IMG/VR virus record: IMGVR_UViG_3300020205_003204
Coordinates: 1-32,706 of that record
Reading direction: 5' to 3' (one strand)
DNA length: 32,706 nt
Source: a virus
This document shows positions 1-32,706 of this stretch, piece by piece. The notes beneath the pieces are model-generated. The model was not told the origin of the DNA, ran no database searches, and was given only the letters and a program-made list of their open reading frames with translations. The position numbers were made by a program, and so were the translations under genes. Positions within the stretch are counted from its first letter, which is position 1. Every line of letters begins with the position of its first letter.

Positions 1-665
1 AAATTAAATAGTTTTTGGAAGCCAGATTTTCTAATTGAATCTCCCACTAAATTTCCTCTAAAGAATCTTGAATAGGCAAGTCTAAACTGATGTGTAGCAG
101 CCCCTCCACCAGGCTTTGAGACGGTGATAGAGCGGCCTTTAGGCATAAAGACTGTATAACCATTAACCTCAAACACAAGCCTCTCAGCGGCCTTTGGAGA
201 GATTGTAACGGCTATGCCATTTTCCATTACATATGCTTTATTAGCAAACTTATATTTTCTAAAATTTTTCGGTGAGGGGACATTAGACTTAGATAATTTA
301 AAGTCATATCCTATTTGAAATGACAATGCATTATCATTAAATGATTTTAACTTAAATAATCTTGATTCTGGGGATCCAGTTTTATTCCATTCATATACGT
401 GATGCAAAGATTTAGGCTTAGTTCTTGCCTGAGAATCAATATAATCTCCAAAATCTTTTTCTATTTGAGTATATATTACTTCTCTAAACTTTTTTTGAAA
501 TGCAGTATTTGAACTCAATTGAGAAATTACATTGGCTTTATAGTAAATTGCAGCAGATATCTGTGCTACATTGCTGTCCCTAATAATGCTATTACTTTTA
601 GTAGGATTATGCATTAGCCTTTCAAGACCGCTTGCGGCTGTAATTAATAATTGACTAGAGTCCAA
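1..665 (-). CDS. Putative neck / tail-completion protein, 3' end missing
   Basis: An open frame runs leftward off the window edge, with about 221 codons visible and no stop. The chosen start is TTG at 665 (MDSSQLLITAASG), with GGAG ten bases upstream, overlapping the end of the preceding gene. An ATG at 614 is the alternative. The visible protein has a helical N-terminal half and a basic, beta-rich C-terminal part ending near position 1 with FRGNLVGDSIRKSGF. I recognise no family motif. Its place just after adaptor and head closure genes is where phages with an HK97-type capsid usually encode a tail-completion or neck protein, so the role is inferred from gene order only. Confidence 0.6.
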   Translation of the reverse strand, partial: MDSSQLLITAASGLERLMHNPTKSNSIIRDSNVAQISAAIYYKANVISQLSSNTAFQKKFREVIYTQIEKDFGDYIDSQARTKPKSLHHVYEWNKTGSPESRLFKLKSFNDNALSFQIGYDFKLSKSNVPSPKNFRKYKFANKAYVMENGIAVTISPKAAERLVFEVNGYTVFMPKGRSITVSKPGGGAATHQFRLAYSRFFRGNLVGDSIRKSGFQKLFN

Positions 666-1083
666 TTTGCTGATTCTCCGATCTCTTAAGATTTGAGCTG
701 TACCCCAAAATTTCTCCAAAGGCGTCTGTTATTGGAGTTGAGCCAATTACTTCAAATACCGTTGGAGTTTCCGTAGGGTAGTCTAGTTCTGTCCAAATTG
801 GTTTGTTATTTGGACCAACTATATTTGTTACTTTAAGTCTTGTATTTAATTTATCTGTAGTTCTAACATCAACATATTGATCGTTTTCATATCTAGTATT
901 AAACACTTGTCTGTCCCCAGACCTTGAAGAAGATGAGTTACTTATAACGCCTTTAGCGTAGCAACTAAGAGTTTTTTCATAAGACCATTCTTTTTTAATG
1001 GCACCAGTATTTGGATCTTGGACGTCTGATTGTTTATACAGATCCAGCTTCATTGAGAATGTTGCTTCTACTATATCAAACAT
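655..1083 (-). CDS. Head closure (stopper) protein, SPP1 gp16-like
   Basis: A 142-residue protein. From residue 11 it reads MKLDLYKQSDVQDPNTG, followed by KKEWSYEKTLSCYAKGV. This is the typical opening of phage head-tail joining proteins of the SPP1 gp16 / HK97 connector group: a short beta-barrel that plugs the portal channel after packaging. A GDRQVFNTRYENDQYVDVRT segment follows and fits the same fold. The start at 1083 abuts the stop of the adaptor gene with no good ribosome site, so it is probably translationally coupled. The ATG at 1053 (MKLDLYK) is an alternative start. Gene order after the adaptor supports the call. The family is judged by eye. Confidence 0.65.
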   Translation of the reverse strand: MFDIVEATFSMKLDLYKQSDVQDPNTGAIKKEWSYEKTLSCYAKGVISNSSSSRSGDRQVFNTRYENDQYVDVRTTDKLNTRLKVTNIVGPNNKPIWTELDYPTETPTVFEVIGSTPITDAFGEILGYSSNLKRSENQQIGL

Positions 1084-2067
1084 TTAAATTACAACCATTT
1101 GTGTTAAGACATAAGGCAATAGGATTTGATCCACATATAAATTGCCAGTTCCTACGAAAGCTCCTGTGTTGTATTTAAAATTCCAATCAAATGATTGTAC
1201 GCTAGCAAGATATTTCTCTCGCCATTTTCTATCCTTAGAGAAGTAATCTCTCATTAAATGTATGCATGCTTCGTTTACTTCTAGCGGAACTGTATCCCAT
1301 CCGTATACACCTTGAATTTTATAAAGACTTCCGTTTTTAAATACTCCATAAGAAGTGTCATTAATGCTTGGTGGGACCATACCGTTTGCTGTATAAACAG
1401 TATTGTCTAACATGTTTGCTTTATTAACTCTAATTCCAAAAGTACTTTCAGATATCTCAATATCGTAGTCCCAGTTATATATACCATTGATTGTATCAAA
1501 TAATAAGATATCATTTTCATAAAGTTTTTGTATATGATTAATTTTAAATGGCAATCTTAAAGAGTCTGCACCGTCTCCGTAAACAACATGAAGATCATTA
1601 TACGTGTAAAATTGTTGTCCAGTATAACTTTCAATTGTTTTTCTAGCCCACTTTTCTGCCATAATTAATTCATGGTATGTTTTATTATTTGGATCAGAAG
1701 GGTCGGTTCCAAGATTTAGATCTTCAATTGCATCTGCCAAATCAACATACGGCTTTATAACATCTACTGTTGAATAATGTTTAACTAATTCGCTTCCGAC
1801 AGCATAAGCCCATTCTAACTTAAATTTTCTTGCTCTTGCTGTAAGGTTAAATGGGAATACAATCTGATATGACCCAAGGTCTAGTTCAGATTTGCTTGCA
1901 GTTAACTGTACTATAACTGTTTCTGTACTAATTGCAGGTAGAATAGCAGGGTCTTGAGTAATGTCATAAACTTTTACTACAACACTACCGTCTGCATCGG
2001 TAATTTCCCCAGCATAAAATATTTTTGTCTTAACTGGGAAATTACTTTCAATATAAACTTCTGCCAT
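1084..2067 (-). CDS. Head-tail adaptor protein (gp6/gp15-like) with N-terminal Ig-like domain
   Basis: A 327-residue protein. The central and C-terminal parts (about 130-300) have the pattern of head-tail connector proteins: YHELIMAEKWARKTIESYTGQQF, then beta strands, then VPLEVNEACIHLMRDYFSKDR. These connectors form the ring below the portal. Residues 1-105 form a beta-rich, immunoglobulin-like extension (VYIESNFPVKTKIFYAGEIT), which standard 100-residue connectors lack, so this looks like a fusion of a decoration-type domain to the adaptor. It lies downstream of the capsid and a small SAP-type gene, and upstream of the head closure gene, as expected for a neck row. Confidence 0.7.
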   Translation of the reverse strand: MAEVYIESNFPVKTKIFYAGEITDADGSVVVKVYDITQDPAILPAISTETVIVQLTASKSELDLGSYQIVFPFNLTARARKFKLEWAYAVGSELVKHYSTVDVIKPYVDLADAIEDLNLGTDPSDPNNKTYHELIMAEKWARKTIESYTGQQFYTYNDLHVVYGDGADSLRLPFKINHIQKLYENDILLFDTINGIYNWDYDIEISESTFGIRVNKANMLDNTVYTANGMVPPSINDTSYGVFKNGSLYKIQGVYGWDTVPLEVNEACIHLMRDYFSKDRKWREKYLASVQSFDWNFKYNTGAFVGTGNLYVDQILLPYVLTQMVVI

Positions 2068-2082
2068 TTAATTAAGGTTTAT

Positions 2083-2481
2083 TTAGCTATAAAACTCTTG
2101 CGCTTCTCTTGGTGTCGCTAAACGAAAACCTTCCTCCGTATCAAAGATTTTTTGTGCGTCTTCCTCTTTCATTGCCATAAAAGGATGCTCTTTTGTAAAA
2201 GTATATCCTAATATATCATAACGAAAATTTGCTCTAGTCATTATAACTAGAACATCATCCTTAGATTGTGACTTTTTAGGATCAAATCTTGGAAGAATTT
2301 CTTCTGCTTCTTCAGCTGCTTCTTCAATCTTTTCTAATGTTTTAGCATATACTGAATAAGTAACGCCTTCTTCTGATAGGGCAGCAATTACATCCGCCTT
2401 ATTTTTTAAGCCTTCTGTTTCAACCGCAAAATCTTCTGCAATTTTCTTCAGTTCTGCAATTTTTAATGTCTCAAATGACAT
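2083..2481 (-). CDS. SAP/HeH-domain virion-associated protein
   Basis: A 132-residue acidic protein between the capsid terminator and the adaptor. Residues 5-40 (LKIAELKKIAEDFAVETEG, then KNKADVIAALSEEGV) match the helix-extended-loop-helix (SAP/HeH/LEM-like) pattern. Such domains bind nucleic acid and often occur in small proteins encoded beside phage capsids. A Glu/Ala-rich helix (about 45-62) links to a C-terminal unit with MTRANFRYDILGYTFTKEHP and ATPREAQEFYS, seen in short head proteins that show a residue-exposed surface loop. A Shine-Dalgarno AAGGAG precedes the ATG at 2481. The function is uncertain: a minor head protein or DNA-contacting head component is most likely. Confidence 0.6.
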   Translation of the reverse strand: MSFETLKIAELKKIAEDFAVETEGLKNKADVIAALSEEGVTYSVYAKTLEKIEEAAEEAEEILPRFDPKKSQSKDDVLVIMTRANFRYDILGYTFTKEHPFMAMKEEDAQKIFDTEEGFRLATPREAQEFYS

Positions 2482-2532
2482 GTATTACTCCTTTTTCTAG
2501 GTATTTAATTATATCATTAATAAATTTAAATG

Positions 2533-2558
2533 AAAAGCCCCCAAAATTAATTGGGGGC
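2533..2558 (-). terminator. Intrinsic terminator after the major capsid gene
   Basis: On the minus strand an 8-bp perfect stem (GCCCCCAA / TTGGGGGC) with a six-base loop is followed directly by TTTT. It lies 27 bases beyond the capsid stop. It probably ends or attenuates the abundant capsid message before the neck genes. Confidence 0.85.
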
Positions 2559-2584
2559 CTCTCGGTAATTAATTCTTAAATTAA

Positions 2585-3631
2585 TTAAGAAGCAACCTTA
2601 ACGTTCTTTACTACGACCCAAGCATCTGCTTGTTCGATTTGGACGCCAACACGAGTATACATTGTGTACTCAATTGAGTCCTTACGTGGCCAGAAGAAAC
2701 GGTATACAGTTACATCACGCTTAACACCAATAACAACGTTATTTGGGAATGTTAAGTGTACGTCACCGTGTGAACCTGCAGCTGCTGAATAGTCACCAGT
2801 CTGTGTTTCTGGAAGAAGTGGAACTTCAACGATTGGAATACCAAATGCGTATGGAGCTACATATCCTGCTGGTCCACCTAGAACAGGAACATCTCCACGG
2901 ATGATGCCTGAAGCAATATCCTGTGGGTTAACGTTCTGGATGTTTTGTGAAGTTGAGTATAAGTAATCCTGGATCAAGTTTGATCCCGCAAGGAAGCGTA
3001 GGTCTGTACGACGCTGCTTGTACTTACGTGGAAGTGCCTTAAGTGCTGAGTTGAAAGTTGCACGTGAAATTGCAGCTCCGCCAGCATCTACTACACGACC
3101 ATAGGTCTTAGCCTTCTTTACTACACCATTGAATGCCTTATAAAGGGCATCTGATGATAGTGCTGTGTTACCGTTGAGGATAACATCTTCGATGTCATTT
3201 CCTGCTTGTGTTGCAAGTAATCTTGCAATATGATCTTCTAGATCTGGACCTTCAATATTGTCTTCTAGAGACTCAGTTGAAAGTTCCCAATCTAAGCGAA
3301 GCTTCTTTGTTGTGAGAGAAATCTTTGAGAAAGTAACTGCAGCATTTGTAGCTGTGTTATCACCTTCTGTGGCGAGCTTCATAAGCTTCTCGCCAACTCC
3401 AATACGATCAATCTCGGTTGTGTCTGCCTTCATGCGAACTGTACGTGCGACCTTACCAATTACGGTTGCGTCGAACATGTAGTCTAGAAAGCGAGCTGAT
3501 TGCTCTGGGTTTAACAAACCACCGTTTCCATTTTCGGAAGCGACGTGAGTACCTGTTCCACCTGTAGCGGAAGCAAATGTACCTGTTGCTGTTGTACCAG
3601 CTGCGATATCTTTTAATAATTCATTGCTCAT
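2585..3631 (-). CDS. Major capsid protein, HK97 fold
   Basis: A 348-residue protein that assembles the icosahedral shell. After a Gly/Thr/Ala-rich N-terminus comes LLNPEQSARFLDYMFDATVI (about 40-59), the usual N-arm. Then come the E-loop region (GEKLMKLATEGDNT, FSKISLTTKKLRLDWELSTE), a spine helix (DHIARLLATQAGNDIEDVILNG, about 133-154) and a P-domain/A-domain tract ending in FPNNVVIGVKRDVTVYRFFWPRKD. The length and this order are typical of HK97-type capsids. It is followed by a strong terminator and preceded by the protease-scaffold gene. Its base composition is slightly more G+C rich than that of its neighbours, as often seen for highly expressed phage capsids. Confidence 0.88.
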   Translation of the reverse strand: MSNELLKDIAAGTTATGTFASATGGTGTHVASENGNGGLLNPEQSARFLDYMFDATVIGKVARTVRMKADTTEIDRIGVGEKLMKLATEGDNTATNAAVTFSKISLTTKKLRLDWELSTESLEDNIEGPDLEDHIARLLATQAGNDIEDVILNGNTALSSDALYKAFNGVVKKAKTYGRVVDAGGAAISRATFNSALKALPRKYKQRRTDLRFLAGSNLIQDYLYSTSQNIQNVNPQDIASGIIRGDVPVLGGPAGYVAPYAFGIPIVEVPLLPETQTGDYSAAAGSHGDVHLTFPNNVVIGVKRDVTVYRFFWPRKDSIEYTMYTRVGVQIEQADAWVVVKNVKVAS

Positions 3632-3645
3632 TTTTTATACCTACC

Positions 3646-4176
3646 TTAGTTAAATATTTCGTTCACGGAACCGAGGAAAGAACCGTTCCATTTGGATTTT
3701 TTGATTGTTACTTCCTGAGATCCGCCAAGATCTGAGGACTTCTTTACTGCAGTCTCTGATTCTACTGCATCGACACGCTTTTGTACGCCATCAATCGTGT
3801 TCTTGATTTCTTCAATAGCTTTTGCTAATGCGCTGTTTACTTCTGCCTGCTCTGAAAGCTTTACTTCAACAGACTTGCTAAATGATTCAACAGTTTCCTT
3901 AACTGTTGTAAATTCAGCAGAGCTTGTGCTGTTTGACTTTTCTAGAGTCTCTGAGAAAAAGTTTTTTAGATCGCCTAACATTTTTGCAAAATCAGGTTCA
4001 TCAACCATAACTTCTGATACGTCGGCTGCTTTTTCCAGAGCTTCGGCAGGAGCGTCTGCTACTGCATCTGCTGCAGGAGCTTCTTCGACAACTGGTGCTG
4101 CTTCTTCTGCAACAACTGGAGTCTCTTCAACGGCTGTAGTTTCTTCAACTACTACGTTTTCTGTATTTTCTGACAC
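3646..4176 (-). CDS. Nested in-frame scaffold protein from internal GTG
   Basis: Inside the protease gene a consensus ribosome site AAGGAGGT (4183-4190) stands six bases before an in-frame GTG at 4176. It would give a separate 176-residue product beginning MSENTENVVVEETT. The product holds exactly the acidic, low-complexity linker and the C-terminal coiled coil (LEKSNSTSSAEFTTVKETV, VNSALAKAIEEIKNTIDGV), which is what a free scaffold would need. Lambda Nu3 is the classic case of a scaffold made from an internal start of the protease gene. The spacing and site strength here exceed those of the full-length start. Expression is inferred, not shown. Confidence 0.55.
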   Translation of the reverse strand: MSENTENVVVEETTAVEETPVVAEEAAPVVEEAPAADAVADAPAEALEKAADVSEVMVDEPDFAKMLGDLKNFFSETLEKSNSTSSAEFTTVKETVESFSKSVEVKLSEQAEVNSALAKAIEEIKNTIDGVQKRVDAVESETAVKKSSDLGGSQEVTIKKSKWNGSFLGSVNEIFN

Positions 4177-5001
4177 TTCATTACCTCCTTCTGCGTTTGC
4201 CTGTTTTGCAATTGTTTGTGTATCAGGCAACGACAATCTTGACTTCTTGAATGAAGCAAGAATCTTATCTATTTCTTTTGACTTACTTGTATCTGAACTT
4301 TCGACCCAACCTATTAAAGTTGCTGGATTACCAGAAACTGGTGAATCAAATGTTTTTTCTGTTGATACAAAAACTGAGTCGCTTTCTTCACAATAAAAAA
4401 TATTTTCTGTTACAACTTGAGTTGCAATACCTTTAGCAATCATCTGGCCATTTACCTTTTCAAATGAAATGATATTACACAATTCATTTGCTGGTGAGTC
4501 TACAATTGAAAGCTCAATTAAATCATAACCTTTAATAAAACGAACGGTTGCTCCGTCTACCTTATTAACTTCGTTATCAGAATCTGTAATCTTTCCGCCA
4601 ATTGAAAACCCTGAAAGGGTTCCGTCTAAAACTTTTTCCCAGGTGTCTTGTGCGCCCTTTGAGATATATGTAGTTACATAGATTCCATTATAAAAACTTT
4701 TTGAGATTGGATCGTAGTATGTCTCTGGCTTAAATGATAACATTTTGCCAACTGCAAGGGATCCGTGCATCTCACGAATGTTCCCACGAAAACCTTCAAA
4801 TGCTTTTGTGCTTGCTTCTGAAGTTACAACATCTCCAGTTTGGTCAATGTTGTCTAATGTAGCAAAACCTGATACTGTTCTTTTTTCACGGTTGACCTTA
4901 GTAAATGGAATAGATAAATGTAAATTATCCCCATTACTTGACCATTGTGATTTTTCAATATTCATATGCTTAATTTTATACTCGTATACATCAAAAGGCA
5001 A
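3646..5001 (-). CDS. Prohead protease fused to scaffold (XkdF-like)
   Basis: A 451-residue protein if started at TTG 5001; ATG 4965 (MNIEKSQWSS) is an equally possible start, since neither has a clear ribosome site. Residues 28-190 are protease-like: KRTVSGFATLDNIDQTGDVV, REMHGSLAVGK with a candidate catalytic His, GTLSGFSIGGK with a candidate Ser, and YDLIELSIVDSPANE. This is the pattern of XkdF-type prohead serine proteases, which cleave the scaffold during head maturation. From about residue 276 on the protein is Glu/Ala/Val-rich and then coiled-coil, like a capsid scaffold. Portal lies upstream and capsid downstream, the normal order. A nested scaffold start is described separately. Confidence 0.8.
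   Translation of the reverse strand: MPFDVYEYKIKHMNIEKSQWSSNGDNLHLSIPFTKVNREKRTVSGFATLDNIDQTGDVVTSEASTKAFEGFRGNIREMHGSLAVGKMLSFKPETYYDPISKSFYNGIYVTTYISKGAQDTWEKVLDGTLSGFSIGGKITDSDNEVNKVDGATVRFIKGYDLIELSIVDSPANELCNIISFEKVNGQMIAKGIATQVVTENIFYCEESDSVFVSTEKTFDSPVSGNPATLIGWVESSDTSKSKEIDKILASFKKSRLSLPDTQTIAKQANAEGGNEVSENTENVVVEETTAVEETPVVAEEAAPVVEEAPAADAVADAPAEALEKAADVSEVMVDEPDFAKMLGDLKNFFSETLEKSNSTSSAEFTTVKETVESFSKSVEVKLSEQAEVNSALAKAIEEIKNTIDGVQKRVDAVESETAVKKSSDLGGSQEVTIKKSKWNGSFLGSVNEIFN
4183..4190 (-). promoter_or_regulatory. Strong internal ribosome binding site
   Basis: AAGGAGGT on the minus strand, fully complementary to the 16S anti-Shine-Dalgarno tail. It is followed by six bases and an in-frame GTG within the protease-scaffold gene. 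It is a better site than any near the full-length start. Confidence 0.6.
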
Positions 5002-5020
5002 ATAAGTAGTTGAGTAATAA

Positions 5021-6604
5021 TTACCCTACTTTACTTCCGTCCCCTTTTGCATTTCTTCCTTCTCCAGATTTATCTGGTGAATTTGCAGCCCTCTCGCCAT
5101 CTCTTGCTCTTGTCTTGCCTGCCTGGGCTGCTTGCTCAGATTTTGCTGGACCCTTAATTTCAATAACTTCATCTCCGCCGTCTAGTGGAATCATGCCCTT
5201 TCTAATTCTAACTTCATTAGGCGTAATTACCTGCATTCTTAAATATCTTTCGTCAATTTTAGACTGAGTATCTTCATCAGTTAAAGTTAATTCATTAAAT
5301 TTAAGAACTAGGGCATCTGTTTTTTCTTCAAAAATTTTATTTATTTTTTTCTCTAAAATCATTTGTGCTGGGCGACAAACTTGCTCTTTAAATGTCTTAT
5401 CTGCATCACGGGCTACCGCTAAATTTACACCTTCTGGAGTTCCAATTTTATTAATTGGGACACGGTGGGCCAATAGAATTTCGTCTCTATTTGATTTACG
5501 ATATTTTTCAAATGAGCCTTCCTGGTTCCCAGCTTCAATAGGCTCCATTTTAAATTCAACCTTTGAGTCTGGAGTATCTGACGGAAGCGGAACATATAGA
5601 GATCTGTGATTTTTCCCCTTTAATCCAACCTGAAAAAATTCAAGCAGCTTTCTTTCTGATTCTGGTGAAAGCTTTGCTCCCTTTACTGTGATAATATATC
5701 TTGGAACTGCTTTGTTTTCAAAATAGTCAAGGTTGTATCTTCCAGAAAATTCATTTCCAGCAAGCGCCATTTGTGCAGCAATAATATCTGGGATTCCGTA
5801 ATAGTTATTCATTGGTGTATATTTCTTAAAATGAATAACTTCATTAGGTCTTTCTTCTTGTGAAGCAATTGGGCTTAAGGTTTCTGTGTCTCCAAAATTG
5901 CGGAAGTAAACAGCCTTGCCGTAAAGTAATTGAATGAACCCATCACGCAATCTTCTTATTCTCATTGTTTTTGCTGGGATGTGACCAATGTATCCAATGT
6001 TCCCTGATGTAGTTCTACCAATTTCTAAATAACCGTTTCCAGTTGCCTCTAAATCAGTGTATACTTTAATTAAAGTTTGAGTAAATGTATCTTCATCATT
6101 TGTTGTATCAAGCCACTCTTGAACATCCTGTCTAAGTTTTCCAAGCTTTCTACGTGCTCTGGCCAAGATTTTTTCGTCTTCTATAGCATCAAATGCGTCG
6201 TTAGTTTTCTTTGTTTCAATAAAATCATATCCTAGCCCAACAATATTAGAAACCTTTGCATTAATTGCTGCATAGTTATATGTTGATACTTCGTAAATCT
6301 TTGAAAGATATTCTAGGTTATATGTAGGCTCAATAAGATCAAACATAGCGTAACCAGTAATGGCCTGTGCTAATAGATTCTGTTGTGTTGTTGTTCCTTG
6401 AATTCCGCTAAATGATTTTGAAAAATCACGATTCATTTTTCTGCGGAATGCTGGGCTTAACCCTTTAAACTTTTTTAGTTCTTCAACGTCTACGGCAAAT
6501 GGGTCGTTGCTAGAGTTTGCTTCTTTTTTAAAAGAAAACCAGTCTGCAGTATTTGAAATATCAATAATATTTTGTGAATCTTCTTCATTAATAAATTCCA
6601 TCAT
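5021..6604 (-). CDS. Portal protein, PBSX/SPP1-type
   Basis: A 527-residue protein forming the dodecameric DNA gate of the head. Recognisable parts are YNLEYLSKIYEVSTYNYAAI (about 100-120), a stem/wing region with ATGNGYLEIGRTTSGNIGYI (near 195-215), VIHFKKYTPMNNYYGIPDI (near 265-285), and EILLAHRVPINKIGTPEGVN (near 385-405), a hallmark of this portal group. The C-terminal 60 residues are a charged tail (AKSEQAAQAGKTRARDGERA), which is probably disordered. The ATG at 6604 overlaps the stop of the upstream gene as ATGA; the second ATG at 6601 is possible. The terminase genes normally next to portal are absent, and a fibre gene lies upstream instead. Confidence 0.85.
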   Translation of the reverse strand: MMEFINEEDSQNIIDISNTADWFSFKKEANSSNDPFAVDVEELKKFKGLSPAFRRKMNRDFSKSFSGIQGTTTQQNLLAQAITGYAMFDLIEPTYNLEYLSKIYEVSTYNYAAINAKVSNIVGLGYDFIETKKTNDAFDAIEDEKILARARRKLGKLRQDVQEWLDTTNDEDTFTQTLIKVYTDLEATGNGYLEIGRTTSGNIGYIGHIPAKTMRIRRLRDGFIQLLYGKAVYFRNFGDTETLSPIASQEERPNEVIHFKKYTPMNNYYGIPDIIAAQMALAGNEFSGRYNLDYFENKAVPRYIITVKGAKLSPESERKLLEFFQVGLKGKNHRSLYVPLPSDTPDSKVEFKMEPIEAGNQEGSFEKYRKSNRDEILLAHRVPINKIGTPEGVNLAVARDADKTFKEQVCRPAQMILEKKINKIFEEKTDALVLKFNELTLTDEDTQSKIDERYLRMQVITPNEVRIRKGMIPLDGGDEVIEIKGPAKSEQAAQAGKTRARDGERAANSPDKSGEGRNAKGDGSKVG

Positions 6605-6948
6605 CTACCCCTAAGATTGCCTAGCTTTTTCATTTCATCTTTATAGTTTCCAATATCCAATGGATCTGGAACTAATCCTAAATTAAGTCTTTGCGACTGA
6701 TATAAAAATTCTTCGTCATCAATTTTTCTTCTTGCTGAAAGAAATAACGGTTGTCCTTCATAAATACCGTATGACTTTACTTCTCTTGAAAGGGCGTCCA
6801 TTCTGGAGCGATTTCCTTTTTTAGAGGTAACTGACAAGTAGTTGCCGTCATCATCGCCAATCCATCTTCCATCTGGCATTTCCCAGACATAGATTCCTAG
6901 GGTTGACTCTTCATCTAATACTTTTGAGTTAATCTTATTAAATTCCAT
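6601..6948 (-). CDS. Small protein coupled to portal, function unknown
   Basis: A 115-residue protein immediately upstream of portal and overlapping it by four bases, so the two are translated together. Residues 18-40 (GIYVWEMPDGRWIGDDDGNYL) are a beta hairpin of the kind seen in small phage head-row proteins, followed by a basic segment (SKKGNRSRMDALSREVKSYG) and a charged C-terminus ending GNLRGR. I recognise no family. Its position where small packaging or portal-accessory genes sit suggests a head assembly role, but this rests on context only. The ATG at 6948 has only a weak, distant GGTAATGG upstream. Confidence 0.55.
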   Translation of the reverse strand: MEFNKINSKVLDEESTLGIYVWEMPDGRWIGDDDGNYLSVTSKKGNRSRMDALSREVKSYGIYEGQPLFLSARRKIDDEEFLYQSQRLNLGLVPDPLDIGNYKDEMKKLGNLRGR

Positions 6949-6979
6949 AGTGTTTTATTTTACCATTACCTTAAGCATA

Positions 6980-7008
6980 AGTCTAGTTTTTGTCACACCT
7001 TATGACAA
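6980..7008 (-). promoter_or_regulatory. Candidate promoter for the head gene operon
   Basis: On the minus strand TTGTCA (7003-7008), a 17-base spacer and TAGACT (6980-6985) stand 32 bases before the start at 6948. The -35 matches consensus at five of six bases, the -10 at four. The -35 lies inside the inverted repeat at 6988-7010. Confidence 0.4.
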
Positions 7009-7010
7009 AA
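6988..7010. repeat. Inverted repeat, 8-bp arms
   Basis: TTTTGTCA (6988-6995) and TGACAAAA (7003-7010) flank a seven-base loop directly beyond the stop of the LamG fibre gene. In the leftward RNA no T-run follows, so it is not a standard terminator. It could be an operator overlapping the candidate head promoter or a weak processing hairpin. Confidence 0.5.
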
Positions 7011-8756
7011 TTATATGTTTTGTATAACCAGCCAGTCATTATTATAGACGGATGTGCTATCTTCTGTCAGGGTAATTGACGAATCATCGGCTACAGATAT
7101 AGATCTTTGTGTATATAGAGCGTAATGCTCAGATACTTTTGTTGAATCAAATGCTGTTGGGTACAGGGCTATATTTTGATATGTTGCAGAAGTTGAGCCT
7201 AAAGTTGATGAATTAAATTTTAAGACACCAGTTCTTGGGCTTGAATATACAATTACAACGTGATGCATTTCTCCAGGAGTTAGGACATTTGATATGTTTG
7301 TCTGAGATGTCTTATTTATACCATTTATATATATTGCAGAAACATTTGTGTTGCTTATTGTTCCAGCCGTGATCCAAGAATAATTTGATACTGGAATTGC
7401 TGATGATATTAAACCGCTATTAGAAAGGGATGAGGGCGTATAAAAAAACTCTATTGTATAGATTAGCGCTTCAGTGTTAATTACAAATCCTGAGTTATCA
7501 AATGTCTTAACTCCATTCCTGCTATCTCTAGAAAGGATGGGATAAATTTTGCTTCCTAGGGTATAAGATGTTGTGTCTAATGCAGAAATATAGTCTGCTG
7601 AATTTGAGGCAAACAAGGTCTGATCTTGATAAAATGTTAAGGCCAATGAGTATAGTCTGGGCAGGTATTTACTTGAATCGGCTGTTGATAAAACAATTTT
7701 TATATATATACCTGTTTGTGAAGAAAAGCTTGATCTAGTAAATCCTGGAATCTGTCCTCCATTTATACAGGACGTATATGTTACTCCATCTAGACTTACA
7801 GATACTGCAATTCCATTTGATCCGTTCCACTCAATTTTAGAAGAGTTGGAGGGTATGCCAGAAGGTATTGAAATAAAGTCATCTAACTGTACAGATGCTA
7901 CTGCTGCTGTATCTGTTTTTATAATTGAAATATATTGTTCTTCTGTATTATAATAAGTTTGATCTGTTATTAGATAATTCCAAGGCTTGTTTCCTGGATA
8001 CGAGTATGAATGAGATGTAGATATATTATTATCATAAGCTTCAAATATTCTGCCTTGGTCTGGAAACGCAACTTGGTATGCTGGTATTGGCTGAATTTCA
8101 GAATAATGATTAAATATTTTTGAAATTGGCAATGCGTGTCTATAAACTGCAGGAGCGTCTATAACAAAAGAATCTGAAGCACTTAGGGTTGGACCCACAT
8201 TAAGTGTTAAACCGCTCTGAGAAAGGCTTGGAAGGTCTGTGACGGATATTGTAGATTTAATCTCACCGTCAACATATAAATTAATTGCTGAAGGAGAATA
8301 TGTTCCAACAATATGATGTGACTTTGAAATATGGGCCAGCGTATGTCTTGCTGTATATTGTCCAAATTTAAATACAACATCTCCAGAGTCATAAAATATT
8401 CCAATAGAGTTTGTTGCATTTCCAAATATTAAAGTTTCATTTGTTGTTGTAATCTTAGGATAAAGCCAAACCTCAAAAGAGCAATCGTTGTCTAATGAAT
8501 TTTTATCCGCCAAACTTGCATACGCAGAACTGCCATAATAATTATTTACTATTGGAAATGAAATAGACTTTGAATTAGTAATTAATGATCCCTGCAATCC
8601 GCCTGGGATTAATGGAAGAAGGCCATTGGTAATCCCTCCAGAATATGTTCCAGAGTTTCCGCAACCAGATATATCTGAGGCTAAAGTTCCAGTGGTTTCA
8701 TCTAAAGCCCAAAAGCCTACTGGGTTATCTTTGATTACTTTAAGTTGATATGACAT
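7011..8756 (-). CDS. LamG/concanavalin-like tail fibre or adhesion protein
   Basis: A 581-residue beta-rich protein. Residues 1-210 form one LamG (concanavalin A-like) domain: VIKDNPVGFWALDETTG, then a CSFEVWLYPKI strand, HHIVGTYSPSAINLYVDGEI, and APAVYRHALPISKIFNHYSE. A second, more divergent copy spans about 390-560 (YTIEFFYTPSSLSNSGLI, GEMHHVVIVYSSPRTGVLKF, YPTAFDSTKVSEHYALYTQR). The middle is a beta-sandwich that may wrap the fibre axis. Phage proteins of this type bind host surface glycans. It is the last gene of the fibre/oxygenase island and has its own leaderless-type promoter directly before the ATG. Confidence 0.75.
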   Translation of the reverse strand: MSYQLKVIKDNPVGFWALDETTGTLASDISGCGNSGTYSGGITNGLLPLIPGGLQGSLITNSKSISFPIVNNYYGSSAYASLADKNSLDNDCSFEVWLYPKITTTNETLIFGNATNSIGIFYDSGDVVFKFGQYTARHTLAHISKSHHIVGTYSPSAINLYVDGEIKSTISVTDLPSLSQSGLTLNVGPTLSASDSFVIDAPAVYRHALPISKIFNHYSEIQPIPAYQVAFPDQGRIFEAYDNNISTSHSYSYPGNKPWNYLITDQTYYNTEEQYISIIKTDTAAVASVQLDDFISIPSGIPSNSSKIEWNGSNGIAVSVSLDGVTYTSCINGGQIPGFTRSSFSSQTGIYIKIVLSTADSSKYLPRLYSLALTFYQDQTLFASNSADYISALDTTSYTLGSKIYPILSRDSRNGVKTFDNSGFVINTEALIYTIEFFYTPSSLSNSGLISSAIPVSNYSWITAGTISNTNVSAIYINGINKTSQTNISNVLTPGEMHHVVIVYSSPRTGVLKFNSSTLGSTSATYQNIALYPTAFDSTKVSEHYALYTQRSISVADDSSITLTEDSTSVYNNDWLVIQNI

Positions 8757-8762
8757 TCTTTT

Positions 8763-8768
8763 ATTATA
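8763..8768 (-). promoter_or_regulatory. Leaderless -10 box of the LamG fibre gene
   Basis: Minus-strand TATAAT followed by six bases (AAAAGA) and then the ATG at 8756, which places the expected transcription start on the A of ATG. No convincing -35 is visible. The same geometry recurs at four other genes in the window. Confidence 0.6.
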
Positions 8769-8777
8769 TACTAATAT

Positions 8778-9371
8778 CTATCTTTTGAAAAAGAATATGG
8801 GCACCATATACTTAGTTCCAGATATTGTTGGTTTTGGATCGTGCAAAACTCCTTCTGAAGCAAAAACAACCACGCTTCCAGCTTCTGGCTTTAATGATAT
8901 GCCGTGATCTGGAAATTCTATTTCTCCGCCCTCATAGTCATCGTTTAAATACATAACCATTGAAACAGTAGATGTATCTTCTGCTCCATCATATGCGTCT
9001 ACGTGGGCCCCCATATGAACACCAACATTATATTTATTTATACCAAAATAAACTGGCAAGTATCCCAAGTCTATTCCAGAACTAGCAGCATACTCTTCAC
9101 CTATTGAGATTACATTTTGTGTAATCATAGAACAAAGTTTGGCATTACTTCTATCTGCATCCGTAATGTTTTGGAACATATTTAAAAAGCATTTTTTTAG
9201 CTTTCCATAAGGGACATTACTGTTTGATGCATTCCACTGCTCCCATTGTGATATTTGAGAAAAGGGGCCCTGAAAAGCATCCATATCTTCAATCTCTTTT
9301 ACAAAAGATTCGGGATCTGCAATAACATTTTTATAGTAATGTATTTCAGGATGTAATATTTCTTTAATCAT
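8778..9371 (-). CDS. 2OG-Fe(II) oxygenase (prolyl 4-hydroxylase-like), copy 1
   Basis: A 197-residue protein started at ATG 9371, which has AAAGGA at good spacing and overlaps the preceding gene by eight bases. An upstream in-frame ATG at 9437 is unlikely. The double-stranded beta-helix core holds the iron triad H123, D125 (GAHVDAYDG) and H177 (GVLHDPK), with K187 (SGTKYMVPIF) as the 2-oxoglutarate carboxylate anchor. YLNDDYEGGEIEFPD (141-155) and KPEAGSVVVF (161-170) are the standard strands. Lys rather than Arg at the anchor is typical of prolyl 4-hydroxylases. The substrate is unknown. It is the last of six such genes in a tightly packed leftward row. Confidence 0.85.
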   Translation of the reverse strand: MIKEILHPEIHYYKNVIADPESFVKEIEDMDAFQGPFSQISQWEQWNASNSNVPYGKLKKCFLNMFQNITDADRSNAKLCSMITQNVISIGEEYAASSGIDLGYLPVYFGINKYNVGVHMGAHVDAYDGAEDTSTVSMVMYLNDDYEGGEIEFPDHGISLKPEAGSVVVFASEGVLHDPKPTISGTKYMVPIFFFKR

Positions 9372-10071
9372 ATTTTCCTTTATAAGATGGAATGTTGCCT
9401 TCTTGTATTGCTTTATCCCATTCTTTATATGTTTCATCTTGCTCTGCTCTAGTTTGTTTTAATTCTTTATCCCATTCAGCTATTTGTTCTGGCGTATAAA
9501 CAGAATCTGCATTATCCCAAAAAGACCCTACAGTGTATCTTTGTGCCTTTCTGACTGTTGTAACCTCATGTTCATTTCCATGGCCGCCTTTAAAAAAAGC
9601 TAGTCTACCAATTTTTGGTTTAATTGTAATATCATGATGCTTAAAGTTTAAATCTCCTCCTTCAAAATCTTCATTTAAATAAAGGAATCCTGCATATTTA
9701 CTTTTATAAAATGCAGAGGGACTTCCATCTTCATGAGTATTATCTGAATGAAAACTTGCAAATGCTCCTATGACCCATTTTTGGGCATGATAACTAACCT
9801 CAGACAAATCCCTTTCAAAACATTTTTCGCCAGCAATTTTAATTTTTTCTTTTAGCTGTGCAAAATAATCTCTGGGTAAACCAAACATCAGGAGGTTGTC
9901 ATCGTGTGGCCAGTACCCCATAGCAAAAGATCCAAAAAATGATATCTGGTTCCAATCTAAAAGGCCAGCTTCATTAATTCCGTCTAAATAATTTATAATT
10001 GCTCTGCATTCTGAAGCTGGTATTAGGTTGTCTACAACAAAAACATCCTCTCTAAGTTTAACTATATCCAT
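9364..10071 (-). CDS. 2OG-Fe(II) oxygenase, copy 2
   Basis: A 235-residue protein started at ATG 10071, seven bases after GGAGGA; the in-frame ATG at 10128 would overlap the neighbour for no reason. The iron ligands are H108 and D110 (SFHSDNTHEDG) and H168 (GNEHEVTTV), with R178 (AQRYTVGSFW) as the 2-oxoglutarate anchor. LYLNEDFEGGDLNF (130-143) is the core strand. After the catalytic domain a charged helical tail of about 45 residues (TPEQIAEWDKELKQTRAEQD) ends in YKGKYD, similar in style to the tail of the next gene. The divergent N-terminal half suggests a substrate different from that of its neighbours. Confidence 0.85.
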   Translation of the reverse strand: MDIVKLREDVFVVDNLIPASECRAIINYLDGINEAGLLDWNQISFFGSFAMGYWPHDDNLLMFGLPRDYFAQLKEKIKIAGEKCFERDLSEVSYHAQKWVIGAFASFHSDNTHEDGSPSAFYKSKYAGFLYLNEDFEGGDLNFKHHDITIKPKIGRLAFFKGGHGNEHEVTTVRKAQRYTVGSFWDNADSVYTPEQIAEWDKELKQTRAEQDETYKEWDKAIQEGNIPSYKGKYD

Positions 10072-10072
10072 T

Positions 10073-10918
10073 CTACATTCCTCCGTTTTTGTTTTCTGCT
10101 GAATCCCATTTTTTTCTGTGTTCTTCAATTTCTTCTTCGGTAAAAGTTACTATCTTTCCATTTTTAAATACTAAGTTTCCAGCGTATAAATCTTTTGCAA
10201 GTCTTTCTTTTTCCATTTCAGCCCACTTAAGTGCACCATATTGAACTTGGTTAGCAAGCCATTCCTTGGAACCTGGATTTGGATACATAATAAAATTTCT
10301 AATTAAATATTTATTTCCATTGGTTGCAGTTTTGACTCCGTGGTAATATGGTTCTCCTGAAGGGAATACCATAATTTCACCAGCTTTTGGCTTATGAGAA
10401 ATAAACTTTCCATCTACATAAAATTCTATATCTCCACCATCATAATTATCATTAATATAAACAGTACATGTTAAAAAGAATTGGTTTCCTGGAATATCTT
10501 TTTCACTTTGCTTAAAATCAGTATGATATTGCATTGTGAGATTGTTTTCAAGAACATCGATATCTGATCCGTACTTACAAAATGATGAGGATGCTAATGC
10601 GGCGCCATCTGGTAACTGCACATTATTTCTTATTAAATAATCATCAATTGCAATATTATATGCATCATAAACTGCTTCTGCAGCCCAATATTCTTTATCA
10701 AAAGTTTCGTTTTGACCTAGTAAATGTTGAACTGCTCCTTTAAATTTAGTTGAAGCATAAGTTCCAAATGAAGCCCAGGGAGTCCACTTGTTAAAATAAT
10801 GTTCTCCTTCTTTTCCTTCGGTAGATTGAATTACCTCAAATATTTCTTTGTGGTCTGGTAACAACCCTTTATAAATTTCAACTTTTGGATATAGTGTTTC
10901 TACTGTAAAATTTGACAT
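10073..10918 (-). CDS. 2OG-Fe(II) oxygenase, copy 3
   Basis: A 281-residue protein whose ATG overlaps the upstream stop as TAATG. The ligands are H132 and D134 (MQYHTDFKQ) and H193 (YYHGVKTATNG). K203 is the probable 2-oxoglutarate anchor, with R207 nearby as an alternative. VYINDNYDGGDIEFYVDG (153-170) and HKPKAGEIMVFPSGEPYYHG (175-194) match the core fold closely. A charged C-terminal extension of about 65 residues (WAEMEKERLAKDLYAGNL, EEEIEEHRKKWDSAE) is unlike copy 1. Long aromatic-rich N-terminal parts such as this often shape the substrate cleft. It may act on a phage structural protein, but that is inference from position. Confidence 0.85.
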   Translation of the reverse strand: MSNFTVETLYPKVEIYKGLLPDHKEIFEVIQSTEGKEGEHYFNKWTPWASFGTYASTKFKGAVQHLLGQNETFDKEYWAAEAVYDAYNIAIDDYLIRNNVQLPDGAALASSSFCKYGSDIDVLENNLTMQYHTDFKQSEKDIPGNQFFLTCTVYINDNYDGGDIEFYVDGKFISHKPKAGEIMVFPSGEPYYHGVKTATNGNKYLIRNFIMYPNPGSKEWLANQVQYGALKWAEMEKERLAKDLYAGNLVFKNGKIVTFTEEEIEEHRKKWDSAENKNGGM

Positions 10919-11595
10919 TACTTATTTGCCTCCAGTTTTGTAATAGTCCAGAACAAAGGTGACGTATACCTTGTTCCTTTTGTAATAACATCAACGCCGT
11001 GAATATAATTTGCATCTCCTACAAAAAAATAGGCTGCTCTTCTTTTAGGCTTAAATGCAATATTGTGTTGAGGAAAATGTAATCTTCCTCCTTCGTAATC
11101 ATCATTAAAATAAATAACTGTTCCTAAATCATACCAGGGGAAATTGCCTGGAGTAAATGCATCTGGTCCTTCGTGCAATTCTTTGTCTGCGTGTGGCCAC
11201 TGCATGCTGCCTACTGGCCATCTAACAAGGCAGGGGCCTGTAGGATAACATTCTACATTAAAATGTTTTTCAATTATTGGCTTAAGTCTTGCATAGATAT
11301 TGTCTAAAGTTTCAGTTATTTTAGGATCACATTTTTCTAAAGAGGGTGTTGTAACAACTCTATCGATCCAAGCATTGGCATCATATATAATATTGCCGTT
11401 TTCATTGTTAGCAGAACTAGTAACATCCCAGGTTTTATTGGTTTTTATAAAATTTAATAAAAACTCACATTCTTCTTCCGTTACAAAATCTTCAAGCTCA
11501 ACAATGTTGTCTTTAGATTTACCAAAATATCCTGAAGGTGTTATAGAAGTTCTTGCAGTTCTAATATCCCAGTCCCAAGTTACTTGTTGCTCCAT
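10918..11595 (-). CDS. 2OG-Fe(II) oxygenase, copy 4
   Basis: A 225-residue protein with GAGGATAAA before the ATG at 11595. The ligands are H135 and D137 (WPHADKELHEG) and H199 (NYIHGVDVITKG), with the anchor R209 (GTRYTSPLFW). VIYFNDDYEGGRLHFPQHNI (160-179) is the core motif, very like copy 1. The N-terminal segment DNIVELEDFVTEEECEFLLN (29-48) is the usual P4H-type lead-in. The tail is short. It follows a DUF6065-like gene and is stop-to-start coupled to copy 3. Confidence 0.85.
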   Translation of the reverse strand: MEQQVTWDWDIRTARTSITPSGYFGKSKDNIVELEDFVTEEECEFLLNFIKTNKTWDVTSSANNENGNIIYDANAWIDRVVTTPSLEKCDPKITETLDNIYARLKPIIEKHFNVECYPTGPCLVRWPVGSMQWPHADKELHEGPDAFTPGNFPWYDLGTVIYFNDDYEGGRLHFPQHNIAFKPKRRAAYFFVGDANYIHGVDVITKGTRYTSPLFWTITKLEANK

Positions 11596-11603
11596 TTTAT
11601 CCT

Positions 11604-12317
11604 CTATTCATACTTCTTTTGAACCCAGGTATGTCTTTTGTATATGCCACCAAATGGCACACGGTACTTACCCGAATTTTTTTCATGTCTTCTAATCATT
11701 TCTTCTTCTGTTACAAAATTATATTCTGCTTTCCAATTTTCCCTTTTAAAAGGAATAATCTGTGCAAAAGGTGTTCCTTTAGGAATAATGCCTGTAAAAT
11801 CTTCTTTAAGAAAAAATGGCATCAATCCTGGAGAGCCATACCTGTCACTATCAATTATACCGTTTGTTGTTAAAAAAGGTAACTCGTATCTATTTAATGG
11901 ATGAACAACTAAAGCGCTATATCCTTCTGGCAAATCAAATCCCCAACTTGGATACCAATGAAATGAATCTTTTCCATATCCTTCTGGATAATTAAATTCA
12001 CCCATAAATGGTCTAGACTCACAAAAATCATCAAAGCCCGTAGAAGAAACTGCAATTTTTTTATCACCCTGTTTATAAATTGCAATATCACAAGGAGTGA
12101 CAAGTAGATATCCAGCACTAAATATATCTAAAAGTGCTGGGCAAGATTTAAATCCCAATCCTTTTTCTTCTGGAGTAACCATATACTCTTGATCATTTTC
12201 GTCTTTCCAATACTTCTTTGCATTTGCAAACCATTCTGGAATTATTTTTTTTGCTGGTACAGGAGTAGTTGAATTGTTATTCGCAACACGGTTAGACCAA
12301 AAAGATATCTTATTCAA
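11604..12317 (-). CDS. DUF6065-related protein, divergent member
   Basis: A 237-residue protein with a TTG start at 12317 behind GAAGAG. Key stretches are GFKSCPALLDIFSAGYLLVT (about 54-73), HWYPSWGFDLPEGYSALVV, HPLNRYELPF and IIPKGTPFAQIIPFKRENW. These line up in order with the neighbouring gene: a CP..GW/GY.L..P segment, a P.N....PF.T segment, and a P-F..I.P segment near the end. I therefore take the two as distant members of one beta-rich family. No catalytic motif is recognised. Embedding between oxygenases suggests a partner or substrate role in the same process, which is inference. Confidence 0.6.
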   Translation of the reverse strand: MNKISFWSNRVANNNSTTPVPAKKIIPEWFANAKKYWKDENDQEYMVTPEEKGLGFKSCPALLDIFSAGYLLVTPCDIAIYKQGDKKIAVSSTGFDDFCESRPFMGEFNYPEGYGKDSFHWYPSWGFDLPEGYSALVVHPLNRYELPFLTTNGIIDSDRYGSPGLMPFFLKEDFTGIIPKGTPFAQIIPFKRENWKAEYNFVTEEEMIRRHEKNSGKYRVPFGGIYKRHTWVQKKYE

Positions 12318-12318
12318 A

Positions 12319-13029
12319 TTAATTCTCTTCTACTCTTAACTTAATTGATTTTACTTCATGGTTTCCTAATTTATTACCCATGTAGTCTACTGCATCACGA
12401 TAATAATCTGTATAGAATCCGCTACCTGTTGCGTTTTTGCCAGCTTCAATTGCGCCTTCCAGGGTTAGTGGAATATCCCTATGAATTTGTTTCATGCTAT
12501 CCATAGGCTTAATCTGTGCAACAGATGAATGTAATTCGGTAAGAGATACGGGCAAGATTGCAATAAATGGCTCATTTGCTTTTATTGTTATTGGGGTAAA
12601 TGGACGAGTTACTCTCCACGAAACTGGCAGCGGACCTTCAAAAAAAGATGAACTCATTAGGGTTGTAAATGGAACTGCTCCATCTACAAAATAATTAGGT
12701 ACTGGATAAGAAAGCAAACTATGGGATTCATCTGTTCTAAATATTAAATTTGTATTAAAGCTAATTGTAGCATTTCCTCTTGCTGTACTACAATATTTTT
12801 CTCCCTGTAATACTTTAACATTATCTCCAGTTGTTGTTACTTCTCCATCCCACATAAATGTTATGTCTTCTGGAAAAGAAAGAGACCAGCCTAATTGATT
12901 TGAAAGACTTAAAGGAAAGCATCTGTAGGCATGCTTTGATGCACTTTCATCCATCCATTGTCTTTTACCAGATAGTGGTTCAATATTTGCTGAATCTGGT
13001 CCAGAGCGATAAACTTCTAAATTAATCAT
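12319..13029 (-). CDS. DUF6065 family protein
   Basis: A 236-residue protein with AGGA nine bases before the ATG. KRQWMDESASKHAYRCFPLS (22-41), then NQLGWSLSFPEDITFMWDGE (44-63), then an FRTDESHSLLSYPVPNYFVDG tract and WRVTRPFTPITIKANEPFIA follow the pattern of DUF6065: R.WMD...AYRC.PL...N..GW, then P.N, then W..TRP, then EPF..I.P. Such proteins occur in bacteria and aquatic phages without a known function, often near 2OG oxygenases as far as I recall. The family call is from memory of its motifs. It follows an oxygenase gene by eleven bases. Confidence 0.65.
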   Translation of the reverse strand: MINLEVYRSGPDSANIEPLSGKRQWMDESASKHAYRCFPLSLSNQLGWSLSFPEDITFMWDGEVTTTGDNVKVLQGEKYCSTARGNATISFNTNLIFRTDESHSLLSYPVPNYFVDGAVPFTTLMSSSFFEGPLPVSWRVTRPFTPITIKANEPFIAILPVSLTELHSSVAQIKPMDSMKQIHRDIPLTLEGAIEAGKNATGSGFYTDYYRDAVDYMGNKLGNHEVKSIKLRVEEN

Positions 13030-13040
13030 ATATAAAGTTC

Positions 13041-13703
13041 CTATTCTTTAATAAGTGAATATTTTTGTTCAATACCACGATACTCTGGAGAATGCGTAGC
13101 AATTGAATAATCAAGCATTGTTACTACAGAATATTTAACACCTTTTGTAACTGGCATTGCAGAATGTGAATAAATAAAAGAAGAAGGGAATAAATAAAGA
13201 TCTCCAGCTTGTGGCTTTATATTAACTCCAAGCTTATCAAAATATAATTCTCCACCCTCATAGTCATCGTTAATATAACCAACAGAAGACAAAACACAAA
13301 CATATGAGTATCCATGATCTGAGTGCACTTGAAAGTGTTGGCCTGGACCATATTTAATAAAATTAAAAGACTCCCAATAACCAAATTGTGGCAAGTGAAA
13401 CATCGTTCTATAATCTTCTACTGCTGAATCTTGTGCGTCTCTACAATCCTGCCAAATTGACTCTAGCTTAATTTGTGATTCTGGTTTTCCTGTATCGTCA
13501 AATACATTTTTTTTGATGTGATGATCCCAACAATCTCTATAAGATTTATTAATTGTTGAATATCCTGTAGCTGCTTCTGCCCAACTTTCTTCATATTTAT
13601 CATCAGATAAAATTTCTTCTAGTCTGTCTATTACATTTAAACCACTAAAAACATTTCTATAAACTATAATACCAGGATATAGTAATTCTGCGTTAGGTAA
13701 CAT
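13041..13703 (-). CDS. 2OG-Fe(II) oxygenase, copy 5 (paired with copy 6)
   Basis: A 220-residue protein coupled to the upstream gene as TAATG. The ligands are H127 and D129 (HFQVHSDHGYSY) and H180 (FIYSHSAMP), with anchor K190 (GVKYSVVTMLDY). YINDDYEGGELYFDKLGV (143-160) and IKPQAGDLYLFPSSFIYSH (162-180) are the core strands. It is clearly a paralogue of the next gene upstream: both share GQHFQ.H.DHG.SYV, the IYSH.AMPV segment and a T.LDY ending. The pair looks like a local duplication that has since diverged. Target unknown. Confidence 0.87.
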   Translation of the reverse strand: MLPNAELLYPGIIVYRNVFSGLNVIDRLEEILSDDKYEESWAEAATGYSTINKSYRDCWDHHIKKNVFDDTGKPESQIKLESIWQDCRDAQDSAVEDYRTMFHLPQFGYWESFNFIKYGPGQHFQVHSDHGYSYVCVLSSVGYINDDYEGGELYFDKLGVNIKPQAGDLYLFPSSFIYSHSAMPVTKGVKYSVVTMLDYSIATHSPEYRGIEQKYSLIKE

Positions 13704-14335
13704 TATGTTAAACTTCTTTCTATTTGATGTTTTCTTTCTATATATTGATCAAATTCTTTTGAATGAGCATCATCATTATAATCAAGCATCGTTGCAAAAC
13801 AATACTTAGTTCCAGACTCAACTGGCATTGCAACATGTGAATAAATAAAAGCAGATGGAAATATATATAGATCTCCTGCTTTTGGAGTTATCCTTAAATT
13901 AAATTTTGGAAAATATAAATCTCCGCCTGTGTAATTATCATTGGGGTATCCTACCAAAGAAACTGTTGATACATACGACCATCCGTGATCAGCGTGCTCT
14001 TGAAAATGTTGTCCTGGATTATATTTAATAACATTAGTCCATTCCCAATAAGTCATGTCTATTGAATACATTTCACAATAATCTTTTACGCAGGGCTCCT
14101 GAACATTATATATGTCTTTATAAAGACTATGTAATTTGCCTAATTTGCTTAGTTTAAAATCAAAACAATTTCTATATTCAGAAGATTCGTCCTCTAAGCC
14201 AACCCTGGCTTTTTCCCAAGACACAACAGAGTTTGAAACTTCTGACTCAATTCTATTTATTAAATTTAAGTCTTCAGTAAAAACATCTGAATATTTCCAG
14301 ATTCCATAAAATAACTCTTCTTTTTTAGAATACAT
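13703..14335 (-). CDS. 2OG-Fe(II) oxygenase, copy 6 (first of the island)
   Basis: A 210-residue protein. The ligands are H114 and D116 (HFQEHADHGWSY) and H167 (FIYSHVAMP), with anchor K177 (GTKYCFATMLDY). YPNDNYTGGDLYFPKFNL (130-147) and ITPKAGDLYIFPSAFIYSH (149-167) form the core. It is a paralogue of copy 5. The ATG at 14335 has no Shine-Dalgarno site. Instead it lies six bases beyond a TATAGT box with a -35 17 bases upstream, so its message is probably leaderless. That promoter would drive the whole leftward row of six oxygenases and two DUF6065-like genes. Confidence 0.87.
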   Translation of the reverse strand: MYSKKEELFYGIWKYSDVFTEDLNLINRIESEVSNSVVSWEKARVGLEDESSEYRNCFDFKLSKLGKLHSLYKDIYNVQEPCVKDYCEMYSIDMTYWEWTNVIKYNPGQHFQEHADHGWSYVSTVSLVGYPNDNYTGGDLYFPKFNLRITPKAGDLYIFPSAFIYSHVAMPVESGTKYCFATMLDYNDDAHSKEFDQYIERKHQIERSLT

Positions 14336-14341
14336 AAATAA

Positions 14342-14370
14342 ACTATAGCATTTACTTATTTAATGGTCAA
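14342..14370 (-). promoter_or_regulatory. Near-consensus leaderless promoter of the oxygenase island
   Basis: Minus-strand TTGACC (14365-14370), a 17-base spacer, TATAGT (14342-14347), then six bases (TTATTT) and the ATG at 14335. Both hexamers match consensus at five of six bases. The expected start is the A of the ATG, and no ribosome site is present. Confidence 0.75.
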
Positions 14371-14374
14371 GGTT

Positions 14375-15940
14375 TTATAGTAGCTGTGTTGGGCATCCGT
14401 TGTAGGCAAGCATTCCGTCTACAATCAAAAGTCCAAATGGGTCTCTGTAGAACAAATATGTTGTTGTTTCTTTTTCTACAACAGTAATTGATTCAACCAA
14501 AAGATCCTCAAAGTCTGTGTGCGCTGCAGGAGACGCAATTATTATATCTCCTACTTCAATTTCAGAAACAGACTTAAATATAAATTTATTATTTCTATTT
14601 ATTAAAATTACTTCAGATAAAGATAATTCTTTACTAGAGTCTTCATTAAAATATATAGTTTTTGTTTTAAGATCTGTTTTTATATCTGTAAGTTTAGATA
14701 AATTAAATGTTACATTATGTAACCCTTCAGAATTCCACTCAGAAATAATATCTGTACACTTATCAGAAACATATCCAAGAGAACAATTTAAATCTCCAAT
14801 AGGCATGGTATCAAAATTAGCCGTAATTAAATTTTCTCCTATTTCTATATCTTTTGCTTTTTTATATCCATCCTCTGTTAACACTAATGTGTTTTCTGGA
14901 ATACAAAATGCTGGTGGGCCGAAGAATCTTGGTGGTGAGAAGAAGAAGGGTGGAGCAAAGAATCTTGGTGGTGAGAAGAATCTTGGTGGTGAGAAGAACG
15001 ATGGTGGGCCGAAGAAAGATGGTGGGCCGAAGAACGATGGTGGGCCGAAGAATAGTGGTGGGGAAAAGAACGCTGGTGGTCCGAAAAATCCTGGTGGGCC
15101 GAAGAATAGTGGTGGGGAAAAGAATCCTGGTGGGCCGAAGAACGATGGTGGGCCGAAGAATAGTGGTGGGGAAAAGAATCCTGGTGGGCCGAAGAATAGT
15201 GGTGGGGAAAAGAATAATGGTGGAGCAAAGAATAGTGGCGGGGAAAAGAATAATGGTGGAGAGAAGAAAGTAGTAATTGAGTTAGTAGAGGCAGGCAGTG
15301 ACTCTCCATTAGCATTTATAGCCTTAACCGTATAAGTTTGTGTTGTACCCATAGTTTCTCTAATATCAATAGTAGTTGCGGGTACATTTACAAAATACGA
15401 AGGACCTAGGCCTCCTGGTTGAGAAGATGTGTCAGATGAATAAACTGAATAAACCACTATTGGTTTTCCTCCAGTTGCTGGAGCTGTCCAAGAAACAGTA
15501 TCCTGCCCGCGTTGTCCTGGGGTAGTAGTTTGGTCACCTGCCGTGCTATGACCTGGACCAGTTGTTGTAGATACTGCGGTTGCGCTTATAGGGGCCTGAG
15601 GAACTGTTGTAGCAATAACTGGGTCGGAAGCAACAGATGGATTTGATGTTCCATTTGCATTAATTGCAGTTACTGTCCAAGTATAGGATACGCCTGATTG
15701 CAATCCTATAACCGTTATTGGGCTAGATGTTCCAACTTCAGTATAATTTCCAGGCGTTGAAACAACAGTATATGAAGTTACGGCTGCTTGCCCTGATGGA
15801 TAAGTAAAAGAAATAGTGTGTGATCCATTATTGTATGGTCGGTCTACTCCGACATCTACTGCAGTAGGTTTATTTGGACTAGCTGGTGTGTCAAAATCTC
15901 CAGCTAATTGACCAGACTTCTTTCCGCTTCTTTTACCCAT
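14375..15940 (-). CDS. FN3 - (FFxPPx)20 - Hint domain virion protein
   Basis: A 521-residue protein started at ATG 15940 behind AGGAG; the longer frame to 16018 lacks a site and overlaps the neighbour. Residues 21-112 and 115-222 are fibronectin type III-like (VTSYTVVSTPG, YTWTVTAINANGTSNPS, YTVKAINANGESLPAS). Residues 225-344 are 20 perfect FFxPPx hexads. From C346 a Hint (intein/hedgehog-type) domain begins: CIPENTLVLTEDGYKKAKDI is the A block, FKSVSEIEVGDIIIAS the B-block end and YLFYRDPFGLLIVDGMLAYN the C-terminal block with N514. The usual B-block TxxH reads SLSE (440-443) and the penultimate His is Tyr513, so processing may be altered. It is probably a displayed fibre or surface protein. 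Confidence 0.8.
   Translation of the reverse strand: MGKRSGKKSGQLAGDFDTPASPNKPTAVDVGVDRPYNNGSHTISFTYPSGQAAVTSYTVVSTPGNYTEVGTSSPITVIGLQSGVSYTWTVTAINANGTSNPSVASDPVIATTVPQAPISATAVSTTTGPGHSTAGDQTTTPGQRGQDTVSWTAPATGGKPIVVYSVYSSDTSSQPGGLGPSYFVNVPATTIDIRETMGTTQTYTVKAINANGESLPASTNSITTFFSPPLFFSPPLFFAPPLFFSPPLFFGPPGFFSPPLFFGPPSFFGPPGFFSPPLFFGPPGFFGPPAFFSPPLFFGPPSFFGPPSFFGPPSFFSPPRFFSPPRFFAPPFFFSPPRFFGPPAFCIPENTLVLTEDGYKKAKDIEIGENLITANFDTMPIGDLNCSLGYVSDKCTDIISEWNSEGLHNVTFNLSKLTDIKTDLKTKTIYFNEDSSKELSLSEVILINRNNKFIFKSVSEIEVGDIIIASPAAHTDFEDLLVESITVVEKETTTYLFYRDPFGLLIVDGMLAYNGCPTQLL
14909..15268 (-). repeat. 20 tandem 18-bp units encoding FFxPPx
   Basis: Minus-strand 18-bp units with codons for Phe-Phe-(Ser/Gly/Ala)-Pro-Pro-x, 20 in a row without interruption. 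x is Leu, Gly, Ser, Ala, Arg or Phe. Neighbouring units share DNA variants, as expected from unequal exchange. The array ends one Phe before the Cys of the Hint domain. The plus-strand frames opened by the repeat are shadows. Confidence 0.95.
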
Positions 15941-15948
15941 TTTTTCTC

Positions 15949-16449
15949 CTATGCCGTTAAATCGCCAAAAAGCAACCAAGTATTTGGCGCTCTTTTTAAT
16001 AATGTTGCAACAGACCATTTTTGTCTTAATTGCTTTCCTGGTGTTGCATTAATTGTAACACCTGATGATGCTACAACTGTAGTTTGACCAGAATTTGCTT
16101 GAATTATATCTATAGTAGTTCCAACAGGAAAGTTTGTTACGCTATCCAAAGGAACAGTTAAAGTATTTGCAGCGACATTATTCATTTCAATTATACTATC
16201 TCTATCGTCTAAAGACGAAAGGATGTAATTAAAATATTTAACTTTAATTTCAGTTAATGAAGGAGTTCCCTGCTTTGACTGGATTCCATCTGCAAAATAT
16301 ACTACACCTTTTGAAAGGTCTAGGTTACCTAGCAGCCTTGTGTTTCCAGCCAAAGAGGTCACACCATTAAATCCCGCTGAATCAGAAGAGACTAGAGACT
16401 TGACTTCAATAGCATCGTCGTAATTGACTTTAGCTTTATTGATAGACAA
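15949..16449 (-). CDS. Virion structural protein, fibre-associated
   Basis: A 166-residue protein with a TTG start at 16449 behind AAGGAGAAC. It has a short N-terminal part resembling other fibre starts here (NTRLLGNLDLSKGVVYFADG), then VKYFNYILSSLDDRDSIIEM and a C-terminal beta domain: VGTTIDIIQANSGQTTVVAS, then GVTINATPGKQLRQKWSVAT and WLLFGDLTA. This ending is a common phage fibre/baseplate domain in which a noise-free position ends in W.L.GDL. It lies between the 1074-residue fibre gene and the FN3-Hint gene with short gaps, so it is probably co-expressed with both. The exact role is unknown. Confidence 0.6.
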   Translation of the reverse strand: MSINKAKVNYDDAIEVKSLVSSDSAGFNGVTSLAGNTRLLGNLDLSKGVVYFADGIQSKQGTPSLTEIKVKYFNYILSSLDDRDSIIEMNNVAANTLTVPLDSVTNFPVGTTIDIIQANSGQTTVVASSGVTINATPGKQLRQKWSVATLLKRAPNTWLLFGDLTA

Positions 16450-16461
16450 TTTGTGTTCTCC

Positions 16462-19400
16462 TTATGCCTGAGCTTCTGTCCAAGATAATCTTGAGAATAC
16501 TGATACTGTGCTGGAACCAAGATTTGTTACCTGAACTGTAAGTACGTCTGGTCCATCTGGATAGACATTTGTATTGGCAGCAGATCCGCCACCACCTAGA
16601 ATTGCATTTCCAAGATCACGAACTTGACCTAGATCTACTGAGTTTGCACCAGTTCCTACGAAGAATCCTGCAGTGGTTTCACCACCAGATACCGTTGTAG
16701 TTCCACCAGCAAAGTCCGCAATTTGTGCTAATGAAGAGTTAACTGCACTAGCAGCATTTCCAACTGCATTTGTCCAAGTTGTTCCTGAGCTTATTGTACC
16801 ATTTAGAATTGCTGTTACTAAAAGGTTAGCGTTTGCTGTAGTTGTTGTTACATCAAGTGCTCTTAATGTAAGCTGCATTCTGTTTACAATTTCACGTGCA
16901 CCAAATGCTGCAGCAATACCGTTATCTACTGAAGGAGCTACACGAATTGCCATAAGAGCTTTTGTTTGTCCTGCGGTAAGAGATGTTGCAGTTCTCTGTC
17001 CATATGTAAAGACGAGAGACTTATCGTCATCAAAGCGGCCATCCATAATAACTGATGTTCCCCAGTGTGAAATTGATGCTGCAAATGTTGGGAATGCTAA
17101 TTCAACACATGTTGGTGCTGTCTCAGAATATGTAAACAATTGAGCTGATGTTGCGCCCATTGGAACAAATATCACTCCAGTTGGATTTGCAGAAAGTGCT
17201 GCTTGTGAGAAAGTTACATCTGTACCATTAATTTTAGAAACATATGTTCCTTCAGGGAAAGCTGTAGAAATTACTCTCATACCTACTTGTAGGTTTGTTA
17301 CTGTAACTCCAGCAGCGCTGTTAGAACCTACTGCAATTGTAATAGATGCACTTGCTTCTCCAGATTTTCCTCTTGTTAGACCAGTAAATGTGCCAGATGT
17401 TGCTCCTCCGCTGAATGTAACGTTTCCGCTAACTGCAGAAGTGTTTGCAACTGATAAAGTAATAACTGTGCCATTAACATTTGTAATTGTTGATCCATAA
17501 CCAATACCTGTACCAGATGCGGCCATTCCAACAACTAATCCTGAATTTGATGCAACAACAATTGTACCCACACCGCTTGTGCCTGTAGCTGTAGTTGTAT
17601 AAATACCTGTTGATTGTGTTTTACCAGTGTAATTTACATACTCATAAGTTGATGCGTTTCTAATTACAAGTGTTCCAGCGTCTGGAAATCTTGTTGTATC
17701 TGCAACTGAAAGTGCTGAGTCTGTAGTTAATACGTCTACTTTTGTAAATGTATATGGAGGTGTTGTTGTAGATTCATATCTTCCTGGAAGGTTTCCAGAA
17801 CGCATATATGCCTCTGTATTAGCATTGTTGTTAGGCATTTTGTGTACATAAACAACATTACCCTTTGGTCCTCTTACACCCCATCTTACGAAACCTGCGC
17901 CATACCATGTATAGTCAATATAGAACATCTGCATTTTACCTAAGTCTAGGTTATATTGTGATGGTCCTGTTCCGTCTAGTTTATCAATATTAAATTGTGA
18001 TTGAGAAATACGAACTTCCTGAGTTTTTGAGACTATTGCATAATCTGTAGTAGTACCACGATATGCAGGAGTAATTGTCATAGAAGTGTTAGATGCAATA
18101 TCTTGAACCTTATAAGACTGTCCTCTAATTACAATAAAATCTCCTGGGGCAAGTTGCTTTGCAAAATATGTTGGAAATGTTCCAGATGTTTGTGTAACAA
18201 GTCCTGTTCCATTTGTTACACTGATTTTTCCAGAAAGCTGGAAAGTAGAAGATCTTTTAACAGCATATAGTTGGTTTCCATCGTATTCAAAGAATAAACC
18301 ATTTTGGCTATCAAATCCGCCAAGCCTGTTTTGGCATCCTGTCCAGCTTTCTACTGATGCATAGAATGGCCCAGTAGCAATAGATGTTGCTGGTGTAGAA
18401 GTTGGTGTATACTGAAATTTATCAAAACCAATTATACTTGTAATAGTATAAGTACCATTAAACTGATACTGATCGCATCCACCAATTTTAACAACTGTTC
18501 CTGGCTGTATGTTATGCTTTTCTTTTGTTTGAACCGTAACAACAGATCCGTCCCAAGTAAGGGAATCAATTCCTGCGTATGGTTTTAAAATTGTTCCAGA
18601 TGAAAACTGAAGTCCTTTACCTGACTGGTAGCGGAAATAACGTCTTGTCTGTCTAATTGCTGAAGCATAATTTGATCCAGAATTAGTTCCAAAAATAACT
18701 CCACCGTCTGCTGGTCTATGCATAAATGCTGCTTGTGGTCTTACATAAATTTGACCTGTAGTAATTGTTCCTGTTGGAATTGCCTCAGCATAATATGAAA
18801 ATGATGTAGAGCTATGAATTTGTGCAACTTCCATATTACCATTTGGTGTATTTGTTGATGCGTTAGTACCAGTAACCACAATTTCATTTCCTAAAGCTAA
18901 TCCGTGAGGAATTGTTGTTGTTACAGTAATTTTTCTTCCAGAATATGTCATTGTTGGAGTTCCGCCAATTTGTGCACCAGTAAATAATGCTCCTGTAGAA
19001 ACTATTGTTTTGTTTGCATCAAAGATTGCTGTGATTTGAGTTGTATTTATTGCTGATGCTGTATATGTAAAGGAAGATCCTCCGCCACCAGACTCTACAA
19101 TAAAGTTACCATTTGCTGCCTGCAGATATGTGTCTTGAACAACAATTGGAGTATTATTTGCTGGAGATGTACCTGATGCAAGTGTTACTGTGACTGTCTT
19201 AGATCCATTAGCCATTGCAATTCCTGAAATATTTGCAATTTGTGTTGGGCTTGTATAAGAAAATGGTCTATTGTTATAAAGACCAAGGTTTTCCCACTTT
19301 GAAATCTGTGTACCGTATTCAAAATCGGTATCGATAAGAGACTGTGGCGTTGTTACTCTTAATTTATTAGTTGCGTCTAGCAGTGATTCTGCTGGCTCAA

Positions 19401-19686
19401 ATTTTTCAGCATATTCATCAATTGTAAATGAAAGCTTGTCTGTTGAAAGCATTGCTGCTGTATTGTAACTTAATACAATTGTGGTAGACTCGTTTAAGCT
19501 TGCATCTGTATTTGTGATGTATGATGTTGCCTTTAAGCTTGGGTCTGAGAAGTTATAAATAACTTGATTGGATGTTACATTTGTAATAAGCAACAATCTT
19601 TCTCTCAAAATTGTCTTTGGAATTACAACCGTATTTGATGAGGGTGTAAATGTATATGCTGTTTCTAATAAAATTTTTCTTGCCAT
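16462..19686 (-). CDS. Large virion structural / fibre protein, 1074 residues
   Basis: A 1074-residue protein with AGGAG ten bases before the ATG. The N-terminus (about 1-110) is a beta domain with LRERLLLITNVTSNQVIYNF. Several ubiquitin-like small repeats follow: TVTTTIPHGLALGNEIVVTG and VVTVQTKEKHNIQPGTVVKI are two copies of a beta-strand unit seen in phage baseplate proteins. Residues near 345-370 (RYFRYQSGKGLQFSSGTIL) match a segment common in large structural proteins of aquatic phages. The 680-850 part is Gly/Thr/Ser-rich with further strand repeats. No enzyme motif is seen. Its size and position suggest a baseplate spike or long fibre trunk. Confidence 0.7.
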   Translation of the reverse strand: MARKILLETAYTFTPSSNTVVIPKTILRERLLLITNVTSNQVIYNFSDPSLKATSYITNTDASLNESTTIVLSYNTAAMLSTDKLSFTIDEYAEKFEPAESLLDATNKLRVTTPQSLIDTDFEYGTQISKWENLGLYNNRPFSYTSPTQIANISGIAMANGSKTVTVTLASGTSPANNTPIVVQDTYLQAANGNFIVESGGGGSSFTYTASAINTTQITAIFDANKTIVSTGALFTGAQIGGTPTMTYSGRKITVTTTIPHGLALGNEIVVTGTNASTNTPNGNMEVAQIHSSTSFSYYAEAIPTGTITTGQIYVRPQAAFMHRPADGGVIFGTNSGSNYASAIRQTRRYFRYQSGKGLQFSSGTILKPYAGIDSLTWDGSVVTVQTKEKHNIQPGTVVKIGGCDQYQFNGTYTITSIIGFDKFQYTPTSTPATSIATGPFYASVESWTGCQNRLGGFDSQNGLFFEYDGNQLYAVKRSSTFQLSGKISVTNGTGLVTQTSGTFPTYFAKQLAPGDFIVIRGQSYKVQDIASNTSMTITPAYRGTTTDYAIVSKTQEVRISQSQFNIDKLDGTGPSQYNLDLGKMQMFYIDYTWYGAGFVRWGVRGPKGNVVYVHKMPNNNANTEAYMRSGNLPGRYESTTTPPYTFTKVDVLTTDSALSVADTTRFPDAGTLVIRNASTYEYVNYTGKTQSTGIYTTTATGTSGVGTIVVASNSGLVVGMAASGTGIGYGSTITNVNGTVITLSVANTSAVSGNVTFSGGATSGTFTGLTRGKSGEASASITIAVGSNSAAGVTVTNLQVGMRVISTAFPEGTYVSKINGTDVTFSQAALSANPTGVIFVPMGATSAQLFTYSETAPTCVELAFPTFAASISHWGTSVIMDGRFDDDKSLVFTYGQRTATSLTAGQTKALMAIRVAPSVDNGIAAAFGAREIVNRMQLTLRALDVTTTTANANLLVTAILNGTISSGTTWTNAVGNAASAVNSSLAQIADFAGGTTTVSGGETTAGFFVGTGANSVDLGQVRDLGNAILGGGGSAANTNVYPDGPDVLTVQVTNLGSSTVSVFSRLSWTEAQA

Positions 19687-19691
19687 TTGCG

Positions 19692-22160
19692 TTACGCTCC
19701 TAGTAATATATCTGTTGCTCTGAACGGATATCTTGATTTTTCTAAAGTATTGCTTGTCTTGCCTGACATAAGCCTTGCATCAAATGTAGAACCTGTTGGA
19801 ACTGGTTCTCCGAATTGCATATATCCTTGTGAGTCTATATAAAATCCATCTGGCACAATTGGCGACAACCAATGGTTATCTTGATTACCCAACATTTGAA
19901 TTATACCATTAATGTTAACCAAAAGTCTAAGGGGATTTGAAATTGTTATTTGTGTTCCCCCCACCTTTGGAATAAATCTGGTATTTGAGCCATTAAAATC
20001 AGTGCTTACGTCATCTAAGGGCACTATTTCTAAACGCTCATTTGTATATATTCTTTCTGTTGCTGCTTTTGCAGTTGCTTCCGCAGCTGATTTTGTATCT
20101 GTATATAATTTTGTTGCCGCTTGAGAATTTGTTGTTGGTTCTGGAACAGTAATATCACCAGTAAGAGTAAGATTGCTAAATGATGAAAATGTACCACCAG
20201 ATGTTATTGAAACTCCGCCTATTGTTGGTGCAGTATAAGATGCAGGAATAACAGCCCAGCTAGCAGTGTTTCCATCTGTTGTTAAAAATTTTCCTGAATT
20301 AGATGTTTGAGCAGGAAGTGTAATTGGAGCGGCAGCCCAAGTTGGAACACCAGATGCTAATGTTAATATTTGTCCGTTATCTGCAGCTGAAAGCTTAGAA
20401 AGAGTATTTGTAGCAGAAGCGTAAATTATGTCACCAGTTGCATATGATTGCAATCCAGTTCCGCCTTTTGCTGGCAAAATGTAATCGGCGTTCCAGGTAC
20501 CAGCAGTAACATTTCCTAATGAAACTATTGCTGTAGATCCAGGGAATGTGGATATGGCTGTATTTTCTACATTGCCTAATCCTACTTTGCTGCTATCTAA
20601 AGATAGCCATGTTGGATTTGAATATGATCCTGTTGTATAAACACCATTTGTTACCGTTGCTGCGTTGCCAGTAGTAGAACCAGATGAACCAGTTACATTA
20701 CCTGTTACGTCACCAGTTAGATTACCAGTAAATGTTCCTGCTATTGTTCCTGTTCCTGATATTGTTGGAGATGATATTAATGCACCTGATGGAATTGTTA
20801 CTGTTCCAGTAAATGTTGGTGATGCAATAGGAGCTTTAGTTCCTACTAACGTAGTTAAAGCAGTAGTTGCTGTATCATCTGCAACCATTAAATCTTGTAA
20901 TTCTTTTAGTGTGTCATATGCTGCGCTTGCGCCATTTGTTAGATCTGATACTACAGACTTAACATATGCAGTGGTTGCAATCTGTGTTGTATTTGTTGAA
21001 GAAATTGCTGTTGGCGCTGTTGGTACTCCAGTTAAATCTGGGCTTGCAAGTGTTGCAAATCCTGAAATACTTGCACCTGATGGAATTGTTACTGCGCCAG
21101 TAAAGGTAGGAGAAGCAATTGGTGCATATGTTGTAGAGGCTGTTGTTGAAGATAATTTGTCATTTATCTGTGTTTGAATAGAACTAGTAACACCATCAAG
21201 ATATCCTATCTCTGTATCTGTTACATTTAAAATACGGGACTGAATTGTTGTTAGGTCTACTGAAATTGCACCTGATGTATCTGAATAAGTAAGACCACTT
21301 CCTACAACATTTCCTACTGCATCTTGTGCCGCTTCATTAAAGTCTGAAATTGTTTGAGCTATTTGTTGGCCTGTGTGATTAACACGATCTAATGGGTTTG
21401 TTTCTAATTTAGATAATGAAATTGCTGCTGAGCTATTAATGTCAATATTTAAAATTGTTCCATCTAAAATCATTCCAGAAGTTACTGTTCCTGCTGGAAG
21501 AGTTACTGTTCCAGTAAAAGTTGGGGAAGCCAAATTAGATTTAAGGTCAAGTGCTGTTTGCGTTGCTGTTGAAATTGGTTTATTAATATCTTCTACGTTA
21601 TCTACGTTACCAAGACCAACCATAGATTTTGTAATACCGCTAACAGTTCCAGTAAATGTTGGTGATGCAAGTGGAGCATAAGTTGTTGCTGCCGTAGCAG
21701 AGGCAAGTTTAAGATCAAGGGCAGTTTGAGTTGCTACTGAAACTGGTTTGTTTGCATCTGTTGTGTTATCAACGTTAGCAAGGCCTACATCAGACTTTGT
21801 AATACCAGTTGGAGTATTTATAGCTGGTGATGTTAAAGTTTTATTGGTAAGAGTCTGTGATCCTGTTAAAGTAGCAACTGTAGAATCTATGTCTAATGTT
21901 ATTGTATTTGCTGTATCATCATAAACTTTATCTAAACCAACGCCAGCAACAATTGCTGAGTTAACAGAATCTTGTGCAAGTTCTGCTAGTTCTGATGGAA
22001 GTACGTTAATATACGGTCTTGCTGACCATGTAGCAGAGCCATTACCTATTTTAACTTTTAAGGTATCTGTCTCAACTCCCATTTCTCCATTACCAAGAAT
22101 AGGGTTTACTGAGGACCAATTTGCTGCCGTATCTCTACGAAGTTGAATTCTAACTGCCAC
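19692..22160 (-). CDS. Tail fibre protein with Mtd-like N-terminus
   Basis: An 822-residue protein from GTG 22160. This start is preferred over the ATGs at 22166, 22175 and 22178 because GGAGGT (22168-22173) lies seven bases before it. It opens VAVRIQLRRDTAANWSSVNP, then GNGEMGVETDTLKVKIGNGS, a widespread fibre-tip attachment domain. The middle carries many repeats (ASPTFTGTV, and VGLANVDNTTDANKPVSVAT, which recurs as VGLGNVDNVEDINKP). The trunk ends in a helix (AAEATAKAATERIYT) and the C-terminal head domain (NPLRLLVNINGIIQMLGNQD) follows. It overlaps the end of the 73-residue gene upstream. Host attachment is likely. Confidence 0.8.
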   Translation of the reverse strand: MAVRIQLRRDTAANWSSVNPILGNGEMGVETDTLKVKIGNGSATWSARPYINVLPSELAELAQDSVNSAIVAGVGLDKVYDDTANTITLDIDSTVATLTGSQTLTNKTLTSPAINTPTGITKSDVGLANVDNTTDANKPVSVATQTALDLKLASATAATTYAPLASPTFTGTVSGITKSMVGLGNVDNVEDINKPISTATQTALDLKSNLASPTFTGTVTLPAGTVTSGMILDGTILNIDINSSAAISLSKLETNPLDRVNHTGQQIAQTISDFNEAAQDAVGNVVGSGLTYSDTSGAISVDLTTIQSRILNVTDTEIGYLDGVTSSIQTQINDKLSSTTASTTYAPIASPTFTGAVTIPSGASISGFATLASPDLTGVPTAPTAISSTNTTQIATTAYVKSVVSDLTNGASAAYDTLKELQDLMVADDTATTALTTLVGTKAPIASPTFTGTVTIPSGALISSPTISGTGTIAGTFTGNLTGDVTGNVTGSSGSTTGNAATVTNGVYTTGSYSNPTWLSLDSSKVGLGNVENTAISTFPGSTAIVSLGNVTAGTWNADYILPAKGGTGLQSYATGDIIYASATNTLSKLSAADNGQILTLASGVPTWAAAPITLPAQTSNSGKFLTTDGNTASWAVIPASYTAPTIGGVSITSGGTFSSFSNLTLTGDITVPEPTTNSQAATKLYTDTKSAAEATAKAATERIYTNERLEIVPLDDVSTDFNGSNTRFIPKVGGTQITISNPLRLLVNINGIIQMLGNQDNHWLSPIVPDGFYIDSQGYMQFGEPVPTGSTFDARLMSGKTSNTLEKSRYPFRATDILLGA

Positions 22161-22371
22161 TTGCATTACCTCCATCATAGAAATCCATATAATCTGAAGA
22201 AGCTAATCCACCCTCAACTTGCGATGCGCTGCTTCCAACTGCATTCCATGTAGTACCGTTATAAACTTTTATAGCATCTTCTACAATATTATAATATATT
22301 GCACCTAACGTTCCAACGGGGTCAGTATTTAGTGAAAGTAGCCCCGTTGGTGTTAGGAATTGTTTTGCCAT
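22150..22371 (-). CDS. Small fibre-module protein
   Basis: A 73-residue protein with a ribosome site GGATAAT just before the ATG. MAKQFLTPTGLLSLNTDPVG, then GAIYYNIVEDAIKVYNGTTW resembles the first 45 residues of the 473-residue fibre gene upstream (LNPVTGQIYYNTTENTMYYY). It is therefore one copy of the short YYN...YNG.W attachment unit without the long trunk. It ends in GGNASGS and overlaps the start of the next fibre. It may be an independent small cap, or a former fibre N-terminus reduced by recombination. Confidence 0.6.
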   Translation of the reverse strand: MAKQFLTPTGLLSLNTDPVGTLGAIYYNIVEDAIKVYNGTTWNAVGSSASQVEGGLASSDYMDFYDGGNASGS

Positions 22372-22374
22372 TTA

Positions 22375-23796
22375 TTATCCTACAATAACCACTCTGTATG
22401 CACCAGCTGTTGGGGCTGCGGCAAATGTTAGTGTTACTTGTGAAGTAGAAGTTAAATCAACATCTACTTCAACTTGATTATATGGAGAGGCTGTAGCAAA
22501 TACCTGTGCTGTTACATCTCTTGTTCCCAAGTTATGTGTAGCTATAAATGTAAATGGGGCTTCGGCTGTTGTTGTTATATCTGCAGCAAATTTTCTAGCA
22601 ATTGAATGATAATTTGTACCATCATTTGTAAGTGTCCACTTATCTGATGCTTCATTCCAAAGCACTTCTACATCTGCAGATGTTCCGCGTTCTACACGAA
22701 TACCAGCATCAACTGTTGGGGCTCCTGTAAAGTCAGTATTAAGATTAATCTTATTATCAACAATATTTACTGTTTCGGTATTTACTGAGTTAATTGTTCC
22801 AGTTACGTTTAAGTTACCGCCAACTGTAAGGTTGTTAGTAATTGTTACGTCATTTGGAAGACCAATTGTTACTGCTGAATTTTCTGAACCAGATCCTGAA
22901 ACTTCAACCTCATTTGCTGTTCCAGCAATAGTTGCAATATAGTTTCCAGTTGTCTGTGTGGCAAGGTTAACATTTTTAATTGTTACCGCACCAGATGTTA
23001 CTGTGAAGTCTGCATCTGCGAAAGAAGCAACACCTTTATTAGTTGTGCTTGCGTCTTCTCCAGCTACTGTTATTGATGTTCCAGCGTGTGTTACATCAAC
23101 TCCTTCTCCGCCAAGAATTGATAAGCCGTGTCCTGATGGAGTTAATGCTCCAGAGTCAGTTGTAACTGTTTTAACAACAGTATCTTCTAGTTCTACGTGT
23201 CCATCTGTTGTATTAAAATCATCTGAATTAAATGAGGCAACACCCTTGTTGCTAGTAGAAGCATCTTCTCCAGCAATTGTAATTGTGTTATCTGTTACAG
23301 TTGTATTGATTCCTTCGCCTGCGGCAAATGTCAATGTATCTGTTAAAAGATTTACTGTGTCTGCTGTTCCAGATTCTGCAGCAATTGAAAGGTTAGTTGC
23401 TACGCTTACTGTTCCTGCTGCAGTCAAACGACCTTGAGCATCTACTGTAAATGTAGGAATTGCTGTTGTTGAACCATAAGAGCCTGCTGTTACTGCAGTA
23501 TTATCTAAATCTAAAGTAAGTATTCCAGTAGTATCATTATAGGTTGCAGTAAGCGCAACTCCGCCAGTAACGGATGCACCAATTACATCTTGAGTAACCT
23601 CTGTTGATCCAGCCATTGGCATCCATGGACCATTTGGTGAAGATAGTCCATTGTAATAATACATCGTGTTTTCGGTTGTATTATAATAAATTTGTCCTGT
23701 TACTGGGTTCAGTGGCGCAGTAGCAAGCCCTTGAATTCTAGCGTTGTGAAGCTCATTCTTATTTAGATTGATATCAGTTAAAAACGTTCTTGCCAT
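22375..23796 (-). CDS. Tail fibre protein with duplicated middle domain
   Basis: A 473-residue protein with AAAGGAG ten bases before the ATG. Residues 1-60 are an attachment unit (LNPVTGQIYYNTTENTMYYY, then NG..PWMPM). Residues about 150-270 hold two copies of one domain: ITIAGEDASTSNKGVASFNS in the first and ITVAGEDASTTNKGVASFAD in the second. NNLTVGGNLNVTGTINSVNT (about 325-344) is the beta-helical stalk typical of fibres of aquatic myo- and siphoviruses. The C-terminal domain includes HNLGTRDVTAQVFATASPYN, also seen in the 145-residue neighbour (HNLGYNPNVTVKSS). A trimeric fibre is likely. Confidence 0.75.
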   Translation of the reverse strand: MARTFLTDINLNKNELHNARIQGLATAPLNPVTGQIYYNTTENTMYYYNGLSSPNGPWMPMAGSTEVTQDVIGASVTGGVALTATYNDTTGILTLDLDNTAVTAGSYGSTTAIPTFTVDAQGRLTAAGTVSVATNLSIAAESGTADTVNLLTDTLTFAAGEGINTTVTDNTITIAGEDASTSNKGVASFNSDDFNTTDGHVELEDTVVKTVTTDSGALTPSGHGLSILGGEGVDVTHAGTSITVAGEDASTTNKGVASFADADFTVTSGAVTIKNVNLATQTTGNYIATIAGTANEVEVSGSGSENSAVTIGLPNDVTITNNLTVGGNLNVTGTINSVNTETVNIVDNKINLNTDFTGAPTVDAGIRVERGTSADVEVLWNEASDKWTLTNDGTNYHSIARKFAADITTTAEAPFTFIATHNLGTRDVTAQVFATASPYNQVEVDVDLTSTSQVTLTFAAAPTAGAYRVVIVG

Positions 23797-23809
23797 TTTC
23801 TATTCTCCT

Positions 23810-24247
23810 TTAAGACAGGTGCGCTGTCCCACCAAATGGTTGAGCCATTATGAGTGTTATTTTATTAATACTATTATAATCTATACCCGTCTCTAATACA
23901 TCTCCAGCACTAGATTTGACGGTAACATTGGGATTATAGCCAAGGTTGTGTGTTATTTCTACCTGATGGTAGGTTCCCATATTTACAACTTGACCAATTG
24001 AAAATGAGTAACTAAGTGTTTTTGTGCTTAAAATATAACTTTCTGCATTTGCCCAAGTGGTATCGGATAGCTTTGGGCCATAAAATCTAGTAGAAGTTTT
24101 GTCATAATAAAAATCGCCCTCTAGTCCTAAATTTTCTGCAGGGACTCCATTACCATTAAGTATGGTTTTACCTCTTGGTCCTTGTGGACCAGGAGTTGCA
24201 ACTTTTACATTGTTTATTGTTTCTTTTACTATTACTTTATCAACCAT
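23810..24247 (-). CDS. Small virion protein with collagen-like triplets
   Basis: A 145-residue protein coupled to the upstream gene as TAATG. Residues 18-26 are TPGPQGPRG, a short collagen-like Gly-Pro-x run. FYYDKTSTRFYGPKLSDTTW (about 47-66) is the recurring fibre/structural motif that follows such runs. The C-terminal half ends with VEITHNLGYNPNVTVKSSAG, then ITLIMAQPFGGTAHLS, a fibre tip domain shared with the 473-residue neighbour. It is probably a short fibre or connector piece. Function from similarity of parts only. Confidence 0.65.
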   Translation of the reverse strand: MVDKVIVKETINNVKVATPGPQGPRGKTILNGNGVPAENLGLEGDFYYDKTSTRFYGPKLSDTTWANAESYILSTKTLSYSFSIGQVVNMGTYHQVEITHNLGYNPNVTVKSSAGDVLETGIDYNSINKITLIMAQPFGGTAHLS

Positions 24248-24609
24248 TATATAGTGACCGATCTACTCAATGTCATAAATCCCTTAAGAAGTTTGATTTT
24301 GTTTCCATTGGAATCTACAATCATAACATCATAAGCTGATTTCGGATAAAACAGTTTATTTGTTTGAGTAGGAGTCATCTTTATAGTTAAAGTGCCTGTG
24401 GCACCATTTATAGTTATTCCGCCTGTTGGCGAAGTTAGAGTACAAGCAAGTTTGGTTCCGCCCTGTGTATCACGGACCTGCATTTTTGCGGTAGCACCAA
24501 CTAAACTGATTGGTGTAACCTCATCGTCTGCAACATATTGAATCTGAAAAGTAAAGGTAGTGTTTTGTTCTACCTCAAAATTTTTTGAATCTAAATTCTG
24601 ACCTGCCAT
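24247..24609 (-). CDS. Ig-like baseplate/fibre protein (BppU N-domain-like)
   Basis: A 120-residue protein with AGGAG nine bases before the ATG. FEVEQNTTFTFQIQYVADDE, then LVGATAKMQVRDTQGG and YDVMIVDSNGNKIKLLKGFM give the seven-strand Ig-like pattern of the N-terminal domain of phage baseplate upper proteins and related small virion proteins. It is the first gene of the fibre module, following two intrinsic terminators. No catalytic site is seen. It probably anchors fibres to the baseplate, inferred from fold and order. Confidence 0.6.
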   Translation of the reverse strand: MAGQNLDSKNFEVEQNTTFTFQIQYVADDEVTPISLVGATAKMQVRDTQGGTKLACTLTSPTGGITINGATGTLTIKMTPTQTNKLFYPKSAYDVMIVDSNGNKIKLLKGFMTLSRSVTI

Positions 24610-24630
24610 TTGCTAGTACTCCTAAATAGG

Positions 24631-24660
24631 AAAACTCCTATGGTTATTTTACCACAGGAG
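24631..24660 (-). terminator. Intrinsic terminator after the EF-hand membrane gene
   Basis: In the leftward RNA CTCCTGTGGU (24660-24651) pairs over 10 bp, with one G-U pair, with ACCAUAGGAG (24644-24635) around a six-base loop and is followed by UUUU (24634-24631). On the opposite strand one pair becomes a mismatch, so the element is built for leftward transcripts. It may attenuate rather than fully stop reading into the fibre module. Confidence 0.8.
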
Positions 24661-24682
24661 CAATCCTAATTTACTTTAAATG

Positions 24683-24925
24683 TTACTTGTTTTGAAATCC
24701 AAATGACTTATCGTTTGGATTTAACGCCTTCAAAATTACTGGTGCAACTGCTGCAACTCCAGCGGCTAAAAGATCCTTTGGATTTGTGTTGCCAGTCATA
24801 TAGAGAGCCATAGCAGCTGCTAAAAATGCTCTTCCGTATGTTCCTAATGCACTTAGAATTTGTTCTTGCATAGTTATTTTCCCGTCTTTATTTAAATCAG
24901 CCTTGTCAAATTTCTTTGTGGCCAT
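24683..24925 (-). CDS. EF-hand, holin-like membrane protein
   Basis: An 80-residue protein with AGGAG ahead of the ATG. Residues 10-21 (DLNKDGKITMQE) form a complete 12-residue EF-hand calcium loop with D10, N12, D14, G15, I17 and E21. Two hydrophobic segments follow (about 28-45, YGRAFLAAAMALYMTG, and 50-68, DLLAAGVAAVAPVILKAL), then LNPNDKSFGFQNK. Two membrane helices and a charged tail in such a short phage protein fit a holin, and the ALNPND ending is familiar from actinophage holin-type proteins. The gene stands alone between two terminators. No endolysin adjoins it, so the holin call is tentative. Confidence 0.55.
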   Translation of the reverse strand: MATKKFDKADLNKDGKITMQEQILSALGTYGRAFLAAAMALYMTGNTNPKDLLAAGVAAVAPVILKALNPNDKSFGFQNK

Positions 24926-24954
24926 GATATCATCTCCTAATGAGCTATTTGCTC

Positions 24955-24976
24955 AAAAATTTGGGTTTCCCCAAAT
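24955..24976 (-). terminator. Intrinsic terminator after the ribonucleotide reductase gene
   Basis: On the minus strand ATTTGGG - GAAA tetraloop - CCCAAAT, a 7-bp perfect stem, followed directly by TTTTT, 12 bases after the reductase stop. A textbook rho-independent terminator. Confidence 0.9.
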
Positions 24977-24988
24977 GCTATTCTACCA

Positions 24989-26923
24989 CTATGCAGAAAT
25001 ATCTACAAGTTCGCAGTTTCCGTCAGAACTACATGCGAGAGTGGCGTTTGTTGAAGTTCCGTCCTCTGTTTCATAAAAAGACAAATCTTCCCAACGAATA
25101 TCCTTAGGCATTTGTGCAACTAAAGCATCGTATTCTTCTTTTGAAACTTCTTGGTATGGAGCTTGCTTATATGAATGATCTGAATGAGGAAGGAATGAAA
25201 TACCAGATACTTCATCAAAATGTTTGTATACCCAGGCCCCTACTTCCATCCATTCATCTTCTTTCACAGAAACTGTAATTGATGGCTTATGCTCACACCA
25301 AGCACGTTGGTAAACTAACCAAATATTTAAGTGTTCAATAGCTGTTAAATCATTTCTAACTATTGCACCCTCTGGTGCTTTTACTGGAAATGAGAACACG
25401 TATGTATCGTTTGGCTTCATAACATCATCTTCTACAGGAATTCCAACTTCCTTTAAGAATGTAGAGATTGGATCGCCCTTTGAGCCACGTACTGTACGAA
25501 TATAATATGGAGAATGCCAAGCATGCATTCCTGAAGATACCCCGACCAATTGAGATACTGTTCCTGATGGCTTTACACAAGTAATGGCAGCAGACTCTGG
25601 AATCCCAATTTTCCCAGCCTCATCTTTATTCTTTTCTCTTGCTGACTCTCTAAGGGTCATTAAAAATGCTTCTAAAGAAATAAGATCTTCTTTACCAGAC
25701 ATAAATTTATGTCCAAATTGTCCAGTTAAAGATACTCCTAGTAAGCGTTCTTCTTCCGTGTTGTCTTTCCAGATCTTGCGAAGATATTTAAAATCAGTAA
25801 GCGTAGATTGCCACGTTCCAAGAATAGTTGCAAGTTCAACCTTGCGTTCAATATCTTTCTTTGTATCATTTTCACGTAATACGACTTCTGAAAGATTGCA
25901 AAACTGGTAAGGACGTAAGATAATTTCTGAACACGGGTTAGTTCCGTAGTGAATATCTGGATCTCTTCTTCCAAACTTGGCTGCTTGGGCTTGAGCTGCG
26001 GCCACGTTATATATACCTCGTTCTCCCGACTTTGAGTCATAAAGATTTTTCCATTCTGCTATAAATTGTTCCATCTCTGGTTTGCGAGAATAAGCAACAG
26101 AGTTATTTGAAAGTGAACGTTGAGTGTTTTTTTCCCACCAATTGCCTGATTTTGCTGCAGCCATTTCAATGTCATTAATATTAGAAAGAGATATCATTGC
26201 TGATCTGCGAACTCCGCCAACAACTACTACTTCTCCAATTTTGCACATAAGGTCATGTGCTTCAATAGGCTTTAGATTTCTTCCAGCTGCATTTTTAAAT
26301 TTAGCAATTGTAAAGTCAAACAAGTTTACTAATGGCTGTGGACCAGATGATCTGCCACCCATTGTTTTAAGTCTTGCGCCTGCGGGACGTACTTTAGACA
26401 CATCAATTGCTGGAATTTGGCCAGACCACAATAGCGCAAGCAACTCACGGTATGCTTTCGCCCAACCTTGTTTAGAATCTTCTACAGAAATAACTGTAGT
26501 TGATTTTTCAAATGATTCTGGGACGGCAGGAAGCTTATTAACATACTTATACTCAACAGAAAAACCTACTCCTGTTCCACACATAAGAATATACATAGTC
26601 TCATCAAATGATCTTGGATTATCTACTGGAACAAACGAACAATTGTATCCAGCAACATGATCACGATCTAATGCAGCACCTGCAGTCATTACTGATCGCA
26701 TTGATGGCATAACGTTTCTATTAAACACTGCAGACTTTAATTCTTCAATTAATTTAGATTCTGGTTCGTAAGAATATTCTTTAAAAAGATGATCTAGCAT
26801 AAAATCAAAATATCTGTCTACTGTTTCTCCCCATTTTTCACGACGGTTTTCTTCAGGAATCCATCTTGCATATCTAGACAATGCAATAAAGTTTTCATAT
26901 GGGTTTTCAATAGTTTTGGACAT
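24989..26923 (-). CDS. nrdJ: Class II (adenosylcobalamin-dependent) ribonucleotide reductase
   Basis: A 644-residue monomeric-type class II reductase, which makes deoxynucleotides from ribonucleotides with a cobalamin radical. The redox pair is C95 (AGYNCSFVP) and C342 (QFCNLSE). The thiyl and proton-relay residues are C331 and E333 (TNPCSEI), 11 residues from C342 as in Lactobacillus leichmannii RTPR. The C-terminal shuttle cysteines are C631 and C637 (ACSSDGNCELV). CVKPSGTVSQLVG (449-461) is the phosphate-binding loop. No intein or frameshift interrupts it. The protein is shorter than the 739-residue leichmannii enzyme. It would let the phage make DNA without oxygen dependence, using host B12. 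Confidence 0.93.
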   Translation of the reverse strand: MSKTIENPYENFIALSRYARWIPEENRREKWGETVDRYFDFMLDHLFKEYSYEPESKLIEELKSAVFNRNVMPSMRSVMTAGAALDRDHVAGYNCSFVPVDNPRSFDETMYILMCGTGVGFSVEYKYVNKLPAVPESFEKSTTVISVEDSKQGWAKAYRELLALLWSGQIPAIDVSKVRPAGARLKTMGGRSSGPQPLVNLFDFTIAKFKNAAGRNLKPIEAHDLMCKIGEVVVVGGVRRSAMISLSNINDIEMAAAKSGNWWEKNTQRSLSNNSVAYSRKPEMEQFIAEWKNLYDSKSGERGIYNVAAAQAQAAKFGRRDPDIHYGTNPCSEIILRPYQFCNLSEVVLRENDTKKDIERKVELATILGTWQSTLTDFKYLRKIWKDNTEEERLLGVSLTGQFGHKFMSGKEDLISLEAFLMTLRESAREKNKDEAGKIGIPESAAITCVKPSGTVSQLVGVSSGMHAWHSPYYIRTVRGSKGDPISTFLKEVGIPVEDDVMKPNDTYVFSFPVKAPEGAIVRNDLTAIEHLNIWLVYQRAWCEHKPSITVSVKEDEWMEVGAWVYKHFDEVSGISFLPHSDHSYKQAPYQEVSKEEYDALVAQMPKDIRWEDLSFYETEDGTSTNATLACSSDGNCELVDISA

Positions 26924-27013
26924 TTTTTAGTGTTACCTTTTCTTCCGCCTTACGGATTGATTAATTTTTGAATAAGTCCTAAGTGTACCAAACTTCTTTT
27001 AAACGGTCTAGGC

Positions 27014-28003
27014 CTAAGAAAATTTTTTAAATATATGATCAAAAGATTTATTGGTCAACTGTAACCAATTATATTCTTCGTGTATTTTAGTTGACTGTGA
27101 ATAATAATAACCAGAGTATGCTTTAAAATTATGAACTACATCTTTCATACTCTCTAGCAAAGATTCATAGTTTGGTTCAAAAACTTTGCCTTCGTGTGGG
27201 AATTGCCAAGGTGAGTCTATTAACTTTGATTTAATTTTAAGAGGCCCTAAGTAGTTTTCATAATGAGCCCAGCCACTTGTACAAATTGTTGGCATTCCAG
27301 TAGCAAGTGCTTGCAAAGGTATAAATCCAAAGCCTTCTCCATAGCTGGGATAAACTAAAACATCGTGGTTATGATAAAGCCTAACTAATTCATCGTCTGA
27401 CATTTCTTCTGTAATTATTTTAATATTATTATATATGTTTTGAGGAAGCCCAATAATATTCTTATCTATTTCATTATTATATACTCTAGTAGTATTATTA
27501 TGATAAGCTTTTATAGTCAAAGAGTAGCGTGGATCATTTCCATAAAGTTTTACAAAAGCATCTACTACCATTTGTCCTGCTTTTCTTGGTGCGGGTTCTC
27601 CAACGTGTAAAAATTTTATTACTTCTGATTCTAATCTTTTTTTAGGTTTCCAGATTTCTTGTATCCCGTGTGGAAAAACTTTTACATTTTTATATCCGTT
27701 ATCTTCAAATACTTGTGCACACCAATCTGAAGTTGTCCACATTTCATCAGTAGCATCTATCATCTCTTTCCATCTTACAGGAATTACAGTTGATTCCCAA
27801 GGAGTGTATCCAATTTGATACTGGCCTCTATGCATTTTGAAATGTTCTGGTTGGGCAAAATTTAATTGAATTGGAGATTTTGGATCTGCGTATGGAACTT
27901 GATGTCCTAATGATTTTAAAGATTCAACTATGTTTAATCCAGCATAACCATACCCATTAGATGTCTTTAAATTAATAGTAGGCGTAAAAAACGATATTTT
28001 CAT
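27014..28003 (-). CDS. Glycosyltransferase, GT4 family (GT-B fold)
   Basis: A 329-residue GT-B type transferase that moves a sugar from a nucleotide-sugar donor. N-domain: MKISFFTPTINLKTSNGYGY with a Gly-rich acceptor-side loop (15-22), and DEMWTTSDWCAQVFEDNGYK. C-domain: KFLHVGEPAPRKAGQMVVDA (130-149), then LYHNHDVLVYPSYGEGFGFI and ALATGMPTICTSGW. The EX7E motif reads E223...Q231, so its second Glu is Gln. It may glycosylate host surface polymer, phage fibres or another acceptor. AGAAAGAA precedes the ATG. It is divergent from the lysozyme-like gene on the other strand. Confidence 0.85.
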   Translation of the reverse strand: MKISFFTPTINLKTSNGYGYAGLNIVESLKSLGHQVPYADPKSPIQLNFAQPEHFKMHRGQYQIGYTPWESTVIPVRWKEMIDATDEMWTTSDWCAQVFEDNGYKNVKVFPHGIQEIWKPKKRLESEVIKFLHVGEPAPRKAGQMVVDAFVKLYGNDPRYSLTIKAYHNNTTRVYNNEIDKNIIGLPQNIYNNIKIITEEMSDDELVRLYHNHDVLVYPSYGEGFGFIPLQALATGMPTICTSGWAHYENYLGPLKIKSKLIDSPWQFPHEGKVFEPNYESLLESMKDVVHNFKAYSGYYYSQSTKIHEEYNWLQLTNKSFDHIFKKFS

Positions 28004-28025
28004 ATATTCTTTCTGGTTGACTGGC

Positions 28026-28059
28026 TTGACAGAGTTTATCTATCAATGCTAGTATTATA
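28026..28059. promoter_or_regulatory. Divergent promoter region between glycosyltransferase and lysozyme-like gene
   Basis: Rightward, TTGACA (28026-28031) and TAGTAT (28050-28055) are 18 bases apart, upstream of an AGGAGG site. Leftward, TATAAT (28054-28059 on the minus strand) lies about 50 bases before the glycosyltransferase start but lacks a clear -35. The two -10 boxes overlap, so the two directions may compete. Confidence 0.5.
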
Positions 28060-28088
28060 GTTCGTTATCTCTAAAGGAGGAAATGCCA

Positions 28089-28643
28089 ATGGAGAATATA
28101 AAGCAAGGTTTAAGCGATGTTGTACATCACTGGACTGCAATAGTAATGATAACATTATTTCTATTTTCAGCAAACCCAGCAGTACCACAAGCTCAAGCTT
28201 TAACAGTACAACCAAAGACAGAAGTACAACTTAAGAAAGAAACCTTAGAAAAGTACAGCAATACTGTTTATAAGCCTTCAGAAATGCTTTCAGACATTGA
28301 GCTGAAAGAACTACTGGCAACGGTAGGTTTTGAAGGAGAAGCCCTTAAAACGGCTTGGGCCATTGCAAAGCGGGAGTCCAATGGACGACCATTAGCTTAT
28401 AATGGTAACTGGAAAACTGGAGACAGTTCCTATGGAATTTTTCAGATCAATATGTTGGGTAACCTCGGCGTAGATCGTAAAGAAAAATTTGACCTGAAAT
28501 CAAATATACTATTATTTGATCCAGTAATAAACGCAGAGATAACGTATTACATGACCAATGGCGGTAAAGATTGGTCAAGCTGGAAGGGACTCACCCCTAA
28601 AGCTAAGGAGTGGCTAGCCCACTTCCCACTTAAAAAAGTATAA
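28089..28643 (+). CDS. Secreted lysozyme/transglycosylase-like protein
   Basis: A 184-residue protein. ATG 28089 is chosen over ATG 28083 because AGGAGG (28075-28080) lies 8 bases before it but only 2 before the other. A hydrophobic segment (about 16-29, TAIVMITLFLFSA) and a PQAQA site near 33-37 look like a signal peptide. From residue 84 comes a lysozyme-like fold: KTAWAIAKRESNGRPLAYNG with E96 as likely catalytic acid, then SSYGIFQINMLGN and ITYYMTNGGKDWSSW. It would cut peptidoglycan, either for exit or as a virion- or infection-stage hydrolase. It heads a rightward row of small genes. Confidence 0.78.
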   Translation: MENIKQGLSDVVHHWTAIVMITLFLFSANPAVPQAQALTVQPKTEVQLKKETLEKYSNTVYKPSEMLSDIELKELLATVGFEGEALKTAWAIAKRESNGRPLAYNGNWKTGDSSYGIFQINMLGNLGVDRKEKFDLKSNILLFDPVINAEITYYMTNGGKDWSSWKGLTPKAKEWLAHFPLKKV

Positions 28644-28651
28644 GAGGAATA

Positions 28652-28867
28652 ATGAGGATACAATACGTATCTAAATATATATCTTTATCAGAAGAAGGCC
28701 TTGTATCTAAATTGGAGTGTCCAATAGATCAGGGTCTTCTTCTTCCTAACTTAAATGAGAATGATAATATATTTTTATACTGTATTTCATGCTCATTTAA
28801 AAAAATTGTAGGTATAGACCTTTACAATAAAATAATGAATCAAGTAAATGAGGTGGAAAATGGCTGA
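28652..28867 (+). CDS. Small zinc-ribbon-like protein
   Basis: A 71-residue protein with GAGGAATA before the ATG. Cysteines C23 (ECPIDQG) and a CISC pair (YCISCSFKK, about 44-47) give a C...CxxC arrangement of the sort found in small treble-clef or zinc-ribbon proteins, although the fourth ligand is not clear. It ends in an eight-base overlap with the next gene. Function unknown; nucleic-acid contact or protein partner binding is possible. Confidence 0.6.
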   Translation: MRIQYVSKYISLSEEGLVSKLECPIDQGLLLPNLNENDNIFLYCISCSFKKIVGIDLYNKIMNQVNEVENG

Positions 28868-29078
28868 CGAGCCAAATAGCAGCAACCTAGAGGATAATCT
28901 TCCTATGGTTAACTACATAATGCTACACAGAATTTATGACCTATTGACGGTAATAGGAAATAAATTAGTTGGTGGCGATGAAATATCTAAAATGGTAGAA
29001 TATCATGACAAAGGTTATTTACTGGGCCCAAGCCCATCGTATACAGTAGATGAAACAGGAGAACAAAATGGTAACTAA
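28860..29078 (+). CDS. Small acidic hypothetical protein
   Basis: A 72-residue protein (MADEPNSSNLED...) started at ATG 28860, which has GAGGTGG just before it; the upstream ATG at 28848 overlaps that ribosome site. The middle is an amphipathic helix (VNYIMLHRIYDLLTVIGNKL), and the C-terminus is Gly/Pro-rich (GYLLGPSPSYTVDETGEQ). It overlaps both neighbours, a sign of coupled translation. No family recognised. Confidence 0.65.
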   Translation: MADEPNSSNLEDNLPMVNYIMLHRIYDLLTVIGNKLVGGDEISKMVEYHDKGYLLGPSPSYTVDETGEQNGN

Positions 29079-29262
29079 AGAACAAGCGGTTGAAATTATG
29101 GTAGAAGCAATTAATATCATGCAGCGTCAGGGAGCGGTACATCAAAAGCAGGACCTGGTAGAACTTGAAAAACAATTACTTGCAGTACAAGATCAATATA
29201 GACAAATGTGTGCAAGCCTTTATGCCACATTAGTATTAAAAGGCGTAATTGCTCCTAACTAG
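29068..29262 (+). CDS. Small helical hypothetical protein
   Basis: A 64-residue protein (MVTKEQAVEIMVEAINIMQR...) started at ATG 29068 behind AGGAG, overlapping the previous stop by eleven bases. It is almost entirely helical, with a coiled-coil-like stretch (DLVELEKQLLAVQDQYRQM). It is the last gene of the four-gene rightward row. No family recognised; a small adaptor or regulator is possible. Confidence 0.65.
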   Translation: MVTKEQAVEIMVEAINIMQRQGAVHQKQDLVELEKQLLAVQDQYRQMCASLYATLVLKGVIAPN

Positions 29263-29264
29263 TC

Positions 29265-29293
29265 TTGACTTTGTATAATAATCGTTTTATACT
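29265..29293 (+). promoter_or_regulatory. Strong promoter for a small RNA
   Basis: TTGACT (29265-29270), exactly 17 bases, TATACT (29288-29293). Each hexamer matches consensus at five of six bases. The expected start is near 29300. No start codon with a ribosome site follows before the terminator at 29351-29384. Confidence 0.7.
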
Positions 29294-29299
29294 ATTATT

Positions 29300-29385
29300 G
29301 TACAGGTTGAGTAAGTAATTGCTCCTTGTATTAGCTCTCACGAGCAGCAGAACCCAATCGGATCCGCCTCTGGTTGGGTTTTTTG
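29300..29385 (+). ncRNA. Candidate small non-coding RNA of about 85 nt
   Basis: The stretch between a near-consensus promoter and a perfect intrinsic terminator carries no credible reading frame. It contains a small hairpin (GCTC-TCAC-GAGC) ahead of the terminator stem. It does not fold as a tRNA: no acceptor stem or T-loop consensus is seen. It could be a regulatory RNA or simply the promoter-proximal part of an attenuated message for the downstream oxygenase gene. Confidence 0.5.
29351..29384 (+). terminator. Intrinsic terminator of the small RNA
   Basis: AACCCAATC (29351-29359) pairs with GGTTGGGTT (29372-29380) over 9 bp including one T-G pair, with a 12-base loop, and ends in a six-T run (29379-29384). 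The T-run leads straight into an extended -10 box. Confidence 0.85.
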
Positions 29386-29392
29386 CTATAAT
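29384..29392 (+). promoter_or_regulatory. Extended -10, leaderless promoter
   Basis: TGCTATAAT, a TGN-extended -10 with a perfect hexamer at 29387-29392, followed by AAAGAT and the ATG at 29399, so transcription should begin on the start codon. No -35 is needed for this type. The 15 bases from TATAAT to ATG are identical to those at 31732-31718 on the other strand. Confidence 0.65.
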
Positions 29393-29398
29393 AAAGAT

Positions 29399-29551
29399 AT
29401 GACAAGAGATCATTTTTCCCAACAAATGAGCAATCCTTATTTTCAAACAAAACATTACGAGGAAGAGTCTGTCGGCACGGAATTAGAAAAGTCTATTGAG
29501 AAAAAAATCTTAAAATTAATTAAAAAGGTGTGGAGACGCAAAAATGTTTAA
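29399..29551 (+). CDS. 50-residue basic protein, leaderless
   Basis: A short frame (MTRDHFSQQMSNPYFQTKHY...) whose ATG lies six bases after an extended -10 box and which has no Shine-Dalgarno site. The N-terminal half is polar. The C-terminal half (LEKSIEKKILKLIKKVWRRK) is a strongly basic amphipathic helix that could bind nucleic acid or membrane. It overlaps the start of the oxygenase gene by eight bases, so it may also serve as a leader that couples translation to that gene. No family recognised. Confidence 0.6.
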   Translation: MTRDHFSQQMSNPYFQTKHYEEESVGTELEKSIEKKILKLIKKVWRRKNV

Positions 29552-30092
29552 AGGGTTACCAGGAATAATAAAGATTGCTGATGAAATATTTTTGTATAAA
29601 AACTTTGTAAGCAAAGAAGAGGCTAAAGATCTACATAATGCTTGTTTAAATTACCCTAATGACATCTGGAATGATACTATAAATCCAATCGAATGGTATA
29701 ACAATAAAACAACATCTCCCGTAGAAGAAGCACAGGGTCTTCTTTTAAAAATACAAGAACTGGTAAAAGATACCCATACCGCTACACAATCTCTTTCTTT
29801 TATGAGAATGTTTCCTGGTGATGAAATGCATGTTCATACGGATACCTGCGGAGATGATCAGCCAACTGCAAATGATCATTTTGAAACTTGTGCTATAACA
29901 GAATATGGCGTTGTGCTTTATTTAAATGATTGTTTTAACGGGGGAGAAATTTACTATCCCGATTTAAATTTAGAATATAAACCAGAGGCTGGGGATCTGC
30001 TTATTCATCACGCAATGATTAACCATGGGGTAAAAAAAGTAATTGAGGGCGTAAGATACTCTTATCCTACATTCTTAATTAAAAATACTTAA
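29544..30092 (+). CDS. 2OG-Fe(II) oxygenase, copy 7 (rightward)
   Basis: A 182-residue protein, the only oxygenase in the window on the plus strand. The ligands are H98 and D100 (MHVHTDTCGDD) and H161 (MINHGVKKVIEG), with anchor R171 (GVRYSYPTFL). VVLYLNDCFNGGEIYYPDLN (123-142) and YKPEAGDLLIHH (145-156) are the core strands. An ATGTTTAA overlap with the 50-residue gene suggests coupled expression. It is more compact than the clustered copies and may act on a different target. Family certain by motif, substrate unknown. Confidence 0.85.
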   Translation: MFKGLPGIIKIADEIFLYKNFVSKEEAKDLHNACLNYPNDIWNDTINPIEWYNNKTTSPVEEAQGLLLKIQELVKDTHTATQSLSFMRMFPGDEMHVHTDTCGDDQPTANDHFETCAITEYGVVLYLNDCFNGGEIYYPDLNLEYKPEAGDLLIHHAMINHGVKKVIEGVRYSYPTFLIKNT

Positions 30093-30140
30093 TTTAGCCA
30101 GTATAGTGCGAAAAAAGTGCGCCGTCGGTAGAAGAACCAA

Positions 30141-30425
30141 TTATTGAATTGTTCTCTTGCCCCATGCTTTGTGATATTTCTCATCCTCTGTAAATTCGTA
30201 CAGTAGATCCATTAACAACTTACAGTTAGAATGGCTTTCTAGGTACCAGATGTCACAGTACCCTTGAGAAGTGTTTAAACATTCGGCTAAACGCCCTTGT
30301 AGCCGTTCTACGGCCCATTCTAGGGCGGCGGTAGCCAGTAAAGTATCAGCCATATAATAATTACATTCTCTATATCTAGCATCCTTAAATCTTTTGACTA
30401 ATTCGTGGACGATAGACGGATTCAT
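30141..30425 (-). CDS. Helical hypothetical protein
   Basis: A 94-residue protein whose ATG overlaps the stop of the oxygenase gene upstream as ATGA, so the two are translated together. It is predicted mostly helical (VHELVKRFKDARYRE, TAALEWAVERLQGRLAECL, CKLLMDLLYEFTEDEKYHKA) and has four cysteines without a metal-site pattern. No family recognised. It faces the rightward oxygenase gene tail to tail; 48 bases separate them. Confidence 0.65.
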   Translation of the reverse strand: MNPSIVHELVKRFKDARYRECNYYMADTLLATAALEWAVERLQGRLAECLNTSQGYCDIWYLESHSNCKLLMDLLYEFTEDEKYHKAWGKRTIQ

Positions 30426-31024
30426 ATATGTATACTACTACGATTAAATGCGAATGTAGCCAGAGTATATCTTTCTCCAGAAGTTACTTTTTTAACTCCG
30501 TGAATATATTCTTCTTTTCCGCTGTGAACTAATATAGTATTAGGTTTAGGTTTAAATGTCATGTTTTTCTCAGTATATGATACTTCTCCACCTGTGTATT
30601 CATCATTAATATAAAAGATAACTCCGTAGAGCATTTCTGATCCTTCAGGTAGAGTTCCGTAAGCATTATCCCAGTGTGGATTTAAAGACCATTCCTCATC
30701 ATCCCACCAAGTAGATCCTTCTACCTTAGGGTTAGACTTAGAAGTATATCTATTAACATTATAATGGGGGTGGTGAACAGCAATATCCGAATTCACTAAT
30801 TCAGCCATAGCTAGATTCACTTTATGTAAAGCCCAAGAAGCTTTTTCTTCAGATACGTGTTTAGTATTATTGTTCCAAAGGGATTCCGACTCTAAACCTA
30901 GAACTGAGACCCATTCTCCAGAATTCTTGCAAAAGTCTTGTAGTGCAAGAAGTTCATCTGGTTCAAGGATATCTTCTACATAGAATATCTCTGGATCTAG
31001 ATACTTAATTTGGTTTTGGTTCAT
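30422..31024 (-). CDS. 2OG-Fe(II) oxygenase, copy 8
   Basis: A 200-residue protein. The ligands are H117 and D119 (NPHWDNAYGTL) and H175 (EYIHGVKKVTSG), with anchor R185 (GERYTLATFAF). VIFYINDEYTGGEVSYTEKN (135-154) and FKPKPNTILVHSGKEEYIHG (157-176) are the core. YHNV-type aromatic residues line the N-terminal part. The ATG overlaps the end of a 49-residue membrane gene. It is separate from the six-gene island and so probably early expressed, since it follows the control region near 31.7 kb. Confidence 0.85.
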   Translation of the reverse strand: MNQNQIKYLDPEIFYVEDILEPDELLALQDFCKNSGEWVSVLGLESESLWNNNTKHVSEEKASWALHKVNLAMAELVNSDIAVHHPHYNVNRYTSKSNPKVEGSTWWDDEEWSLNPHWDNAYGTLPEGSEMLYGVIFYINDEYTGGEVSYTEKNMTFKPKPNTILVHSGKEEYIHGVKKVTSGERYTLATFAFNRSSIHI

Positions 31025-31154
31025 TATCTATTTCTTCATTTAGATCAATATCGAAAATATCTTGTATCCCCGCTTTTTTTAAAATTTCATTTAGTGCATA
31101 TCCAGTTCCTACTGCTGCTACTAAAAATATTGCAATTAATCTTAAACTCTTCAT
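31005..31154 (-). CDS. 49-residue single-pass membrane protein
   Basis: A short frame (MKSLRLIAIFLVAAVGTGYA...) with AGGA before the ATG at 31154. Residues 4-21 are one hydrophobic helix with two positive residues before it. The rest is charged and acidic (DIFDIDLNEEIDNEPKPN). It could be a membrane anchor or an exported peptide. It overlaps the next oxygenase gene by 20 bases. Confidence 0.6.
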   Translation of the reverse strand: MKSLRLIAIFLVAAVGTGYALNEILKKAGIQDIFDIDLNEEIDNEPKPN

Positions 31155-31180
31155 ATATATCCTAGTCGACTACAATTATA

Positions 31181-31720
31181 TCAATCCTTATTAGGATGAT
31201 ATTCTCCACCTGAAAAAACAATTCCTGCTCTAGGTGTTAAAGATTCTACTCCATGCTCTGTTCCATATTTGATGTAAACTATATCCCCAGGTTCCACCAA
31301 ATATTCATATGGCTGATCATCCTGATATAACGTCCAAATAGTAGCTCCTACTGTTGTCCAGTGAATTGTATCAGTAGTATCAGTATGTCTTACAATTCCG
31401 CTTTTTTCAGCAAGTGCTCTGTAATTTTCAGAAATTACAAAAGTAAATTGTCCCTGTGATGCTTTGTTTCCATATACTGCACCCATAACTTTAAGAAAGT
31501 CTGCTGCACCATTAAAATGTGATATATCGTGAAATTGATCTACGTGTAGGATGTAAAATCCTTCATAGTCAGATCTATAGTTTCCCGCCGTTCTGGAAAA
31601 TTCAACATAGTCCATAAAATTCTGCCAACTTGGTGTTTGCACCAAAGCTTTCTTAAAAATTTTATGATTGATGTTAGGATCTGCCATCACATCTTTAAAT
31701 TCTTGGATTAATTTTTCCAT
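31181..31720 (-). CDS. Cupin/JmjC-like putative dioxygenase
   Basis: A 179-residue protein from ATG 31720. The longer frame from TTG 31735 would use the -10 box as codons and is rejected. H112-x-D114 (VRHTDTTDTIHW) and H156 (KYGTEHGVES) form an HxD...H iron triad, with H120 near. GATIWTLYQDDQPYEYLVEP (125-144) and GDIVYIKYGTEHGV are cupin strands. R164 (TPRAGIVFSGG) could anchor a cosubstrate. This layout resembles JmjC/cupin-type hydroxylases more than the P4H-like copies, so it is a ninth, distinct Fe(II) oxygenase candidate. A leaderless promoter precedes it. Confidence 0.65.
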   Translation of the reverse strand: MEKLIQEFKDVMADPNINHKIFKKALVQTPSWQNFMDYVEFSRTAGNYRSDYEGFYILHVDQFHDISHFNGAADFLKVMGAVYGNKASQGQFTFVISENYRALAEKSGIVRHTDTTDTIHWTTVGATIWTLYQDDQPYEYLVEPGDIVYIKYGTEHGVESLTPRAGIVFSGGEYHPNKD

Positions 31721-31726
31721 ATCTTT

Positions 31727-31732
31727 ATTATA
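31727..31732 (-). promoter_or_regulatory. Leaderless -10 box of the cupin-type gene
   Basis: Minus-strand TATAAT followed by AAAGAT and the ATG at 31720. The 15 bases TATAATAAAGATATG are identical to those at 29387-29401. A -35 is not evident. The site shows that the annotated frame should start at 31720 rather than at the upstream TTG. Confidence 0.65.
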
Positions 31733-31739
31733 CAATATT

Positions 31740-31817
31740 TCAGATAATGGCTAATAGTGAATAATATGCGACAAGGATAATACCTAGCACAGTTAAAAAT
31801 TTTTGTCCTTTATTCAT
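31740..31817 (-). CDS. 25-residue membrane micropeptide
   Basis: A tiny frame, MNKGQKFLTVLGIILVAYYS then LLAII, with AAGGA and a seven-base-type spacing before the ATG at 31817. It is one hydrophobic helix with a positive N-terminus. It lies about 90 bases downstream of a near-consensus leftward promoter start. Such small peptides are often missed; it could be an inhibitor or membrane modulator, but only its form is known. Confidence 0.45.
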   Translation of the reverse strand: MNKGQKFLTVLGIILVAYYSLLAII

Positions 31818-31896
31818 AATATTCCTTAAATATCTTAATTGATTAATATATCTATATATATAATATATTTAATATTATTAAATATTGATTTACTGA

Positions 31897-31910
31897 CCCC
31901 CCGACCCCCC
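31897..31910. other. Two C6 runs in AT-rich DNA
   Basis: CCCCCC (31897-31902), GA, CCCCCC (31905-31910) interrupt a tract that is otherwise nearly all A and T. On the minus strand this gives G6-TC-G6, starting at the predicted +1 of the leftward promoter at 31917-31946. A two-layer G-quadruplex or transcript slippage is possible. Between 31818 and 31896 nothing but AT-rich DNA with a 9-bp inverted repeat (31865-31885) is seen. Confidence 0.6.
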
Positions 31911-31916
31911 TATGGA

Positions 31917-31946
31917 AGTATAACATTAGAGATTTTCTTTGGTCAA
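31917..31946 (-). promoter_or_regulatory. Leftward promoter before the micropeptide
   Basis: Minus-strand TTGACC (31941-31946), an 18-base spacer, TATACT (31917-31922). Both hexamers match consensus at five of six bases. The predicted start falls on the first G of the G6 run. It would drive the 25-residue frame and possibly the genes beyond. Confidence 0.6.
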
Positions 31947-32047
31947 GACTTTTCACAAATTTTTTTATGATTTGATAAAGTTATATGTGCAAAGCTAGAT
32001 CTGACTTGTAATTCTGTCCCGCATTTTTCACATTTTACTATTCGCAT
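31943..32047 (-). CDS. 34-residue zinc-finger-like protein, leaderless
   Basis: A short frame starting at ATG 32047 (MRIVKCEKCGTELQVRSSFA...). C6 and C9 (KCEKCG) with a His and Cys near the end (SNHKKICEKS) give a CxxC...H...C set, a one-zinc finger. The frame is open further upstream to 32191, but the ATG lies six bases after a TATAAT box with a -35 17 bases upstream, so translation is expected to begin here, leaderless. It is probably a small DNA- or RNA-binding regulator encoded within the control region. Confidence 0.6.
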   Translation of the reverse strand: MRIVKCEKCGTELQVRSSFAHITLSNHKKICEKS

Positions 32048-32053
32048 ACTTGC

Positions 32054-32082
32054 ATTATACATTACAGTCAACTGCTTTTCAA
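32054..32082 (-). promoter_or_regulatory. Near-consensus leaderless promoter of the zinc-finger gene
   Basis: Minus-strand TTGAAA (32077-32082), a 17-base spacer, TATAAT (32054-32059), six bases, ATG at 32047. The -10 is perfect and the -35 matches at four of six bases. Confidence 0.7.
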
Positions 32083-32136
32083 GATTTCTAAAAATGTTAA
32101 TATATATTTTTCTTGTATGATACACACATTTTAGCG

Positions 32137-32216
32137 TGTCCGATTTGTCCGATAGTCCGCCCATAATGAGCCTAAATGTGATGAGCATCACAAAGATTTA
32201 TTTTAAAATGTCCGAT
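32137..32216. repeat. Three direct copies of TGTCCGAT in the control region
   Basis: TGTCCGAT at 32137-32144, 32146-32153 and 32209-32216. The first two are nine bases apart and nearly abut, with a partial copy (AGTCCGCC) just after. All face the same way. They flank a CRP-like palindrome and lie between the leftward and rightward promoters, as expected of operators or iteron-type sites. The 261 bases 32048-32308 hold no credible gene. Confidence 0.65.
32177..32192. promoter_or_regulatory. CRP/GlxR-type palindrome
   Basis: TGTGATGAGCATCACA, an exact match to the CRP-family consensus TGTGA-N6-TCACA with 7-bp symmetric arms. Its centre is about 84 bases before the predicted start of the rightward promoter, close to positions used by activating CRP sites. 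Whether the host has such a factor is unknown. Confidence 0.55.
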
Positions 32217-32232
32217 TTATTCTTTTTGCGAG

Positions 32233-32262
32233 TTGATAAATGTCAGACCCCCGATATATGAT
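32233..32262 (+). promoter_or_regulatory. Rightward promoter of the small-gene operon
   Basis: TTGATA (32233-32238), an 18-base spacer with a C5 run, TATGAT (32257-32262), followed by AAAGATAT as in the leaderless sites. The expected start is 32269, giving a 40-base leader with AGAAAGGA before the ATG at 32309. Confidence 0.65.
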
Positions 32263-32308
32263 AAAGATATAAAGAAAGTGAGAAACTCTCACTAAGAAAG
32301 GATATCAA

Positions 32309-32467
32309 ATGATATCACTAAAATATAAGGCTCAGCGCATAGGTCGCTATGGCAACCGAGAGACTACTACTCTCACTATCCCTTTTGATACCGAACAACA
32401 GGCTAACCAATGGTTAGACATAGACACCCGCAACGGGTGGACTATCCTAGAAATGGAGATCAAATAA
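32309..32467 (+). CDS. 52-residue hypothetical protein
   Basis: A short frame (MISLKYKAQRIGRYGNRETT...) with AGAAAGGA before the ATG. The composition changes here: codons with C and G in third position are more common than in the rest of the window. The visible pattern (LTIPFDTEQQANQWLDIDTR, then NGWTILEME) suggests a small alpha-beta fold. It joins the next gene as TAATG. First gene of the rightward row; function unknown. Confidence 0.7.
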   Translation: MISLKYKAQRIGRYGNRETTTLTIPFDTEQQANQWLDIDTRNGWTILEMEIK

Positions 32468-32610
32468 TGATTATCTATGCGATCACCGAACAGTATGAAC
32501 AGCCATACGAATATCACACCACTAGAGAGGGTGCAGAGTGGGCTATCAACAATAAGCACTACCTTAGCCCTAATCATCACTACATTGAGGAAATTGAGGT
32601 AATCGCCTAA
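32467..32610 (+). CDS. 47-residue hypothetical protein
   Basis: A short frame (MIIYAITEQYEQPYEYHTTR...) coupled to the previous gene by TAATG. The longer frame from 32410 has no ribosome site and overlaps the first gene. It reads as strand-helix-strand (EGAEWAINNKHY, EEIEVIA), similar in layout to its upstream neighbour. No family recognised. Confidence 0.7.
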   Translation: MIIYAITEQYEQPYEYHTTREGAEWAINNKHYLSPNHHYIEEIEVIA

Positions 32611-32706
32611 TGACTAATATGCTTACTCATAACCTAGGTTATATCCAACAGTATAACCGCCACCTAATGCACAATAACCGCTTAGGTGTTACTAATTGCC
32701 AATGCG
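32610..32706 (+). CDS. Start of a third coupled small gene, cut by the window end
   Basis: A frame beginning MTNMLTHNLGYIQQYNRHLM at ATG 32610, again as TAATG with the preceding stop, and still open at the window edge after 32 codons. It is rich in Asn, His and Tyr. The repeated TAATG joints show that this row is translated as one unit. Function unknown. Confidence 0.55.
   Translation, partial: MTNMLTHNLGYIQQYNRHLMHNNRLGVTNCQC

Follow-up and report, generated by a model that had tools for sequence, protein, structure and literature searches.

What is the fate of a phage protein whose long rod of FFxPPx hexads ends in a Hint domain, and what is the substrate of the oxygenases encoded directly downstream of it? 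These questions are raised by a locus in the IMG/VR record IMGVR_UViG_3300020205_003204, a stretch of 32,706 nucleotides with a GC content of 36%, which we call the window. The preliminary description of this DNA dealt with the array-Hint protein; the oxygenase cluster, which lies outside the coordinates considered there, is a stronger finding than that protein alone.

Gene and protein layout

The array-Hint gene occupies positions 14375..15940 of the minus strand and encodes 521 residues, starting at the ATG at 15940. A GGAG Shine-Dalgarno-like motif is found close upstream of this ATG, and the start position is common to relatives such as locus L002; the open frame itself extends further, to an ATG at 16018. 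Still on the minus strand, the gene encodes two FN3-like domains at about residues 25-224 (15269..15868; two stretches matching Pfam fn3, E 1.8e-8), then 20 FFxPPx hexads of exact period 6 at residues 225-344 (14909..15268), a putative rod and probable hydroxylation substrate, then the single residue F345 (14906..14908), and finally the Hint domain, which runs from C346 to the end, stop codon included (14375..14905). The open reading frame, the coordinates, the residue numbers and this succession of two FN3 domains, hexads and a Hint domain opened by C346 had all been given exactly in the preliminary description. F345 is the first phenylalanine of a would-be 21st hexad, in which Cys1 of the Hint domain replaces the second phenylalanine; by analogy with the inteins of PMC6333167, F345 is taken as the (-1) residue and the bond that follows it as the predicted scissile bond.

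F1, F2, P4 and P5 are unchanged in 20 of the 20 hexads, which is far beyond chance, with a few synonymous codon differences at the F and P positions; at position 3 only S, A or G occurs. Over 130 distinct arrays, one of these three residues fills position 3 in 94%, and Gly fills position 6 in 43%. One might think of a collagen-like triple helix, as a small residue is found in part at every third position, but we reject this structure because the array does not have Gly at every third residue. In the full-length AlphaFold model most of the FN3 and Hint parts is predicted with confidence, the FN3 part as two beta domains with pLDDT mostly >90; the array is modelled without confidence, at a pLDDT of about 45 as a monomer.

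The Hint fold

Is the C-terminal domain a Hint domain? Searched on its own, the window domain has no confident match in Pfam, and its relatives match Intein_splicing and Hint families with scores under the curated thresholds. A profile built from 46 family members finds the bacterial intein-like (BIL) structure 2lwy in PDB at 9e-8, with matches to several inteins between 4e-5 and 1e-3; for the scan of our collection two clade alignments were used, the 46-member alignment being too diverse. The AlphaFold model of the domain (pLDDT 93, pTM 0.88) matches BIL2, 2lwy, the Mtu RecA intein and Hedgehog with VIA Z of 14-15 over 129-136 residues, and Foldseek agrees. Structure prediction, which the preliminary description had named as a check on its C-terminal Hint domain, returns that fold, and as modelled the C-terminal domain of the window protein is a Hint domain.

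The best profile and fold matches are the BIL domains (PDB 2lwy, 6y75), which share with the window domain the Hint fold, Cys1 and an extein-like flank. Unlike them, the window domain is the last part of a phage repeat protein, with Glu in place of the block-B His and Tyr in place of the penultimate His. The autoprocessing domain of Hedgehog (1at0; VIA Z 14.3 to the window model) is likewise a C-terminal Hint domain with N-terminal thioester chemistry. Hedgehog has a sterol recognition region after its Hint domain, whereas the window protein terminates 7 residues past the terminal Asn and has no such region.

Active-site residues and predicted self-cleavage

Which chemistry might this domain retain? 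Active-site residues were counted over a non-redundant set of 104 Hint domains from the family. All but one of them (103/104) open with a nucleophile at residue 1, Cys in 93 cases and Ser in 10; given this conservation and the Hint fold, acyl-shift chemistry at the array-Hint junction is likely. The block-B His is kept in only 21 of the domains (Glu in 46, Gln in 36), having been lost in about 80%. The terminal Asn is found in 82 and His-Asn in 54, the penultimate His being lost in about half. Block B of the window protein reads SLSE, which departs from the T/S-x-x-H of the Hint superfamily, and the clade to which it belongs has an invariant Cys1, Phe(-1) together with Glu at the block-B His position throughout, and a Y-N-G-C end. 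The preliminary description was correct about SLSE and about the Tyr before the final Asn, both of which are clade-wide. It suggested that the chemistry may be altered or slow, but slowness need not follow, since Phe(-1) can replace the block-B His (PMC6333167).

Friedel et al. reported that where the block-B His is lacking, bulky (-1) residues, including Phe, make up for it in the N-S acyl shift and drive cleavage at the N-terminal junction (PMC6333167). In the Ssp DnaB M86 intein carrying H73A, N154A and S+1A, N-terminal cleavage was 90% with Phe(-1) versus 1% with Gly, and the block-B His is not found in every active intein that has a bulky -1 residue (PMC6333167). As Phe(-1) is able to stand in for this His, self-cleavage of the window protein between F345 and C346 is favoured by analogy. 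Within the family, a bulky -1 residue accompanies the block-B Glu in 33 of 46 Hint domains and the block-B His in 2 of 21. The correlation of Phe(-1) with loss of the His has p 0.001 over 70%-identity clusters and a non-significant p 0.17 over 50% clusters, and is therefore suggestive only; some members without the His carry Lys, Gly or Pro at -1.

Could the domain be dead, serving only as a folded cap or trimer foot with a decayed active site? The frequent losses of the block-B and penultimate histidines would fit such a decay, but decay would be expected to reach Cys1 too, and residue 1 stays Cys or Ser almost without exception while the neighbouring catalytic positions vary. We regard a dead Hint domain as unlikely.

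Might the protein be spliced? The window protein ends in N-G-C, so that the terminal Asn is not directly followed by the Cys, Ser or Thr of a splicing intein, and among the 104 domains the tail after this Asn is mostly 1 to 11 residues long and rarely has a splicing nucleophile. One can imagine a Cys+2 variant, in which the thioester would pass to C171 of Y-N-G-C, the Asn-Gly would cyclise, and the short Gly-Cys tail would be joined to the rod. Asn-Gly is chemically prone to succinimide formation, and every member of the window clade has N169, G170 and C171 (Hint numbering). However, the +1 residue is Gly, the penultimate His is Tyr, the tail is conserved no further than NGC, and C171, which is missing in other clades, might just as well form a disulfide with C1, C41 or C50. 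Because there is no +1 nucleophile we reject splicing, to which, the Cys+2 variant included, we give very little credence.

Variation of another kind is seen elsewhere in the family. In the Ser1 Hint clade (L012, L020, L027, L037, L063, L076, L099, L123) the block-B His is kept, and the end is mostly Phe-Asp rather than His-Asn. The Hint domains of L021, L024, L085, L280, L322 and L323 terminate where His-Asn would be (IVIS or LVIA followed by the stop codon), and would therefore carry out N-terminal chemistry only.

A family of aromatic-proline array proteins

How widespread is this kind of protein? A DNA pattern for four hexads detects FFxPPx arrays in at least 120 IMG/VR stretches, and has only four matches in 84,980 bacterial and archaeal genomes; these four look spurious, being short or frame-shadow ORFs, with one N-masked stretch. 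The preliminary description had proposed a search for FFxPPx arrays beside Hint domains in aquatic phages; such a search finds a large family, and the window protein belongs to this aquatic-phage family. The N-terminal modules of the array proteins are FN3, PASTA-like or long Ig-like regions. The C-terminal modules after the array are exchangeable, and include Hint with Cys1, Hint with Ser1, an S74 chaperone, a Cys-rich tail, and a short tail or none. In L015, a PASTA-like protein with 11 FFxPP units, an S74 intramolecular chaperone (Pfam 1.7e-10) is found where the Hint domain would be. The Peptidase S74 or endosialidase chaperone is a C-terminal, self-removing module of phage fibres, and in L015 it takes the same place after the array; its fold and chemistry are unrelated to those of Hint, and the Pfam search of the window protein does not find it (PF13884).

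Where Hint domains of the family lack FFxPPx, another aromatic-Pro array mostly stands before them, such as FSVFGFSP, YSFTP, FFPP or SFPTFP. L211 and L223, which are one contig (IMGVR_UViG_3300047560_000767), have a YSFTP-type array with Hint twice and, unlike FFxPPx arrays, no oxygenase cluster. L058 (record G047, 204,904 bases) encodes a PASTA-like protein in which FFxPPx units are followed by a Cys-rich tail; the record has 7 oxygenases and no detectable relative of the window's portal.

Does the family support a Hedgehog-like, ligating Hint domain, in which the Cys346 thioester would be attacked by an amine or alcohol of a virion protein or the host wall, leaving the rod covalently attached? 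Thioester chemistry is plausible from the fold and the conserved nucleophile, the FN3 and PASTA-like modules suggest surface binding, and the members that end at IVIS or LVIA would be confined to N-terminal chemistry, as in Hedgehog. Yet the window protein ends with its Hint domain and lacks a nucleophile-binding domain such as the sterol recognition region, nothing points to an acceptor, and many array proteins function without any Hint domain. Shedding of the Hint domain by plain cleavage is a simpler account than covalent cross-linking, and relatives swap Hint for the self-cleaving S74 chaperone or for nothing. Ligation is, to our mind, quite improbable.

Have such proteins been described? 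The preliminary description knew of no described phage system of this layout. As regards the FFxPPx array this holds: a literature search, made mostly without subscription journals, turned up no publication about the array or about the oxygenases linked to it, and tblastn of the full array-Hint protein against cultured phages gave no match. It does not hold for the joining of a fibre to a C-terminal Hint domain, which is already annotated in phage NCTB, and in BFVD related proteins from uncultured phages are named PASTA, FN3 or Hint. In NCTB, a surface-water phage, BN7874_136 (LT598654.1), a "putative phage tail protein, contains intein domain", combines a repeat fibre, an Ig-like region and a C-terminal Hint domain, as in the array family; it differs in having collagen-like Gly-X-Y instead of FFxPPx and in retaining TxxH and HN. 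No oxygenase cluster was found within the 8.4 kb of NCTB examined. Directly after this tail protein, NCTB encodes another Hint-like protein, which stands alone and has no evident Cys1 (L128 3965-4426).

Genomic setting and host

The portal is 56-58% identical to those of Streptomyces phages of the Stanwilliamsviridae, a similarity that suggests an actinobacterial host; the host is probably among freshwater actinobacteria. The interval between the ribonucleotide reductase and portal genes holds a LysM endolysin in the Streptomyces phages and an island of fibre, array and oxygenase genes in the window. Upstream of the array gene, also on the minus strand, 15949..16449 encodes a structural protein whose C-terminal half is like tail-fibre and virion proteins (phrog_18179 virion structural, 1.4e-15; phrog_8780 minor tail, 1.2e-11), and 16462..19686 encodes a virion structural protein (phrog_5838, E 0), as context for the fibre island.

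The oxygenase cluster

The array gene opens a closely packed minus-strand run, in part with overlapping genes, that also holds six 2OG-Fe(II) oxygenases (8778-14335), a DUF6065 gene and one more gene. Oxygenase 1 (13703..14335, HxD...H...K; PF13640 8.5e-10) and oxygenase 2 (13041..13703; PF13640 9.1e-13) are followed by the DUF6065 protein (12319..13029; PF19541 2.8e-35) and a second non-oxygenase gene (11604..12317; no Pfam match), and then by oxygenase 3 (10918..11595, HxD...H...R; PF13640 5.9e-4, under the Pfam cut-off when taken alone), oxygenase 4 (10073..10918; PF13640 1.4e-9), oxygenase 5 (9364..10128; PF13640 8.6e-10) and oxygenase 6 (8778..9437; PF13640 1.1e-11). Five of the six pass the PF13640 cut-off, and all six have HxD...H plus K or R. 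The DUF6065 gene and its neighbour (window 11604-13029) have counterparts at the same place of the cluster in L002 (7859-9283, the neighbour being 8570-9283). Two more 2OG-Fe(II) oxygenase genes lie outside the cluster, at 29544-30092 and 30422-31024; the latter is without HxD in the alignment and may be inactive, and HxD...H plus a basic residue is retained in 7 of the 8 oxygenase copies of the window.

Prolyl hydroxylation as a post-translational modification is best known from collagen. The best PDB relatives of the oxygenase profile are prolyl 4-hydroxylases and prolyl 3-hydroxylase 1, at 2e-14 to 4e-14. Hydroxylases of collagen and proline-rich substrates (3itq, 5hv0, collagen P3H1) have the 2OG-Fe(II) fold profile and the HxD...H...K/R in common with the window oxygenases. 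In contrast to the prolyl 4-hydroxylase systems, the window has six paralogues beside one array gene, and its array is without Gly at every third residue.

Co-inheritance of arrays and oxygenases

Do the oxygenases belong with the array? They lie downstream, 5.2 on average, in 100 of the 101 array+Hint loci for which 4 kb or more of downstream sequence is available, many of these contigs being near copies. A less biased sample is that of the portal-protein relatives, 42 of which have the region sequenced, the two Streptomyces phages among them being counted on 31-33 kb loci only. Where an aromatic-Pro array is present there are 5-10 oxygenases (18/18), and where it is absent there are 0-1 (24/24). 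On the portal tree each label, array and oxygenases, changes 7 times, at least 4 of the changes being forced by well supported branches, and array and oxygenases are concordant in 4/4 independent pairs, a number on which a sign test cannot reach 0.05. Records without a recognisable relative of this portal (G047, G050, G051, G052, G071) have arrays with 3-7 oxygenases. G038 and G039 were considered as exceptions to the rule and rejected as such, both having other aromatic-Pro arrays (FFPP/FPTFP) with Hint, and 7-10 oxygenases. Aromatic-Pro arrays are, then, co-inherited with the oxygenase cluster. Since the oxygenases are retained where the Hint domain is missing (L283, L286, L287, L290, L319), and since the array-free L251, with its collagen-like Gly-X-Y fibre, is not accompanied by the cluster (0-1), they track the aromatic-Pro rod and not the Hint domain.

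The array gene and the oxygenases are adjacent, so that joint gain and loss could be cassette exchange without any relation of enzyme to substrate. The oxygenases would in that case modify something else, such as a host glycan, a nucleotide or another fibre, and a shared, exchanged host-range island would explain their adjacency to the array. 2OG-Fe(II) oxygenases also modify other residues and molecules, and the weak matches in NCBIfam point to PKHD-type dioxygenases, both of which count against the rod as substrate. The physical linkage to the array gene, the position of the island between ribonucleotide reductase and portal, unlike in BillNye and Genie2, and the two 2OG genes outside the cluster all agree with such exchange. 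Against it, members of the same clade that have other fibres and no array, of which L251 is one, do not have the cluster, and the different aromatic-Pro arrays of G038 and G039 have it as well. We think another substrate somewhat unlikely, though a reading to be taken seriously. It is from co-inheritance only that we infer hydroxylation of the rod by the cluster oxygenases.

A possible mechanism and its significance

How might these parts act together? The array-Hint protein would serve an actinobacterial phage as a modular fibre or adhesin, in which two FN3 domains bear a rigid FFxPPx rod. The six prolyl-hydroxylase-like oxygenases, whose genes follow immediately downstream, would be co-produced with it and act on the hexad prolines, and hydroxylation would harden or functionalise the rod. 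The Hint domain would be an autoprocessing module, in which Cys346 attacks the carbonyl of F345, with steric strain from Phe(-1) replacing the lost block-B His; the thioester would then be hydrolysed, and the Hint domain shed after folding or assembly. To this combination, a modular fibre with a rod hydroxylated by its own oxygenases and a Hint domain shed by self-cleavage, we assign a probability of about 0.5; the virion location, the cleavage, the hydroxylation and the order of events are what we infer. The array, unstructured in the monomer model, counts against it. A more elaborate version would have a dedicated phage system with a hydroxyproline aromatic-Pro rod, its own five to seven prolyl hydroxylases, and a Hint domain whose cut at Phe-Cys leaves a reactive end that becomes covalently attached to a target; that whole chain strikes us as distinctly improbable.

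The modular fibre with a hydroxylated rod and a self-removing Hint domain, if real, suggests an undescribed, chemically modified phage fibre. Phages would then have a private prolyl-hydroxylation line for a fibre, with Hint chemistry as a built-in maturation step. The Hint family would also allow the published result, that bulk at -1 can substitute for the block-B His of inteins, to be tested in nature. The aromatic-Pro rod would provide a concrete substrate hypothesis for some of the abundant 2OG-Fe(II) oxygenases that aquatic phages encode, which annotations usually class as auxiliary or unknown.
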